Notes under the pieces: model-generated | Database searches by the model: none | The model's input: the letters and a program-made list of their open reading frames with translations, nothing else | Told to the model about the DNA's origin: nothing | NCBI GenBank assembly: GCA_014874455.1 | Contig: JADBJL010000030.1 | Coordinates: 1 to 58,436 of the forward strand | DNA length: 58,436 nt | Direction: 5' to 3' | DNA from: Thermomicrobiaceae bacterium | GTDB taxonomy: Bacteria; Chloroflexota; Chloroflexia; Thermomicrobiales; Thermomicrobiaceae | Part shown: one piece after another, positions 1-58,436 of the stretch | How the letters are laid out: the number at the start of each line of letters is the position of its first letter | Position numbering within the stretch: position 1 is the stretch's first letter | Position numbers and translations under genes: made by a program

Positions 1-582
1 CTGCTCGCCGCCGAGGAACGGGTAGAAGACGGCCGTCTCGACGACGTCTTCCCCGCATAGCTGGCGGTGCTCGAAGAAGACGTGCACGGTCTCCCAGAGC
101 GTGTGGTAGAGGATCTCGATGAACTCCTGGTGGATGAAGGGATCCGCGCTCGGCGTGGTCACGGCGTAGTCGCTGTCGCCCACCCGCCCGGGGAGAGCCA
201 GCGTGAGCGCGCCGCGCTGGCGGGCGACCGCCAGGGTGTCGCGCACCTCCGGATCGCCCTCCGGCGGGCCGAGCCCCATCACGATGTCCTGCGGGGTCGT
301 GATCGCCTCGATCCAAGGCCTGAAGGCGAGGCTGAGGTCGAGGGCCGGCAAGGCCCGTTTCCCGACGATCACCGGGTGGATGAACTCCACGGACACGTGC
401 TGAGCGTCGGTGGCATAAGGGCCGCGGCCGAAGGCGAGCAGGCGGCCCCCGTCGAGGAAGCGCTCGGCCATGTGCCGGCAGACGGCGGCCAGCCGCGGCG
501 CTTCCTCTGGGAAGAAGCGCTCAGAGAGCGCGTTGCGCTCGAGCAGTCGATCACGAATCTGCGCCGCGAGCGGGCGTGCCAT
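1..582 (-). CDS. SIS-domain (GmhA-like sugar-phosphate isomerase) protein, partial
   Basis: The reading frame opens at 582 after an AGGAGACGGGAGG-type ribosome site and stays open to base 1, so the C-terminus (after 194 codons) lies outside the window. The translated start MARPLAAQIRDRLLERNALS is followed by a SIS-like core containing LLAFGRGPYATDAQHVSVEF and a later ARQRGALTLALPGR segment, as in phosphoheptose isomerase GmhA and other SIS proteins that bind phosphosugars. It is the last visible gene of the hydrogenase operon, 44 bp after hypE. SIS proteins recur beside group 1h hydrogenase maturation genes (recalled from the literature), but their role there is not settled. A sugar-phosphate isomerase reaction is only inferred from the fold. 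Confidence 0.72.
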   Translation of the reverse strand, partial: MARPLAAQIRDRLLERNALSERFFPEEAPRLAAVCRHMAERFLDGGRLLAFGRGPYATDAQHVSVEFIHPVIVGKRALPALDLSLAFRPWIEAITTPQDIVMGLGPPEGDPEVRDTLAVARQRGALTLALPGRVGDSDYAVTTPSADPFIHQEFIEILYHTLWETVHVFFEHRQLCGEDVVETAVFYPFLGGEQ

Positions 583-626
583 CGGTCTCGCCTCCCGTCT
601 CCTGTGGGGATCGATCGCCTCGGGGG

Positions 627-1664
627 CTAGCAGATGCGCGGCAGGGGATCGCCGACCAGCATATCGACCACCCGCGACCCGCCGTAGGCGGTCAGCGCCA
701 GCACGGTGCGCGCTGGCTCCGGGCGAACCTCCCCGATGACCGCCGCCCCCTCGCCGCCGGGCATCGCATGGAGCGCGGCCAGCGCCGCCTCGGCGTAGTC
801 CGGCGCGACCACCGCCAGGAACTGCCCCTCGCTCGCCACGTGCAGCGGATCGAGCCCCAGGATCTCGCAGGCGCCGCGCACTGCCTCCCGGATCGGGATG
901 GCCTCCTCGAAGAGGACGATGCCATGGCCGCAATCCCGAGCGAGCTCGTTGAGCGCCGAGGCCACTCCGCCGCGCGTCGGGTCGCGCATCCAGCGCAGGC
1001 CGGGCGCAGCCGCCTCGATCACGGCCTGGACGAGCGGCGTGATCGGCCGGGTATCCGATTCCAGGTCGGCCTCGAGGTCCAGGTCGCCGCGGGCCAGCAG
1101 GATCGTCACGCCGTGGTCGCCCACCGGGCCGGAAGCCAGGATCTGGTCGCCAGGTCGTACCTGGCCGGCTCCGAGCCTGACGCGCGGGTCGACGAGCCCC
1201 AGGCCGGTGGTCGCGATGTAGATGCCGTCGGCCGAGCCGTGCTCGACCACCTTGGTGTCGCCAGTCACGACCGTGACCCCAGCTTCCGCAGCGGCCCGCG
1301 CCATCGCCTCCACCTCGGCCTGGAGCAGGTCGCTGCCGATGCCGGCCTCCAGGATGAAGGCGGCCGAGAGCGCCAGCGGCCGCGCGCCTGCGACGGCCAG
1401 GTCGTTGACCGTGCCGTACACGGCCAGCTCGGCGATCGAGCCCCCAGGGAAGCGCAGCGGCTTGACCACGAAGGCATCGGTCGTCAAGGCGAGCCGGCTC
1501 TCGCCGACGTCGAGCAGGGCGGCGTCGGCGAGCTCGAGGAGGGCTGGGTTGGCCAGCAGCGGGAGGAACAGCCCCTCGATCAGACGCCGGGTCGCCTTAC
1601 CCCCGGCCCCGTGAGCGAGCTCGATGCGAGGATCGCGGAAGGAAACGCTAACTGTCGTCGCCAT
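627..1664 (-). CDS. hypE: Hydrogenase maturation protein HypE
   Basis: HypE takes the carbamoyl group from HypF onto its C-terminal cysteine and dehydrates it, with ATP, to the thiocyanate that supplies the cyanide ligands of the NiFe site. The 345-residue product matches family length. It has the PurM/ThiL-like AIR-synthase fold with ELAHGAGG near the N-terminus, ALTTDAFVV, VVTGDTKVV and RDPTRGGVASALNELA, and it ends in the diagnostic PRIC with the reactive terminal Cys345. It starts 3 bp after the hypD stop. HypF, its carbamoyl donor partner, is not in the window and is expected nearby or elsewhere in the genome. Confidence 0.96.
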   Translation of the reverse strand: MATTVSVSFRDPRIELAHGAGGKATRRLIEGLFLPLLANPALLELADAALLDVGESRLALTTDAFVVKPLRFPGGSIAELAVYGTVNDLAVAGARPLALSAAFILEAGIGSDLLQAEVEAMARAAAEAGVTVVTGDTKVVEHGSADGIYIATTGLGLVDPRVRLGAGQVRPGDQILASGPVGDHGVTILLARGDLDLEADLESDTRPITPLVQAVIEAAAPGLRWMRDPTRGGVASALNELARDCGHGIVLFEEAIPIREAVRGACEILGLDPLHVASEGQFLAVVAPDYAEAALAALHAMPGGEGAAVIGEVRPEPARTVLALTAYGGSRVVDMLVGDPLPRIC

Positions 1665-1667
1665 GCT

Positions 1668-2780
1668 TCAGTCCGCCACTGCTGCAGCGCGATGAATGTA
1701 GTGATAGTAAGCTGCACAGGCCCCTTCGCTTGAGACCATCAGCGCGCCGATCGGGTGCTCGGGCGTGCACTCCCGTCCGAAGAGCTTGCACTGGTGGGGC
1801 TTCAGCACGCCCTTGAGCACCTCGCCGCACTGGGCCGCCTTGGGGTCGGTGACGCGCACGCCCGGTATCTCGAACCGCCGCTCGGCGTCCCACTCGGCGT
1901 ACGCTTCCGAGATCTTCAGCGCCGACTGCGAGATGAAGCCGAGACCGCGCCACTCGAAGTATGGTCGCAGCTCGAAGACGTCGGCCATGGCTTTTAGTGC
2001 CGCCCGGTTGCCGTCCCAGGGCACCACCCGGCTGTACTGGTTTTCCACCTCGGCCCGCCCCTCGGCCAGTTGGCGCAGGATCATCACCATCGACTGGAGC
2101 AGGTCGACCGGCTCGAAGCCGGAGATCACGATCGGCTTACGATAGTTGCGGGCGATGAACAGATATGGCCGGCAGCCGATCACCGTCGAGACGTGGCCGG
2201 GGCCGATGAACGCGTCCAGTCGCATGTCGGGCGAGTCGAGGATCGCCCGGATGGCCGGGACGATCAGCACGTGGTTGCAGAAGACGGAGAAGTTCCGGAT
2301 CCCCAGCGCCTTCGCCCGCATGATCGTCAGCGCCGTGGAGGGGGCGGTCGTCTCGAAACCGATGGCGAAGAAGACCACGTGCCGATCCGGGTTCTCCTGG
2401 GCGAGCTTGAGCGCGTCGAGCGGCGAGTAGACCATGCGGACGTCGGCGCCGCGCGCCTTGTACTCGATGGGGCTGCCGTGGGTACCCGGCACGCGCATCA
2501 TGTCGCCGAAGGCCGTGAAGATCACGTCCGGATACTGGGTGAGCGAGAGCCCGTCGTCAACCCGGCCCATCGGCAGGACGCAGACCGGGCAGCCAGGCCC
2601 GTGGATCAGGTCGATGTTCTCCGGCAGCAGGCTCTTGATGCCGTGCCGGTAGATGGCGTGGGTGTGCCCGCCGCAGACCTCCATAACCCGGTAATGGCGC
2701 CCCGGGTCGGCCAGCCGGGCGATCTCGTCGGCCAGCGCCCGGATCAACTTCGGATCTCGAAACTCGTCGACGTACCTCAC
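1668..2780 (-). CDS. hypD: Hydrogenase maturation protein HypD
   Basis: HypD is the 4Fe-4S scaffold that, with HypC, carries the Fe(CN)2CO group during hydrogenase assembly. The 370-residue protein has all family hallmarks: VMEVCGGHTHAIYRHG at about residues 33-48, GPGCPVCVLPMG around 65-76, a central FFAIGFETTAPSTA segment, and C-terminal cysteines in AAQCGEVLKG and CKLFGRECTPEHPIGA that bind the cluster. It overlaps the upstream atypical hypC by 4 bp (ATGA), so the two are translationally coupled. Nothing in it is unusual. Confidence 0.97.
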   Translation of the reverse strand: MRYVDEFRDPKLIRALADEIARLADPGRHYRVMEVCGGHTHAIYRHGIKSLLPENIDLIHGPGCPVCVLPMGRVDDGLSLTQYPDVIFTAFGDMMRVPGTHGSPIEYKARGADVRMVYSPLDALKLAQENPDRHVVFFAIGFETTAPSTALTIMRAKALGIRNFSVFCNHVLIVPAIRAILDSPDMRLDAFIGPGHVSTVIGCRPYLFIARNYRKPIVISGFEPVDLLQSMVMILRQLAEGRAEVENQYSRVVPWDGNRAALKAMADVFELRPYFEWRGLGFISQSALKISEAYAEWDAERRFEIPGVRVTDPKAAQCGEVLKGVLKPHQCKLFGRECTPEHPIGALMVSSEGACAAYYHYIHRAAAVAD

Positions 2781-3019
2781 CGGCCTGCCTCCTCGACCCG
2801 GGCAATCGCGACGCCCAGGTGCACGAGCAACACGTCGCCTGGGGCGACCGGTGCCACGAAGTCGGTGGCGATCAGCGCGCGCTGCCCGAGCCGATCCTCG
2901 CAGAGTGCCTCCTGCCCGCGCACCTCGAGCACGCGCACCGGGATCGCCGTGTCACCGCAGGTCACGCAGCCGTCCTGGTCGAGCGTGCAGGATCCGTAGA
3001 TGCTCAGATCGGTCATCAT
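2777..3019 (-). CDS. Atypical HypC/HupF-family chaperone with Cys-rich N-terminus
   Basis: This 80-residue protein has the HypC beta-barrel pattern (IPVRVLEV, QRALIATDFVAPVAPGDVLLVHLGVAIARV). It lacks the usual MCLxxP start whose Cys2 contacts the hydrogenase precursor. Instead it has Cys10, Cys17 and Cys20 (SCTLDQDGCVTCGDTAIP). It overlaps both neighbours by 4 bp (hypC upstream, hypD downstream). A second HypC variant of this kind may be a dedicated partner of HypD or of this hydrogenase; that is inference. The start may be the second Met (3016). Confidence 0.85.
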   Translation of the reverse strand: MMTDLSIYGSCTLDQDGCVTCGDTAIPVRVLEVRGQEALCEDRLGQRALIATDFVAPVAPGDVLLVHLGVAIARVEEAGR

Positions 3020-3297
3020 GAGAGCTCCTCGAACCGGTAGCCGAGCACCTCCTCCATCGCCTGCTGATCCTCGCCCAGGGCGGCCAGCAGCCGGATCTGA
3101 GCGGCCGCCTCGGCTTCGCTCACCTTGCTCAAGGCGAAGCCGACGTGGATCAGCACCCAGTCGCCCTCGGCCAACCCCTCTCCCCGGATCAGGTCGACGT
3201 TCACCTTCCGCCGGACGCCGCTCACCTCCACGAGCGCGAAGTGCGGATCATCCGGTGACAAGCGCAGAACCTTGCCGGGGATCGCCAGGCACATCAC
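3016..3297 (-). CDS. hypC: Hydrogenase assembly chaperone HypC
   Basis: A canonical HypC: it begins M-MCLAIPGKVLRL, so the functional start is probably the second ATG, which leaves the invariant Cys2 after Met removal. It continues with VEVSGVRRKVNVDLI and EGDWVLIHVGFALSKV. HypC shuttles the Fe(CN)2CO unit from HypD to the large-subunit precursor and stays bound through Cys2 until the C-terminal tail is cut. At about 93 residues it is of ordinary length, with an acidic C-terminal helix (EDQQAMEEVLGYRFEELS). It is coupled to the atypical hypC by an ATGA overlap and lies 15 bp after the maturation protease. Confidence 0.95.
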   Translation of the reverse strand: MMCLAIPGKVLRLSPDDPHFALVEVSGVRRKVNVDLIRGEGLAEGDWVLIHVGFALSKVSEAEAAAQIRLLAALGEDQQAMEEVLGYRFEELS

Positions 3298-3312
3298 GGC
3301 CTCCTCACGGTC

Positions 3313-3882
3313 TCACTCGATGCCGTCCGCGTCCCCGCCTCCCACTCGGACGGGAGAAGTGGCTAGGCAAGATAGCTGCTCGCGCTCGAGCAGCTCCTCG
3401 ACGAGCCGGCGGACACGATCCACGGCCAGCTCGACCGCCTGCGCGACGCGCTCGGTGAGGCCGACCCCCATCTCCTCCACCTCGGCAGGCTCGCAGCCGA
3501 GTAGCCTGACGAAGGGCGGTAGGACTCCGAGTGCCCGCGCCAGCACGAAGACCTTCGACGGTTGAGTATAGTGCGTATCGGCCAGAAACGCGCGTCGCTC
3601 AGCATCAGTCCACTCGCGCAGGTCGTCGACCTCTGGCTCGAGCAGATAGAGCGTGCCCGGCTCCCTGCCGCATCGAACCGCGTCGATCACGATCAGCGCG
3701 TCATGGCCGTCCAGCAGCTCCTGCACCACGGCGATGCCACCGGTGCCGGCATCCAGCAGCGTGACACCTGGTGGGAGCGGCCGCCACTCGGCCATAAGTC
3801 GCTGAACGACCGCAACCCCGAAGCCGTCATCCTGCCGAAGCACCGATCCCATCCCGGCAATCAGCACTCGCCTCGGGCTCAT
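3313..3882 (-). CDS. Hydrogenase maturation protease (HyaD/HupD/HybD family)
   Basis: An endopeptidase that removes the C-terminal tail of the large subunit after nickel insertion. The 189-residue product starts MSPRRVLIAGMGSVLRQDDG. The acidic residue in GSVLRQDDGFG and the Asp of LLDAGTGG correspond to two nickel-sensing ligands of HybD, and His in DTHYTQPSK probably supplies the third. I chose the ATG at 3882 because the fold begins there and it gives a 4-bp ATGA overlap with the NifU-Rieske gene; a longer open frame exists upstream but is low-complexity shadow sequence. The substrate is presumably the HhyL precursor at 5826-7697. Confidence 0.93.
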   Translation of the reverse strand: MSPRRVLIAGMGSVLRQDDGFGVAVVQRLMAEWRPLPPGVTLLDAGTGGIAVVQELLDGHDALIVIDAVRCGREPGTLYLLEPEVDDLREWTDAERRAFLADTHYTQPSKVFVLARALGVLPPFVRLLGCEPAEVEEMGVGLTERVAQAVELAVDRVRRLVEELLEREQLSCLATSPVRVGGGDADGIE

Positions 3883-4784
3883 GCGGGCACCACCTGTCTC
3901 GGGCAGCCGACGATGATCTGGCCATCTCGCACCGCCACCGGTACCACCTCGAGCGACCGGCCAGCGCGATCGAGCCGCCGCCCGCTGTGCAGGTCGAACC
4001 GGCACCCGTGCCATGGGCAGATGATGATGCCCTCCTCCCAGGAAATACCCTGCCCCATGTCGAGCGGCAACGGGGTTCCCGGGCAGGCGTTACGGTAGGC
4101 GTGGATGTCGTCACCGCGCCGGACCAGTACCATGGAAAGGTCGCCAGCGTCGATCCGCACCACCCCGACCTCGGGCAACGCGTCCAGCGATGCCACCACC
4201 TGCCACTCGAGGCCCGGGTGACTAGCCTTATGGACCGGCAACGGTACGAGTCGACGCCCCGGTGGTGCCGGGCGCGGGGCAGGAGAAGCCGGCTCGACCT
4301 CGAGCCGCTCGAACTCCGGCATGCCCTCGCGGAGCGCCGTCTCCACCACGTGCCGGAGCGTCTGGCTAGAGGCGGGGCAGCCCGAGCATGTCCCGCCGAG
4401 CTGGACGCGCACCACGCCCTCCTGGACGCTGAGCACCCGCAGCTCGCCCCCGTGCGAGACGATGTATGGCTGCACCTCCGACAGGATACGGTCGACTCGA
4501 GCGCGCTGTCCGGCCTCGTCGAGCTCGTAGAGCTCCAACAGCAGGCTGACAGCGGGGTCATCCAGCATCTCCCGGAACGCCTGCGGGGCTGCCCGCTGGA
4601 AGCGCTGCACCAGCCGTCCGATGCCCACACGGTGGAGCAGGTCAATCAGTCGCAGGAGTCGCAGCGCCTGATCGCGCAGCACCGGATCAGGCGCCGACTC
4701 GAAGCCCTGGACGAGCGCGTCGATCTCGGTGAGCGCCTGCTGGAGTCGCCTCACGGTTGCCTCGTCTCGTGGCTCGGCGGCCAT
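3879..4784 (-). CDS. NifU-like / Rieske-like two-domain protein (HhyE/HucE type)
   Basis: This 301-residue protein has three parts: an alpha-helical N-terminus (1-95), a NifU C-terminal-type domain with GGTCSGCPASSQTLRH (Cys133, Cys136), and a Rieske-like domain (about 190-295) with NACPGTPLPLD and ICPWHGCRFDLHSG. A normal Rieske site is C-x-H ... C-x-x-H. Here the first half is Cys234-Pro-Gly, so one histidine ligand is missing, while Cys256-x-x-His259 is kept. Mycobacterial high-affinity hydrogenase operons carry comparable proteins (HucE/HhyE), proposed to relay electrons from the hydrogenase (recalled, not checked). A role as electron carrier or Fe-S donor for HhySL is therefore likely but inferred. 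Confidence 0.88.
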   Translation of the reverse strand: MAAEPRDEATVRRLQQALTEIDALVQGFESAPDPVLRDQALRLLRLIDLLHRVGIGRLVQRFQRAAPQAFREMLDDPAVSLLLELYELDEAGQRARVDRILSEVQPYIVSHGGELRVLSVQEGVVRVQLGGTCSGCPASSQTLRHVVETALREGMPEFERLEVEPASPAPRPAPPGRRLVPLPVHKASHPGLEWQVVASLDALPEVGVVRIDAGDLSMVLVRRGDDIHAYRNACPGTPLPLDMGQGISWEEGIIICPWHGCRFDLHSGRRLDRAGRSLEVVPVAVRDGQIIVGCPRQVVPA

Positions 4785-4801
4785 GGCTCGCCACTTCCTG
4801 C

Positions 4802-5173
4802 TCAGACGCGTGGGTGGTCGGGATGGCTGGGGCAGGGCTCACCGGCGTGCGCCGGGTCGTGGCACCAGCAGCCGGGGGCGCACTCGCCGTGAGCCGGTCG
4901 GGTCAGGTCGGCGAAGGCGTCGCGGAAGCGTACAGCTCCTTCCCGCCTGCCCTGCTCCGTCAAGCGGTACCGGCCGTGCTCGCAGGCCAGGTCACCGCTC
5001 GCGACCAGGCGGTCGAGGTGGGCCTGGATCAGCTCGACGTCGGAGACCAGGAAGCGGGCCAGCTCCGCGGCGTCGACATCCCCGGCCAGCCCCTCGCCGC
5101 GCATCCAGTACATTGCCTCCAGGATCTCATCTCTCCAGAAGAGATTGTCGAGCGCGCTCGATCCGCTCGTCAT
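4802..5173 (-). CDS. Winged-helix-like protein with Cys/His-rich C-terminal tail
   Basis: The 123-residue product has an N-terminal helical region (LDNLFWRDEILEAMYWMRGE) and a winged-helix-like core (ELARFLVSDVELIQAHLDRLVASGDLACEHGRYRLTEQG patterns at about 35-75). It ends with a metal-binding-looking tail in which Cys98, Cys102, Cys104, His105, His109 and Cys114 fall within 17 residues, followed by SHPDHP. It sits between the protease-like gene and the NifU-Rieske gene. It could be a metal- or redox-responsive regulator or an assembly factor that binds nickel, zinc or Fe-S. I do not recognise a named family. Confidence 0.8.
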   Translation of the reverse strand: MTSGSSALDNLFWRDEILEAMYWMRGEGLAGDVDAAELARFLVSDVELIQAHLDRLVASGDLACEHGRYRLTEQGRREGAVRFRDAFADLTRPAHGECAPGCWCHDPAHAGEPCPSHPDHPRV

Positions 5174-5184
5174 CTGCCCGGCTC

Positions 5185-5814
5185 CTAAGCCTCCATCTCG
5201 GCCAGCACCTGGCGGAGCAGCGCGCGGACGCGGCGCTCCGCCTCCTCGAGCGCGGCTTCGCCGAGCGCGCTGAAGCCATCTCCCCAGGACTGGTCGAACG
5301 GCTCGATCTCAACGACGGTCACCTGCACCGGCAGCGCGCCGAAGTGATCCAGGATCAACAGCAGGTTCTCGAGGTCGATCACCCCAGTGACCGCCTCGCT
5401 CACCCGGCTCTGCAGCTCATCCAGGGTGATCGCGGGCGGATTCCAGGGCATCACCGTCACGCTCCCGGGCGGGCGCCCCCGCGGCGCCGCACCGGCGAAG
5501 ATGCCCAGCGAGAAGCGCGGCGCCGCCTGGAGTTGGAACAACACATCGATCGGGCTGTAGCTGAGGTCAGCGATGACCACGCCCGCAGGCCACCGGTCGC
5601 GCTGCAGCCGGGTCACCAGCGCCGGGCCGAGTGAGAGGTCGCGCAGGTTGGTGTAGCCCACTCCGGCCACCAGCACCCACGGCTCCCTGGGGAGCCGCGA
5701 CTCCCAGGTGGGATCGCCCTGGTAATCAGCGGTCGCCTGCAGCCGTGCCTGGCTGGGCCAGAGCGATCCCGCCAGCGGGTCGATGATCCGTTCGACCTGG
5801 TGACGGCCCTTCAT
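5185..5814 (-). CDS. Divergent hydrogenase maturation protease-like protein
   Basis: The 209-residue product carries a recognisable HyaD-like beginning at WVLVAGVGYTNLRDLSLGPA followed by VVIADLSYSPID. The two acidic positions (Asp59, Asp83) match the first two metal-binding positions of maturation proteases, but the rest of the sequence diverges and no clear equivalent of the catalytic-site His is evident. It starts 11 bp after hhyL; ATG 5814 was chosen because it fits this spacing. With a complete protease nearby (3313-3882), this may be a non-catalytic paralogue acting as chaperone, or a second protease of different specificity. The call rests on the N-terminal pattern only. Confidence 0.75.
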   Translation of the reverse strand: MKGRHQVERIIDPLAGSLWPSQARLQATADYQGDPTWESRLPREPWVLVAGVGYTNLRDLSLGPALVTRLQRDRWPAGVVIADLSYSPIDVLFQLQAAPRFSLGIFAGAAPRGRPPGSVTVMPWNPPAITLDELQSRVSEAVTGVIDLENLLLILDHFGALPVQVTVVEIEPFDQSWGDGFSALGEAALEEAERRVRALLRQVLAEMEA

Positions 5815-5825
5815 CCGGTTGTCCC

Positions 5826-7697
5826 TTATTCCTCCAGGATGCAGGCGCAGGTATTCACCTCGCGCACCACCACCCGCTCGCCCGCGAAGACATGCGTGGT
5901 GCAGGGCATGCAGGGGTCGAAACTCCGGATCGTGCGCAGGATGTCGATAGCCTTGAAGTCCTCCGGGCTGTTGAACTGCTCGATGATCGGCGTGTTCAGC
6001 ACCGCCTCCTCGTATGGCCCCGGGTTCCCCCACGGGTCGCGCGGTGAGGCGTTGATCGTCGAGGGGGTGATGATCTGGTAGTTGGTGAGCACCCCGCCGT
6101 CCATGGTCAGGTGATGGGTCAGGTAGCCGCGGCCGGCGCCCCAGAACCCGACGCCGATCCGGAAGTCGCGCGGCACGGTGAAGTCGCGGCTCACCGCCGT
6201 GTTGCCCTGCTTCATGAGCTCGTAGCCGCTGAGCAGGTTGTTGAGGGCGACCAGAGCCGTGTACGCTTCGGCGTACGCCCGCGCGCGGTTGCGCTCGATC
6301 GCGTTCCAGTCGCTCGGGATCCGCCACTCGAGGGTCATCTCGGGCAGGCGTCCCTTGGGCACCAGCATGCGCAGGCTCTCGCCGGTGGACTCGATAAACG
6401 GATTCTGCGGGATCTTCCTGGCCGCTGCCGTGGTCCACATCCGCACGTAGACGCCGGCCTCCATGACCGAGCGGTCCCAGCGCGGCGTGCTGTCCCAGGT
6501 GTACTTCTCCTTCCAGCTTCGACCGGTCGGCTTGGGGCGGGTCTGCTTGTTCCACGGATGGTACGGGCTTAGCGGGTTACCGACCGGGTCGGTCTTGATC
6601 GGGTAGTCGTCCCAGGCCTCGTAGTAGGAGTGCTCGACGAACTCCTCCAGACCAGCGTTGAGCAGGTGGAGGTTGGTCGTGACCAGCTCGCCGTCGCGGA
6701 CGACTCCCGGCGTGTTCCACCGGCGCTCGCCCCAGCGGTCGGCGTGCCGGTAGTCGGCGTCGTACGCTTCGTGGTGGTCCCAGATCCCCGCGTCGATCAG
6801 GTTCTTCGGGCGCGCGCCGACCTGGCGGAAGCGTGGCTCGACCTCGTAGAGGAAGTCGAAGACGTCATCCCAGAGCAGCGCCATCTTCTTGGAGTAGTCG
6901 AGCAGGTCGAACAGCCGCACCTGGTAGTCGTTGAACACCTTCATCGAGATCGTCGTGCTGATCCCGCCGGGCACGATCGTCTGCGGGTGGGGATACTTGC
7001 CCCAGACCAGCACCGTCATCTCGCGCGCCTTGCGCGTCATCTCCAGCGCCTCGAGGTAGAGCGAGCCAGTCAGCGGGTTCAGTGCCGTCATGATCTCGCC
7101 GATGGTCTTGAACCCGTGGACACCGGCATTCCGAGCCGGCGCGGTCTGGGCGCGCTCCCAGATCTCCGGGTTCGTCGCCCGGATCACGGCCTCGGAGTAG
7201 TCCGGGCCAGCCAGCAGGAAGAGGTGCAACGGATGGTCGTAAAGGAACTCGGCCGTCTGCCCGAGGTTGCGCACGATGATCCCCATCGGGGGTGGCGGCG
7301 TGCCGAAGGCCATCTCGATCGCCTCAGCCGAGCAGTTCGCGTGGACGCCCCCGCAGACGCCGCAGGCGCGGCTGCTGATGAAGATCGCGTCGCGCGGATC
7401 GCGCCCCTTCAGGATCACCTCGTAGCCGCGGAACAGTGTCGCCATCGAGTGCGCGTCGAGAACCTGGCGGTTCTCCAGATCGACTACTGCGTGGAAAGCG
7501 AGTGCCCCCGCGACGCGGGTGACCGGGTCGATGCTCACCTCCTGGATGTGACCGTTGCGGCGCAGGAGTTCCTCGATTCGCTCCTGCTGGGTCGCCACGG
7601 CCGTAGTCGAGGTGTAGGCGTAGGGGTCGCGGACATCGCCCCGCAGGCGGGCCCTGCCTGACTCGTCGAACTCGATCGGCAGGTTCTTGAAGCACAT
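5826..7697 (-). CDS. hhyL: NiFe hydrogenase large subunit, group 1h type
   Basis: The catalytic subunit of an uptake hydrogenase. The 623-residue protein has the L1 motif SRACGVCGGVHANC (Cys112, Cys115) and the L2 motif DPCMPCTTH (Cys596, Cys599, His602) that hold the nickel-iron site. It also has a 21-residue C-terminal tail after His602, which the maturation protease should remove. The long insert between about 330 and 430, rich in Trp and Tyr, and its pairing with a small subunit without a Tat signal fit group 1h (actinobacterial-type, high-affinity, oxygen-tolerant) enzymes known from Thermomicrobium and mycobacteria. The L2 cysteines are encoded as Cys, so this is not a NiFeSe enzyme. 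RBS GAGGAGGCT lies upstream of ATG 7697. Confidence 0.97.
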   Translation of the reverse strand: MCFKNLPIEFDESGRARLRGDVRDPYAYTSTTAVATQQERIEELLRRNGHIQEVSIDPVTRVAGALAFHAVVDLENRQVLDAHSMATLFRGYEVILKGRDPRDAIFISSRACGVCGGVHANCSAEAIEMAFGTPPPPMGIIVRNLGQTAEFLYDHPLHLFLLAGPDYSEAVIRATNPEIWERAQTAPARNAGVHGFKTIGEIMTALNPLTGSLYLEALEMTRKAREMTVLVWGKYPHPQTIVPGGISTTISMKVFNDYQVRLFDLLDYSKKMALLWDDVFDFLYEVEPRFRQVGARPKNLIDAGIWDHHEAYDADYRHADRWGERRWNTPGVVRDGELVTTNLHLLNAGLEEFVEHSYYEAWDDYPIKTDPVGNPLSPYHPWNKQTRPKPTGRSWKEKYTWDSTPRWDRSVMEAGVYVRMWTTAAARKIPQNPFIESTGESLRMLVPKGRLPEMTLEWRIPSDWNAIERNRARAYAEAYTALVALNNLLSGYELMKQGNTAVSRDFTVPRDFRIGVGFWGAGRGYLTHHLTMDGGVLTNYQIITPSTINASPRDPWGNPGPYEEAVLNTPIIEQFNSPEDFKAIDILRTIRSFDPCMPCTTHVFAGERVVVREVNTCACILEE

Positions 7698-7713
7698 GGG
7701 GAGCCTCCTCGCT

Positions 7714-8004
7714 CTAGGCCGATCTCCCGGTCGTCAGTCGCGCGAGCTGCTCATCGAGCCGCCGTAACTCGCCGACCAGCGCGGTACCGGATGCCACCAT
7801 CGACTCCAGGCCACGCTGCAGCGGCGGAAGTTGCGCTTGCAGTAGCGAGGTCTGCCGCTCGATCGCCGCGACGCCCCAGACGATCTTCGAGGCGGTTCCG
7901 TGGATACGCTCGAGCGCCTGTCGTATGCGGCTCAGCGCGTAGGCCAGCACGACGAGGAAGAGCAGGAAGAGCGCGCTCGACAGCAGGGTGAGCAGCAGGA
8001 TCAT
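7714..8004 (-). CDS. Small single-pass membrane/coiled-coil protein (DUF948-like), 4th of four
   Basis: A 96-residue protein with one N-terminal hydrophobic helix (about residues 2-24, MILLLTLLSSALFLLFLVVL) and then a soluble helical stretch (ERIHGTASKIVWGVAAIERQ, heptad-like). It is directly upstream of hhyL in the transcript and overlaps the preceding small gene by 1-3 bp. Layout and size match the three other small membrane genes between hhyS and hhyL. It may help anchor or scaffold the hydrogenase at the membrane. That is inference from position; no enzymatic motif is visible. Confidence 0.85.
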   Translation of the reverse strand: MILLLTLLSSALFLLFLVVLAYALSRIRQALERIHGTASKIVWGVAAIERQTSLLQAQLPPLQRGLESMVASGTALVGELRRLDEQLARLTTGRSA

Positions 8005-8306
8005 CAGTCGTCTCCTCGACTCACGAGACCCACGGCGCGGAGCTTCGCCCCGAGTGAGGCGGCAACGCGCTCGACCTCTGCGACGGCCACGCCGAGTTGA
8101 TCGGCCGCCGAAACCGCCGCTGGCATGGCGGCGAGCGCGCGAGCGTTGCGACCGATCCCTTCGATCGAGACCAGCGCCTCGCGGGCAAGATGGTCGATCG
8201 CCCGCAGGTGCGCGACGACCCGAAGAACCAGGAGCACGGCGATGACGGTGGCGATCAGCGCCACCAGAAGCGTCACGATCCAGACGATGAGCGCCAGGAC
8301 GAGCAT
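8004..8306 (-). CDS. Small single-pass membrane/coiled-coil protein (DUF948-like), 3rd of four
   Basis: A 100-residue protein with a long hydrophobic N-terminal helix (about residues 1-28, rich in Val, Leu and Ile), then a charged turn RVVAHLRAIDHLA and an Ala-rich amphipathic region to the C-terminus. Its stop overlaps the start of the next gene (ATGA type), so translation is coupled. It shares architecture with its three neighbours but only low sequence identity by eye, as expected for old duplications or for convergent scaffold proteins. No catalytic residues are recognisable. Confidence 0.84.
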   Translation of the reverse strand: MLVLALIVWIVTLLVALIATVIAVLLVLRVVAHLRAIDHLAREALVSIEGIGRNARALAAMPAAVSAADQLGVAVAEVERVAASLGAKLRAVGLVSRGDD

Positions 8307-8317
8307 AGTCGGTCTCC

Positions 8318-8620
8318 TCAGGCGACCTGCGAGCGCTGAGCTTCAGCAGACGTGCCGACCGGCACAGCCCCCAGATGCTCGGCCGTCCGATCGAGCGCCC
8401 CCGCCACTGCGGTCAAATCTTGGTGGACTCGCCCGAGCTGGACGTTCAGGTCGGTCGTTGCCGATTCCACAGCTCGCATGAGCGTGGCAATCCGCGCGAA
8501 CGTCCCCCCGATCCTGCGCAGGTAGAAGAGAATGGTCAGTAGCGCCACGGCCAGAACCAGCACCAGGACGACGACGTAGACGGTGGTAACGACGGCAAGC
8601 ACCCGGATGAGCGTGTCCAT
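8318..8620 (-). CDS. Small single-pass membrane/coiled-coil protein (DUF948-like), 2nd of four
   Basis: A 100-residue protein with a hydrophobic helix at about residues 5-32 followed by FYLRRIGGTFARIATLMRAV and a predicted helical tail with regular hydrophobic spacing (LNVQLGRVHQDLTAVAGALD). The arrangement resembles DUF948/YtxG-type proteins, in which an N-terminal anchor precedes an MCP-like coiled coil. It has good ribosome-site spacing (AGGAGGGGGT before ATG 8620). Its location between the two structural hydrogenase genes argues for a role tied to HhySL rather than general stress. Confidence 0.84.
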   Translation of the reverse strand: MDTLIRVLAVVTTVYVVVLVLVLAVALLTILFYLRRIGGTFARIATLMRAVESATTDLNVQLGRVHQDLTAVAGALDRTAEHLGAVPVGTSAEAQRSQVA

Positions 8621-8628
8621 ACCCCCTC

Positions 8629-8919
8629 CTAGCCTCGCTGCGCCCGCTCGAGCCGCTGGTTGAGCGTACTGGCGGCCTCAGCGATCGCGTCGAGCCGGGT
8701 GAGGATCTCACTTGCGACCTGGTTCGTCTGGGCCAGCAGCGGGATGCTCGTCGTGTTCGCTGCGATCCCCTTGCCGGCCTGCCAGATATCGGCGGCGTGA
8801 CGGTCGATCCGCTCGGCTGCTCGCCAGATGGCGATGAGCAGGAGCGCGACGACCAGCACCACCACCAGCGCGATCACCAGGACGAGCCACCAGAAGGCTG
8901 TCACGGTCATCTCCGGCAT
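8629..8919 (-). CDS. Small single-pass membrane/coiled-coil protein (DUF948-like), 1st of four
   Basis: A 96-residue product with a hydrophobic helix at about residues 9-32 (WWLVLVIALVVVLVVALLLI), then AERIDRHAADIWQAGKGIAA and TRLDAIAEAASTLNQRLERA, which looks like a continuous amphipathic helix. It is 29 bp downstream of hhyS. It is the first of four successive proteins with the same anchor-plus-helix plan. In the mycobacterial Huc enzyme a separate small subunit (HucM) forms a membrane stalk, so a comparable structural function is a reasonable but unproven idea. Confidence 0.84.
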   Translation of the reverse strand: MPEMTVTAFWWLVLVIALVVVLVVALLLIAIWRAAERIDRHAADIWQAGKGIAANTTSIPLLAQTNQVASEILTRLDAIAEAASTLNQRLERAQRG

Positions 8920-8948
8920 CGCGAGCCCCTCTCGAACTACCAGGCACC

Positions 8949-10175
8949 CTACTCGGGCTTCGCTGACGAGCCACGCCAGCGAAGCCGGTCGTAGAAGAAC
9001 TCCACGAAGCGCTCGACGGTCGGCACGTCGTACTCGGCTCCCCAGCCACTGGGGATCGCGTGCTCTCGATCCCAGCGCGTCTCCCGGTTGCGGTCACGCT
9101 GGGTAATGCGGCGCAGCGGGCGGATGAACGAACCGTTGAGCCGTGAGACTGTGCTGGAGAGGGCCGACCCTGGCGGGGTCTTGTAGAACGGCGAGAACTT
9201 GTCGGGGAAGCCGGGCATCGTGCAGCCGATGCAGGGCCCCCCGACGTTCATGCAGCCACCCAGGCCGTTGATGGCCCCACGACCGGTAATGTTGCAGTTG
9301 ACGACCGGCCCCCAGCAGCCGATCTCGACCAGGCACTCCCGGTCGCCGTAGTGCTCGGCGAAGACGCCTTCCTCGTAGTAACCAGCCCGGGTGCACTGCC
9401 GGTGCACGGTCTCGCCGAAGAGCCAGGCTGGACGGCCCAGCTCGTCGAACTCCGGCACCGGGCCGAGCCCTTGCAGGAAGAGGAGCACCGCGGCCACGGT
9501 CTCGGTGAAGTTGTCGCCCACTGGTGCGCAGCCGGGGATGTTGACTACCGGCAGGCCGAGCGCGCTGCGGTAATCGCGGCCCAGGAAGTCCATGACACTC
9601 ATCGCCCCCGTGGTATTGTGGTAGGCCGACGGGATACCGCCCCAAGCCGCGCAGGTGCCGATCGCGATGACAGCGGCCGCGCCGGGTGCCAGGCGCTTCA
9701 GCCAGACCGAGGAAGGTACTTGCTTGTACTCGCCGCGCCGCTCGTCGAACTCCTCGCCGACGGCCGACCAGTACCCTTCGCCGGCCCGCGTCTCGTCCGG
9801 CACCGAGCCTTCGTAGACGATCACGTAGGGGGCGCCGAGCGTGCCCTCGAGCGCCCGCTGCATCGGCTCGACGTAGGGGTCACCGGACTCCACGTTCACC
9901 GCCGAGTGGTGCAGCAAGATTTGCGGTAAGCCGGGCAACGACCCCATAAGGAGATCCTCGACCCGCGGGGCCACCGCGCCCAGCACCGAGATGGTGCAGC
10001 CGTCGCAGCTCATCCCGGCAAGCCAGAACACGTGGATGTGGGTATACGGGCCGAGCAGGCTGTCGCGCCCCAGTTGTTCCCGGGCGAGGCGCTGGATCTC
10101 CTCGGTCGTCGCCCCGGCGACGTTGCCGACCATGCCGAGCTTCGGACGCACCCTAGGCTTCGCTTCGACGACCAT
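8949..10175 (-). CDS. hhyS: NiFe hydrogenase small subunit, group 1h type
   Basis: The electron-transfer subunit of the hydrogenase, 408 residues. It lacks a twin-arginine signal, so the enzyme is probably cytoplasmic-side, as for other 1h enzymes. Proximal-cluster ligands are visible in WLAGMSCDGCTIS (Cys57, Cys60), IGTCAAWGG (Cys175) and IPGCAPVGDNF (Cys216). The distal and medial cluster ligands include His258, Cys261, Cys281, Cys287, Cys308, Cys315 and Cys318, in FGETVHRQC, ECLVEIGCWGP and GGCMNVGGPCIGC. The gene overlaps the end of the CooC-like gene by 23 bp. A positively charged C-terminal extension (RPLRRITQRDRNRETRWDRE) is typical of the long 1h form. Confidence 0.96.
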   Translation of the reverse strand: MVVEAKPRVRPKLGMVGNVAGATTEEIQRLAREQLGRDSLLGPYTHIHVFWLAGMSCDGCTISVLGAVAPRVEDLLMGSLPGLPQILLHHSAVNVESGDPYVEPMQRALEGTLGAPYVIVYEGSVPDETRAGEGYWSAVGEEFDERRGEYKQVPSSVWLKRLAPGAAAVIAIGTCAAWGGIPSAYHNTTGAMSVMDFLGRDYRSALGLPVVNIPGCAPVGDNFTETVAAVLLFLQGLGPVPEFDELGRPAWLFGETVHRQCTRAGYYEEGVFAEHYGDRECLVEIGCWGPVVNCNITGRGAINGLGGCMNVGGPCIGCTMPGFPDKFSPFYKTPPGSALSSTVSRLNGSFIRPLRRITQRDRNRETRWDREHAIPSGWGAEYDVPTVERFVEFFYDRLRWRGSSAKPE

Positions 10176-10980
10176 GGTAGGTCTCCTTCTCCAGCAAGGC
10201 CCTGCCGTTCTCGAGGATGCGGTCGGTGAGTTCTGCGATCGCCAGCACCGCCGGAGCGGTCGGCATGTAGTCGATCAGCGCGCGGCCGAGCCGGTCGGCC
10301 TCCTGCACTGCTTCGTCGAACGGGATCGAGCCGATCACGTCGACACTGAGGCGCTCGCAATAGTCGCGGATCGCAGCGTCGTCCTCGGTGGATCGCACCT
10401 TGTTGGCGACGACGAAGGTGTGCAAGATGCCGAGTTCGCGGGCGAGGGGCACGATCCGGCCGAGCGTCTCGAGTGCCCGGAAGTACGGCTCAGCCACGAC
10501 AAGCAGTGTGTCGACATGACGCACGGTTCCCCGGCTCAGGTGCTCGATCGAGGCTTCCATATCGAGGATGGTGACGTCCTCGGGCCGGAGCGTGCCGAGC
10601 TCAGCCACCACGCCGCGCACGGCGGCATGCTGCCCGCAGAGTCAGCCCCGCCCGGCACCGAGCAGGCCGGTCATCGCCAGGACGCGCACGCCGTCGGGGC
10701 CGACCACGCCGTAGCGCGCGATGATCTCCTCGAAGGGACGGATCAGATGGAGCGAGGCGTGGCCATCGCCGTCGACCCGCTCCTCCAGGATCTCTTCGCG
10801 CGGTACCCGCCTGAGTTGCTCGATCAGTTCCGTCGATAACCCCAGCGCCCGCGCCAGGTTGGGGTTCGGGTCGTCGTCCAAGGCATTGACCGCGTGCCCG
10901 CGCTGCGCGGCGAGCCGGGCCATAGTCGCGGCGAGCGTCGTCTTTCCAGCTCCGCCTTTCCCTGCAACTGCAAGCCTCAT
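10153..10980 (-). CDS. CooC-type nickel-chaperone ATPase with in-frame UGA (probable selenoprotein)
   Basis: Read through one UGA (10642-10644), this is a 275-residue MinD/ParA-fold ATPase. It begins MRLAVAGKGGAGKTTLAATM with a deviant Walker A, then DDDPNPNLARALG, and has the CooC signature DMEASIEHLSRG and VVANKV. The two halves lie in the same frame with seven sense codons between the UGA and the next Met. The UGA is codon 113 in GAGRG-UGA-LCGQHAAVR, and CooC proteins carry a metal-binding C-x-C at this site, so selenocysteine replaces the first Cys. A SECIS-like hairpin follows at +13 to +33. As first gene of the hydrogenase operon, it probably handles nickel for HhyL in place of, or beside, HypB. 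The alternative is a nonsense-broken gene. Confidence 0.8.
10609..10629 (-). promoter_or_regulatory. SECIS-like hairpin downstream of the cooC UGA
   Basis: On the minus strand, 12 nt after the UGA, CATGCCGC pairs with GCGGCGTG (8 bp, one G-U) around the 5-nt loop CGTGC. The apical loop starts 21 nt after the UGA and its second base is G. Both traits fit the bacterial SECIS model (loop about 16-37 nt after UGA, G among the first two loop bases). The DNA is GC-rich, so hairpins are common; the support comes from position and from similar hairpins at two other in-frame UGA codons. Confidence 0.55.
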
Positions 10981-11137
10981 GGTTCCTCCTTCACGGGATC
11001 GACGACCCAGCCAGCACTCAGTTCAGGCGGCAGTTCGGGACGGTCGACACATGCCTGCTAGGCTGGCGCGGCGCGGTACGCCGGGAGGATCGGCTGAAGT
11101 GGAACTCGACAGCGCGCTTTCCGTCGCTTAGTTCTAT

Positions 11138-11166
11138 ACTATAAGGCAGCGAGGATAGAGAGTCAA
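11138..11166 (-). promoter_or_regulatory. Sigma70-type promoter of the hydrogenase operon
   Basis: On the minus strand, TTGACT (11161-11166) and TATAGT (11138-11143) are separated by exactly 17 bp, a near-consensus housekeeping promoter. The start site would fall near 11131, giving a leader of about 150 nt before the CooC start at 10980, which has a GGAGGA ribosome site. No other promoter-like sequence is evident inside the tightly packed operon, so transcription of the cooC-hhyS-hhyL-hyp genes probably begins here. Confidence 0.6.
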
Positions 11167-11282
11167 GAAATCCGCTGACAACTGCGACAACTGCGTGCCC
11201 TCGAGAAGTGGAGCAAGAGGTCACATGGAGGACTCGATCGGCCGAAATCCACCCGCGCGAGTGCGGCGATGTGAGAAGTCTG

Positions 11283-11302
11283 ATTATTAGTGGACTAATA
11301 AT
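11283..11302. promoter_or_regulatory. Perfect palindrome, probable operator between XRE gene and hydrogenase operon
   Basis: A perfect inverted repeat with 9-bp arms, ATTATTAGT and ACTAATAAT, separated by GG, in a GC-rich region. Its core ATTAG-N4-CTAAT recurs at 14915-14928 over the promoter of the MerT-like operon. It lies 65 bp before the XRE start and about 120 bp upstream of the hydrogenase -35 box. It overlaps a weak TAATAAT -10-like sequence for the XRE gene, so autoregulation is plausible. Confidence 0.6.
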
Positions 11303-11366
11303 TCGCGCGAACTCCTCTGCTGCCAGGTATCGGCACTGGTGAGCAAGCCTGTGGAGCGAAAGCACC

Positions 11367-11684
11367 ATGACGATGTCAACGCCCGGTAACAGTCAGACAT
11401 TCGCTGAGAAGCTCAGGCAGCAGCGGCGACGCCGGGGCTGGACTCAAGCCGAGCTCGCCGGGCGCTTGCAGGTACGCCAGTCGGCGATTTCCCATTGGGA
11501 GAGCGGTCGTGAGCGGCCAACACTCGAGCACTTGCTCATCTTGCTCGCCCTCTTCCCCGATCTCCTCCCGACGCTCACGGTCGACGAGCGCCGCCAGCTC
11601 TTCGGCTTGACCCGCGTCCAGCGAGCTCTGGCGACGGAATGCCCGTGCTCAGGCTGCCAGTGCGGCGTGGGCACTGCCGCATGA
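11367..11684 (+). CDS. XRE-family transcriptional regulator with Cys-rich C-terminus
   Basis: A 105-residue protein with a classic Cro/C1 helix-turn-helix at about residues 12-65 (EKLRQQRRRRGWTQAELAGR, then QSAISHWESGRERPTLEHLL). After the DNA-binding domain comes a short helix and a tail CPCSGCQCG (four cysteines at about 94-101), which could bind zinc, nickel, copper or an Fe-S cluster. It is divergent from the hydrogenase operon and has a palindromic candidate operator in its own upstream region. Control of the hydrogenase and/or the selenoprotein-like operon is inferred from the shared operator motif. An alternative start is the second Met, codon 3. Confidence 0.88.
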   Translation: MTMSTPGNSQTFAEKLRQQRRRRGWTQAELAGRLQVRQSAISHWESGRERPTLEHLLILLALFPDLLPTLTVDERRQLFGLTRVQRALATECPCSGCQCGVGTAA

Positions 11685-11772
11685 CCGCACGCCGTTCGAC
11701 AGGGTCAGCGCGGTGAGCTAGCCGAACTGCAGGCCCGATGGTCTCCCACGCGCCCCTGTTCGGGCCATATAG

Positions 11773-13572
11773 CTAGCCCTCGCTGGAAGCGGCCTCTCCA
11801 GCCGGTGCTCCGTCTTGCTGGCACCAGGCCCACGCTCCCAGCTCACCGTCGAGGAGGATCTCCGAGCCCGGCTCCAACTCCCCGGCGAGCAGGGCACGAG
11901 CAACCGGATCCAGGACTTCGCGGTCGATCAGTCGTCGGAGCGGGCGTGCGCCGAGTTCCGGGTCGTGCCCGGCGCGGGCGAGCGCGCTTCGAGCGGCGGG
12001 AGACAGTCGTACCTTGACGCCCCAGAGGCCGAGCCGCCCGTGCGCGCGGTCGAGCTGGAGATCGACGACCCGCTCCATCGCCTCGAGCGAGAGCGGAGCG
12101 AACAGGACGATGTCGTCAAGGCGGTTGAGCAGCTCGGGGCGGAAGCGCTGACGAGCATGCGCGAGGAAGACCTCCGGCGCCCGTTCGCCGGCTCCGATCG
12201 CCTCCTGGGAACCGGCGTTCGAGGTGAGCACGATCACCGTGTTGTGGAAGTCGACAGTCCGGCCATACCCGTCGGTGAGGCGGCCGTCCTCCAGGATCTG
12301 GAGCAGGAGGTTCAGCACATCAGGATGCGCCTTCTCGGCTTCATCGAAGAGGACGACGGAGAAGGGGCGTCGTAGCACCGGATCGGTCAACTGCCCCGGC
12401 AGCCCGAAGCCGACGTACCCCGGCGGCGCGCCGATCAGGCGGGCGACCGCGTGCCGCTCCATGTATTCGCTCATGTCGATGCGGATCAGCGACTCTTCGT
12501 CGCCGAAGAGAAACTCGGCGAGGGCCCGAGCGAGCTCGGTCTTCCCCACGCCGGTCGGGCCGATGAAGAGGAAGGAGCCGAGTGGGCGGCGTGGATCACC
12601 CAGGCCGGTGCGCGCTCGCCGGAGGGCCCTGGCCACGGCGCGGATCGCCGGTTCCTGGCCAACCACGCGCCTGGCGAGAGTGGCTTCGATCTCCAGCCAG
12701 CGGCGTTCGCCACCGGAGCCGGGGGAGAGCATGTCCAGCCCGCCGAGCGGCAGCCCGGTGTGCAGCGCGACCGCCTCGAGCAACCGGCTCCGCCCTACTT
12801 CCGTTTCACCATCGAGATGCGCGAGTGCCGCCGCCTGATCCAGCAGTTGGACGCCGATGCCGGGCAAGGCGCGCGACCGGATAAAGCGCTGAGCCAGCCA
12901 GATAGCAAGGCGGGGCGCTTCCGGCGCGAACTCGACCTGGTGGTGCGCGCGTAGCCGGGGAAGTTGGGCTCGCACCGCCGCTTCGCAGGACTCCTCGTCC
13001 CACGCCGGCATCTCGACGACCTGCACCAGCATGTCCCAGTTGGGGACGGCCGACGCGAGGCGTGCTGCCTGCTCGGTGGTGAGTGGCAGCGCGATCCCGC
13101 CCCCGTTCAGCAGCGCGCGAAGGGCAACGCTGCCGGAGGTTGCATCGCCATCGCTTTGCACCAGCAGCTCGGCGCCCTCGAGGATGATCACCAGGCGGCC
13201 CCGCCCAGCGGTGATCTCCCGACCGAGCTGCTCTGCGCGCTGCTCCAGCTCGCCACGGTAGCGAGCACCGGAGACGAGGCGGGCCACATCGACCCAGAAG
13301 ACCTGATAGCCGAGGAACTCCGGCGGGGCATCGCGCTGCGCGATAGCCTGGGCCAGCGCTCGCAGCGCGCTACGCTTGCCGGAGCCGGGAGGCCCGACCA
13401 GCGCGACGTTCCCTCCGAGCGTGCTGCGGAGCGCGCTCGCCAGGCGCCTGGTGAGTTCGCCTCGCTGGATCAGAGGCTCCGGCTGATCCAACAGTGCCTT
13501 GGTGAGGTCGTAGCCGTAGCGGGCGAGCTCATTCCAGCGCGCCCAGCCGGGAGCATTCCCCCTGCGCATCAT
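11773..13572 (-). CDS. Clp-like AAA+ ATPase lacking the Clp N-domain
   Basis: A 599-residue two-AAA+ protein of ClpA/ClpC/ClpB type without the N-terminal repeat domain. The first AAA module has GPPGSGKRS but a degenerate Walker B (VIILEGAE rather than DE), so it may bind but not hydrolyse ATP. The second is intact: FIGPTGVGKTELARALAEFL, VVLFDEAEKAHPDV, a sensor region LTSNAGS, and RFRPELLNRLDDIVLF, followed by a Clp D2-small domain (GHDPELGARPLRRLIDREV). It has no obvious ClpP-binding loop that I can identify by eye. It is the last gene of the MerT-like operon, and its ATG directly abuts the stop of the YtkA-like gene. It presumably remodels or extracts proteins of that system. Confidence 0.85.
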   Translation of the reverse strand: MMRRGNAPGWARWNELARYGYDLTKALLDQPEPLIQRGELTRRLASALRSTLGGNVALVGPPGSGKRSALRALAQAIAQRDAPPEFLGYQVFWVDVARLVSGARYRGELEQRAEQLGREITAGRGRLVIILEGAELLVQSDGDATSGSVALRALLNGGGIALPLTTEQAARLASAVPNWDMLVQVVEMPAWDEESCEAAVRAQLPRLRAHHQVEFAPEAPRLAIWLAQRFIRSRALPGIGVQLLDQAAALAHLDGETEVGRSRLLEAVALHTGLPLGGLDMLSPGSGGERRWLEIEATLARRVVGQEPAIRAVARALRRARTGLGDPRRPLGSFLFIGPTGVGKTELARALAEFLFGDEESLIRIDMSEYMERHAVARLIGAPPGYVGFGLPGQLTDPVLRRPFSVVLFDEAEKAHPDVLNLLLQILEDGRLTDGYGRTVDFHNTVIVLTSNAGSQEAIGAGERAPEVFLAHARQRFRPELLNRLDDIVLFAPLSLEAMERVVDLQLDRAHGRLGLWGVKVRLSPAARSALARAGHDPELGARPLRRLIDREVLDPVARALLAGELEPGSEILLDGELGAWAWCQQDGAPAGEAASSEG

Positions 13573-13992
13573 TCACGGGCCTACCTCGAACCGGAATCGT
13601 GCCTCCGAGCCCTCCGGCTTCAGCATCACGGTCGCCGCCCAGTCTCCGGCCATCGGAAACGTGACGACGCCTCTCCACCTCCCTGGGCCCTCGGCTTCCA
13701 AGGGTACCTCCGGACGGCCCATCGGCATCTCAGGCATGTCGACCATGAGATGCGGCTCGACCGCGTTCGTCCCGGCGGGTGCACCCCCGCGCGTCACCGT
13801 CACCACGATGCGCGTCTCGGTGCCAGCCTTCGGCGGGTTGGGGTCGAGCTGCAAGGTGATCTCGTACTCGCCTACACGCTGCGGCGACTCGTCGAACCGC
13901 TCCGCTTCGACCCGGCACGCGCCCAGGGCCAGCACCACGACGGCCAGCAGCACGTGCTCGCCGAGGATCGAGAGGACTCGGTGCGCCCGCAT
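13573..13992 (-). CDS. YtkA/FixH-like lipoprotein with Met-rich motif
   Basis: A 139-residue exported protein: the N-terminus ILGEHVLLAVVVLALGACRV is a lipoprotein signal with Cys26 at the lipobox (LGAC). The mature part is an Ig-like YtkA/FixH domain (YEITLQLDPNPPKAGTETRI, later RWRGVVTFPMAGDWAATVML). It includes the Met-rich segment PHLMVDMPEMPMGRP, which in related proteins can bind soft metals such as copper. It lies 14 bp after the second MerT-like gene and abuts the Clp-like ATPase. A periplasmic or surface metal-binding partner of the two membrane transporters is a plausible role. Confidence 0.85.
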   Translation of the reverse strand: MRAHRVLSILGEHVLLAVVVLALGACRVEAERFDESPQRVGEYEITLQLDPNPPKAGTETRIVVTVTRGGAPAGTNAVEPHLMVDMPEMPMGRPEVPLEAEGPGRWRGVVTFPMAGDWAATVMLKPEGSEARFRFEVGP

Positions 13993-14006
13993 CGGCCGAG
14001 TGCTGC

Positions 14007-14423
14007 TTACGGTCGGAACAGACCCATGTCGACGCCGAAAAGGAACAGCACCGGCATCACGATCTGCATCATCACGAAGTAGGTGAGAGCCGCAGTGAAG
14101 AGGCTCACCTTGAACGCCTGCCTCGTCAACCGCTGCGCGACCGCTTCAGGGAGCCCACTGACCCGCCGCCGCATCAGCAGCCAGGTCACCCCAAGGGTCA
14201 GGACGAGCCCGATCGCGACGAGGATCGGCCGCGTGCCGACCGGTGAGACCTTGTCGAGCGCGAACAGAGCGGCATTCAAGCCGGCTGCCCAGGTGACAAC
14301 TGCCACCAGCCCGACGCTTCAGCAGAGGCTCGCCGCCACACCGCCGGCCACGCCGGCAGCGACAGGGGCCTGCCATTCGGTGGCAGACTCGGAACCAGCC
14401 AATGCGCGAGTGTTCGCTGCCAT
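14007..14423 (-). CDS. MerT-like 3-helix membrane protein with Cys-UGA (probable selenoprotein), second copy
   Basis: Read through UGA 14319-14321, this is a 138-residue protein with three membrane helices at about 22-50, 66-84 and 106-130. The UGA is codon 35 in GVAASLC-UGA-SVGLVAVV, i.e. directly after Cys34 inside helix 1. MerT mercuric transporters carry a Cys-Cys pair in helix 1 that passes Hg(II), so Cys-Sec here matches a Cys-Cys site. The frame upstream of the UGA opens at ATG 14423, 9 bp after the upstream gene. A hairpin with a GGCAGTTGTC core follows the UGA at +12 to +27. If UGA were a true stop, only a 34-residue peptide would be made. Substrate (Hg, Cu or another soft metal) unknown. 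Confidence 0.78.
14292..14307 (-). promoter_or_regulatory. SECIS-like hairpin in second MerT-like gene
   Basis: Minus strand: GGTGGC pairs with GTCACC (6 bp, one G-U) around the loop AGTT. The loop begins 18 nt after the UGA and has G at its second base. The apical part, GGCAGTTGTC, is identical to that of the hairpin in the paralogous gene at the same distance from its UGA, although the flanking codons differ. That is a sign of shared RNA constraint, or of recent common ancestry. Confidence 0.6.
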
Positions 14424-14432
14424 GCGCGCCTC

Positions 14433-14876
14433 CTATCCACCGAGTCGCGGGTACTGGAAGCCGATCAGGTTCAGGATGGCCGACACCACCACCATGTAGA
14501 TCATGTAGCCGGCCAGCGCCCAGGCAGAGAGGCGGAAGAGCGTCCGCCGAAAGACATCGCGGTACTGCGCCGGGGGCAGTTCCTGGCGATATCCCCGGGT
14601 GAGCCAGCGAGCCAGCCCGAGAATGAGCAGGATCGCAAAGAGCGTCGAGAGCAGGGTGATCCCCTGCATGTTGGCCCAGGTGCGCATAAAGGTGACCGCA
14701 CCGACGGCACCGATCAGCGTGGCGACAACTGCCGCTAGCCCCCCACCTCAGCAGACCGCGGCGATGACGCCGCCACCGACGGCGCACGCCTTGCCAGCGG
14801 ACGTGACCCGCGGCTCTTCGAGCGCTTGGGCCTGTGGAGCAGGCATCGGCTGTGCTTGGGCCTGTGGTTCAGCCAT
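14433..14876 (-). CDS. MerT-like 3-helix membrane protein with Cys-UGA (probable selenoprotein), first copy
   Basis: Read through UGA 14748-14750, this is a 147-residue protein. A Gln/Pro-rich cytosolic-looking N-terminus (1-25) is followed by helix 1 (about 30-63) carrying VIAAVC-UGA-GGGLAAVV, with the UGA as codon 43 next to Cys42. Helices at about 70-92 and 113-138 follow. A further Cys31 lies just before helix 1. Size, topology and site of the Cys-UGA pair match the paralogue downstream, 9 bp away. The ATG at 14876 has a strong AAGGAGGGTGG ribosome site and sits about 38 nt from the predicted transcript start. A SECIS-like hairpin follows the UGA. It is most like mercuric transporter MerT by architecture; similarity is too weak by eye for a firm family call. 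Confidence 0.78.
14722..14735 (-). promoter_or_regulatory. SECIS-like hairpin in first MerT-like gene
   Basis: Minus strand: GCGGC pairs with GTCGC (5 bp, one G-U) around the loop AGTT, which starts 18 nt after the UGA and has G as its second base. It shares the GGCAGTTGTC core and exact spacing with the hairpin of the downstream paralogue. Confidence 0.58.
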
Positions 14877-14914
14877 ACCCACCACCCTCCTTAACGATTT
14901 GACCGGCAGAGTAC

Positions 14915-14928
14915 ATTAGCATACTAAT
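14915..14928. promoter_or_regulatory. Palindromic operator over the MerT-like operon -10 box
   Basis: ATTAG-CATA-CTAAT, an inverted repeat with 5-bp arms. It covers the -10 hexamer of the minus-strand promoter, so a bound protein should block transcription. The same ATTAG-N4-CTAAT core sits beside the XRE regulator gene at 11286-11299. Confidence 0.58.
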
Positions 14929-14949
14929 ACCGACACGCGTCCTTGTCAA
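14921..14949 (-). promoter_or_regulatory. Sigma70-type promoter of the MerT-like/YtkA/Clp-like operon
   Basis: Minus strand TTGACA (14944-14949), 17-bp spacer, TAGTAT (14921-14926). Predicted start near 14914. The hexamers and spacing are identical to those of the divergent promoter at 15134-15162. Confidence 0.7.
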
Positions 14950-15133
14950 GCCGAACAACCTGAGGTTGGAGAGATCGCCTGTCCCCGGCCCCCTCCCCTG
15001 GTGCACACGGAAGACATGCGCTGTGCTCAGCAGCCGCAATCCCAGGCATGGGCGCGAGAAGCGGGTTATCAAGGCTCGGTCGGGTCACCCCGTGGCTGGA
15101 ATTGGCCTTGCGAGAAAGAGTCGCTCTCAGGTC

Positions 15134-15162
15134 TTGACACCTGGGCACGGGCGTGCTAGTAT
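15134..15162 (+). promoter_or_regulatory. Sigma70-type promoter of the GYD-domain gene
   Basis: TTGACA (15134-15139), 17-bp spacer, TAGTAT (15157-15162; TATGAT at 15160-15165 is an alternative). The start would be at about 15169, exactly where the leader stem begins. A degenerate copy of the ATTAG/CTAAT operator (CTAGTATGATAG) covers the -10. Confidence 0.7.
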
Positions 15163-15168
15163 GATAGT

Positions 15169-15252
15169 GGATCCCGGCGGTTCGCGGGAGGGAAATCGAA
15201 AGCCGAAAGGCGAGTAGAAAGTACCAACCAAGGATCGCCGGGATCCGTTTTT
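15169..15252 (+). promoter_or_regulatory. Structured 5' leader ending in an intrinsic terminator
   Basis: The first transcribed bases GGATCCCGGCG (15169-15179) pair perfectly with CGCCGGGATCC (15236-15246), followed by GTTTTT, i.e. a rho-independent terminator whose 5' arm is the 5' end of the RNA. The 56-nt enclosed region holds smaller helices, e.g. GCC-GAAA-GGC, and conserved-looking purine-rich loops. Transcription can therefore stop before the GYD gene, which starts 40 nt later. This has the layout of a riboswitch or attenuator; I cannot assign it to a known class. Confidence 0.55.
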
Positions 15253-15291
15253 CTTCCGACTCGCTTCACCCGTCTCAGAAAGGAGACCGCG

Positions 15292-15639
15292 ATGCCCACC
15301 TATGCGCTCCTGACGAGACTCTCCCCGGCCACACTGAGCGAGTGGGCCAAGTGGGCTGGCAAGGAGACGGCCGCCGATCCAAAGCTCATCGCCGAACTCG
15401 GCGAGCAGGTATCGCAAGCGCTCAAGCAACAGGTCCCGGAGGCTCGCTGGATCGCCAGCTACGCCGTACTCGGCCCGTACGACTACCTCGACATCTTCGA
15501 GGCGCCTGACAACGAGACGGCTGCCAAGGTAGCGGCGGTCGTCCGAACTCACGGAAACGCCACCACCGAGACCTGGCCGCTCACTCCGTGGGATCGCTTC
15601 CGCGACCTGCTCCGCGGGATGGGCACGCGAAGCACGTAA
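15292..15639 (+). CDS. GYD-domain protein
   Basis: A 115-residue protein starting MPTYALLTRLSPATLSEWAK with a strong AGAAAGGAGA ribosome site. It contains the GYD family pattern ASYAVLGPYDYLDIFEAPDN and AAKVAAVVRTHGNATTETWPL, a small ferredoxin-like fold of unknown function. Its promoter is divergent from, and matches, that of the MerT-like operon, and it is preceded by a terminator-ending leader. Co-control with the metal/selenoprotein-like operon is therefore likely. Confidence 0.85.
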   Translation: MPTYALLTRLSPATLSEWAKWAGKETAADPKLIAELGEQVSQALKQQVPEARWIASYAVLGPYDYLDIFEAPDNETAAKVAAVVRTHGNATTETWPLTPWDRFRDLLRGMGTRST

Positions 15640-15645
15640 CGCCGC

Positions 15646-17076
15646 TTAGTCGCCGGGTGGGAGCGTGCCCGGTACTCTGGGTAGCGACTCGCTCTCTTGC
15701 TCGCCAACGATGCGAGCCCCGCGTAGGAGCGCGAAGAGCGCGAGGTCGTAGACGCTCTTGAGGAGACCGGCTGCGAGCAGCGGCAGACCAGACAGTGGGT
15801 TGCTCCAGAGGAGTCCCGCAGCCGCCGGTGCGACCGCCGATCCAGCCGTGCGCGCGGCAGCGGTCAACCCGGCGGCTGTTGCCCGCTCGTCTGGCTCGAC
15901 CAGCGAGAGCAAGAGCGCCTGGCGCGGTGGGACATCGAGTGTGGCCGTCAGATGCCGGGCGACGAAGAGGGCTGCCGCCGGCGGGAAGCTGGGCATGACC
16001 GGCACGAGTGCCAGCATCACGTTGGCTGGCAAATGCGTGAACACCATCGTGTGAACCGGGCCGAAGCGCCGGGTCAGGGGTGCTGCCATCAGCAGCGAGC
16101 CTGCCATCAAGAACTGGGACAGCGAGAAGATCATCCCCAGGGTTGGTGTCGATACGCCGAACTTCACGGCAAACCAGTAGGCGACCGCACTCTGCACTGC
16201 CAAGCCCCCGGCGAAGGCATCCACGGCGAACAGCCCAGAGAGCGACAGGACGAGCCGGCGCGAGTGGCGCAGCCCCAGCAATGAGCGGCCGGCCGCGGAG
16301 CGAGTGGCCGGTTCGATTGTGGCCGGTAGCCGGCTCACGAGAACGAGCAGTAGCGTCCCGGTAACGGCGGCACCGAAGAACACCGCTCGGTAGGCCTCCG
16401 TCCCCACGAGGCCCAGGACATGGGGGGCCGAGGCTGCCAGCGCGCCGACCCCGCTACCGAGCATCGCGAGGAGCGTGTGAGCAGCGATAACACTGGTGCG
16501 TTGCTCCGCCCTGGTGGCTTCCGCCAGAGCTGCCTGCTCCAGCGCGAGCGCTGGCCCAGTGTCGTAGCCGGTCGGGCCGATCGCCCCCACCACAGCGGCG
16601 GCGACGAGCAGCGCTGGGAGGTCGCTTCCCCCGAAGACGAGGCTGCTGGCGACCAGCGCCGCCGTTGCCAGCATCAATAGCCGCCGCCGACCCACCCGGT
16701 CAGCGAGCAGGCCGAAGAGCGCCGAGCTGACCGCGCCGCCGCCCAGCATGGCGGTGAAGACTCCACCAGTGGCCATCGGCTCGAAGCCGAGCGCGCTCAG
16801 GTGCAGGCCGAGCACGACCGCGATGGCGCCGAGCGCGATGTGCCTGAGCCCAGCCGTCGCCAGCAGTAGCCAGACCGCTTTCGGCCAGCCCCAGCCGAAC
16901 ACTGCTCCCTGTCCCCCCCTCCCACCTGCTGCCCAGGTTTCCCTGTCAGTCGCCCACAACTCGAGACACTGGCGAGCCAGTGGCCAATCTCTCGGGTCGA
17001 GCACGATCGGACGAAGGTGGCGTGCAAGCCGCACGGGCCGGCAGATAGGCTTCCAGCCTAACGCTGCCCGGTGCAT
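15646..17076 (-). CDS. MFS transporter
   Basis: A 476-residue protein with about 12 hydrophobic helices. The MFS loop 2-3 signature is present as FGLLADRVGRRRLLML near residue 120. A roughly 65-residue N-terminal extension (PVRLARHLRPIVLDPRDWPLA) precedes helix 1; ATG 17076 is supported by a GGGAGAC ribosome site, but a later start is possible. The helix pattern IGPTGYDTGPALALEQAALA and the absence of a charged drug-binding motif do not reveal the substrate. It ends head-to-head (tail to tail) with the GYD gene, 6 bp apart. Confidence 0.88.
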   Translation of the reverse strand: MHRAALGWKPICRPVRLARHLRPIVLDPRDWPLARQCLELWATDRETWAAGGRGGQGAVFGWGWPKAVWLLLATAGLRHIALGAIAVVLGLHLSALGFEPMATGGVFTAMLGGGAVSSALFGLLADRVGRRRLLMLATAALVASSLVFGGSDLPALLVAAAVVGAIGPTGYDTGPALALEQAALAEATRAEQRTSVIAAHTLLAMLGSGVGALAASAPHVLGLVGTEAYRAVFFGAAVTGTLLLVLVSRLPATIEPATRSAAGRSLLGLRHSRRLVLSLSGLFAVDAFAGGLAVQSAVAYWFAVKFGVSTPTLGMIFSLSQFLMAGSLLMAAPLTRRFGPVHTMVFTHLPANVMLALVPVMPSFPPAAALFVARHLTATLDVPPRQALLLSLVEPDERATAAGLTAAARTAGSAVAPAAAGLLWSNPLSGLPLLAAGLLKSVYDLALFALLRGARIVGEQESESLPRVPGTLPPGD

Positions 17077-17215
17077 GTCTCCCAGCGCTCGAGAGGCCGG
17101 TACTACGGATGATCCGCTTGCCTGGGGACGTCCCGAGGCGCACTGCCTTTCCGCCGTGCGGTGGGCATCGCTTCACTGTCCCCAAAGGCCGTGTCGGCAC
17201 TCCGCGAAATTGCCC

Positions 17216-17554
17216 CTACTTGCGCGCCCTCGCCTGCACGATGGCCCGGATCAGCAGCAGCGCAGCGATCGCCACGAGCTGGCCGCCGAGGATGATCCGG
17301 TTGACATCCAGCGCGGGCTGCCAGATCACGGTTCCGCCTTTGATGACGTACACCCCCGCCGGCTTCGCGCTCACACCGAAACCACCACCCCAGCCACGGC
17401 CCTGCGCCTCGCTCTCGCCGCTCCCACCCCCTGCACCACCGGAGATCCTCGCCACCGGGATGATCGTCACACCGTCCTTCTCGTACGGGTCGCCGAAGAC
17501 GCGCTTCACGCTCATCACGTCCTGGGCCTGGGCTAGAAGCTCGCGAATGTCCAT
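17216..17554 (-). CDS. GerW/YtfJ-family protein
   Basis: A 112-residue protein starting MDIRELLAQAQDVMSVKRVF after an AGGAGGACG ribosome site. The family pattern is clear: VFGDPYEKDGVTIIPVARIS, a Gly-rich stretch GGAGGGSGESEAQGRGWGGG, then GVYVIKGGTVIWQP, and a C-terminal membrane helix (about 88-106). In Bacillus, GerW is a spore protein, but the family is widespread in non-sporulating Chloroflexota and Actinobacteria, where its function is unknown. It probably forms a two-gene unit with the PspC protein 40 bp upstream. Confidence 0.88.
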   Translation of the reverse strand: MDIRELLAQAQDVMSVKRVFGDPYEKDGVTIIPVARISGGAGGGSGESEAQGRGWGGGFGVSAKPAGVYVIKGGTVIWQPALDVNRIILGGQLVAIAALLLIRAIVQARARK

Positions 17555-17594
17555 CGGCGTCCTCCTGTCGTGTACAGATGAGGCTCCATTGCGC

Positions 17595-17795
17595 TCACTC
17601 CTCCGGCTCGAGCGGGACGATGATCCACAGGAGCAGATACGGAACCACGCCGGGCAGCCCACCAGGAAGCAAGAGGAGAATCCAGACCAGGCGCATCAGC
17701 CAGACGGGCACGCCGAAGCGCTCAGCCAGGCCACCCGCGACGCCAGCGATAATCCGGTGCCGCCGCGAACGGCACAAGCAACGTCGTGTCGCCAT
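17595..17795 (-). CDS. PspC-domain membrane protein
   Basis: A 66-residue protein with the PspC pattern RIIAGVAGGLAERFGVPVWL and LVWILLLLPGGLPGVVPYLL, one or two membrane helices, and a short acidic C-terminus (PLEPEE). ATG 17795 is chosen over the GTG at 17801 because GGAGG lies 5 nt before it. PspC proteins sense or stabilise membrane stress. No PspA gene is in the window. Three cysteines or basic residues at the N-terminus (RRCLCRSRRHR) are unusual but the segment is short. Confidence 0.88.
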   Translation of the reverse strand: MATRRCLCRSRRHRIIAGVAGGLAERFGVPVWLMRLVWILLLLPGGLPGVVPYLLLWIIVPLEPEE

Positions 17796-17811
17796 CGCCA
17801 CCTCCGTCGCT

Positions 17812-18726
17812 CTAGCGCAAGCTGGCGACGCGGAGCAGCGGCGCGAGGTCTGCCAGGAGCGTGTCGAGCTCGCGCAGATCCAGCGCGTCCAGCGGGTTGC
17901 CTGCGGCAGCGCGCACGTAGTGGCTGCGAATCACCCCGCGACGCCGCAACACTTCCTTGTACATGGCGACGCCGTGTAGGGCCTCGTAGTTCAGCAGCGG
18001 GAGCAGCCGGGCGTGCAGGTCACGAGCCGTGCGCTCGTCACCCTGCTCCAGAGCCTGCCAGACCTGGACGTGCACGTCGGCTGCCTGGCAGGCCGGCATC
18101 GTGCCACAGGCGCCGCGCCGGTACTCGTCCAAGAGGTAGCGCCCGCCGATCCCTCCCATCACCCCCTGAAGCCGCGGCCCGGCCCGCTCGAGCAGGGCCG
18201 AGATAGCCCGCCCAGGCGGCAACGTCTCCTCTTTCACGTACCAGGCGTGGTCGATCTCGTCCACCAGCCGGGCGAGGAACTCCGGCTCCATGCGCGTACC
18301 CAGCGGCGCGTCGTGGTTCTGGATGAAGATCGGGATCGCGACCGCCTCAGCGAGCGCCCGGTAGTAGTCCCAGATCACGGCCGGCGGAACCGGCCGAGCG
18401 TAGGGAGGCATCGCCATCACCGCGCTCGCCCCGATCTCCTGGGCATGCCGCGCCAGCGCGACCGCCGCCTGGGCGCTACCCGCGGTCACGCCCACCACCG
18501 TTGGGACACGCCCCGCGACCTCCTCGACCATGATCCGGGCGAAGCGACGCCGCTCCTCGTCGGTGAGCGTCCAGAACTCGGAAGCGTTGGCCGGGCCGAC
18601 GACCCCGTGCACCCCCGCCTCCAGGCAGAACCGGATCTCCCAGCGCAGGCTCTCTTCATCGAATGCCCCGCGCTCGTCGAACGGGGTGCAGAGGATCACG
18701 TAGACGCCGCGCATCTGCTGCGTCAT
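17812..18726 (-). CDS. DapA-superfamily aldolase/lyase (not a canonical DapA)
   Basis: A 304-residue TIM-barrel enzyme of the dihydrodipicolinate synthase / N-acetylneuraminate lyase family: GVYVILCTPFDERGAFDEES, VVGPANASEFWTLTDEER, VVGVTAGSAQAAVALARHAQ and MAMPPYARP. The Schiff-base lysine is in AWYVKEETLPPG (about Lys165). DapA's catalytic tyrosine region (YNVPxRT) is replaced by IFIQNHDAPLGTRM, so lysine synthesis is unlikely and a sugar-acid or 2-keto-acid substrate is more probable. It lies 52 bp downstream of the LutBA-like gene on the same strand and may act in the same carboxylic-acid catabolism. Confidence 0.87.
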   Translation of the reverse strand: MTQQMRGVYVILCTPFDERGAFDEESLRWEIRFCLEAGVHGVVGPANASEFWTLTDEERRRFARIMVEEVAGRVPTVVGVTAGSAQAAVALARHAQEIGASAVMAMPPYARPVPPAVIWDYYRALAEAVAIPIFIQNHDAPLGTRMEPEFLARLVDEIDHAWYVKEETLPPGRAISALLERAGPRLQGVMGGIGGRYLLDEYRRGACGTMPACQAADVHVQVWQALEQGDERTARDLHARLLPLLNYEALHGVAMYKEVLRRRGVIRSHYVRAAAGNPLDALDLRELDTLLADLAPLLRVASLR

Positions 18727-18778
18727 TCCATCCCTCCTTCCTGGGCGATGCGTCGCCCACGCCTAGCCCCTTGTAGAC

Positions 18779-21046
18779 TCAGGCGACTGGCTCGCCTCTC
18801 GCTGCCACGGCGCTCTCGCCAGCGCGTGTTTCGACCAGATCAGCCAGCCGTTCGGCGACGAGTTCTGCCAGGTGCACCGCTCGCACCGTGCTCCCCCGCG
18901 CGTGCAGCCCGCCCCGGATCTGCATCAGGCACCCCGGGTTATCAGCGACGATCAGCTCGGCCCCGGTTTGCGCCGCGCTGTCCAGCTTGCGGCCGAGGAT
19001 CACCGACGAGAGCTGCGGGTAGTCCACCGAGAACGAGCCGCCGAAGCCGCAGCAGACGCTCGACTCGCGCATCTCGACGAGGTCGCAGCCCAGCACCTCG
19101 GTCAGGAGCCGACGCGGAGCCTCGCGGATGCCGAGCGCATTGTGCGACTGGCAGGCATCGTGATACGTCACCCGAGGGCCAGGACGGCTCCAGCGCTGCG
19201 GCCCGAGAGCGGCGATCCGATCCAGGAACGTCGTGAAGTCGATCAGGCGTTCAGCCTGCCGGGCCGCTCGCTCCCGCCATTCGGGCTCCGTCCGGAACAG
19301 ATGCTGGTAGTCCTGTGCCACCGCCGCCAGGCAGCTCGTCGAATTGGTCACGATCCAGTCGGCTTCGGTCGCTTCCAGCATCTGGATCGTTTGCTGGGCC
19401 ATGGCCCGCGCCCGCGGCCGATCCCCCATGTTCGACGCCACCAGGCCACAGCAGTGCTGGTCGAGTGGGAACACGACGCGACAGCCGCAGGCCTCGAGGA
19501 CGCGCACGACCGCCTCGCCCATCTCGGGGAGCACCCGGTCGGTCAGGCAGCCGGGGAAGAACGCGACCGTCATCCCGGCGGCGCGGCTGCCCTGGAAGCG
19601 CGGGGTGGGGGCCGGCCGCTGGTACGCGGCCCGGCCGGCCAGGTGGCGCAAGCGGTCGCGCAGGGGTCTGCGCGCCGGAGCGATGAGGTGCCGCTGCCCC
19701 GTTGCTCCGTTCAAGAAGGGAGTGCGGCGGAGGTACCCCTCGCGGTCGGCCAGCGGAGCGGTGGCCAGCGCGGCCAGCCGGGCCCAGCGGTCGCCGCTCC
19801 CCGCCTTCGTCCAGCGCTCGAGGGCCTGCTCCTTCAGCCAGGGCAGCCCCAGGCGCTCGGCCACTCGGGCGCGCACGTCGAGGATCAGCCGCGGGATCGG
19901 GATCGCCACCGGGCAGACCAGCTCGCAGGCGTTGCAGGAGACGCAGAGGCTCTGCGGGTCAGCGACCGGCTCCAGCCCGTGATGGATGGCGGTGAGCGGC
20001 AGGCCGATCGGGCCGGTGTAGATGTGACCGAAGAGGTGGCCACTCACCACCTGGTAGGGCGGGCAGACGTTGGAGCAGGCGCCGCAGCGGATGCAGTAAA
20101 GCGCATCGACCAGCTCCGGATCCTCGCGAGCTGCCAGCCGGCCGTTGTCGAGCAGCACGACATGCAGCTCCTTCGGCCCGTGCGCGCCGCGCACTGGAGT
20201 CAGCTCGATGTCGGCGGTGCGGCTGGGCCCGGTGATGAAGCTCACGCGCACGGTGAGTTTCTGGGCGGTGCCCGAGCGCGGCAGCAGCCGGAGCATGGCG
20301 GTCACGTCATCGAGCGTGGGCACGATCTTCTCCACGCCCAGGACGGCCACGTGCACCGGCGGCAGCGTCGTCACCAGCTCGGCGTTGCCCTCGTTGGTCA
20401 CGATGACGAGCGTGCCGGTCTCGGCTACGGCAGCGTTGGCGCCGGTGATACCCATCCCGGCCTCGATGAAGAAGCGGCGCAGCTCCTGCCTCGCCACGGC
20501 TACCAGTTCATTCGGGTCGGGTGGGATCTCTCGCCCGAGCACCCGGCTGAACAGCGCGGCCACTTCCTCCCGCGACTTGTGGATCGCCGGAGCGATCAGG
20601 TGCGACGGGTGTTCCCCCGCGAGCTGGATGATCCACTCGCCCAGGTCGGACTCGACCACCTGGACGCCGGCCTGTTCCAGCGCCCGGTTGAGCCGGATCT
20701 CCTCGGTCGCCATCGACTTCGTCTTGACCGCCAGCCGGACACCGTGCCGCGCGGCGATGTCCCGGACAATCGCGCAGGCCTCCTCCGACGTGCGGGCCAG
20801 GTACACCTGCGCGCCGACCGCCTCGGCCTCGCGCGTAAACTGCTCGATCAGCTCGGGGAGCCGGGCGATAGCGCTCTCCTTCCTCCGGCGCATGTCCTGG
20901 CGCATGGCCTCGAAGTCGAGCCCGGCGAAGGCCTGCTCGCGCCGCTCGCGGAAGGTCGACAGCGCCCGTTCGAGCGCGCGCGCCAGGTTCGGGTCGGCAA
21001 TCGCTGTCTCGAGCTCTCGCTGGAACGTCTTGCTGCGGGCCGGCAT
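18779..21046 (-). CDS. LutB-LutA fusion: lactate utilisation iron-sulfur protein
   Basis: A 755-residue fusion. Residues 1-310 form a LutB-type LUD domain (VKTKSMATEEIRLNRALEQA, ETGTLVIVTNEGNAELVTTL, LPRSGTAQKLTVRVSFITGP). Residues 315-385 hold two ferredoxin motifs (CIRCGACSNVCPPY, CVSCNACELVCPV). Residues 500-735 are LutA-like with two CCG domains (FFPGCLTDRVLPEM, QHCCGLVASNMGDR, HDACQSHNALG, SSVCCGFGGSFSVDYP). In Bacillus, LutA, LutB and LutC are separate and oxidise L-lactate to pyruvate; fused LutAB forms occur in several phyla. No LutC is adjacent. The start has AGAAAGG upstream. Related GlcF/GlpC-type roles cannot be excluded. Confidence 0.9.
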   Translation of the reverse strand: MPARSKTFQRELETAIADPNLARALERALSTFRERREQAFAGLDFEAMRQDMRRRKESAIARLPELIEQFTREAEAVGAQVYLARTSEEACAIVRDIAARHGVRLAVKTKSMATEEIRLNRALEQAGVQVVESDLGEWIIQLAGEHPSHLIAPAIHKSREEVAALFSRVLGREIPPDPNELVAVARQELRRFFIEAGMGITGANAAVAETGTLVIVTNEGNAELVTTLPPVHVAVLGVEKIVPTLDDVTAMLRLLPRSGTAQKLTVRVSFITGPSRTADIELTPVRGAHGPKELHVVLLDNGRLAAREDPELVDALYCIRCGACSNVCPPYQVVSGHLFGHIYTGPIGLPLTAIHHGLEPVADPQSLCVSCNACELVCPVAIPIPRLILDVRARVAERLGLPWLKEQALERWTKAGSGDRWARLAALATAPLADREGYLRRTPFLNGATGQRHLIAPARRPLRDRLRHLAGRAAYQRPAPTPRFQGSRAAGMTVAFFPGCLTDRVLPEMGEAVVRVLEACGCRVVFPLDQHCCGLVASNMGDRPRARAMAQQTIQMLEATEADWIVTNSTSCLAAVAQDYQHLFRTEPEWRERAARQAERLIDFTTFLDRIAALGPQRWSRPGPRVTYHDACQSHNALGIREAPRRLLTEVLGCDLVEMRESSVCCGFGGSFSVDYPQLSSVILGRKLDSAAQTGAELIVADNPGCLMQIRGGLHARGSTVRAVHLAELVAERLADLVETRAGESAVAARGEPVA

Positions 21047-21261
21047 CGGGTGGGCCTTTCTCTGCGGCAGCGTGACAGGTCATTCGGGAGAATCGTACCG
21101 CTGAGCGGGCTTTCGGTACATGGTGCCGTCAGCTTAGTCCTGCGGGCGAATCTGGGAAGCGCCGATACGACTATGGTAGAACGGCTCGAGTTCTGCGACG
21201 CAGGGCCAGCGCCGGTACTGGATCTGCCCTGGCGACGCTCGAGACTGGAGTAAAGAGGACA

Positions 21262-21948
21262 GTGGCTCGGCCAGCAGGTGTTCCTAAAGGGTTCGGGATC
21301 TGGCATGCCGTCGAGCTCGGCGTTCGCGGCGTGGGTGAGACGCGCTGGTATCGGACGCGCGTCGAGGAGTACGACCCGCAAACCGGCGCACTCGCCGTCG
21401 GCTGGCCGATGGTTCAGCTCAGCTACGTCTCCGTTCACCGCGGCGACCTGGTCTACCTGGGCGCGGCGATCGCCAGCGACGCGCTCTACGTCGTCGAGTG
21501 CGTCGTCGAAGAGGCCACGCTGCAGCCGCAGGCTCGGCTGGGCCTCCGCCCGGCCGGCGAGTGGTATCGCATGCAGCGCCGCGAGCACGTGCGCATCGAG
21601 GTCAGCATCGTGCCGGAAAGCGTGCATCTTCTGGTGCCCGCGGGCGAGCTGGAGCCGCTCACGGCGCGGATCCTGGATCTCAGTGTCGGCGGCGCGCGCC
21701 TGCGCCTGGGGAAGCCGTTGCGCGTGGGCGACCGGCTGGAGATTGCGTTCACTGTACCCGGCTGCCCACGGCTGATCACGACCCGAGCACAGGTGCGGCG
21801 CTGTTGGCCGGTCGAGCATGCCGATCCCCCTCGCTGGGACGCTGGCTGCCGGTTCGAGGGGCTGGGGCGGCAGGAGACGGACCAGCTTGTCCGCTTCATC
21901 TTCACCCGCCAGCGCGAGCTCGCTCGCCAGCTCCGCAGCGACCGGTGA
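21262..21948 (+). CDS. PilZ-domain (YcgR-like) c-di-GMP-binding protein
   Basis: A 228-residue protein with a GTG start after AGAGGACA. The N-terminal half is YcgR-N-like (TRVEEYDPQTGALAVGWPMV, RGDLVYLGAAIASDALYVVE). The C-terminal half is a PilZ domain with the c-di-GMP contacts RxxxR (RREHVR, about residues 113-118) and DxSxxG (ILDLSVGGARLRL). It would act as a cytosolic c-di-GMP receptor controlling motility or surface behaviour. No flagellar or pilus genes are nearby. Confidence 0.9.
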   Translation: MARPAGVPKGFGIWHAVELGVRGVGETRWYRTRVEEYDPQTGALAVGWPMVQLSYVSVHRGDLVYLGAAIASDALYVVECVVEEATLQPQARLGLRPAGEWYRMQRREHVRIEVSIVPESVHLLVPAGELEPLTARILDLSVGGARLRLGKPLRVGDRLEIAFTVPGCPRLITTRAQVRRCWPVEHADPPRWDAGCRFEGLGRQETDQLVRFIFTRQRELARQLRSDR

Positions 21949-22227
21949 CCGTGGTCGAGTTGGCAGCACCTCGACCCTTCAGGTGAGGGCCGGAGCGCTG
22001 GTGCGCCCGTTATCGGGATGAAAACTGCCTGGACGATCACGTGTCGCCTCAGCGGCATCACCGGCCGCCGACAGCCAGCCCGGCACGACTCGCGTCGGCG
22101 CTGGGGCTGTATAGGGATGCCCTGGTGCCTGGGATCGAAGGCAGGCTATAGTCTTGTATATGACGAGGCGCGGACAAGAGAACTGTACGAGCTATCGGCA
22201 AAGAAGGCTCGCTCCACAGGCAGGGCG

Positions 22228-22482
22228 ATGACCAGAAAGCTCGGCATGATCGTTATCTCCATCGTAGTCATATATGTATCGTTCGGCCTCTACTTCCATG
22301 TCAGGTGGACGGACGAACTCGCGGATTGTGACAGGGTACTGAGGGAGAGGGGCGAATTTGTCGAACCCCCCGTCTTTCCCACTCCGCTGGCGTTGATGTT
22401 CGACGTGACATATTGGCCTGTGTATTCTGCTGCCAACATCTATCATGACGGGACACCTTTCGCGACTCCGTGTACGCACTGA
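22228..22482 (+). CDS. Hypothetical small membrane protein
   Basis: An 84-residue frame from ATG 22228: MTRKLGMIVISIVVIYVSFG, one membrane helix at about 5-24, then a hydrophilic extracytoplasmic-looking part (ADCDRVLRERGEFVEPPVFP) and a second hydrophobic patch near DVTYWPVYSAANIYHDG. Base composition is lower in GC than the neighbours. The frame could be extended upstream to 22018 but that part has no coding character. It may be a recently acquired or decaying gene. I recognise no family. Confidence 0.45.
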   Translation: MTRKLGMIVISIVVIYVSFGLYFHVRWTDELADCDRVLRERGEFVEPPVFPTPLALMFDVTYWPVYSAANIYHDGTPFATPCTH

Positions 22483-22802
22483 CGAAACCCGAGATGCGCC
22501 TGGCGTCGTTCTGCGCCACCCCTGGGGCTGCCGCACATGACCATCCGGACGTCGCGGGCATCTTCGACCAGCAGGATCGTCGCCATCGTAGAGACCTCGC
22601 AGTGACCTCAGACGGCCATGCTGCGCCGCCTAGGCGGCGCAGCGCGGAGCGACTCCACGTGGTGGCCGGACAGCGCAGCGGTTCGAGCATCCGTTGCCCG
22701 GCTCCGGAAGCTGGCTGCGCCCGTCGAATACTCGGCTGTGCCGCTGGACAGCAGGGGCTGCGTAGGCTACACTACCTGCGCCAACGCGATACGGCAGCGG
22801 CG
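22483..22802. other. Intergenic stretch with a 24-bp perfect palindrome
   Basis: No convincing gene. A perfect palindrome occupies 22620-22643 (arms GCTGCGCCGCCT and its complement), able to form a very stable hairpin but without a following T tract. Short open frames here have no coding character. Confidence 0.4.
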
Positions 22803-23066
22803 GTGAAGAGGAGAGTACCCGGCGGGATCGGTACAGAGAGCCGCGAGAGCTGAGAGAGCGGCCCGTTACCGCTGGCGAAGAAGGCCTCGGAGCTTCGCCC
22901 CGAGCCCGCGGATCGCGGGGGTAGGCGGCGACGGTCGGTTCCCGTTAGCGAACCGCTGTGCTGTTATGCGAGGCACAGGCTGAGGCCGCGGCCCGCGAGG
23001 GCGCGGCGAAGCGGGGTGGTACCGCGAGGGTGGGCCGCTCGCCCCCGTTCGGGCGAGCGGTTTTTC
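22803..23066 (+). promoter_or_regulatory. T-box riboswitch upstream of lysX
   Basis: The diagnostic T-box sequence GGGGTGGTACCGCG lies at 23013-23026, and is followed by the terminator CCGCTCGCCC / GGGCGAGCGG plus TTTTT (23035-23065). Upstream elements of Stem I are visible: GAGGAGAGTACC near 22808, CAGAGAGCC...GCTGAGAGAGCGG at about 22834-22862, and GCGAAGAAGGCCTCGGAG at 22876-22893, which should contain the specifier. The specifier reads either GAA (22880-22882, Glu) or AAG (22881-22883, Lys); the downstream lysX favours AAG. T-boxes bind uncharged tRNA and then allow read-through, so lysX would be induced by amino-acid shortage. Confidence 0.85.
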
Positions 23067-23363
23067 GTTTTCGAGGCGGCATGGAAGCAGCGTATCTGGT
23101 GGCGAGCGCGATGGCGAAGACGATGGAGGCGGCGGGCTTCCGGAGTCGTGGAGCTGACCACCCGACGCTCTGGCTCCTGGCCCTCGACTCGCGTCGAAGG
23201 TCAGCTCCTGACGCGCACCGCACTCACCGGTTCGCCTGCTCCGCTCTCTGGCGGGCCGGCATCGCGAAACGCTCGAAACGGGCAGCCAAACCGAAACGGC
23301 TGGCCTGTGGAGCGATGACGATGCCGGTTGTCTGTATCGAGAGACGCCAGAGAGGCCGAACCC
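23067..23363 (+). other. Structured leader between T-box terminator and lysX
   Basis: This 297-nt segment lacks a believable gene (no LysW-like zinc-ribbon protein). It can form two large hairpins. One pairs GGAGCTGACC (23150-23159) with GGTCAGCTCC (23199-23208), extended by CGACGC/GCGTCG inside. The other pairs GCCGGCATCG (23255-23264) with CGATGCCGGT (23319-23328), enclosing a CAGCC/GGCTG helix. It may be a second regulatory RNA layer or an mRNA-stabilising leader. Confidence 0.5.
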
Positions 23364-24257
23364 ATGAGGCACCAGATCAGGATCGCACTCGTCCATGGCC
23401 CACTCCGGGCCGAAGAGCAGCTCCTCCTCGCCGAGTTCGACCGGCGGGGCATCCCCTGTGACCGCATCTACGACCGGACAGCCCGGATCGAGCTAGCTGG
23501 CCCGCCCTGGCCCTACGACCTCGTGCTAGGCCGGAGCGTCAGCCAGCAGCGCGCGCTGCACATCGCGAGCGTCTGCGCGGCCTGGGGCATCGCCACCATC
23601 AATCCGCCGCAGGTGCTCGATGTCTGCAACGACAAGCTGCGCACGTCGGCGGCGCTGGCCGCAGCCGGCGTGCCCCAGCCTCGGACGGTCATCGCCTTCA
23701 GCCCGGAGGAGGCAGTGGCGGCGATGGAGGAGTTGGGCTATCCCGTCGTGCTCAAGCCGCCGCTCGGCTCCTGGGGCCGGCTGCTGGCTCGGGTCAACAG
23801 CCGGGCGGCCGCCGAGGCGCTGCTGCGGCACAAGCTGGCGCTCGGCGGGTTCCACCACGGCACGTTCTACATCCAGGAGCACGTCGAGAAGCCGGGTCGC
23901 GACATTCGCGCCTTCGTCGTCGGCGAGGAGACGATCTGCGCCATCTATCGCACTTCCGAGCACTGGATCACCAACACGGCGAGAGGCGGTCGCGCCTCGA
24001 ACTGCCCGGTCACACCTGAGCTGGCCGAGCTGTGCGGCCGAGCAGCGCGCGCCGTCGGCGGTGGGGTGCTGGCGATCGACGTCTTCGAGCATCCCGAGCG
24101 CGGCCTCCTCGTGAACGAGGTCAACGCCAATATGGAGTTCCGAAACAGTATCAAGCCAACCGGAGTCGACATCCCGGCCCGCATCGTCGACTACGCGCTC
24201 GCACTCGCCCGCGGTGGGAAGCGCCTGGCTCCGTCGCTTCCCGTGGCCGCACCCTGA
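23364..24257 (+). CDS. lysX: LysX-type ATP-grasp ligase (RimK family)
   Basis: A 297-residue ATP-grasp enzyme. Key segments: [73 protein letters not shown] and [15 protein letters not shown]. The [12 protein letters not shown] motif is characteristic of LysX, which joins alpha-aminoadipate to the carrier LysW in lysine biosynthesis; the related ArgX uses glutamate. No LysW, LysZ, LysY or LysJ gene is near, so it is an isolated pathway gene. The upstream T-box fits amino-acid control. ATG 23364 is chosen because homology begins there; the frame extends upstream in non-coding leader. Confidence 0.88.
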
Positions 24258-24398
24258 AGGGGCAGCCACCCGCTTGGCCGGTGCCACCAGTACACCGCGT
24301 GCCCGATCTCACGACTCGCGGAGCGGGAGGTCGGACGTACAATCAACACGGTGATCCGGACACACCGGCCTGCCGGCCACAAGTGGGGAGAGCGCGCC

Positions 24399-25523
24399 AT
24401 GGCAGAGGAGCTCTACCGTCCCGGACTCGAAGGAGTGATCGCGACCGAGACTGCCATCTCCTCCCTCGACGTGGATCGAGAGGAGATCGTGATACGCGGG
24501 TACAACCTTCTGGATCTGGCGCGGGAACGGACGTACGTCGACGTCGTCGGGCTGCTGATCGACGGGCGTCTGCCGGACGACCAGGCACGCGCAGAGCTGG
24601 AGCGCCGGCTCCTCGAGAGCGCGACGGTGCCGGAGGAGATCTGGGAGCTGCTCCGGCTCCTGCCGCCCCGGATGCACGCGATGGATCGGCTGCGCACCGC
24701 GGTCTCGGCGCTCGGAGGCTTCGATCCGGGAGTCGAGCGCGTCGATCCCGACCAGGATCGCGAGAGCGGCCTCCGGATCGTGGCACAGTCGGCCACGCTG
24801 GTGGCGAACCTCGTACGCCTGCGTGAGGGTGGCCAGCCGCTCGCACCCGATCGTGCCAAATCCTTCCCCGCCAGCTTCTTGTCCATGATCACCGGTCGCG
24901 AGCACAGCCCGGCCGAAGTGCGCGTCTTCGACCAAGCGCTGATCGCCTACAGCGAGCACGAGTTGCCGAACTCCACCTTCGCCGCTCGGGTGATCGCCTC
25001 CACCCTGGCCGATATCTATGGCGCGCTCACCGGTGCCGTCGCCTCGCTCAAGGGCCCGCTGCACGGGGGCGCGAACGAGGCGGTCATGGAGATGCTGCTC
25101 GAGGCCGGCGACGAGGAGGGGATCGAGCACTGGATCCGGGAGCGGCTGGCCCGCAGGGAACGGATCATGGGCTTTGGGCATCGCGTCTACATGCGGCGCA
25201 TGGATCCGCGCGCCCAGCTTCTGAAGGAGACGCTGCAGCACCTCGTCGCCGAGCGCGGCGACCGCGAGAGCGAGCGGCTGCTGCGCATGTGCGAGCGTGC
25301 TGAGCGCCTGATGCACGCCGAAAAAGGCCTCTACCCGAACCTCGATTACTACGCAGCGCCGGTCTTCTACGTCCTCGGTATCCCGATCGAGCTCTACACG
25401 CCGATCTTCTTCGCCGCGCGCACAGCGGGCTTGGTCGCTCACGTCATCGAGCAGCACGCCCACAACCGGCTCTTCCGGCCACGGGTGCGCTACACTGGCC
25501 CCCGGGGGCTGAAGCCGGCATAG
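24399..25523 (+). CDS. prpC: Citrate synthase family, probable 2-methylcitrate synthase
   Basis: A 374-residue small-type citrate synthase. Signatures: [20 protein letters not shown] around the first catalytic His, [17 protein letters not shown] with the second His, and a C-terminal [16 protein letters not shown] with the catalytic Asp region ([16 protein letters not shown]). It is followed directly by prpD and prpB, so condensation of propionyl-CoA with oxaloacetate is the likely reaction; citrate synthase activity may overlap. Start 24399 ([13 protein letters not shown]) has GGGGAGAG upstream; an in-frame ATG at 24351 is less likely. Confidence 0.88.
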
Positions 25524-25564
25524 ATATCGCGCCGGCCGCACGAGAGCGAGAGGAGAGGGGGCAC

Positions 25565-27007
25565 GTGGCGACCCACACGGAAGCGCGGCCGGAGCCAGAC
25601 CGGATACTGCAGGAACTTGCGGACTACACCCTCCGCGCCGAGATCACCAGCGAGCTGGCCTACGAGACCGCCCGGCTGGCCCTGGCCGACTCGCTCGCCT
25701 GCGCGTGCGAGGCGCTGGCCTACCCCGAGTGCACCGCGCTGCTGGGGCCGGTCGTGCCGGGCACCGTCGTCCCCAACGGAGTGAAGGTGCCGGCGACGCC
25801 GCACGTCCTCGACCCCGTGCAGGCGGCGTTCAGTATCACGGCCATGATCCGCTGGCTCGACTACAACGACACCTGGCTGGCGAAGGAGTGGGGGCACCCG
25901 TCCGACAACTTCGGCGCGGTGCTGGCCGTCGCCGACCACGTGAGCCGGGTACGGCGTAGCCGTGGCGAGGCGCCGCTCCGCGTGCGCGACGCGCTGACGA
26001 TGGCGATCAAAGCGTACGAGATCCAGGGCGTCCTCGCCCTGGAGAACAGCCTCAACCGCTTCGGCTTCGATCACGTCCAGTTCGTCAAAGTCGCCTCGGC
26101 GGCGGTCGCAACTGCCCTCCTCGGCGGTGGGAAGGACGAGGTGCTGAGCGCGCTCTCGAACGCCTGGATCGACGGGCCAGCGCTGCGCACCTATCGCCAC
26201 TACCCGAACACCGGGCCGCGCAAGTCGTGGGCCGCCGCCGACGCGACCAGCCGGGCCGTCCGGCTCGCGCTCCTGGCCCTCCGCGGCGAGCCTGGCTACC
26301 CCACGGCCCTCAGCGCGCCGCGCTGGGGGTTCGAGGACGTGGTGCTGCGCGGCGAACGGATCGTGCTCGGCCGGCCGCTGGGCAGCTACGTGATGGAGAA
26401 CGTCCTCTTCAAGATCGCTTTCCCAGCGGAGTTCCACGGCCAAACGGCGGTCGAGGCCGCCCTCCGCCTGCACCCGCTGGTGCGCGACCGGTTGGATCAG
26501 ATCGAGCGGATCGTGATCGAGACGCAGGAATCAGCCGTCCGCATCATCGATAAGCCCGGGCCGTTCGCCAACCCGGCCGACCGTGACCACTCCCTCCAGT
26601 ACATGACAGCGGTGGCGCTCCTCTACGGCGAGCTGCGCTACGAGCACTACACCGAGCCGATCGCGTCCGATCCCCGCATCCCGGCGCTCATCGCCCGGAT
26701 GGCTGTGGTCGAGAATCCCCGGTTCAGTCGCGATTACCTCGACCCTGACAAGCGCTCGATCGCGAATGCCGTCCAGGTCTTCTTCACCGACGGCACCAGT
26801 ACCGAGCGGGTGCTGGTCGAGTTCCCGCTCGGTCACCCGCGGCGCCGGCAGGAAGGGTTGCCACTCCTGCGCGAGAAGCTGCGCCGCGCGCTGCGTGTGG
26901 CCTACCCGGAGCGCCAGGCTGAGCGGCTCTTCCATCTCCTCGCTGAAGCGCCCGATCTGCCCGACCTGGCCGTCGACCACTTCATGGACGCGCTCCATCG
27001 TGGCTAG
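25565..27007 (+). CDS. prpD: 2-methylcitrate dehydratase (MmgE/PrpD family)
   Basis: A 480-residue MmgE/PrpD protein with a GTG start (GAGAGGGGGCAC upstream). Recognisable parts are [58 protein letters not shown] and [20 protein letters not shown], then the C-terminal domain [20 protein letters not shown]. It dehydrates 2-methylcitrate to 2-methyl-cis-aconitate in propionate breakdown. It sits 41 bp after prpC and 12 bp before prpB, forming one operon. Confidence 0.92.
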
Positions 27008-27019
27008 CGGAAGGATAGC

Positions 27020-27964
27020 GTGCCGGTGAGCTGGCTGCAGCAGAGCCCGACCCCCCAGGCAGCGCTGGCCGAGCAGTTCCGCGTGCTGGTAGCTCGGGAG
27101 CCGCTGGTACTCCCTGGGGTCTATGACGCCCTCTCTGCGCTGCTGGCCCGGCGAGCCGGCTTCCGTGCGCTCTATCTCTCCGGCGGAGCCTATACCGCCA
27201 GCCGGGGACTGCCCGACCTCGGGCTGGTCGGGCTCGATGAGGTGGCCGAGCGGGCCTGCGACATCGTGCGTGCCACCGAGCTGCCGCTGATCGTGGACAT
27301 CGACACCGGGTACGGCGGCGTGCTCAATGCGGCCCGGGCCGCCCGCACGCTGGCGGAGGCCCGGGTGGCGGGGGTACAGATCGAGGATCAGAGCTACCCG
27401 AAGAAGTGCGGCCACCTCAGCGACAAGACGCTCGTGCCCCCAGAAGAGCTCGAGCAGAAGATCCGGGCCATCAAGGCGGTCGCGCCAGCGCTCTACGTCA
27501 TCGCCCGTACCGACGCGCACGAGCGCGAGGGCATCGAGGGCGTCGTCGCCCGGGCGCGGCGCTACCTGGCCGCTGGGGCGGACGCGGTCTTCCCCGAGGC
27601 GCTGACGAATGAACGCGAGTTCCGGGCCGTGAGCGAGGCACTGTCGGGGGTAACGCTACTGGCAAACCTGACCGAGTTCGGCAAGACACCGCCGTACACC
27701 GCGGCCGAACTGGCGAGCTGGGGCTACCGCATCATCCTCTTCCCGGTCTCGGCTCTCCGAGTCGCGGCGCGGGCCATGGAGCGGCTCTACCGGCACCTCT
27801 GGGAGCACGGCACCACCCGCGATCTCGTGCCCGAGATGCAGACCCGCGCGGAGCTTTACGAGACGATCGGCTACGTCGACTATGAGGCGCTCGATCGCCA
27901 GATCGCGCGCTCGACGCTGCCAGAGTGGCCACCGGCTGGTGCTGGCGGCGATCACCGGAGATGA
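27020..27964 (+). CDS. prpB: Methylisocitrate lyase
   Basis: A 314-residue isocitrate-lyase-superfamily enzyme with a GTG start. Motifs: VLPGVYDALSALLARRAGFR, ALYLSGGAYTASRGLPDLGL, the metal-site DIDTGYGGVLN, and the catalytic-loop QIEDQSYPKKCGHLSDK with the signature KKCGH. It cleaves 2-methylisocitrate into pyruvate and succinate, completing the methylcitrate cycle with prpC and prpD. The aconitase needed for hydration is not in the window. Its stop overlaps an ATG (27961) of the next gene's frame. Confidence 0.93.
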   Translation: MPVSWLQQSPTPQAALAEQFRVLVAREPLVLPGVYDALSALLARRAGFRALYLSGGAYTASRGLPDLGLVGLDEVAERACDIVRATELPLIVDIDTGYGGVLNAARAARTLAEARVAGVQIEDQSYPKKCGHLSDKTLVPPEELEQKIRAIKAVAPALYVIARTDAHEREGIEGVVARARRYLAAGADAVFPEALTNEREFRAVSEALSGVTLLANLTEFGKTPPYTAAELASWGYRIILFPVSALRVAARAMERLYRHLWEHGTTRDLVPEMQTRAELYETIGYVDYEALDRQIARSTLPEWPPAGAGGDHRR

Positions 27965-27984
27965 GCGCAGGAGAGCACGAGGAT

Positions 27985-29394
27985 ATGAAGCTCGCCTTTA
28001 TCGGGGCCGGGAGCACAGTGTTCGCCCGCACGCTGCTGCGTGACCTGTTCTTCTTCCCCGAGTTCCATGAGGCTACTATCGCATTGATGGACATCGACCC
28101 CGAGCGGCTGCACGACACCGAACGGGTGGCCCACCGCGTCGCCGAGCAGGCCGGTGCCCACCCCCGGATCGAGGCCACGACCGACCGGCGCCGGGCGCTC
28201 GAGGGCGCCGACTACGTCCTCACCATGTTCCAGGTAGGTGGCTACCGTCCGGCCACGGTGATCGACTTCGAGATCCCGAAGAGATATGGCCTGCGCCAGA
28301 CTATCGGCGATACCCTCGGCATCGGCGGCATTATGCGAGCGCTACGCACCATCCCGGTCATGCTCGAGCTGGCCCGCGAGATGGAGGAGCTGTGCCCGCA
28401 GGCGCTCCTTCTCAACTACGTGAATCCGATGGCGATGCTGGTCTGGGCCGTCAGCCGGGCGACACAGGTGAAGGTGGTTGGACTCTGCCACAGTGTCCAG
28501 GGCACGGCGGACTATCTCGCCCACCTGCTGGGCCTCGAGCCAGAGGAGATCACGTACGTCTGTGCTGGCATCAACCACCTGGCGTTCTACCTGCGCCTCG
28601 AGCACCGGGGTCGGGATCTCTACCCAGCACTGCGGGGGCTCCTCGACGCGGGGAAGGTGCCTGCGCACGACCGGGTGCGGTTCGAGATCTTCCGCCGCTT
28701 CGGCTACTTCCCCACTGAGTCGAGCGAACATTTCTCGGAGTATGTGCCCTGGTTCATCAAGCGTGACCGGCCCGACCTCATCGAGCGCTTCAATATCCCG
28801 CTCGACGAGTACCCGCGCCGCTGCGAGGCCCAGATCGCCGACTGGCTGGAGATGCGCGCGGCGCTGCTCGATCCGGATCCGGCCGCGCTGGAGCGCTACG
28901 AGCAGGCCCGGCGTCAGCGCCAGCTCACGAGGCTGGAAGCAGCGGGCGAGCACCGGCGCGCCGACTGGCTGCGGCGGATGTGGGAGGAGGAAGCGCACAG
29001 CGGCCGGCCACACCACTCCGGGGAGTACGCCACGCTGATCATTCACTCGCTCGAGACCGGGCAGCCGCGGGTGATCAACGGCAACGTGATGAATCACGGG
29101 CTGATCGATAACCTGCCTCCGGGCTGCTGCGTGGAGATTCCCTGCCTGGTAGACCGCAACGGGGTGCAGCCGGTGCGGGTGGGCGCGCTACCGCCGCAGC
29201 TCGCGGCGTTGATCCAGACGAACGTGAACGTGCAGGCGCTGACGCTCGAGGCGGCCCTCACCGGCCGGCGCGAGCACGTCTACCACGCGGCGATGCTCGA
29301 TCCGCACACCGGCGCCGAGCTCGACCTCGACCAGATCGAGGCGCTCGTCGACGAGCTGCTGGACGCCCACCGCGCGTGGCTGCCTTCCTGGTAA
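27985..29394 (+). CDS. Glycoside hydrolase family 4 (alpha-galactosidase/alpha-glucosidase-like)
   Basis: A 469-residue GH4 enzyme, a family that cleaves glycosides by an NAD+- and metal-dependent redox mechanism. It begins MKLAFIGAGSTVFARTLLRD (Rossmann), with DIDPERLHDTERVA, NYVNPMAMLVWAVSRAT, the Cys/His metal site VVGLCHSVQGTADYL and GINHLAFYLRLEHRG. CHS and NYVNPMA resemble MelA-type alpha-galactosidases, so that substrate is preferred but not certain. ATG 27985 matches the fold start; ATG 27961, overlapping the prpB stop, is a possible earlier start. Its linkage with prp genes is probably not functional. Confidence 0.9.
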   Translation: MKLAFIGAGSTVFARTLLRDLFFFPEFHEATIALMDIDPERLHDTERVAHRVAEQAGAHPRIEATTDRRRALEGADYVLTMFQVGGYRPATVIDFEIPKRYGLRQTIGDTLGIGGIMRALRTIPVMLELAREMEELCPQALLLNYVNPMAMLVWAVSRATQVKVVGLCHSVQGTADYLAHLLGLEPEEITYVCAGINHLAFYLRLEHRGRDLYPALRGLLDAGKVPAHDRVRFEIFRRFGYFPTESSEHFSEYVPWFIKRDRPDLIERFNIPLDEYPRRCEAQIADWLEMRAALLDPDPAALERYEQARRQRQLTRLEAAGEHRRADWLRRMWEEEAHSGRPHHSGEYATLIIHSLETGQPRVINGNVMNHGLIDNLPPGCCVEIPCLVDRNGVQPVRVGALPPQLAALIQTNVNVQALTLEAALTGRREHVYHAAMLDPHTGAELDLDQIEALVDELLDAHRAWLPSW

Positions 29395-29698
29395 CTCGTT
29401 CAGGGCCATAGCTGCTTCTCCCCCTGATGAATGCGGTTGGTCGGGAAAGCGGTGATGATCGTCGCCGGGTTACAGGAAAAGTCCACCACAACTTAGTGGG
29501 TGGGTACAGAGCTTCATACGCATCCCCGGCGGCGCCGGGGAGCTGGCGTGCGCTGCGAGGAGCCGAACATGCGTGCCCCTGAGCTGGCCAGGGTCTGCGG
29601 CGGAGTCCCTTCGCCGGCAGCGGGCAGCGGCGGCCGGCACCGGCAGGTACACTGGGGCGCGGCAGAGCGGCAGCAGTCACCCGCTGGGAGGAACGAGC
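29395..29698. other. Intergenic region with one stable hairpin
   Basis: No gene is evident. A hairpin CCCCGGC-GGC-GCCGGGG lies at 29524-29540 without a T tract. GC content is mixed and the region probably holds the promoter of the peptidase gene, but no clear -35/-10 pair stands out. Confidence 0.4.
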
Positions 29699-31519
29699 AT
29701 GGTGCAGCAGCTCACGCGCGAGCAGGTTCCGATCGAGGAACGCTGGGAACTGGCCGATCTCTTCCCCACCCCGGCCGAGTGGGAGACCGAGCGGCAGGCC
29801 GTGCTGGCCGAGCTGCCCCGGCTCGAGGAAATGCGCGGCACGCTCCAGCAGGGTGCCCAGCAGATCTTAGCCGTGCTCACGCTGGCAGACGAGATCGACC
29901 AGCGCGTCGAGAAGCTCTTCGCCTACGCGCTCCTGGCCCGCGACCAGGACACGCGCGATCCTCTGGCAGTCCAGCGTTACGAGCAGGCGATGTCGCTGGC
30001 GGTGGCTGCCAGCCGAGCGGCTGCCTGGATCGCGCCCGAGCTGCTGTCCTTCACCGACGACGAGCTCCGCTCCTTTCTGGAGCAGGAACCGGGGCTGGCA
30101 CCCTTCCGGCGCGAGATCGAGCAGACGATCCGGATGCGGCCACACACCCGCTCGGCCGAGGTCGAGGAGCTGCTGGCCGAGACGGCCGAGCTCGCCCGGG
30201 TACCGTCCAACGCCTTCACCTTTCTCGACAACGCCGACATCCGCTACGGGGTCGTCGTCGACGAGGACGGCACCGAGATCGAGCTGACCAAGGGCCGTTA
30301 CCTCCGGCTCCTCGAGCGGCGCAACCGGCAGGTGCGCCAGCAGGCCTACGAGGTCTTCAACGCGCCCTACCTGGCCCATCGCCACACGCTGGGGGCACTG
30401 CTCGCCGGGAGCACGCAAGCCGACGTCTTCTATGCGCGCGCTCGCCGCTACGAGTCTTCGCTCCAGGCCGCGCTGTACCCGAACGCCATCCCCCTCGAGG
30501 TCTACACCACGCTGATCGAGCTCGTGCGCCAGCACGCGCCCCTGCTGCACCGCTACCTCCGCCTGCGCAAGCAGGCGCTCGGGCTCGACGAGCTGCGCAC
30601 GTACGACCTCTACGTCCCGCTGGTCGAGCGCCCGGAGCGAAGCTACCCTTACTCGGAAGCCCGCGACCTGGTGCTGGCAGCCATGGAGCCGCTGGGCCCG
30701 GAGTACACCGAGCCGCTGCGCCAGGGTCTGCATTCCCGCTGGGTCGACGTCCACGAGACTCCGGGCAAGCGCTCGGGCGGCTACAGCCTGGGCGTCTACG
30801 GCGTTCACCCGTACATCCTGCTCAACTGGAACGGCACGCTCCGCGAGGTCTTCGTGCTGGCCCACGAGGTGGGCCACGCGATGCACTCCTACTTCTCCTC
30901 GCGAGCCCAGCCGCACCCGACCTCGCAGTACACGATCTTCGTGGCCGAGGTCGCCTCCACCTTCAACGAGCGCCTGTTGACCGCCCACCTGCTGGACATC
31001 ACCGCCGACCCGCGCGAGCGGGCCGCGCTGGTCAACGACGCGCTGGAGACGTTCCGCACCACGCTGTGGCGCCAGACGCTCTTCGCCGAGTTCGAGCTGC
31101 TCACGCACCAGGCGGTCGAGCGAGGCGAAGGGTTGAGCCCCGACTGGATGACGCAGCACTACAGCCGGCTCCTCAGCGAGTACTACGGGCCGGATCTGGT
31201 GATCGACGAGCAGGTGGCCCACGAGTGGAGCCGGGTGCCGCACTTCCACCGCGGCTTCTACGTGTTCCAGTACGCGACCGGGCTGGTGGCGGCCACCGCG
31301 CTCGCGCGCGCCGTGCTCTCCGGCGACGAGGAGGCGCGCCGCCGCTACCTGGCGTTCCTGGCCGCTGGCTCCTCCAAGGACTCGCTCGACCTGCTGCGCG
31401 ACGCCGGGGTGGATCTGACCACGCCGGAGCCGTACCTGGCTGCCTTCGCTACCGTCGAGCAGGATCTGGACACGCTGGAGGCGGCGCTGCGCGAGCTGGG
31501 GCTGGTTCGGAGCAGTTAA
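29699..31519 (+). CDS. pepF: Oligoendopeptidase F (M3 family)
   Basis: A 606-residue M3B metallopeptidase. It opens MVQQLTREQVPIEERWELAD and has the zinc motif LAHEVGHAMHSYF (His388, Glu389, His392), with the third ligand expected in VAEVASTFNERLL. Other family segments are YSLGVYGVHPYILLNWNGTL, FHRGFYVFQYATGLVAATAL and FLAAGSSKDSLDLLRDAGVD. It degrades short peptides in the cytosol. The start is set at 29699 after GGGAGGAACGAGC; the frame is open further upstream but not coding in character. Confidence 0.95.
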   Translation: MVQQLTREQVPIEERWELADLFPTPAEWETERQAVLAELPRLEEMRGTLQQGAQQILAVLTLADEIDQRVEKLFAYALLARDQDTRDPLAVQRYEQAMSLAVAASRAAAWIAPELLSFTDDELRSFLEQEPGLAPFRREIEQTIRMRPHTRSAEVEELLAETAELARVPSNAFTFLDNADIRYGVVVDEDGTEIELTKGRYLRLLERRNRQVRQQAYEVFNAPYLAHRHTLGALLAGSTQADVFYARARRYESSLQAALYPNAIPLEVYTTLIELVRQHAPLLHRYLRLRKQALGLDELRTYDLYVPLVERPERSYPYSEARDLVLAAMEPLGPEYTEPLRQGLHSRWVDVHETPGKRSGGYSLGVYGVHPYILLNWNGTLREVFVLAHEVGHAMHSYFSSRAQPHPTSQYTIFVAEVASTFNERLLTAHLLDITADPRERAALVNDALETFRTTLWRQTLFAEFELLTHQAVERGEGLSPDWMTQHYSRLLSEYYGPDLVIDEQVAHEWSRVPHFHRGFYVFQYATGLVAATALARAVLSGDEEARRRYLAFLAAGSSKDSLDLLRDAGVDLTTPEPYLAAFATVEQDLDTLEAALRELGLVRSS

Positions 31520-31849
31520 GTAACGACCAACCCACCCGTCATCGGCCAGCTAGGGGGCGAACCAGTCGCCCCATAATCCCGCACGCTCGACCTTGCGAGC
31601 GCACGGGATTATGGACAACCTCCTGTAGGGGCGACCGGCCGGTCGCCCCTATTCATCCCGCCACTCCCGCTCCCACACCGCGCGGCATGAGGGGGGACAG
31701 GGGGTAAGGGCCGCCGCTCTCAGGCAGGCAACGCTCGGGCCTTTCTATGCCGGACTGCATGACCAGACGCTTCTCCCAACCTCTTGTAAGGGCGACCGGC
31801 CGGTCGCCCCTACAACTTTCGTATGCGTGAGGGGATGAGGCACGGCCGA
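31520..31849. repeat. REP-like palindromic repeat cluster
   Basis: This intergenic region holds repeated palindromes built on GGGGCGACCGG/CCGGTCGCCCC: a perfect 24-bp copy at 31627-31650, a near-identical copy at 31789-31811, and a degenerate one at 31551-31572. A further inverted repeat pairs CCATAATCCCG (31571-31581) with CGGGATTATGG (31604-31614). The two good copies share flanks (CAACCTC-TTGTA/CTGTA), as expected of dispersed REP or MITE-like elements. The region may also act as a bidirectional terminator between the convergent pepF and menG genes. Confidence 0.7.
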
Positions 31850-32587
31850 TCAGGGCGCCGGCGGGCGGACAGCGACGTGCAGCGCCACGGTGCCCAGCAT
31901 CAGCCGCCGGAAGCGCACCTCGGCGAGCCCGGCGCCGGCCAGCATGCCGGCCAGCGTCTCGGCATCGGGAAAGGCGCCGGTCGAGCGCGGCAGGTAGCCG
32001 TAGGCGTCGCGGTCGCCGCTGATCAGGCCGCCGAGGAGCGGCACGATCCGATCGAAGTAGAGATGGAAGAGCGGCGCCAGCCACTGCTGCCGCACCGGCG
32101 TGGTCTCCAGGATCACCACGCGCCCGCCTGGCCGCAGCACCCGCGCCATCTCGGCGATGCCGGCCTGGTAGTCCGGCAGGTTGCGCAGGCCGAAGCCGAT
32201 CGTGCAGGCATCGAAGGTCGCGTCGGGGAAGGGCAAGCGCATCGCGTCCGCGCAGACCAGCTCGATACGGGGATGTCCCAGTCGACGGAGCTTCTCCGCC
32301 GCGCCGCGCAGCATCTCGCGCGAGAAGTCGAGCGCGACCACCCGCGCAGCGCCCTGGCGCGCCAGCTCGATGGCCAGATCCCCAGTACCGCTGGCGACGT
32401 CGAGGACGCATCCGTGCCCGCCGGCCAGCGCCTCGCGCGCCGCCAGCCGGCGCCAGGCCACGTCGCGCCCGCCGGTCATCAGCCGGTTCATCAGATCGTA
32501 GCGCCGGGAGATCCGGTCGAACATCGACCGGACTTCCTCGGGCGGGCGCAAGGCCCCTGGCCGTCCTCGCTGGCTCTGCTGCGCCAT
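31850..32587 (-). CDS. menG: Demethylmenaquinone methyltransferase (MenG/UbiE)
   Basis: A 245-residue SAM-dependent methyltransferase of the UbiE/COQ5 family: MFDRISRRYDLMNRLMTGGR, CVLDVASGTGDLAIELARQG (SAM loop), DAMRLPFPDATFDACTIGFG and LRPGGRVVILETTPVRQQWL, then YLPRSTGAFPDAETLAGMLA. It carries out the last methylation of menaquinone synthesis, the quinone that probably receives electrons from the hydrogenase in this organism. ATG 32587 (MAQQSQRGR) is preferred over the upstream ATG 32644. Confidence 0.93.
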   Translation of the reverse strand: MAQQSQRGRPGALRPPEEVRSMFDRISRRYDLMNRLMTGGRDVAWRRLAAREALAGGHGCVLDVASGTGDLAIELARQGAARVVALDFSREMLRGAAEKLRRLGHPRIELVCADAMRLPFPDATFDACTIGFGLRNLPDYQAGIAEMARVLRPGGRVVILETTPVRQQWLAPLFHLYFDRIVPLLGGLISGDRDAYGYLPRSTGAFPDAETLAGMLAGAGLAEVRFRRLMLGTVALHVAVRPPAP

Positions 32588-32660
32588 CCCCACGCCTGGC
32601 CGAACGCGGCCCATCCTGCTGCCGCCGGCTCTGTGATGTACCACGGCGACTGCCCGCGCG

Positions 32661-33230
32661 CTACTCGCCCCGGCGATAGGTGCCCGTCAGCACCCCGCGC
32701 GCCAGCGCGTGGCCGGCGATCGCCTCCAGCACCGCCGCTCGCCGGGCACCAGGCGGCAGGTCGAGCGGGGCATCGAGCGCGTAGATCGCAAAGCGGTAGC
32801 GGTGCTGCTCGCCGCGCGGCGGGCAGGGGCCGCCGTAGCCGATCCGGCCGAAGTCGTTCTCGCCCTGCTTCCCGCCGCCCGGCAGTTCGCCCTCGGCCAG
32901 CGAGCGGGCATCCGCTGGCAGGTCGTAGACGAGCCAGTGGGTGAAGACCCCGCCAGGCGCGTCGGGGTCGTCCATGACGAGGGCGAGGGCGCGCGTCCCC
33001 TCGGGTGGATCCGACCAGGTGAGCGGCGGCGAGCGGTCCTCGCCGTCGCAGGTGAAGCGCAGGGGGATCGCCGCCCCCTCGGCGAAGGCGGGGCTGGTGA
33101 GGCTCATCGTCACAGGCGCCTCCGGCAGCTCCGGGGCACCGCGCCTGCCCGGCAGCGCGCAGGAAGCCAGGGCCAGGCTGAGCAGCCCGACCACGCACAG
33201 CGCCGCCGGGAGTCTCCTCATTCGGTTCAT
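32661..33230 (-). CDS. PEBP/YbhB-family lipoprotein
   Basis: A 189-residue protein with a lipoprotein signal (RRLPAALCVVGLLSLALASC, Cys24) and a phosphatidylethanolamine-binding-protein fold: FAEGAAIPLRFTCDGEDRSP, DDPDAPGGVFTHWLVYDLPA, GGPCPPRGEQHRYRFAIYAL. The conserved DPDAP and GPCPP-x-G-x-H-R-Y-F motifs form the anion-binding site. Bacterial YbhB/YbcL proteins of this type have no established substrate. It is 73 bp from the menG start and may be co-transcribed with it. Confidence 0.92.
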   Translation of the reverse strand: MNRMRRLPAALCVVGLLSLALASCALPGRRGAPELPEAPVTMSLTSPAFAEGAAIPLRFTCDGEDRSPPLTWSDPPEGTRALALVMDDPDAPGGVFTHWLVYDLPADARSLAEGELPGGGKQGENDFGRIGYGGPCPPRGEQHRYRFAIYALDAPLDLPPGARRAAVLEAIAGHALARGVLTGTYRRGE

Positions 33231-33501
33231 GCTTCCCTCCGGCCTTCCAGTCTACGGCAAGCGCCTCGCCTCGCGCACCGGACACAACGGCCGGTGGCGA
33301 GATCGAGCGGCACGGTCTTCCCCGGAACGAGACGCCGCGCCTAGCACTGCCCGGCGGCAGGCGCCGGAACAGGCAATGATCCGGCCGCTCTTTCAGCGCG
33401 CTGGCGATGCTGGCGAGGATAACCTCGATCCAAAGCGCTCGGCGCGATCGCGTATCACGCCTTGCCGGCACGAGGGTACTCCGCGCGCAGGTGAGAAGCT
33501 G

Positions 33502-33972
33502 ATGGCCGAGCGAGCGTTCGGAGAGCGCGCGCAGATCCGGTGGGCCGAGCCGGGCGAGGCGGAGGCGCTGACTGCGCTCTCGCTGCGCTCGAAGGCCTTC
33601 TGGGGCTACGGCGAGGCCTTCATAGCCGCTGTCGCCCCCGAGCAGCTCGCGCGTCGCCCGGCCTACGTGCTGGAGGCGGAGGGCCGGGTGGCCGGCTTCT
33701 ACCTGCTGGAGCCGATCGACGAGCGTGAGGTGGAGCTGAGCGCCCTGTTCGTCGAGCCGGACGCGATCGGCCGGGGCCACGGCCGCTCGCTGATGGAGCA
33801 CGCCACCGCCATGGCGAAGCGCCTGGGCTACCGCGCGATGCTGATCCACAGCGATCCCAACGCGGAGCCGTTCTACCGCGCGATGGGCGCCGAGCCGATC
33901 GGCACGGTGCCCTCCGGCAGCATCCCTGGGCGCATGCTGCCGCTGCTCCGGGTTGACCTGGAGCACGCCTGA
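33502..33972 (+). CDS. GNAT-family acetyltransferase
   Basis: A 156-residue GNAT protein. The acetyl-CoA-binding motif is VEPDAIGRGHGRSLMEHATA, preceded by the beta-4 strand EVELSALFVEPD and followed by YRAMLIHSDPNAEPFYRAMG. The N-terminus IRWAEPGEAEALTALSLRSK is typical of small GNATs. The substrate is unknown. ATG 33502 is chosen because the preceding open frame is non-coding; a weak GGTGAGAAG site precedes it. Confidence 0.88.
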   Translation: MAERAFGERAQIRWAEPGEAEALTALSLRSKAFWGYGEAFIAAVAPEQLARRPAYVLEAEGRVAGFYLLEPIDEREVELSALFVEPDAIGRGHGRSLMEHATAMAKRLGYRAMLIHSDPNAEPFYRAMGAEPIGTVPSGSIPGRMLPLLRVDLEHA

Positions 33973-33985
33973 CAGGGTCGGCCGG

Positions 33986-34519
33986 TCAGGCCGGAGCCGC
34001 TGGCAGCCGGCGGAGCTCCTTGCGCATCACCCAACAGAGCCGCTTGTTGTTGTTCGGTCGCTCGTCGTCGACGGCGTAGCCCTGGCGCTCCCAGAAGCGC
34101 CGCGCCTCGGGGCGCGAGGTCAGCACGGCGAGGTGGACTTCTTCCCAGCCCTCGTCCACCAAGGCCGCCTCGATCGCAGCCGCGGCCTCAGCGCCGAGAC
34201 CGCGACGCTGCTGATCCCGCCTGAGCAGCAAGAGCCCGATCCAGGGGGCCGGCTCTCGCGGGTGCGGGACGAGCAGACACGCGGTGCCGATCAGCTCGCC
34301 GCTCTCCTTGAGCCGGATCGCCAGGCAACGGGAGTTCTCCCGCGTCGTCTCCTGCCAGAGGTAGAGCTCCACGTCCTCGAGCTGATAGCGCTCCTTGTCC
34401 TCAGCGGCCTCGAGGTAATCCGCATTGCTGTTGAAGACCGGGAGGAACTCTTCGGGCCGATCGCCTGGCCCGACCGGGGCGATCAGTAGCCGTTCGGTCT
34501 CGATCTCCACACCTGTCAC
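33986..34519 (-). CDS. GNAT-family acetyltransferase (RimJ/RimL type)
   Basis: A 177-residue protein with a GTG start: VEIETERLLIAPVGPGDRPE, RCLAIRLKESGELIGTACLL, LLLLRRDQQRRGLGAEAAAA (acetyl-CoA loop QRRGLG) and LTSRPEARRFWERQGYAVDD. This is the layout of RimJ/RimL-like N-acetyltransferases. The acceptor is unknown. It converges with the other GNAT gene with 13 bp between their stops and is 14 bp downstream of the DUF2203 gene, so probably co-transcribed with it. Confidence 0.9.
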   Translation of the reverse strand: MTGVEIETERLLIAPVGPGDRPEEFLPVFNSNADYLEAAEDKERYQLEDVELYLWQETTRENSRCLAIRLKESGELIGTACLLVPHPREPAPWIGLLLLRRDQQRRGLGAEAAAAIEAALVDEGWEEVHLAVLTSRPEARRFWERQGYAVDDERPNNNKRLCWVMRKELRRLPAAPA

Positions 34520-34533
34520 CTTTGATCCGCTCT

Positions 34534-34935
34534 CTACTCCAGGGGCTGGCGGCCACGGTAGCCGGCGTCCAGTTCATGCCAATACTCGACCGTCGGCTCG
34601 TCGACCTTCCAGCAGAGGTAAACCTCGCGGCCGTCGCGCAGGCTGGGGAAATCGACTAAGCCCAGGTCGAGGTCTTTCACCTCGACACCCAGTTCGTTGA
34701 TCGCCCGGAGCTTCTGGCGGAGCGCCCGTACCAGCTCGGTCAGCCGCCGCTCGTGCTCCAGCGCCTGGAAGGCATGGCCGTTCTGCTGGATGAGCTGCGC
34801 CAGTCGGCGCAGCACCTCCACCTCGAAGTCGACCTGTTGCTTCTCGGCCTGCATCGCGGTCAACAGGCCGCGCAGCCGGGGAACGAGCGCCCGTGCCTCC
34901 TCGACCGTGAAGTACCTGGCGAAGCGCCTGCTCAT
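34534..34935 (-). CDS. DUF2203 family protein
   Basis: A 133-residue protein with the DUF2203 pattern: RYFTVEEARALVPRLRGLLT at the N-terminus, a long coiled-coil-like helix (EVEVLRRLAQLIQQNGHAFQ, LTELVRALRQKLRAINELGV) and the ending EVKDLDLGLVDFPSLRDGRE with VYLCWKVDEPTVEYWHELDA. The family is common in Chloroflexota and Firmicutes; its function is unknown. Confidence 0.88.
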   Translation of the reverse strand: MSRRFARYFTVEEARALVPRLRGLLTAMQAEKQQVDFEVEVLRRLAQLIQQNGHAFQALEHERRLTELVRALRQKLRAINELGVEVKDLDLGLVDFPSLRDGREVYLCWKVDEPTVEYWHELDAGYRGRQPLE

Positions 34936-35077
34936 CCCGGGTCTCCGGTCGCGACGAAGCCGGCTCGCTCTTGCGCGTCACCGGGTGTCCGGCCACACTC
35001 TACGTCCAGTCTAGCACGTACCCCCGCTCGCCGTACCCGGGCGAGCGCGGCGGAAGGCATCGACGCGAGGAACAAGG

Positions 35078-36025
35078 GTGAATGATCCGGCAACCACCCA
35101 GGCGACCGAGACCCGGCCGCCGACCACCACCGATCTGGTCGGGCATCTCCTGCTCACCTTCACCGCCCTCATGTGGGGGGCCTCGTTCGTCGGCACCAAG
35201 CTCGTCATCGACGCAGTTCCGCCCCTCACGCTGGGGTTCATACGGGCGGTACTGGCAAGCCTGCTGCTCGCAACCTGTACCCGGCTGGCCGGGCACCGGC
35301 TGGCCGTTCCCTGGCGGGAATGGCGCTGGCTGGCGCTGCTGGGAGCGCTCGGGGTCGGCTACTTCTACATCGGAATCAACCTGGCGCTTGAATGGACGAC
35401 CGCGAGCGCGGCCTCGCTCCTGACCCTGCCCTACCCGGTGATGACCGCGATCGGAGCACGACTCTTCCTGAAGGAAACGCTCGGCCCGCGGCGGGCCGCC
35501 GGTATCGCTCTCGCCCTGGCCGGCGCGACGGTGCTGACACTTGCGACGACCAGTGAGGGTATAGGCGGCGCCTGGATGGGCAACCTGCTGGCCTTCTCGA
35601 CTACGATCGCCTGGACGGCGTACACGCTGATCGGCCGCGAGGTGCTGCCCCGCGTGTCGTCACTCGTCGCGACGACGCATATCATGACGGCCGGCGCGCT
35701 GGCCCTGCTGCCGCTCGCGCTGGTCGAACTCGCTGCAGGTGAGCTACCGCGCTTCACCGGCGAGTCGCTTGCCGTGACCGCCTTCCTCGGGCTGGCCTGC
35801 ACCGGCGCGGCGTACCTCACCTGGAACCGGGGGCTGGCGCTCCTGGGCGCCACCCGAGCCGCCGTCTACCTCTACGTGCAGCCGCTGGCGGTGATCCTCT
35901 TGGCCATCCCGATCCTGGGCGAGCGCCTGACGTTCCCCACGGTCACTGGAGGGCTGGTGGTGGTGCTGGGAACCTGGCTGGTCATGCAGTCCGAGCGCCC
36001 GCAGCCGTCGTCCCACGAGCCATGA
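35078..36025 (+). CDS. EamA/DMT-family transporter
   Basis: A 315-residue protein with ten hydrophobic helices in two EamA repeats: LTFTALMWGASFVGTKLVID in the first, LLAFSTTIAWTAYTLIGREV and YLTWNRGLALLGATRAAVYL in the second, and the family ending PLAVILLAIPILGERLTFPT. Such proteins export metabolites or amino acids. The GTG at 35078 follows AAGGG weakly. Substrate not predictable. Confidence 0.92.
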   Translation: MNDPATTQATETRPPTTTDLVGHLLLTFTALMWGASFVGTKLVIDAVPPLTLGFIRAVLASLLLATCTRLAGHRLAVPWREWRWLALLGALGVGYFYIGINLALEWTTASAASLLTLPYPVMTAIGARLFLKETLGPRRAAGIALALAGATVLTLATTSEGIGGAWMGNLLAFSTTIAWTAYTLIGREVLPRVSSLVATTHIMTAGALALLPLALVELAAGELPRFTGESLAVTAFLGLACTGAAYLTWNRGLALLGATRAAVYLYVQPLAVILLAIPILGERLTFPTVTGGLVVVLGTWLVMQSERPQPSSHEP

Positions 36026-36304
36026 GCCCCCGCCGCTTCACCCTGACCGAGCGAACGGAAGAGGATGAGAGCGTCCACCCTGCACGGAGACGTGGACGAC
36101 TAGGCGCCACCGACGCTGCCGGGCTGGCACGAGCGACTCCGGCGATCCGGTACACTGGGCAGAGCGGCAGGGGCGATCTCTCGCGGGAAGGGATGTCGCT
36201 CTCTCCGGGGAATAGAACGGTCTGGATATGACAGCGTCACGATCATGGCTCGGCATGCTCCAGGTCAGAGTAGCAGCCAGCGGCGAGCGGCAGGGCGAGC
36301 GTAG

Positions 36305-37336
<1,032 letters not shown>

Positions 37337-37364
37337 GCTGCGCGGCGGTCACTGGCCTTCCACC

Positions 37365-39638
37365 TCAGAAGGGCAGGTCGTCCTCGGCCGGGGCAGCGAC
37401 CCCAGCCGACCAGGTACGGTACTCCCACAGCTCGTCTTCGAAGCCGTCCAGGAGCGGCGATGCCCCGGCAGCCGGACGGACGACAGCGAGCGAGCGCGTG
37501 GCCCGGCTCATCGCCACGTACGCCACCCGGCGCCACGACTCGACGCTCTCCCGCACCTCTTCCGAGGATACCTGGCTCCAGCCGACCGGAGGCGGCTCCC
37601 AGTTGGGCAGCAGCACGACTACGACGTCGAACTCGAGCCCCTTCGCGTTGTGCCAGGTCAGCACCTTCACGCTGTTCACGGGCGTGACTGCACGGCCGTG
37701 CACGACGAGTTCGTTCGGCTCGCCGTGCAGGTGCAGCGCCCTCGACGCATCGGCCGCGTGCTGGTTGGTCGGCGCGAGCACCGCGCAGCGGCCTGCCGGA
37801 ACCCTGAGGGGCTTGCGCTGCTCCCGCAGCGTCTCGACCAGCGGGAGCGACCAGGCTGGCACACGCGTGGAAGGGTCGTCCTGCAGCGGGAGCTCGGCGT
37901 CCCATCCTTCGACCAGGACGAGCAGCGGCCTAGTCTTCCCGGCTCGTTTGCGATGCGCCTCCACCGGATCCCCTTCGGCCACGGCGCCCGGCATGTAGTG
38001 CAGATACGCCCTAGCGGCCCCAACGATCTCCGGCGGACAGCGGTGGCCGGTCGCGAGCTTCAGGTGGACAGCGTCGCGGAATTCCTGTTCCGGGAGCTTC
38101 CAGCGGAACGTCCGCTGGTAGAGCGACTGGCCGGTGTCGCCAGCCAGCACGAGGAAGCGCCGGTCGCGGCACAGCTCCGCCAGGAGCCGCAGTCCGACGA
38201 GGTCGAAGTCCTGCACCTCGTCGGCGACGACCGCGTCGTAGCGCTCCGCATCCGGGTCGGCGCGCAAGCGATCGAGCGCGTGCTGGCGCCGCTGGCCGGC
38301 GAGGAGCGCGTCCTCCTGGAGCAGCAGGTCGCAGAAGACCTCGTAGAGGCGCCAGACTGCCCGGCGCTGCGTCTCGTTCAGCGGCACGCGCCGGCCGGCG
38401 CGGTCAGCCCCCAGGTACTCGTCGACGGCGCGCAACCCGCGCCCGACGATGACTTCCTCGATCTCGTCGATGAGATAGCCGTCGCTGACCCCTCGGAGGC
38501 TCGCAGCGAAGCGCCGATCCTGGTCGGCCGTCGGGCTCAGCAGCCGAAAGAACGCGTCCGAGCGAGCCTGCCGGAAGAGCGCTCGCTTCGCCTGCTCTTG
38601 GATCAGTTGGACGGTATCGTCGCTCCAGAGCCGCTGCACTTCCTGATCCAGCGTCACGACACGCACTGCAAACCGGTCGCGAGACTCCAGCACCTGGCGC
38701 AGGATGCGCTCGGCGGCGGCCGCCAGTGTGCGCGTGAAGGTGACGTAGAGAAGGCGTGGGTCGCGGATACCGTCGGCCCGCAGCCGCTCGAGCAGCGCCC
38801 CCACCGCGTACAGCGCGACCACGGTCTTCCCGGTGCCGGGCCCGCCGCTGACGATGAACGGCCCCGGACGGCTCCGGATCTGGTCGAGCACGTCGCGCTG
38901 CCGCGGGTCGAGGTCGAGCCGCAGACGCCCACGGCTGGCGAGCAGCGCGGCGAGCGTCGCACCCTCCTCGAGCAGGAAGGTAGACTCGTCGAGGAGCGGA
39001 TCGAGCGGCTGGCCGCAGACCGCGTCGAGCAGGCGCTGTGCCTGCCGCTCGGGGAGTGTGGACAGCACCGCGAGCAACCCGTCCTCGGTCGTGCACTCCA
39101 GCAGCCGCGGCCAGTACGTGCGCTCGATGCGCAGCCGCTCCAGCAATTCTTCCGTGATCGCTCGCGGTAGCGGGCGAGCCTCTGGGGGTGCTTGCTCGCC
39201 AGCGACGTTCCCTGAACTCGCCAGATCAACCCCGGGCGGGCTGTCTCCCTGGGGGATGTCTGCATGAGCCTCCGTCTGCCCAGCGCCGTTACCGGCCGCC
39301 AGGCGCTCGGCCAGCTCCTCAGCCTCCGGATCCTCGATCAACACGATGTAGTCGCCGCTGTCCGGGAGCTGCTCGTGGCGGTAGGCGTCTCGCCGGTGCT
39401 CGACGGCGAGGAGATCCACGCCGCAGTCGCGGATGCGGTAGAAGACCCGGTACTTGTTGACCCTGAGCCGGTAGACATCAGGGTAGCACTCGAGGCGCTG
39501 TCTATGAGACCCGTCCGAATGCGGGTTGTCCCGAAGCTCGCGCGCCCGCCGCTCGATCTGGTGCTGCGTAGTAGGGGACAACGAGAGCATCTGGCGGAGA
39601 AAGGTATGCGTGAAGCGTAACTGGTAGCGGTCGCACAT
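37365..39638 (-). CDS. RelE-like domain fused to UvrD/Rep-type SF1 helicase
   Basis: A 757-residue protein. Residues 1-95 resemble RelE/ParE toxins (YQLRFTHTFLRQMLSLSPTT, ECYPDVYRLRVNKYRVFYRI, VDLLAVEHRRDAYR). After a variable linker (about 105-160), the helicase part has ILDLDPRQRDVLDQIRS-like motif Q, GGPGTGKTVVALYAVGALLE (Walker A, near 265), VVADEVQDFDLVGLRLLAEL (motif II), LVLAGDTGQSLYQRTFRWKL (motif III) and LTWHNAKGLEFDVVVVLLPN (motifs V-VI region), ending in YVAMSRATRSLAVVRPAAGA. The start at MCDRYQLRF (39638) is where homology begins. A TTGACA-N17-CAGAAT promoter-like pair lies at 39707-39735 (minus). It probably acts in DNA repair or defence; no antitoxin gene is adjacent. Confidence 0.88.
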   Translation of the reverse strand: MCDRYQLRFTHTFLRQMLSLSPTTQHQIERRARELRDNPHSDGSHRQRLECYPDVYRLRVNKYRVFYRIRDCGVDLLAVEHRRDAYRHEQLPDSGDYIVLIEDPEAEELAERLAAGNGAGQTEAHADIPQGDSPPGVDLASSGNVAGEQAPPEARPLPRAITEELLERLRIERTYWPRLLECTTEDGLLAVLSTLPERQAQRLLDAVCGQPLDPLLDESTFLLEEGATLAALLASRGRLRLDLDPRQRDVLDQIRSRPGPFIVSGGPGTGKTVVALYAVGALLERLRADGIRDPRLLYVTFTRTLAAAAERILRQVLESRDRFAVRVVTLDQEVQRLWSDDTVQLIQEQAKRALFRQARSDAFFRLLSPTADQDRRFAASLRGVSDGYLIDEIEEVIVGRGLRAVDEYLGADRAGRRVPLNETQRRAVWRLYEVFCDLLLQEDALLAGQRRQHALDRLRADPDAERYDAVVADEVQDFDLVGLRLLAELCRDRRFLVLAGDTGQSLYQRTFRWKLPEQEFRDAVHLKLATGHRCPPEIVGAARAYLHYMPGAVAEGDPVEAHRKRAGKTRPLLVLVEGWDAELPLQDDPSTRVPAWSLPLVETLREQRKPLRVPAGRCAVLAPTNQHAADASRALHLHGEPNELVVHGRAVTPVNSVKVLTWHNAKGLEFDVVVVLLPNWEPPPVGWSQVSSEEVRESVESWRRVAYVAMSRATRSLAVVRPAAGASPLLDGFEDELWEYRTWSAGVAAPAEDDLPF

Positions 39639-39948
39639 CGCTGGCCTCCCCGAGCCGAGCGGATAGGGGGTTCCTGCCGGAGTCCAGTTCAATCGATGAT
39701 GCGCTCATTCTGGGGGCAGCCGATTTAACTGTCAACATGTACGGACGGTCAGAATCCTGGCTCCCCCTTGAACCAGCACGGGGACGAGGTCAGGGAAAGC
39801 TCTGACGGCGGAACGATTGCCGACTCGCTGGCGGCAAACGGGCGTCGCCCACGGGCTGTGCCGTAGAACCGATCCCGGAGGCAGCTCTCGGAGCCTGCAT
39901 GGCCAGAGTGCAGCGGATACGGTACAGTTTCTTGTCTGTGGAGGGCAT
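39639..39948. other. Intergenic region between divergent helicase and importer genes
   Basis: No gene or recognised riboswitch. It carries the probable helicase promoter (minus strand, 39707-39735) and the GGAGGGC ribosome site of the importer permease just before 39949. Short open frames in it look non-coding. Confidence 0.4.
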
Positions 39949-41073
39949 ATGCGGCGCGGAAGTGGGCAAACGAGCCGCCTCGGGAGTGAGACAAGCCTCA
40001 GGACTGCTTTGACTAGGGCGGCAGATCAGCCTTCTGCACGCGCAACCGGCCGGGCGATCCCACTTGCCAGCTTCGGTGCAGTCCGCCGCCTGATGGTTCT
40101 GCTGGTGCTGCTCCTGACGGTAGGATTCCTCTCCTTGCTCATCGGCCGGTACCCGATCAGCCCATCGGCCGTGCTCGGCATCCTGGCCTCGGCCCTCTTG
40201 CCGACCACGTCGGCTGCGCCCGACACGATGACCACGGTCGTGCTGGACGTCCGTATCCCGCGTGTCGTGGCTGGGGCGGTCGTCGGCGGCGCACTGGCAG
40301 CCGCGGGCGCAGCCTACCAGAGCCTTTTCAAGAACCCGCTCGCCTCGCCTGGCCTGCTCGGCGTCACCTCCGGCGCCGGGTTCGGCGCGGCGCTGGCCTT
40401 GCTCCTCGGCCTGCCATGGCTAGCCGTGCAGGCGTCCGCCTTCACATTCGGCCTGATGGCGGTTACGATCGCCTACGTCGTCGCACGCTCGCTGGGTAAC
40501 GGGTCACTGGTCGTCCTGATCCTGGCCGGAGTGGTGATCTCCGCCTTCTTTCAGGCCCTGATCTCGATCACGCAATATCTCGCCGACCCTCTGACCACGC
40601 TGCCGTCCATTACCTTCTGGCTTATGGGCGGACTGGGGAAAGTGACCACGCGTGACGTGCTGGCACTGGTGCCGATCTCGATCGGCCTCTTCGTCCTCCT
40701 GGCGCTCCGCTGGCGGGTTAACGTTTTGTCACTCGGCGACGAGGAAGCGATAGCCCTGGGGGTCGATCTGGCCCGCACGCGCCTGATCGTCGTCCTCAGC
40801 GCGACGTTGATGACCGCAGCCGCAGTCAGCCTCAGCGGGATCATCGGCTGGGTCGGGCTGGTGGTGCCACACCTGGCGCGCGCCGTCGTCGGGCCGAATT
40901 TCCCAGTGCTCCTCCCGGCCTCGTTTCTGCTCGGCGGTTCCTTCCTCGTCGCGATCGACACCATCGCACGCAGCGCCACCAGCGCGGAAATCCCGCTGGG
41001 TATCCTCACCGCACTCATCGGGGCACCGTTCTTTATCGCGTTGCTGGCCCGTGCACGCCAGGGCTGGGTATGA
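39949..41073 (+). CDS. FecCD-family ABC transporter permease
   Basis: A 374-residue permease of the iron-siderophore/cobalamin/heme type (BtuC/FecCD), with about ten membrane helices after an N-terminal cytosolic tail of roughly 45 residues. Family marks are IGRYPISPSAVLGILASALL, LDVRIPRVVAGAVVGGALAA, AYQSLFKNPLASPGLLGVTS, LGDEEAIALGVDLARTRLIV and GIIGWVGLVVPHLARAVVGP. It overlaps the ATPase gene by 4 bp. With the ATPase and binding protein it forms a complete importer for a metal chelate. Confidence 0.94.
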   Translation: MRRGSGQTSRLGSETSLRTALTRAADQPSARATGRAIPLASFGAVRRLMVLLVLLLTVGFLSLLIGRYPISPSAVLGILASALLPTTSAAPDTMTTVVLDVRIPRVVAGAVVGGALAAAGAAYQSLFKNPLASPGLLGVTSGAGFGAALALLLGLPWLAVQASAFTFGLMAVTIAYVVARSLGNGSLVVLILAGVVISAFFQALISITQYLADPLTTLPSITFWLMGGLGKVTTRDVLALVPISIGLFVLLALRWRVNVLSLGDEEAIALGVDLARTRLIVVLSATLMTAAAVSLSGIIGWVGLVVPHLARAVVGPNFPVLLPASFLLGGSFLVAIDTIARSATSAEIPLGILTALIGAPFFIALLARARQGWV

Positions 41074-41858
41074 CGCTCACGGTCGACTGGCTCGAGTTCG
41101 AGTATCCGGGGCGCGGAGTGGTGCTCGATAGCGTCTCGCTCAAGGTGTGCCCCGGGGAAACGCTCGCCATCCTCGGCCCCAACGGATCAGGCAAGACGAC
41201 GTTGCTCCGCTGCCTCCTGGGCATGAACCGGTCGTATCGCGGAACCATCAGGCTCGACGGCCGTGACCTGCGCACGCTCCCGCGCGCTGAGGTCGCCAGG
41301 AGCGTGGCGTACGTTCCCCAGTTGACCAGCCTGGTCTTCCCGTTCACCGTCTTCGACGTCGTCCTGATGGGACGCACGCCGCACCTCAAGCCGTTCGGCA
41401 CGCCGGCCCGGCGTGACCACGAGCTGGCCTGGGAAGCACTGGAGCGCGTCGGCATCGCTCACCTCGCCGGGCGTGCGCTCAGCGAGGTGAGCGGTGGCGA
41501 GCGGCAGCTTGCGCTCATTGCCCGCGCCCTGGCGCAGCAGTCCCGCTACCTCCTCCTCGACGAGCCGACAGCCAACCTCGACTTCGGCAACCAGGTGCGG
41601 GTGCTCGAGATCATTCGTACCCTCGCGCGCGACGGCTACGGCGTGCTGATGACGACCCATTTCCCCGACCATGTGTTTCTCGCCTGCACCCGCGTGGCCC
41701 TCTTGAAGGACGGCCGTATCCAGGCGAGCGGCACACCAGACGAAGTCGTCAGCGACGAGCAGCTCAGCGAGCTGTACGCGGTGCCGATCCATGTCGCCAG
41801 TGTGCCGATGGGGGATGAGCGACACTCAATGAAAGTGTGCTTACCGGTATTTCGCTGA
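41070..41858 (+). CDS. ABC transporter ATP-binding protein (FecE/BtuD type)
   Basis: A 262-residue ATPase: LAILGPNGSGKTTLLRCLLG (Walker A), the Q-loop AYVPQLTSLVFPFTVFDVVL, signature EVSGGERQLALIARALAQQS, Walker B YLLLDEPTANLDFGNQ and the switch His in LMTTHFPDHVFLA. It energises uptake by the FecCD-type permease. The start overlaps the permease stop (ATGA). Confidence 0.95.
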   Translation: MTLTVDWLEFEYPGRGVVLDSVSLKVCPGETLAILGPNGSGKTTLLRCLLGMNRSYRGTIRLDGRDLRTLPRAEVARSVAYVPQLTSLVFPFTVFDVVLMGRTPHLKPFGTPARRDHELAWEALERVGIAHLAGRALSEVSGGERQLALIARALAQQSRYLLLDEPTANLDFGNQVRVLEIIRTLARDGYGVLMTTHFPDHVFLACTRVALLKDGRIQASGTPDEVVSDEQLSELYAVPIHVASVPMGDERHSMKVCLPVFR

Positions 41859-41870
41859 GAAGGAGAAGTT

Positions 41871-42971
41871 GTGCGCTTCCGTGACGTCGAGATCTGGCCA
41901 CGACGGTCGGTGCTCCTCGCGCTCCTCGTGGCTGTTTTCGCTCTCGCCGCTTGCCAGTCCGGGCCGTTGTCGAATTCCGGTGCAGCCCTGCAGAGCTCTC
42001 CCCAGGCTGGGAGCATTCCGGAAGCGGGAAGACTGGTGACCGATTTCGCCGGCCGGCAGGTCGCGGTGCCGGCCACGATCGAGCGCGTGGTCACGATCGG
42101 CTCGCTGCCAGTCGTCAATAGCTTCGTGTTCGCCATGGGGTATGGCGACAAGATCGTCAACGGGCTGCCCCAGCGGTTCGACCCCTCGCGGTACAAGTAC
42201 CACTTCCTGTTCGGCCCGAAGATCGCCAGCTCGCCGATCATGGAGGGGCCGGACTATACGCCGAACATCGAAGAGATCTTGCGGGCACGGCCAGACGTGA
42301 TCCTGACCATGCAGGAGGTGGTCATCCAGCCGCTCGAGCAGCGCGGGCTACCAGTCATTTACCTTCAGTGGCGGGAACCTGAGGATATCCGCCAGGTGAT
42401 CCGCTTGCTCGGAGAGGTGTTCGGAGAGCAGGAACGGGCGGAAGCCTACGTCGCCTACTTCGACGAAACGGTCGAGCGGGTGCGGCGGCGCGTGGCGGAC
42501 ATCCCTGAGGACGAGCGTGTCACAGTGCTCTACATCGATCCGCAGACGATGGCCAACACCCACCTCATCACCGAGTGGTGGATCGAGGCGGCGGGCGGGA
42601 TCAGCGTGACCAAGCCTATCCACCGCAGCGAGAGCGTCTCGGTCACGCTCGAGCAGGTACTGGCCTGGGATCCTGACGTGATCGTCGTTCGGACGAAAAA
42701 GGACGCCGAACTGCTGCGCAGCGACGAGCGGTTCGCCTCACTCCGGGCCGTGCGGTCCGGCCGCGTCCACGTGACGCCGACCGGCGCGCACCTGTGGGCA
42801 CACCGCACGAGCGAGCAGCCGCTGACCGTGCTCTGGGCCGCCAAGACGTTCTATCCCGATCGTTTCACCGATCTCGACCTCGCTAAGGAGGCTCGCTCCT
42901 TCTACGCTCGCTTTTACGACACGGAGCTGACCGAGGAGCAGATCGCCGAGATCTTGGCCAGCGGGATGTAG
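41871..42971 (+). CDS. ABC transporter substrate-binding lipoprotein (FecB/BtuF type)
   Basis: A 366-residue lipoprotein with a GTG start after AGAAGGAGAAG. Signal RRSVLLALLVAVFALAACQS with lipobox LAAC (Cys28). The mature part is a class III binding protein (VTDFAGRQVAVPATIERVVT, NIEEILRARPDVILTMQEVV, WREPEDIRQVIRLLGEVFGE, LEQVLAWDPDVIVVRTKKDA). It would capture a ferric, cobalamin or other metal complex outside the membrane. A long N-terminal spacer (PLSNSGAALQSSPQAGSIPE) links lipid and fold. The ligand is not predictable. Confidence 0.93.
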   Translation: MRFRDVEIWPRRSVLLALLVAVFALAACQSGPLSNSGAALQSSPQAGSIPEAGRLVTDFAGRQVAVPATIERVVTIGSLPVVNSFVFAMGYGDKIVNGLPQRFDPSRYKYHFLFGPKIASSPIMEGPDYTPNIEEILRARPDVILTMQEVVIQPLEQRGLPVIYLQWREPEDIRQVIRLLGEVFGEQERAEAYVAYFDETVERVRRRVADIPEDERVTVLYIDPQTMANTHLITEWWIEAAGGISVTKPIHRSESVSVTLEQVLAWDPDVIVVRTKKDAELLRSDERFASLRAVRSGRVHVTPTGAHLWAHRTSEQPLTVLWAAKTFYPDRFTDLDLAKEARSFYARFYDTELTEEQIAEILASGM

Positions 42972-43013
42972 GCGTCCTATCCTGCCTGAGCGGCGCTCGC
43001 GGGCGCTGGTGAC

Positions 43014-44507
43014 CTAGGCTGGCGGCATGTCCAGATAGATGGTCTTCACCTGCGTGAAGAACTCCATGGCCGCGCGGCCCTGCTCCCGCGAGTAGGAGCT
43101 AGAGCCTTTCATCCCGCCGAACGGCACGTGCGGCTCAGCGCCGGCCGTCTCCGAGTTGACGTGCACGACCCCGGCCTCGATCGAGCGGATAAAGTCGAAC
43201 GCCTTGCGGATGTCCCGGGTCACGAGCGAGGCGCTCAAGCCGTAGCTGACGCCGTTGGCGATCTCGATCGCCTCCTCCAGCGAGCGCGCTCGGATCACGC
43301 CGACCGCCGGGCCGAAGATCTCCTCCTGGGCGATCCGCATGCCCGGCTCCACATCGGCGAAGACGGTCGGGGCCACGTAGTAGCCGTAGGCGTACTCGCC
43401 GCCTGAAAGCGGCTCGCCACCGGTCAGCAGTTTCGCCCCTTCCTGCTTGCCGATCTCGATGTACTGCAGCACCCCCTGGCGGCGCTCCTCCGATACCAGC
43501 GGCCCCATATAGGTGCTCGGGTCGATCCCCGGCCCGACCTTGAGCGAGCGGGCCCGTTGCACCAGTTTCTCGGTGAACTCGCGCAGCACTGGCTCGACCA
43601 CGATCACCCGCGAGGTAGCGGTGCATTTCTGCCCGGTGGAGCGGAAGGCGCCGGAGGTCGCCAGCTCTACCGCGAAGTCCAGGTCGGCGTCCTCGGCGAC
43701 GATCAGGGGGTTCTTGCCGCCGAGCTCGAGCTGCACTTTGGCACCGCGCTCGCTGGCGATCTGGTAGAGGTGCCGCCCCACCGCGTTCGAGCCGGTAAAG
43801 GTAATGGCGTTCACCTTCGGGTGGCGGGCGATCGCCTCGCCGACGACCGAGCCAGGGCCGTGCACCAGGTTGAGCACGCCGGGCGGCAAGCCGGCCTCGA
43901 TGAAGGTTTCCGTGATCAGGTGGGCGGTCAGCGGCGTCAGCTCGGCCGGCTTGAAGACGGCGGTGTTGCCGTAGGCCAGGCACGGCGCCAGCTTCCAGAG
44001 CGGGATCGCCACCGGGAAGTTCCACGGCGTGATCACGCCGACGACACCCAGCGGCACCCGCTCGGCCCAGAGAAACGTCTCCGGATTGGTCGCCGAGAAG
44101 ACTTCCCCGAAGGGGCGCAGCGGCTCGCCGGCGAAGAAGCGGAGAATCTGCACGCCGCGCAGTACCTCGCCGACCCCTTCGCCGATGGTCTTGCCCTCCT
44201 CCCGGGTCAGCGCCTCACCCACCTCCTGGGCACGCGCCTCCAGGATATTGGCCGCCTTATGCAGGATCGCCGCACGCTGCGGGCCGGAGGTGCGCCGCCA
44301 GGTCTTGAACGCCTCGGCAGCCGCCTGCACCGCCCGGTCGACGTCGGCCTCGGACGAGCGCGGGAACAGCCCCAAGCTCTCGCGGGTATCGGCCGGGTTC
44401 TCGTCCGGCCGCACCTCGCCGCTACTCGGCTCCACCCACTCGCCGCCGATATAGTTCCGGAAGCGCCGTTCAGTCCCGATCGCTCCCACGCCGCACCTCC
44501 CGTTCAA
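43014..44507 (-). CDS. NAD(P)-dependent aldehyde dehydrogenase
   Basis: A 497-residue ALDH. Catalytic Glu in [20 protein letters not shown] (about 262), catalytic Cys in [20 protein letters not shown] (about 295), NAD region [20 protein letters not shown], and [20 protein letters not shown]. It most resembles the 2-oxoglutarate-semialdehyde / succinate-semialdehyde group by eye, but the substrate cannot be fixed. Its 5' end overlaps the end of the AI-2E permease gene by 38 bp if ATG 44507 is used. A start at MNGRCGVGA may be too early, but no better internal Met precedes the fold. Confidence 0.93.
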
Positions 44508-45966
44508 CCTGCATCACCGTGCCCATCGGCGGGACACCCCCGCCGACCTCTATCCCCATCGTGCGCTCAGCCGCTCGCTCCATCGGCAACGCTGAGCGCA
44601 TATCGGGAACCAGGGTCGCTTCCTGCCGCCATTCGACCGGCGCCCTGGTCACCAGCGGCAGCCCGACCGCGGTCACGATGCTCGCAGCCACCGGGTCAGG
44701 CGTGACCACCTGGAGCAGCACGTCGTGCTCGCTGGCAGCCTGGTGCAATGCCTGCATACGCGGCAAGTCGTCCCAGGTCAGCGCCCCGGGCTCGACCAGC
44801 AGGACGATGTCGCGCCGCGACGGGTCAGCGACCCGCTCGGCCAGATTCTCCAACTCGTCACGCCCTCTGAGCAAGACGACCTCGCGTGGCAGCGGGTGGC
44901 GCAGCTCTTCGACCACTGCCATGAACACGATCTTCAGCGCGGCCAGAACCGGCACAGCGAGCAACAGTCCCAGGATGCCGGCGATACTGGCACCGGCCAG
45001 CACGCCGAAGATGACGACCACCGGATGCAGCCGCACGAAGTGGCCGACGAGCTGGGGAATCACGAAGTGGTCTTCGAGGATCCGCAACGCAAAGTAGACC
45101 AGCGCCACCACCAGCGCAAGCTCCAGCGGTGACCAGCCGAATGGCGCCGACCCCTGCGCGAGAGCCACGATGACCGCAATGGTGCCCGCCGTCCACGGCC
45201 CGATGAACGGGATCAGCTCCAGCAGGCCGGTCGCGATCGCCAGCGCCAGCGCGTACTTCACCTGGAGCACGGTGAGCGCGACGAACGTCGCACTGGCCAT
45301 GATCAGGAAGAGAATGAACTGCGCCCGCACGTAGGCTCCGAAGGTCAGGTTCACCTGGCTCAGGATCCGGCCGATCGTCCGCTGGTGGCGCCGTGGCGCC
45401 AGCGAGCGGATACGGGTGGCGAGCGAGCCGCCGTGCAGCAGGAAGTAGAAGCTGGCGATCAAGAAGACGAACGTCTTGATCAGTACTTCCACCGTGGTCA
45501 AGAGCAGCGGCACGGCCTCCTGGCTGAACCGCTCGGCGAGCGCCTGCGTCGCCACGTCGATCCGTTTCAGCAGGGCTTCGGTATCGATGACCAGGTCGCC
45601 GATCCGGATCTGGGGCTGCTCCTGGAGCTGCCGCTCGGCCGCCTCGATCACGGCCGGCATCAAGTTCACCAGCGCCTGCACCTGGTCGACCAGCGCTGGC
45701 ACCACCAGGAAGCCGATGATGACCAGGAAACCGATCAGGAAGATAAAGAGGACGGCGATCACCAGCGCCCGCGGGAGACGGCTGCGTCGTTCCAGCCAAC
45801 CGACCACCGGGTGAAGCACGTAGGCGAAGATCGCGGCGACCACGAACGGGGAAAGGATGTGGCTGACATGGAGCAGGGTATACCCCAGAACGAGCAGGCC
45901 GAGCGCGCTCAGGATCAGGAGCTCCCGCGACTGTCGGATCCGATCGAGTGGGTGCATAGATAACAC
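44470..45966 (-). CDS. AI-2E family permease with cytosolic C-terminal extension
   Basis: A 498-residue membrane protein of the AI-2E (PerM/YdiK) family: LLHVSHILSPFVVAAIFAYV, YVLHPVVGWLERRSRLPRAL, LVIIGFLVVPALVDQVQALV, YVRAQFILFLIMASATFVAL and LLELIPFIGPWTAGTIAVIV. The last 130 residues (about 365-498) form a soluble extension, EELRHPLPREVVLLRGRDEL and DIVLLVEPGALTWDDLPRMQ, not normal for the family and of unknown role. GTG 45966 is preferred (GGGAG 5 nt upstream). Substrate unknown; many members export ions or small molecules. Confidence 0.9.
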   Translation of the reverse strand: MLSMHPLDRIRQSRELLILSALGLLVLGYTLLHVSHILSPFVVAAIFAYVLHPVVGWLERRSRLPRALVIAVLFIFLIGFLVIIGFLVVPALVDQVQALVNLMPAVIEAAERQLQEQPQIRIGDLVIDTEALLKRIDVATQALAERFSQEAVPLLLTTVEVLIKTFVFLIASFYFLLHGGSLATRIRSLAPRRHQRTIGRILSQVNLTFGAYVRAQFILFLIMASATFVALTVLQVKYALALAIATGLLELIPFIGPWTAGTIAVIVALAQGSAPFGWSPLELALVVALVYFALRILEDHFVIPQLVGHFVRLHPVVVIFGVLAGASIAGILGLLLAVPVLAALKIVFMAVVEELRHPLPREVVLLRGRDELENLAERVADPSRRDIVLLVEPGALTWDDLPRMQALHQAASEHDVLLQVVTPDPVAASIVTAVGLPLVTRAPVEWRQEATLVPDMRSALPMERAAERTMGIEVGGGVPPMGTVMQVEREVRRGSDRD

Positions 45967-46014
45967 ACTTCTCCCGGCGCGTCACCGCTGAGGCGATTCT
46001 ACCAGACCACTCCC

Positions 46015-46098
46015 TCGAACACCCGTTTCGGATCGCTTGACACGGCCGAACGGGTGTTCTATGCTGTGTACGTACGGATGTTCGGCACACCCGTTCGA
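46015..46098. promoter_or_regulatory. Cluster of three SOS (LexA)-like boxes around a promoter
   Basis: Three copies related to the LexA site CGAAC-N4-GTTC of Gram-positive and mycobacterial type: TCGAACACCCGTTTCG (46015-46030), CGAACGGGTGTTCT (46047-46060) and, on the minus strand, TCGAACGGGTGTGCC (46084-46098). The second lies between the -35 and -10 boxes of the promoter at 46037-46065, so a bound repressor would block it. They may also serve the divergent AI-2E gene. Confidence 0.6.
46037..46065 (+). promoter_or_regulatory. Sigma70-type promoter of small membrane protein gene
   Basis: TTGACA (46037-46042), 17-bp spacer, TATGCT (46060-46065); the spacer contains an SOS-like box. Confidence 0.65.
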
Positions 46099-46110
46099 GG
46101 AGACATCGCG

Positions 46111-46293
46111 ATGGGGCGCGCGCTCACGGCGACGATCGTGACCTGGGGGATCGTCCTCTCCGTCACTGCTCTCCTGGCGATCGGCTTCCAGCTCAGCCCG
46201 ATCGCTGCGATGGGCCGCGCGTTGCCGCTGGCACTGGTGTGCAGTGTCGCCGCCGGCCTGCTCTACCTCTCCGAGCAGCGAGGGCGCGACTGA
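46111..46293 (+). CDS. Small two-helix membrane protein under SOS-like control
   Basis: A 60-residue protein MGRALTATIVTWGIVLSVTA with membrane helices at about 7-27 and 33-54 and a charged end SEQRGRD. The ATG at 46111 follows GAGGAGAC and lies about 40 nt after the predicted transcript start; a longer frame from 46054 would start inside the promoter. The promoter and three LexA-like boxes suggest induction after DNA damage. Several bacteria make small SOS-induced membrane proteins that stop division or depolarise the membrane (e.g. SidA, TisB); this may be another, but sequence similarity is not visible. Confidence 0.7.
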   Translation: MGRALTATIVTWGIVLSVTALLAIGFQLSPIAAMGRALPLALVCSVAAGLLYLSEQRGRD

Positions 46294-46365
46294 TCCGGCG
46301 CAACGGAGACGACGATGCCAGCCCGTCAAGGCTCGCTCGGCTGGCAGCCCGCCGGCAGGCACCAG

Positions 46366-47751
46366 TTAGCGGGCTCGGGAGCGACGCCAGGCCGTCGCGA
46401 GGCTGGAGACTCCCGCTGAGCCCCGGGTCTGTGGCAAGAGGCCGCTGGCCAGCACCGACGCCAGCGCGATGAGGAGCGCCACGAGGAACAGGAACTCGAA
46501 GCCGAAGCGGTCGACCAGACTCCCACCGAGCATCGGCACGAACGAGACGATACCGAGGGTGGTGTTCACCAGCCCGACGAAGGCCGGGCGGGCATCGGGG
46601 CCGGCCAGCTCGAGTGCGTACGTCAGATTCGCCAGCGTCTGCCCGCTCAGCGCGATGCCATACGCGACGAACACCAGGCCATAGGCATACAAGATGGCCA
46701 CCTCACCGCCGGGTGTTCGACGAGACACCGCCTCCCAGCTCAAGAGCGGCGGTAGTGCCAGGGCCAGCAGTGGCATGAAAAGGCGCACCAGTGCCGCCGT
46801 CTGGAGCGCTACCCGGTCTCCCCAGCGATCGACGAGCCGTCCCCAGAAGATGTTGGAGGCGAAGCGAGAGATCGCCATCGCCGAAAGATAGAGGCCGGCC
46901 ATCGCCGGAGGAGCGCCGAGCACCTGCTGGGCGTACACCACGAAAAACGGGTCGGCGATGGTACCGGTCGCGAGCAGCGCACGGTAAGCCAGGAACCGCT
47001 GGAGCGGCGCCTGGCCGAGCAACTCGGGCACTTGCCGGATCCAGTACAGTGCCGGTGGGCGCTGGCCTGGGACTCGTACGGGTAGCTCGGACATCTTTGC
47101 CGTGGTATACGCAGCCAGGCTGAGGACGGCAAAGGACGCGAAGAAGAGCGTTCCGAAGGTAGCGCTGAGCGGGACGCCGGCATCGGCGAGGATACGGTTG
47201 ATCAGGAAGCCTGCCAGAAAGGCGAGGACACCTCCCCAGAAATTCCGCTGGCTGAAGAAGAGCCCGCGCCGGTCGGCCGGAATGACCCGAGCGCTCAGCT
47301 CCACCAGCGGTACGAAGGCGAAGCCGGCGGCGAGGTTGTAGAGCGCGTACGTGAGGATAAAGACAGTCAACAAGAGCGACGGGTTGCCCTCGCCGATCAC
47401 CGCGGTCGCCGCCCCCAGCACGCCGACGGCAGCCACGCGGACGACGCTGGCCCAGGCTGCCCAGGGAAGCTGGCGTCGCCGCCCCTGGACGAGGGCGGCG
47501 GACAGGAACTGGGGTAGGAACCAGAGCCCGACACTGAGCGCTGGCACCAGACCGACCAGCAAGTTCGAGGTAGTGAGCTGGCTGACGAAAACGACCAGTA
47601 CGAGCGTTGGGTGGATGAACGTATCTCCGAGCTGGAGCAACGCCCCGTTGGCCACACCGAAAGCGAAGTTGTACCGATACCGGAAGCGCTCGCGCCGGGT
47701 GCGCCGCGCCTGGAGTTCCATCAGCGCTGACCCCCCGTCTCCTTTCGCCAC
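46366..47751 (-). CDS. MFS transporter
   Basis: A 461-residue protein with 12 helices in MFS arrangement: YNFAFGVANGALLQLGDTFI, SVGLWFLPQFLSAALVQGRR, PLVELSARVIPADRRGLFFS, FASNIFWGRLVDRWGDRVAL (motif A-like) and ANLTYALELAGPDARPAFVG. Start GTG 47751 is set by GGAGGGAG six bases upstream; ATG 47721 is an alternative. The substrate is unknown. No obvious link to neighbours. Confidence 0.88.
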   Translation of the reverse strand: MAKGDGGSALMELQARRTRRERFRYRYNFAFGVANGALLQLGDTFIHPTLVLVVFVSQLTTSNLLVGLVPALSVGLWFLPQFLSAALVQGRRRQLPWAAWASVVRVAAVGVLGAATAVIGEGNPSLLLTVFILTYALYNLAAGFAFVPLVELSARVIPADRRGLFFSQRNFWGGVLAFLAGFLINRILADAGVPLSATFGTLFFASFAVLSLAAYTTAKMSELPVRVPGQRPPALYWIRQVPELLGQAPLQRFLAYRALLATGTIADPFFVVYAQQVLGAPPAMAGLYLSAMAISRFASNIFWGRLVDRWGDRVALQTAALVRLFMPLLALALPPLLSWEAVSRRTPGGEVAILYAYGLVFVAYGIALSGQTLANLTYALELAGPDARPAFVGLVNTTLGIVSFVPMLGGSLVDRFGFEFLFLVALLIALASVLASGLLPQTRGSAGVSSLATAWRRSRAR

Positions 47752-48076
47752 CCGACTCCCTCCGATCGTACACGATCGCTGGCGCAAGGCAACGAGGCGA
47801 CAGGCCGGGACGAAAGAGGGGGGTCATCCTTTAAAGCACTCCCGCTCCCAGGGAGTGCTGGTTCATGAGGTCGAATGCCGGGCAGGCTTGACTGTTTCCG
47901 TCTAGTCCTGCTATGCTCTCGGCATACATGACGCCCCAGCGCAACGGCACTGCCCGGAGTATGGCAGCGGGACGGCGCCCCGCTGGCACCGGTGATTGTA
48001 GGGCATCCAGATCACCGCCTGCTCGTGGCCGTGCGCACCCTCGGACAGTCTTTCTTGTGCGAGGAAGGCAGCAAGT
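47752..48076. other. Intergenic region with hairpin and promoter
   Basis: AGCACTCCC (47835-47843) pairs with GGGAGTGCT (47851-47859); on the minus strand the hairpin is followed by TTTAAA, in the leader of the MFS gene. A plus-strand promoter TTGACT (47888-47893)-N18-TATGCT (47912-47917) serves the next gene with a leader of about 155 nt. Nothing else is recognisable. Confidence 0.5.
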
Positions 48077-48598
48077 GTGATGAGCGAGACGCAGCTCTAC
48101 CGGATTCGCCACCAGGGGCAGGTGCCGAGTCGCTGGGCAGACGTGGTGGTCGCTGAGTCGTCTGGCACTGCGGGGATGCGTGAGTCGGTTCTGGCGCTCG
48201 AGCCTGAAGAGGCGGTGGCGCTATGCCGGGAAGGCTGGGTACTGGCGATCGCGTGCGTCCGCCCCGGCGTCTACCCGATCCTGACCGGTGCCGAGCTGCT
48301 GGTGACCAGCAGCGGAACCTGGCGACTGACCAGCCCCGACGAGCACGGCCTCATGGGCGAGGTCAAGCTGTGGCGCGCGGTGCTGCTCGGCCACGGCGAG
48401 CAGGAAGTGCTGGCCAAAGTGCTCCTCGAAGGCACTCAGGCCCGCTGGGAGCTCTGGCAGGGGGAGACGCTCCTCGCCGAAAGCCACCTCCGTGCGGTGG
48501 AGCCAGAGCGGTGCTGGCACGAGGTGCTCGCTCTGGCGCGGGCCGTGCTCGCCCCCGACATGGACGAACCCGATACCCTCGACGAGGCGTCCTCGTAG
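48077..48598 (+). CDS. Hypothetical protein
   Basis: A 173-residue soluble protein: MMSETQLYRIRHQGQVPSRW, then ESVLALEPEEAVALCREGWV, LAIACVRPGVYPILTGAELL and WELWQGETLLAESHLRAVEP, with an acidic C-terminus (DMDEPDTLDEASS). Codon usage and composition match the neighbours, and it has its own promoter and an AGGAAGG ribosome site, so it is likely real. I see no known domain. GTG 48077 and ATG 48080 are both possible starts. Confidence 0.75.
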   Translation: MMSETQLYRIRHQGQVPSRWADVVVAESSGTAGMRESVLALEPEEAVALCREGWVLAIACVRPGVYPILTGAELLVTSSGTWRLTSPDEHGLMGEVKLWRAVLLGHGEQEVLAKVLLEGTQARWELWQGETLLAESHLRAVEPERCWHEVLALARAVLAPDMDEPDTLDEASS

Positions 48599-48664
48599 AT
48601 AGGTTGAATCAGCCCGCACCTCGTCATGGCTCACGTAGAGAAGTCGCCTCACCCACTGAGGTGT

Positions 48665-49303
48665 TCACGGCTGCAAGCGCTCGATCAGCCAGGAGCCGTC
48701 AGGCTGGCAGGTGTACCGGAAGCGGTCGTGCAGGCGATCCCGACGCCCCTGCCAGAACTCGAACTGCTCCGGCACCACCCGGTAGCCACCCCAGAAGTGA
48801 GGGCGTGGCACCTGGCCCTCCGGGAACGCCAGCGCCAGCTCTGCGTGGCGGGCCTCCAGCTCTTCGCGATCCGCGATCGGCTCGCTCTGCCGCGAGGCCC
48901 AGGCGCTGAGCTGCGAGCCATAAGGCCGGGAGCGGAAGTACTCGTCCGACTCCAGGCTGGTGACCCTCTCGACGCTCCCGCTGATGCGAACTTGCCGCTC
49001 GAGCGGTTCCCAGTAGAAGAGCAGCGCTGCGCGCGGGTTGGACGCGAGCTCGCGACCCTTCCTGCTCTCGTAGTTGGTGAAGAAGACGAAACCGCGCTCA
49101 TCATAGCCGCGGAGGAGCACCATCCGAACAGAGGGGGTGCCATCCGGCGCGGCCGTCGCCACGGCCATCGCGTTGGCATAGCGAATGCCGGCCTCCTCGG
49201 CCTCAGCGAGCCAGCGCGCAAACTGCCGCAGGGGGTCAGGGTCGAGATCGCGCCGCCGCAGCGGCCTGTCCACGCTCGCCTGCCGTGCCGTCGTCTGGGT
49301 CAT
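48665..49303 (-). CDS. pdxH: Pyridoxamine 5'-phosphate oxidase
   Basis: A 212-residue FMN enzyme of the PdxH type that makes pyridoxal phosphate. It shows [80 protein letters not shown], and the C-terminal dimerisation motif [15 protein letters not shown] with RLQP ending as in the family. ATG 49303 is chosen because family homology starts there. Confidence 0.95.
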
Positions 49304-49570
49304 CCGCTCGTCCTCTCCTCTGGGGTAACACGCCGCCAACCTCCGGCCGACCGACAAGCATAACGCGAACGGAGCCCGCTTGGCTGGCCACCCCTTGCAC
49401 GCGCCACCCGCTGCGGGTGCATACTGCGGGACGGCAGGCACGCGCGATGCGAGGCCATGCTACGCACTCTGGAGCAGACACAAGCAGGCGACTCCGCGGA
49501 CCGGCCGTGGACTGGTGACGGATTCCGTGGCCCGGCGCTCACGCTGGGCCACTCGCGAAAGCAAGGGGCC

Positions 49571-50023
49571 ATGCAGCCGGTTGACCGGCCACATTCGCGA
49601 TCGTGTGCCTTCTGCCGCGTCCTCGCTGGCGAGGTACCGGCCTACGTCGTCTACGAGGACGAGCAGACCTGCGCTTTTCTCGACCACCGGCCGCTCTTCC
49701 CAGGGCACTGCCTGGTCGTCCCACGCGGTCACTACCCGACCCTGCCTGAGCTCCCGGGTGAACTGGTTGAACCGCTGTTCCGCGCCGTCCGCCTCCTGGC
49801 CCGCGCGGTTCCTCAGGCGATGGGTGCCGAGGGCAGCTTCGTCGCCATCAACAACCGAGTGAGCCAGAGCGTGCCACACTTGCACGTGCACGTCGTCCCG
49901 CGCCGTCGGGGCGACGGGCTGCGGGGTTTCTTCTGGCCCCGGCAGCGGTATGCGAGCGAGGAGGAGATGGCGCGCACGCGCGACGCCATCCGTTCGGCGA
50001 TCGCGTCGGCCGGCGAGCAGTAG
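49571..50023 (+). CDS. HIT-family protein
   Basis: A 150-residue histidine-triad protein: SCAFCRVLAGEVPAYVVYED, TCAFLDHRPLFPGHCLVVPR and the triad SVPHLHVHVVPRRRGDG (H-x-H-x-H). Members hydrolyse or transfer nucleotides (diadenosine polyphosphates, AMP conjugates). The start at 49571 follows AAGGGGCC; the frame upstream is non-coding. Substrate unknown. Confidence 0.92.
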   Translation: MQPVDRPHSRSCAFCRVLAGEVPAYVVYEDEQTCAFLDHRPLFPGHCLVVPRGHYPTLPELPGELVEPLFRAVRLLARAVPQAMGAEGSFVAINNRVSQSVPHLHVHVVPRRRGDGLRGFFWPRQRYASEEEMARTRDAIRSAIASAGEQ

Positions 50024-50053
50024 GCGACCTCCTGCGTTCGCTTCGGCGCTCGC

Positions 50054-50082
50054 TTGACATGCTCACGATGGCACGACATGCT
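50054..50082 (+). promoter_or_regulatory. Promoter of PfkB-family kinase gene
   Basis: TTGACA (50054-50059), 17-bp spacer, CATGCT (50077-50082); start about 20 nt before the GTG at 50112. Confidence 0.5.
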
Positions 50083-50111
50083 CAGCCAACGAGTACCGGA
50101 TCCGGGAGCCT

Positions 50112-51080
50112 GTGCCGATGTTCGATGTCGTCTGCTGCGGGGAGCTGCTCATCGACTTCGTCTCGCTGCGCCGGGGCGTCGACCTTGCCCGAGCCCCGGC
50201 GTTCAAGAAAGCGCCAGGCGGCGCCCCCGCCAACGTCGCTGTCGGTGTCGCCCGGCTGGGTGGAAGCTCGGCGTTCATCGGCCAGGTAGGCGACGACGAC
50301 TTCGGCCGGTTCCTGGCAGCGTCGCTGGCAGAAAACGGGGTCGACACCCGTGGTCTTCGCTTCACCGCCGAAGCGCGCACCGCGCTCGCCTTCGTCAGCC
50401 TCCGCGCCGACGGCGAGCGTGACTTCCTCTTTTATCGCCATCCGAGCGCGGATATGCTCTGGCAGCCTGATACCGCCGCCCTGGAACTGGCAGCGAGTTG
50501 CCGAGTCTTTCACTTCGGGTCGATCTCGCTGATTGCCGAACCATCGCGGTCGACGACGCTCCAGGCCGTCCAGCGCGCCCGCAGCTCGGGCGCGCTCATC
50601 TCCTACGACCCCAACCTGCGCCTTGCACTCTGGCCCTCGCCAGAGGCTGCCAGGGAGGGTATCCTGCTCGGCTGGTCGCAGGCACATGTGATAAAGGTCA
50701 GCGAGGACGAGCTCGTCTTCCTGGCCGGATGCGGCGACCCTTCGGCGGTCATCGAGCGACTCTGGCATCCGGCCCTCCGCCTGCTCGTCGTGACCCGGGG
50801 CGCGGGCGGCTGCGCCTATGTGACGCCGGAGCACCAGGGAGAACTCCCCGCCTTCCCGGTGCGGGTGGTCGATTCCACCGGCGCGGGCGACGGCTTCGTC
50901 GCCGGCCTGTTGGTAGGCCTGCTCGAGACCCGGTTGGAGTTCACCCGCGAAGCCATCGAGCGGGCACTCCGGCTCGCGAATGCGGCCGGGGCGCTCACCT
51001 GCACGCGGCGCGGGGCGATCCCGGCGCTCCCACGCCGAGGACGCGTCCGCGCGCTTCTCCGCCGTCACGGCCTGAGCTGA
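50112..51080 (+). CDS. PfkB-family carbohydrate kinase (fructokinase-like)
   Basis: A 322-residue ribokinase-fold enzyme: MFDVVCCGELLIDFVSLRRG, KKAPGGAPANVAVGVARLGG (PfkB signature 1), FIGQVGDDDFGRFLAASLAE, SYDPNLRLALWPSPEAAREG and VVDSTGAGDGFVAGLLVGLL (signature 2 with the catalytic Asp of GAGD). The pattern fits fructokinase or 2-keto-3-deoxygluconate kinase. It has a GTG start and is probably monocistronic. Confidence 0.92.
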   Translation: MPMFDVVCCGELLIDFVSLRRGVDLARAPAFKKAPGGAPANVAVGVARLGGSSAFIGQVGDDDFGRFLAASLAENGVDTRGLRFTAEARTALAFVSLRADGERDFLFYRHPSADMLWQPDTAALELAASCRVFHFGSISLIAEPSRSTTLQAVQRARSSGALISYDPNLRLALWPSPEAAREGILLGWSQAHVIKVSEDELVFLAGCGDPSAVIERLWHPALRLLVVTRGAGGCAYVTPEHQGELPAFPVRVVDSTGAGDGFVAGLLVGLLETRLEFTREAIERALRLANAAGALTCTRRGAIPALPRRGRVRALLRRHGLS

Positions 51081-51196
51081 GGTAGGCGCTATCCGAGCGA
51101 TCGCCGCTCCGGGCATTGTCCCCTTGCCGGTCTCACACCCACCGGCGATGATCGGTGCGGCTGGAGTCGTCAGCGCGAGCGGGAGAGGAGCGACCG

Positions 51197-52549
51197 ATGG
51201 GCGATGTGAGCGGACTGGGAGAGACCGTCGAGCTGGCTTGTCGGCGGCATGGCGTCCCCGGAATGGCCATCGGGGTGCTGCGCGACGACGGCGAGCGGAT
51301 CGTCCAGGCCTACGGGGTAGCCAGCGTCGAGACCGGCTGCCCGGTACGGCGCGACACGCTCTTCCAGATCGGCTCCATCACCAAGGTCTTCCTCGCCACC
51401 CTGGCGATGCGCCTGGTCGAAGAGGGCCGGCTCGACCTCGATGCGCCGGTGATCAGCTACCTGCCCGACCTGCGGCTCAGCGATCCCGAGACGCAGCAGC
51501 GGCTCACCATGCGCCACCTGCTCACGCACACCAGCGGTATCCTCGGTGACCACTTCCAGGACTACGGCCTCGGCGACGACGCGCTCGCGCGCTACGTCGC
51601 CGATCTCCACCAGCTCCCGCAGATTCACCCCCTCGGCCGCTACTGGAGCTACTGCAACAGTGGCTTCTCGCTCGCCGGGCGCGTCATCGAAACCCTGACC
51701 GGTCAGCCGTTCGAGCGCGCCATGCGGGAGCTGCTCTTCGAGCCGCTCGGCCTGGAGCGCTCCTTCTTCTTCGCCCACGAAGCGATTGCCTACCCGCTCG
51801 CTGTGGGCCACCGGGCCGGCGACGGCGGGCCCGAGGTCGTCCGCGACTTCCCGCTGCCGCGGAGCGTGCACCCCGCGGGCGGCATCACCGCCACTGTCGA
51901 TGACCTCCTGACCTTCGCTGCCTTCCACCTCGGGCTCGCGCGGCCGGAGCGTCCGCCGATCTCCCGCGAGAGCGTCGCGCGGATGCAGGAGCCGCAGACA
52001 CCAGCGGCTAACTGGGCCGACTACTACGGGCTCGGCTGGGCGCTCTGGTCGCTCGGCGGCGCGCGGATCGTCGGCCACGGCGGCTCGACCAACGGCTTCC
52101 AGGCGCACCTGACGCTGCTGCCGGAGCGACGAGCGGCGATCGCCAGCCTGACGAACCACGAGGGCGGCAGCGCGGCTTACCTGGAGGTCGAGACCTGGCT
52201 GCTGGCCGTGGAGTTCGGGCTGCGCCCCGTTCCGCCGCCGCTGGTGACACTGAGCGAGGCCGAGCTGGCCCGCTTCGCCGGCGAGTACAGCTATCCGCTG
52301 GCCCGCTTGACGGTACGCCCGGCCGCCGGTGGGCTCTGGCTCGACGTGGTGCAGACCGGCGGGCTCAGCCGGCAACCCCGCGAGCGGCGGATGCCCCCGC
52401 TTTTCCTGCGCCCGGTGGGGCGGAACGAGTTCGTCAGCGGGCCGCCAGCCGCGGTGCCGAACCGGGTCGACTTCCTGTTCGAAGAGAGCGCCGAGCGCCC
52501 GCGCTGGATCCGCGTCTTCGGCCGCCTGGCCGAGCGGGTGACAGGGTGA
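51197..52549 (+). CDS. Serine hydrolase, class C beta-lactamase/esterase fold
   Basis: A 450-residue cytosolic-looking protein without signal peptide. Catalytic Ser60-x-x-Lys63 in FQIGSITKVFLATLAMRLVE, the Tyr motif YWSYCNSGFSLAGRVIE (Y-x-N), and HGGSTNGFQAHLTLLPERRA in place of the KTG box. The last roughly 100 residues (LSEAELARFAGEYSYPLARL) form the DUF3471-like C-terminal domain often found in such esterases/peptidases. Physiological substrate unknown; resistance function is not implied. Confidence 0.92.
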   Translation: MGDVSGLGETVELACRRHGVPGMAIGVLRDDGERIVQAYGVASVETGCPVRRDTLFQIGSITKVFLATLAMRLVEEGRLDLDAPVISYLPDLRLSDPETQQRLTMRHLLTHTSGILGDHFQDYGLGDDALARYVADLHQLPQIHPLGRYWSYCNSGFSLAGRVIETLTGQPFERAMRELLFEPLGLERSFFFAHEAIAYPLAVGHRAGDGGPEVVRDFPLPRSVHPAGGITATVDDLLTFAAFHLGLARPERPPISRESVARMQEPQTPAANWADYYGLGWALWSLGGARIVGHGGSTNGFQAHLTLLPERRAAIASLTNHEGGSAAYLEVETWLLAVEFGLRPVPPPLVTLSEAELARFAGEYSYPLARLTVRPAAGGLWLDVVQTGGLSRQPRERRMPPLFLRPVGRNEFVSGPPAAVPNRVDFLFEESAERPRWIRVFGRLAERVTG

Positions 52550-52678
52550 GGAGGTCGAACCACCCGGGGGTAGGCAGAAGCCAGCATGGCGCCGGGGCTT
52601 TTACCCGGGCCCGTCGGCCGAGCAGCTCATGCGGCTCGGAGAACCAGCCTCACTGCGCCAGGCAGCTCGCTCACCCGC

Positions 52679-53458
52679 CTACCATGCCGTCCAGCCGCCG
52701 TCGACGGGCAGGGTCACCCCGGTGATCAGCGCGGCTGCGTCGGATGCGAGGAAGACGACGGCCGCTGCCACCTCTTCCGGCCGGCCCAGCCGGCCGAGCG
52801 GGATGTTGCGCAGCACCTGCTCACGGAAGCCGGGGATGGTCTCGAACATCGGGCGGGTGAGCGGCGTCTCGACGAAGGTCGGCGCGATGCAGTTGACGGT
52901 GATCCCGTGCTGCGCCCACTCGATCGCGAGCACCTTGGTGAGGAGAGAGACCGCCGCCTTGCTCGCGCAGTAGGCGGCGCGCTGGATCCAGCCGACCAGG
53001 CCCATGTCCGAGCCGATGTTGACGATACGGCCGTACTGCTGCTCGATCATGTACTTGCCGACCGCCTGGCAGCAGAAGAAGAGCCCCTTGGCGTTGGTGT
53101 CCATGATCGTGTCCCAGGCCTCTTCCGTCACGTCGACTGCCCACTGGGGGATGTTGAGGCCGGCGTTGTTGACCAGGATATCGATGCGGCCGAAGGCGAC
53201 ATGCGCCTCCTCGGCCATCCGCCGCACCTCCGCCACGTCGCGCACGTCCACGGCGAGCGGCACCGCGCGCCGCCCGCGTGCCTCGATCTCGGCGCAGACC
53301 TCGCGCAGGCGCTCCCGGCTGCGGCTGGTGACCACGAGGTCGGCCCCGGCCTCCGCCAGCGCCAGCGCGGTCGCCCGGCCCAGCCCCGTGCTCGCGCCGG
53401 TGACGAGCGCCACTTTGCCGTCGACCCGCATGTCGAGAAGCGCCCGCGATTCAGCCAT
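52679..53458 (-). CDS. SDR-family oxidoreductase
   Basis: A 259-residue classical SDR: VALVTGASTGLGRATALALA (TGxxxGxG), LVNNAGLNIPQWAVDVTEEA (NNAG), IVNIGSDMGLVGWIQRAAYC (catalytic Ser), and YCASKAAVSLLTKVLAIEWA (Y-x-x-x-K), ending VTLPVDGGWTAW. It is similar to gluconate/3-oxoacyl-ACP reductases; the substrate is undetermined. AGGAGGGGAG precedes ATG 53458. Confidence 0.93.
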   Translation of the reverse strand: MAESRALLDMRVDGKVALVTGASTGLGRATALALAEAGADLVVTSRSRERLREVCAEIEARGRRAVPLAVDVRDVAEVRRMAEEAHVAFGRIDILVNNAGLNIPQWAVDVTEEAWDTIMDTNAKGLFFCCQAVGKYMIEQQYGRIVNIGSDMGLVGWIQRAAYCASKAAVSLLTKVLAIEWAQHGITVNCIAPTFVETPLTRPMFETIPGFREQVLRNIPLGRLGRPEEVAAAVVFLASDAAALITGVTLPVDGGWTAW

Positions 53459-53699
53459 TTGCCGCTCCCCTCCTGGTGGCGGTCACCTTCTTTCCCCGTG
53501 CACGCCGGTATCCTAGCCGAGCTTCGGGTCGAGGCCAAGCTCGCCAGCGTGCGCAATGCTCTGCTCTCGCCGCCTCGGGTAGGGGATCGGCTTCAGCGCG
53601 GCTCCGGGATGAGCTGCCCGGCCAAGCTGGTTATCGCTACCGCTGGCGTCACGCGCCGAGCGCGCCGAGCTGGGAGCAAGGGAACGCCGGGCCGGTGGC

Positions 53700-53872
53700 G
53701 GTGTCATTGCAGTGACGGCGCGCGCCCTGCCGTCGGGACGGAGTGCGCGGCGCCCGGCGTGCTGATCGAGCCGCTGGAGGCCGAGTTCGGCTGGAGCAGG
53801 GCCGAGGTCTCTCGCGTCGCCATCAGTATCCTTGCCTACGGCCCTGGCCACACCGCTGGTGGCGCCGGCTGA
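53700..53872 (+). pseudogene. Remnant of an MFS transporter N-terminus
   Basis: In one plus-strand frame the segment GVLIEPLEAEFGWSRAEVSR-VAISILAYG matches the N-terminal periplasmic loop and second helix of MFS permeases of the oxalate/formate antiporter type (usually G-x-x-xx-PLxxEFGWSRAxxS). The frame stops at 53872 and no more of the protein follows. The rest of 53459-53924 shows no gene, so this is probably a decayed gene. Confidence 0.55.
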
Positions 53873-53924
53873 GCCGGCCTGGCCCGGAGAGGCGAAGCGA
53901 GGCGTGTCAAACCGGCCATCCGGG

Positions 53925-55559
53925 TCAACCGATCTCGACCCGCCGATGGTGGTACCCGCTGGCCCCGTCAGGGTACGGATCGGTCGCTTGCTCGGCCTGC
54001 GGCTCGCCGAGACCGTCGACTGCCCGCACGGTGAGCCGGTACTCGCCCGGCGGGGCCTCCAGCTCGGCACGCCAGAGCACCCAGGTGAAGGGCGAGAGCG
54101 GCTCCTTCAGCTCGGCCGGTACCCACTCGCCGTCGTCCAGCCGCACCTCGACCCGGGCAATGCTCCGGGCGCCAGCGTAGGCGATCCCACCCACCACCAG
54201 CCGCGCCGGCGCGCCCTCCTGCGCCGCGTCGATCACCGACGTAGTCTTGACCCACGCCTCCTTGCTCCACCCACGCTGCTCCCAGAAGCCATCGTACGGC
54301 TCGCCGATGGCCTCGACCCGGGTGATCCACTTCGGGTTCTTCATCCCATAGCGGTTGGGCGTGAACAGCCGGATCGGGAAGCCGTGCTCCGGGGGAAGCT
54401 GTTGGCCGTCCATCGCGAAGCAGAGCAGCGTGTTCGGGTCGAGCGCGGAGTCCATCGGCAGCGACTCGGTGTAGCCGTCGGCGCAGGTGAAGCGGATCTC
54501 GACGGCGCCGGGCTGGAGCCCCGCCCGGTTCAGCACGTCGGCCAGCCGCACGCCGGTGAAGCGGGTAGTGCTGATCAAATCCCCGCCGACCTCGTTGGAG
54601 ATGCACTCCAGAGTGGCGTACAGCTCGTGGGCCGGCATCGCGAGCAGATCCTCGTAGGTGAGCGACAACGGCTGCGCCACCAGCCCGTCCACCGTGAGCC
54701 GCCACTCCGCGGCGTCGACCCGCGGCGGGCTCAGGTTGATGTCGATCCGGTAGAACTGGTCGAGCGGGGTCGGCTCGGGCCGCGTGCCCGGCGCCGGCTC
54801 GAACGCCTCAGCCGCGACATAGCCCGGCGCGGGCACCGGCTGCGGCGTGGAGGGACGCGGAGTCGGCTGCGCCGAGGGGGTGGGGAGCGCCCCCGTGGCT
54901 TGCTCCGCACGCCCGAGGCCCGCCAGGAGCCGGTCGAGCGCCAGGCCCGCCACCGCGAGCGCCAGGGCCGCGCCGCCGGCACGCGCCAGGAAGGCGCGCC
55001 GGCTCGCGTCTGCCGGTGTTTCGGCATGCGGCAGAGTGGCCAGGGCCATCGCCTGCTCATGGATCCAGGCCAGCGCCACCCCCCACCCCGCGCTGAGCAG
55101 GAAGGACGAGAGCAGCCCGTCGAGCGGGCCGACGGCGCCCCAGCGCGCGGCGAGGTCGACCAGCCAGGCCAGCGCCCCGAGCGCGAGGCCGACCGCGAGA
55201 CCTCGTCGCAGCGTCGAGCCGGCGAGCCGGCCGGCCAGCGCGCCGTACAGCGCACCTAGAACCGCCAGCGCGCCGAAGGCCAGCAGGTAGGCCAGCCCCA
55301 GCTCCAGCCGCTTGGCCAGGACATCGGTGCGGCCGAGCTGGAGCCCCTGGAGCACGCGAACCATCAGCTCGATGGCGGTAGTGACCAGGCTACCGGGCAA
55401 CTGCCGGGCCAGCAGGTCGAAGATGCTGGTCGGCAGCGGCCGCAGGCTGGCCAGTCGCTCAGCCAGCAACGAGAGGGCGATGAATGGCATGCCGAGCCAG
55501 AGGCCGGCCAGCGCCCCGATGAGGATCGATCGTCGCACAGCGGTTGTCCTGTCGCTCAC
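53925..55559 (-). CDS. Membrane-anchored sulfite-oxidase-fold molybdopterin enzyme
   Basis: A 544-residue protein. Residues 1-215 hold about five hydrophobic helices, plus ADASRRAFLARAGGAALALA, a Tat-like RR motif before an internal helix. After a Pro/Thr-rich linker (PTPSAQPTPRPSTPQPVPAP) comes an oxidoreductase molybdopterin-binding domain: WRLTVDGLVAQPLSLTYEDL, the Mo-ligand Cys in YATLECISNEVGGDL (about Cys319), RFTCADGYTESLPM, HGFPIRLFTPNRYGMKNPKW. A Mo-co dimerisation domain ends the protein (ARSIARVEVRLDDGEWVPAE). It is similar to YedY/SorA-type enzymes with the catalytic part outside the membrane. GTG start. Substrate unknown. Confidence 0.9.
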   Translation of the reverse strand: MSDRTTAVRRSILIGALAGLWLGMPFIALSLLAERLASLRPLPTSIFDLLARQLPGSLVTTAIELMVRVLQGLQLGRTDVLAKRLELGLAYLLAFGALAVLGALYGALAGRLAGSTLRRGLAVGLALGALAWLVDLAARWGAVGPLDGLLSSFLLSAGWGVALAWIHEQAMALATLPHAETPADASRRAFLARAGGAALALAVAGLALDRLLAGLGRAEQATGALPTPSAQPTPRPSTPQPVPAPGYVAAEAFEPAPGTRPEPTPLDQFYRIDINLSPPRVDAAEWRLTVDGLVAQPLSLTYEDLLAMPAHELYATLECISNEVGGDLISTTRFTGVRLADVLNRAGLQPGAVEIRFTCADGYTESLPMDSALDPNTLLCFAMDGQQLPPEHGFPIRLFTPNRYGMKNPKWITRVEAIGEPYDGFWEQRGWSKEAWVKTTSVIDAAQEGAPARLVVGGIAYAGARSIARVEVRLDDGEWVPAELKEPLSPFTWVLWRAELEAPPGEYRLTVRAVDGLGEPQAEQATDPYPDGASGYHHRRVEIG

Positions 55560-55842
55560 TCGAGCCCTCTCTACAGCCTACGGCCGGGTGATCGTCGCGG
55601 ATTGCCCCGAGCGCTTAGCGTTGGATCAGCCTGGGATAAGGGATCAAACTTGGGCCGCCAGGGAACGCTCCTCCCTGGGGCGCTGACGGTGGGCGGCGCG
55701 GCCCGCCGGCAGGTGGCGCACCGAGACGGAAAGGAGGCCACGGATTAGCGGCTCCTCGCCGGCCGGCGTGGAGTCTCGTTGTTTCGCCTGGCGAGGCGGG
55801 CTACCAGGCTGGGTCACAGCGGGCGAACGGCGGGCACGCCAG

Positions 55843-56313
55843 CTAGACCCGCTCGGCGAAGTCGGCGACTGCCGGCTGGACGAGCCGGGCGAAGTCCGCG
55901 TACTTCAGGCTCATAGTGTCCGTGTGCGTGCCGGCCTGGAAGACGATCGTCTCGTCTTCGGCCAGGGCTGCATCGACGTAGACCGGCACGCCGTAGAGGT
56001 TGCCGAACGGGGGCATCGCGCCGAGCTCGCAGTCGGGGAACAGCGCGCCGAACTCCCGCTCCTCGGCCAGCCGCGCCTCGGACACTCCGAGCACAGCCGC
56101 CAGCTTGTGCAGGTCCACGCGGTCGGTCGCCCGCAGGGCCAGCATCACCGGCTTGCCGTCGGCCACGACCATGACGACTTTGACCACCATCCGGCCGGGG
56201 ACGTGCTCGCTGGCGGCGACCTCCTGCGCGGTGAAGGCGATGGGATGGTGCTGTATCTGGAAAGGCACTCCCTGCTCCCGCAGGTAGGCTTCCAGGCGCT
56301 CCTTGCATCGCAT
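55843..56313 (-). CDS. YbaK/ProX-family aminoacyl-tRNA deacylase
   Basis: A 156-residue protein: RLEAYLREQGVPFQIQHHPI, FTAQEVAASEHVPGRMVVKV, MALRATDRVDLHKLAAVLGV-like core, and GAMPPFGNLYGVPVYVDAAL with the G-x-x-PP-x-G loop of the family, ending GTHTDTMSLKYADFARLVQP. These trans-editing enzymes remove wrong amino acids from tRNA (Cys- or Ala-tRNA-Pro). ATG 56313 is chosen over an upstream start. Confidence 0.9.
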   Translation of the reverse strand: MRCKERLEAYLREQGVPFQIQHHPIAFTAQEVAASEHVPGRMVVKVVMVVADGKPVMLALRATDRVDLHKLAAVLGVSEARLAEEREFGALFPDCELGAMPPFGNLYGVPVYVDAALAEDETIVFQAGTHTDTMSLKYADFARLVQPAVADFAERV

Positions 56314-56837
56314 GGCGCCACCTCCTGGAACGCTCCCAGCGTACCCCACCGGCCAAGTACGGTAAAGCGGTGGACACGTGTGGGCGACCAGGAACCATCT
56401 CCCGAAGATCGAGGCTGTGCAGGCATGCACCGCGGCGAGTGTTATGCTGCTGCCCCGCGCAATCTCCCGGCGGTACAGCGGCATCGATCAGCCTCAAAAT
56501 CCGTGCTGGCTTTCCCGTCCGCTGCCAGCTCGAAGGTCGTGGCAGAGTTACCAGTTCTGCATGGTGCTGGCAGCATCGCCGCTGATTTTCTCGCCACTGG
56601 CCTCACGTTCTACAGAAGTTATGGCGGGGTGGGTATCGGTCTTGAAGAGTCTAAAAGCGGCTGACGATTCCAATGTCGATCTGCGCAGTCACGACGCGGA
56701 TAGACACTGGGATACCGGCTACGTAGATAACTGACGGTTGGAGGTACCCACCACCCGGTGCCGCGATGCAGTTAAGCCGCGACCAGTTCCTGGCACGGCT
56801 GGTGGAAGGAGAACGAATTCGGCCAGCCTGCCAGAGT
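56314..56837. other. Intergenic region, no clear gene
   Basis: Lower-GC stretch with several short frames that look non-coding. A possible gene fragment begins at ATG 56766 (MQLSRDQFLARLVEGERIRP) and runs into the antisense of comM, which suggests a truncated gene. No tRNA or known RNA is visible. Confidence 0.4.
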
Positions 56838-58355
56838 TTATCCCATCTCCTGCGGCCGGTACTGGAGGGCTTCGGCCAGGTGGGCGACCGCGATCCGCTC
56901 CGCTCCCGCCAGGTCGGCGATCGTCCGCGCCAGCTTGAGCACCCGGTGGTAGGAGCGGGCTGAGAGGTTGAGCTGCTGCATGGCAGCCCGCAGCAGGCGT
57001 TCCCCGGCCTCGTCCAGCCGGCAGTGCGCCCGCACCTCCGCCGGCCCCATGTCGCTGTTGAGCCGGCGGGTATCCCCGAAGCGGCGGGCCTGCACCTCCC
57101 GGGCTGCCTCTACCCTGGCCCGCACCGCCGCCGAGGGCTCGCCCGGCCGGCGGTCGGCCAGCTTCTCGTACTCCACCCGCGGCACCTGGAGGTGGATGTC
57201 GATCCGGTCGAGCAGCGGGCCGGAGATACGCTTCTGGTAGCGGGTGATGGCCGAGGGCGAGCAGGTGCAGGGGCGGGCCGGGTCGCCGTAGTAGCCGCAG
57301 GGACAGGGATTCATGGCAGAGACGAGGATGAAGTTAGCCGGGAACGTGATCGCGCCGCTGGCCCGCGAGATAGTGACGATCCGGTCCTCCAGCGGCTGGC
57401 GCAACACCTCAAGCACCCGCGCGCTGAACTCCGGCAGCTCGTCCAGGAACAGCACGCCGCGATGCGCCAGCGTCACCTCGCCCGGCCGCGGCCAGGCCCC
57501 GCCGCCGATCATCCCGGCGTAGCTGATGGTGTGGTGCGGCGCGCGGAAGGGGCGCTGGCGCACCAGCGGCCGGTCGGAGGGCAGCAGCCCGGCCACCGAG
57601 TAGATCCGGGTGACTTCGAGCGACTCCTCGCGGCTCAGCGGTGGCAGGATGGTCGGCAGCGCGCGGGCCAGCAGGGTCTTGCCAGCACCTGGTGGGCCAC
57701 TGGCCAGTAAGTTATGTCCACCAGCCGCTGCCAGTTCCAGCCCGCGCTTGACGTGCTCCTGGCCCCGGATCTCGGCGAAGTCGACGCCGCCGGCCTCGTC
57801 CTCCGGCTCGGGCAGCCCGCCCGCTCGGCAGAACGGCGGGATCGGCTCCTCACCGGTGAGATGGCGCACCAGCGCGGCCAGCGTCTCCACCGGCACGATT
57901 TCGATCCCCTCGACCAGCGCCGCCTCGGCCGCGTCGGCCGCCGGAACGAACGCTCGCCGCAGCCCCCGCTCCTGCGCGAGGCCCACCATCGGGAGCACGC
58001 CAGCCGTGTGGCGCAGGCTGCCGTCCAGCGACAGCTCGCCGATGACCAGCGCCCCGTCGAGGTCGGCGACCACCTGGCCGGAAGCGAGCAGGATGCCCAG
58101 GGCGATCGGCAGGTCGTAGGCCGGCCCCTCCTTGCGGATGTCGGCCGGTGCCAGATTGACGGTAATGCGGCCCAGCGGGAACTTCGCCCCGGAGTTGCGG
58201 ATTGCGGCGCGCACCCGCTCGCGCGATTCCTGCACCGCGGTATCGGGCAAACCGACAATGGTAAGCCCGGGCACGCCCTGCCCGACGTCGACCTCCACCT
58301 CCACCAGGACGCCATCGAGCCCGACCACCGCGCAGCTCAGGACTCGCGCCAGCAC
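56838..58355 (-). CDS. comM: Mg-chelatase-like AAA+ ATPase ComM/YifB
   Basis: A 505-residue protein with a GTG start. The N-terminal Lon-substrate-like domain (LARVLSCAVVGLDGVLVEVE, TIVGLPDTAVQESRERVRAA, VNLAPADIRKEGPAYDLPIA) precedes the AAA+ core LLASGPPGAGKTLLARALPT (Walker A about 215-225), FRAPHHTISYAGMIGGGAWP and GVLFLDELPEFSARVLEVLR, then a Cys-rich loop NPCPCGYYGDPARPCTCSP, and the C-terminal domain LNLSARSYHRVLKLARTIAD. ComM promotes branch migration during natural transformation. DprA often follows in other genomes but is outside this window. Confidence 0.95.
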   Translation of the reverse strand: MLARVLSCAVVGLDGVLVEVEVDVGQGVPGLTIVGLPDTAVQESRERVRAAIRNSGAKFPLGRITVNLAPADIRKEGPAYDLPIALGILLASGQVVADLDGALVIGELSLDGSLRHTAGVLPMVGLAQERGLRRAFVPAADAAEAALVEGIEIVPVETLAALVRHLTGEEPIPPFCRAGGLPEPEDEAGGVDFAEIRGQEHVKRGLELAAAGGHNLLASGPPGAGKTLLARALPTILPPLSREESLEVTRIYSVAGLLPSDRPLVRQRPFRAPHHTISYAGMIGGGAWPRPGEVTLAHRGVLFLDELPEFSARVLEVLRQPLEDRIVTISRASGAITFPANFILVSAMNPCPCGYYGDPARPCTCSPSAITRYQKRISGPLLDRIDIHLQVPRVEYEKLADRRPGEPSAAVRARVEAAREVQARRFGDTRRLNSDMGPAEVRAHCRLDEAGERLLRAAMQQLNLSARSYHRVLKLARTIADLAGAERIAVAHLAEALQYRPQEMG

Positions 58356-58436
58356 GACGCCCCCTACTCGGTTGCTCCGAACGACCCATAGCCCGGCTGG
58401 GCAACCCGATTGTAGGGATCGGTTGGCGAATCATCA

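Follow-up and report, generated by a model that had tools for sequence, protein, structure and literature searches.

Two neighbouring genes in the stretch of DNA analysed here (the window, 58,436 nt in full) are each interrupted, within the first hydrophobic helix of their product, by a UGA codon that directly follows a cysteine codon. Do these codons end translation, or do they specify selenocysteine (Sec)? An earlier note on this DNA described the genes as paralogous and MerT-like, and suggested Sec. We conclude that the two proteins, termed P1 and P2, are almost certainly selenoproteins made by UGA recoding, and infer that Sec is inserted in vivo. Taken as a whole, the best explanation, and to our minds a probable one, is that they are selenoproteins in which helix 1 carries a metal-moving Cys–Sec pair. 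The features discussed are collected in Table 1.

P2 lies upstream of P1, and both frames are unbroken once the TGA is read as a residue. Each begins at an ATG (14423 in P1, 14876 in P2) preceded by an AGGAGG-type ribosome site, and each continues far beyond the UGA, which is followed by 103 codons before the TAA of P1 (context SLC-U-SV) and by 104 before the TAG of P2 (AVC-U-GG). What the earlier note had read in the letters, namely a Cys-UGA in helix 1 at codons 43 and 35, good starts, and about 100 codons after the UGA, is borne out. P1 and P2 are 28–31% identical, and the term ‘paralogous’ therefore stands. The neighbouring genes for HypD, HypC and the YtkA-like protein end in ordinary UGA; P1, P2 and a third gene, which encodes a CooC-type ATPase (discussed later), end in TAA or TAG. 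Standard gene calling breaks these last three genes at the UGA, and annotations are therefore likely to show them as fragments.

Table 1. Features of the P1/P2 locus and of the adjoining hydrogenase cluster, in window positions
Feature	Positions	Strand	Remarks
P2, MerT-like membrane protein	14433..14876	(-)	147 aa; Cys42–Sec43 (predicted)
UGA (predicted Sec), codon 43 of P2	14748..14750	(-)	Also in HRbin28 and G003
SECIS-like hairpin of P2	14721..14736	(-)	5 bp (7 in relatives); loop AGUU at +18; (A)GCGGC-AGUU-GUCGCC
P1, MerT-like membrane protein	14007..14423	(-)	138 aa; Cys34–Sec35 (predicted)
UGA (predicted Sec), codon 35 of P1	14319..14321	(-)	Also in HRbin28
SECIS-like hairpin of P1	14292..14307	(-)	6 bp; loop AGUU at +18; GGUGGC-AGUU-GUCACC
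YtkA-like (PF13115) putative lipoprotein	13573..13992	(-)	Same module as P1/P2; E 2.4e-12; order as in HRbin28
ClpB/ClpA-like AAA+ ATPase	11773..13572	(-)	Lacks the Clp N-terminal domain; end of the module
XRE-type regulator	11367..11684	(+)	Between the P1/P2 module and the hydrogenase operon
CooC-type P-loop ATPase	10153..10980	(-)	Sec113-Leu-Cys (predicted) replaces CooC C-x-C; third selenoprotein of the cluster
UGA (predicted Sec), codon 113 of the CooC-type ATPase	10642..10644	(-)	Conserved in 12 species
SECIS hairpin of the CooC-type gene	10609..10629	(-)	8 bp; loop CGUGC at +21
[NiFe]-hydrogenase small subunit	8949..10175	(-)	
[NiFe]-hydrogenase large subunit	5826..7697	(-)	Cys ligands only
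Hydrogenase maturation protease	3313..4014	(-)	
HypD	1668..2780	(-)	

The decisive evidence for Sec in P1 and P2 is conservation in a second genus. The pair occurs in two of 150 relatives, HRbin28 (G008), of another genus, and G003, of the same genus, and is known from only three genomes, one of which has a decayed set of copies. HRbin28, an independent assembly, retains both UGAs, and maintains the order P2–P1–YtkA–AAA next to the genes for the CooC-type protein and the small subunit. Purifying selection acts on both sides of the UGA in both genes: against HRbin28, dN/dS is 0.18 upstream and 0.08 downstream in P1, and 0.06 upstream and 0.03 downstream in P2. The sharing of the UGAs and of this selection with HRbin28 excludes sequencing error and nonsense mutation. 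The decay of both genes in G003 might favour the latter, but with both codons found in another genus, and dN/dS values of 0.03–0.08 past them, the view that they are two nonsense mutations in decaying genes is exceedingly improbable.

The idea that translation stops at the UGA and then starts afresh, to yield two-helix proteins, deserves scarcely more weight. Start codons are available for this, a GTG five codons past the UGA in P1 and an ATG 21 codons past it in P2. In P2, however, the stretch between the UGA and that ATG contains no ATG, GTG or TTG, yet its 20 codons have acquired four synonymous changes and no amino-acid change relative to HRbin28, which disfavours re-initiation. The hydrophobic helix spans the UGA, moreover, and the parts upstream are under selection as well.

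The hairpins that follow the two UGAs have the form that was claimed for them: the loop, AGUU, begins at +18 with G second, so that a G is found among the first two loop positions after the UGA, a criterion for SECIS elements. The earlier note argued that two UGAs with the same RNA motif suggest Sec; Sec is upheld, but the hairpin alone is poor evidence for it in a window as GC-rich as this, where some SECIS-like hairpin accompanies 21% of all TGA triplets under a loose rule. A four-nucleotide loop at exactly +18 on a stem of at least five pairs is found at 1.2% of the window's TGA triplets, and the P1 and P2 hairpins are paralogous copies, not independent trials. Pairing has been kept where the sequences differ: G-U has become G-C in the P1 hairpin of HRbin28, A-C is G-C in the P2 hairpins of HRbin28 and G003, and the P1 and P2 hairpins differ from each other by a U-A versus a C-G pair. 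This amounts to one compensatory pair among five related sequences, equalled in 49 of 500 shuffles, and is statistically weak. Synonymous change over the hairpins is lower, though not significantly (28% of windows are as low), and Rfam has no match in the window nor in a separate search of 14200-14800.

The genome is equipped to read UGA as Sec. SelA (535 bits), SelB (352 bits) and SelD exceed their cut-offs, and a tRNA-Sec with anticodon UCA is recovered by both ARAGORN and Rfam; selA, selB, selC and selD, proposed earlier as a check, are thus all encoded. SelB is above the search threshold in 113 of the 150 relatives. The SelD of this genome (G000:C106, L096) itself contains Sec (SCAGUAGK), and makes a useful internal control.

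Cysteine homologues, another of the proposed checks, were found by profile searches outside the Thermomicrobiaceae, among further families within the class and the phylum (G077, G037, G133, G144, G299, G387, G334, G205, G188 and others). All those with a readable motif have Cys-Cys at the column where P1 and P2 have Cys-UGA. In an alignment of eight rows the C34 and U/C35 columns are invariant, and the Sec profile matches the Cys profile at E 1.2e-9. Together with the SECIS geometry, the Sec machinery and the conservation in relatives, these homologues support the Sec reading of both genes. A candidate from a scan of 400 Chloroflexota genomes, a PF02411 match with a TGA in G257, was rejected; the filtered scan gave no hydrophobic Cys-Cys or Cys-UGA motif for it. 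A different Cys-Cys membrane protein adjoins merB in this genome (L117 near 8848, minus strand) and in G037 (L118 near 7556, plus strand).

How far are the proteins ‘MerT-like’? The term holds for distant homology, and not for membership of the MerT family. Against the MerT model (PF02411), P1 scores 16.0 bits where the cut-off is 32.9, and P2 gives no match at all. Like the MerT of mer operons, with which they share a remote sequence similarity, P1 and P2 have a hydrophobic helix 1 with the vicinal Cys pair, present as Cys–Sec and aligned with Cys-Cys. Their hydrophobic segments fit three transmembrane helices; the AlphaFold model of P1 reaches a pLDDT of only 56.5. They differ from MerT in having Sec as the second Cys, in lacking the Cys of the loop between helices 2 and 3, and in lying outside a mer operon. 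In a separate alignment of four Cys homologues, all share a loop Cys after helix 2 (C89). The merA and merB genes of this genome are on another contig (C96), and the cell can therefore probably handle mercury.

As to function, SelB and tRNA-Sec would decode the UGAs owing to the hairpin just downstream, and the products would be membrane proteins with a predicted topology of three helices, the first of which holds the Cys–Sec pair. If MerT is a guide, a soft metal ion handed over on the outer side of the membrane would be bound by these two residues, Sec holding it tighter than a second Cys could, and the proteins would carry it across, presumably from that side. The donor of the ion may be the neighbouring YtkA-like lipoprotein. 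That protein (13573-13992) has a Met/His-rich stretch, HLMVDMPEMPMG, which is a possible soft-metal site. We give transport or relay of a soft metal, argued from MerT, an even chance of being the true function; the metal would most likely be Hg(II) or Cu(I).

The same selenoproteins might instead use the Cys–Sec pair as a redox centre, for selenenylsulfide exchange with thioredoxin-like partners or quinones, and this we regard as unlikely, though the strongest of the other readings. Known selenoproteins are mostly redox proteins (PMC13188914), the loop Cys for handing on metal is absent from P1 and P2, and the Cys homologues of G077 and G299 are near thioredoxin-fold genes. Other Cys homologues, however, occur in mer loci: the one in G387 adjoins MerA and a MerP-like HMA protein, and the locus of the one in G037 also holds MerA and MerB. 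Adjacent cysteines inside a helix are, in addition, the MerT pattern.

A further proposal looks to the neighbourhood. P1 and P2 might deliver nickel, or another metal, to the adjacent [NiFe]-hydrogenase, together with the Sec-containing CooC-type ATPase. The P2–P1–YtkA–AAA module is beside the CooC-type and small subunit genes in HRbin28 as well as here, and the fate of the locus in G003 (L091 8121-14914) points the same way. There, the CooC-type gene and those for the hydrogenase subunits are absent, with no match to the CooC-type gene found elsewhere in the genome, while HypD, HypC and the protease remain, the Hyp genes intact. The P1 gene of G003 has CGA in place of UGA, its loop is altered, and there is a deletion after residue 75. 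The UGA of P2 survives, but a second TGA replaces a Trp codon and the frame shifts close to the end; the AAA gene, too, is broken. Loss of the Sec machinery as the cause was rejected, selB being still present in G003. Decay thus accompanies loss of the hydrogenase structural genes, a suggestive observation from a single case. Against delivery of nickel, P1 and P2 are missing from most genomes that have the Sec-containing CooC and the hydrogenase, the opposite-strand XRE gene splits the P1/P2 module from the hydrogenase module, and a Cys–Sec pair is softer than the usual sites of nickel import. We consider the proposal doubtful. The AAA+ protein of the module (11773-13572) has a counterpart with 85% identity in HRbin28 only, and a remnant in G003.

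The hydrogenase itself would belong to group 1h, an assignment made by analogy with Thermomicrobium roseum (PMC6776052). The main text of that 2019 study of group 1h hydrogenase operons mentions neither selenium nor CooC.

The CooC-type ATPase is of interest in its own right. Its best solved relative is CooC1 (3KJE, E 7.8e-31), which it resembles in being a P-loop ATPase and in its metal motif, U-x-C aligning with the C-x-C that marks CooC proteins; it differs in having Sec for the first Cys and in occurring in [NiFe]-hydrogenase clusters. The UGA is at the first position of the C-x-C in 12 Chloroflexota species. In its SECIS three pairs have changed on both sides, and the covariation observed was reached in none of 500 shuffles. 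Cys forms of the protein exist, and the one in G056 is nested among Sec forms; SelB was found in none of four sampled genomes of its genus (g12), two of which are only 72% complete. SelB gave no match in two of the 12 Sec genomes, G002, which is only 81% complete, and G017, only 70% complete. In G067 a second CooC-like copy (L081 11824-12573) has two UGAs, giving U-P-U at the metal site. The family is absent from a 2026 table of 119 selenoprotein families (PMC13188914), the NCBIfam selenoprotein models do not match it, and it looks like an unlisted selenoprotein family. Sec in a CooC-type metal site across a dozen species of Chloroflexota would tie selenium to hydrogenase maturation.

Joining the two halves of the cluster gives a speculative scheme, to which we attach a low probability: a Sec-dependent metal-supply module in which the Cys–Sec relay of P1 and P2 and the U-x-C ATPase together serve maturation of the [NiFe]-hydrogenase. 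If it were true, the role of the relay and the Sec-containing CooC family would both be new. The preferred reading of P1 and P2, a metal-moving Cys–Sec pair, has a wider bearing. Most of what is known of selenocysteine comes from redox catalysis, and two tandem paralogues with such a pair inside a membrane helix would put selenium to work in metal binding and transport.

Whether Sec forms of MerT had been reported before was left in doubt by the earlier note, and they are on record. A Sec-containing putative mercuric transport protein (ABB16073.1, PF02411, motif C/SxxU) is given in Table 1 of PMC13188914, which credits it to Zhang and Gladyshev 2007, and NCBIfam has a model, NF045683, for a ‘MerT/CopZ fusion-like heavy metal transport selenoprotein’; Sec-containing MerT is therefore a known kind. 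ABB16073.1, compared by motif only, is like P1 and P2 in being MerT-type with Sec, and the S-L-C-U of P1 fits its listed motif; the A-V-C-U of P2 does not, and both proteins are under the PF02411 cut-off. NF045683 is likewise a MerT-type selenoprotein, and the Cys relatives of P1 and P2 match it weakly, whereas P1 and P2 themselves lack the CopZ domain and give no match to it at E<=1. Compared with these, what is new in P1 and P2 is the missing loop Cys, the stand-alone tandem pair, and the location beside a hydrogenase cluster.
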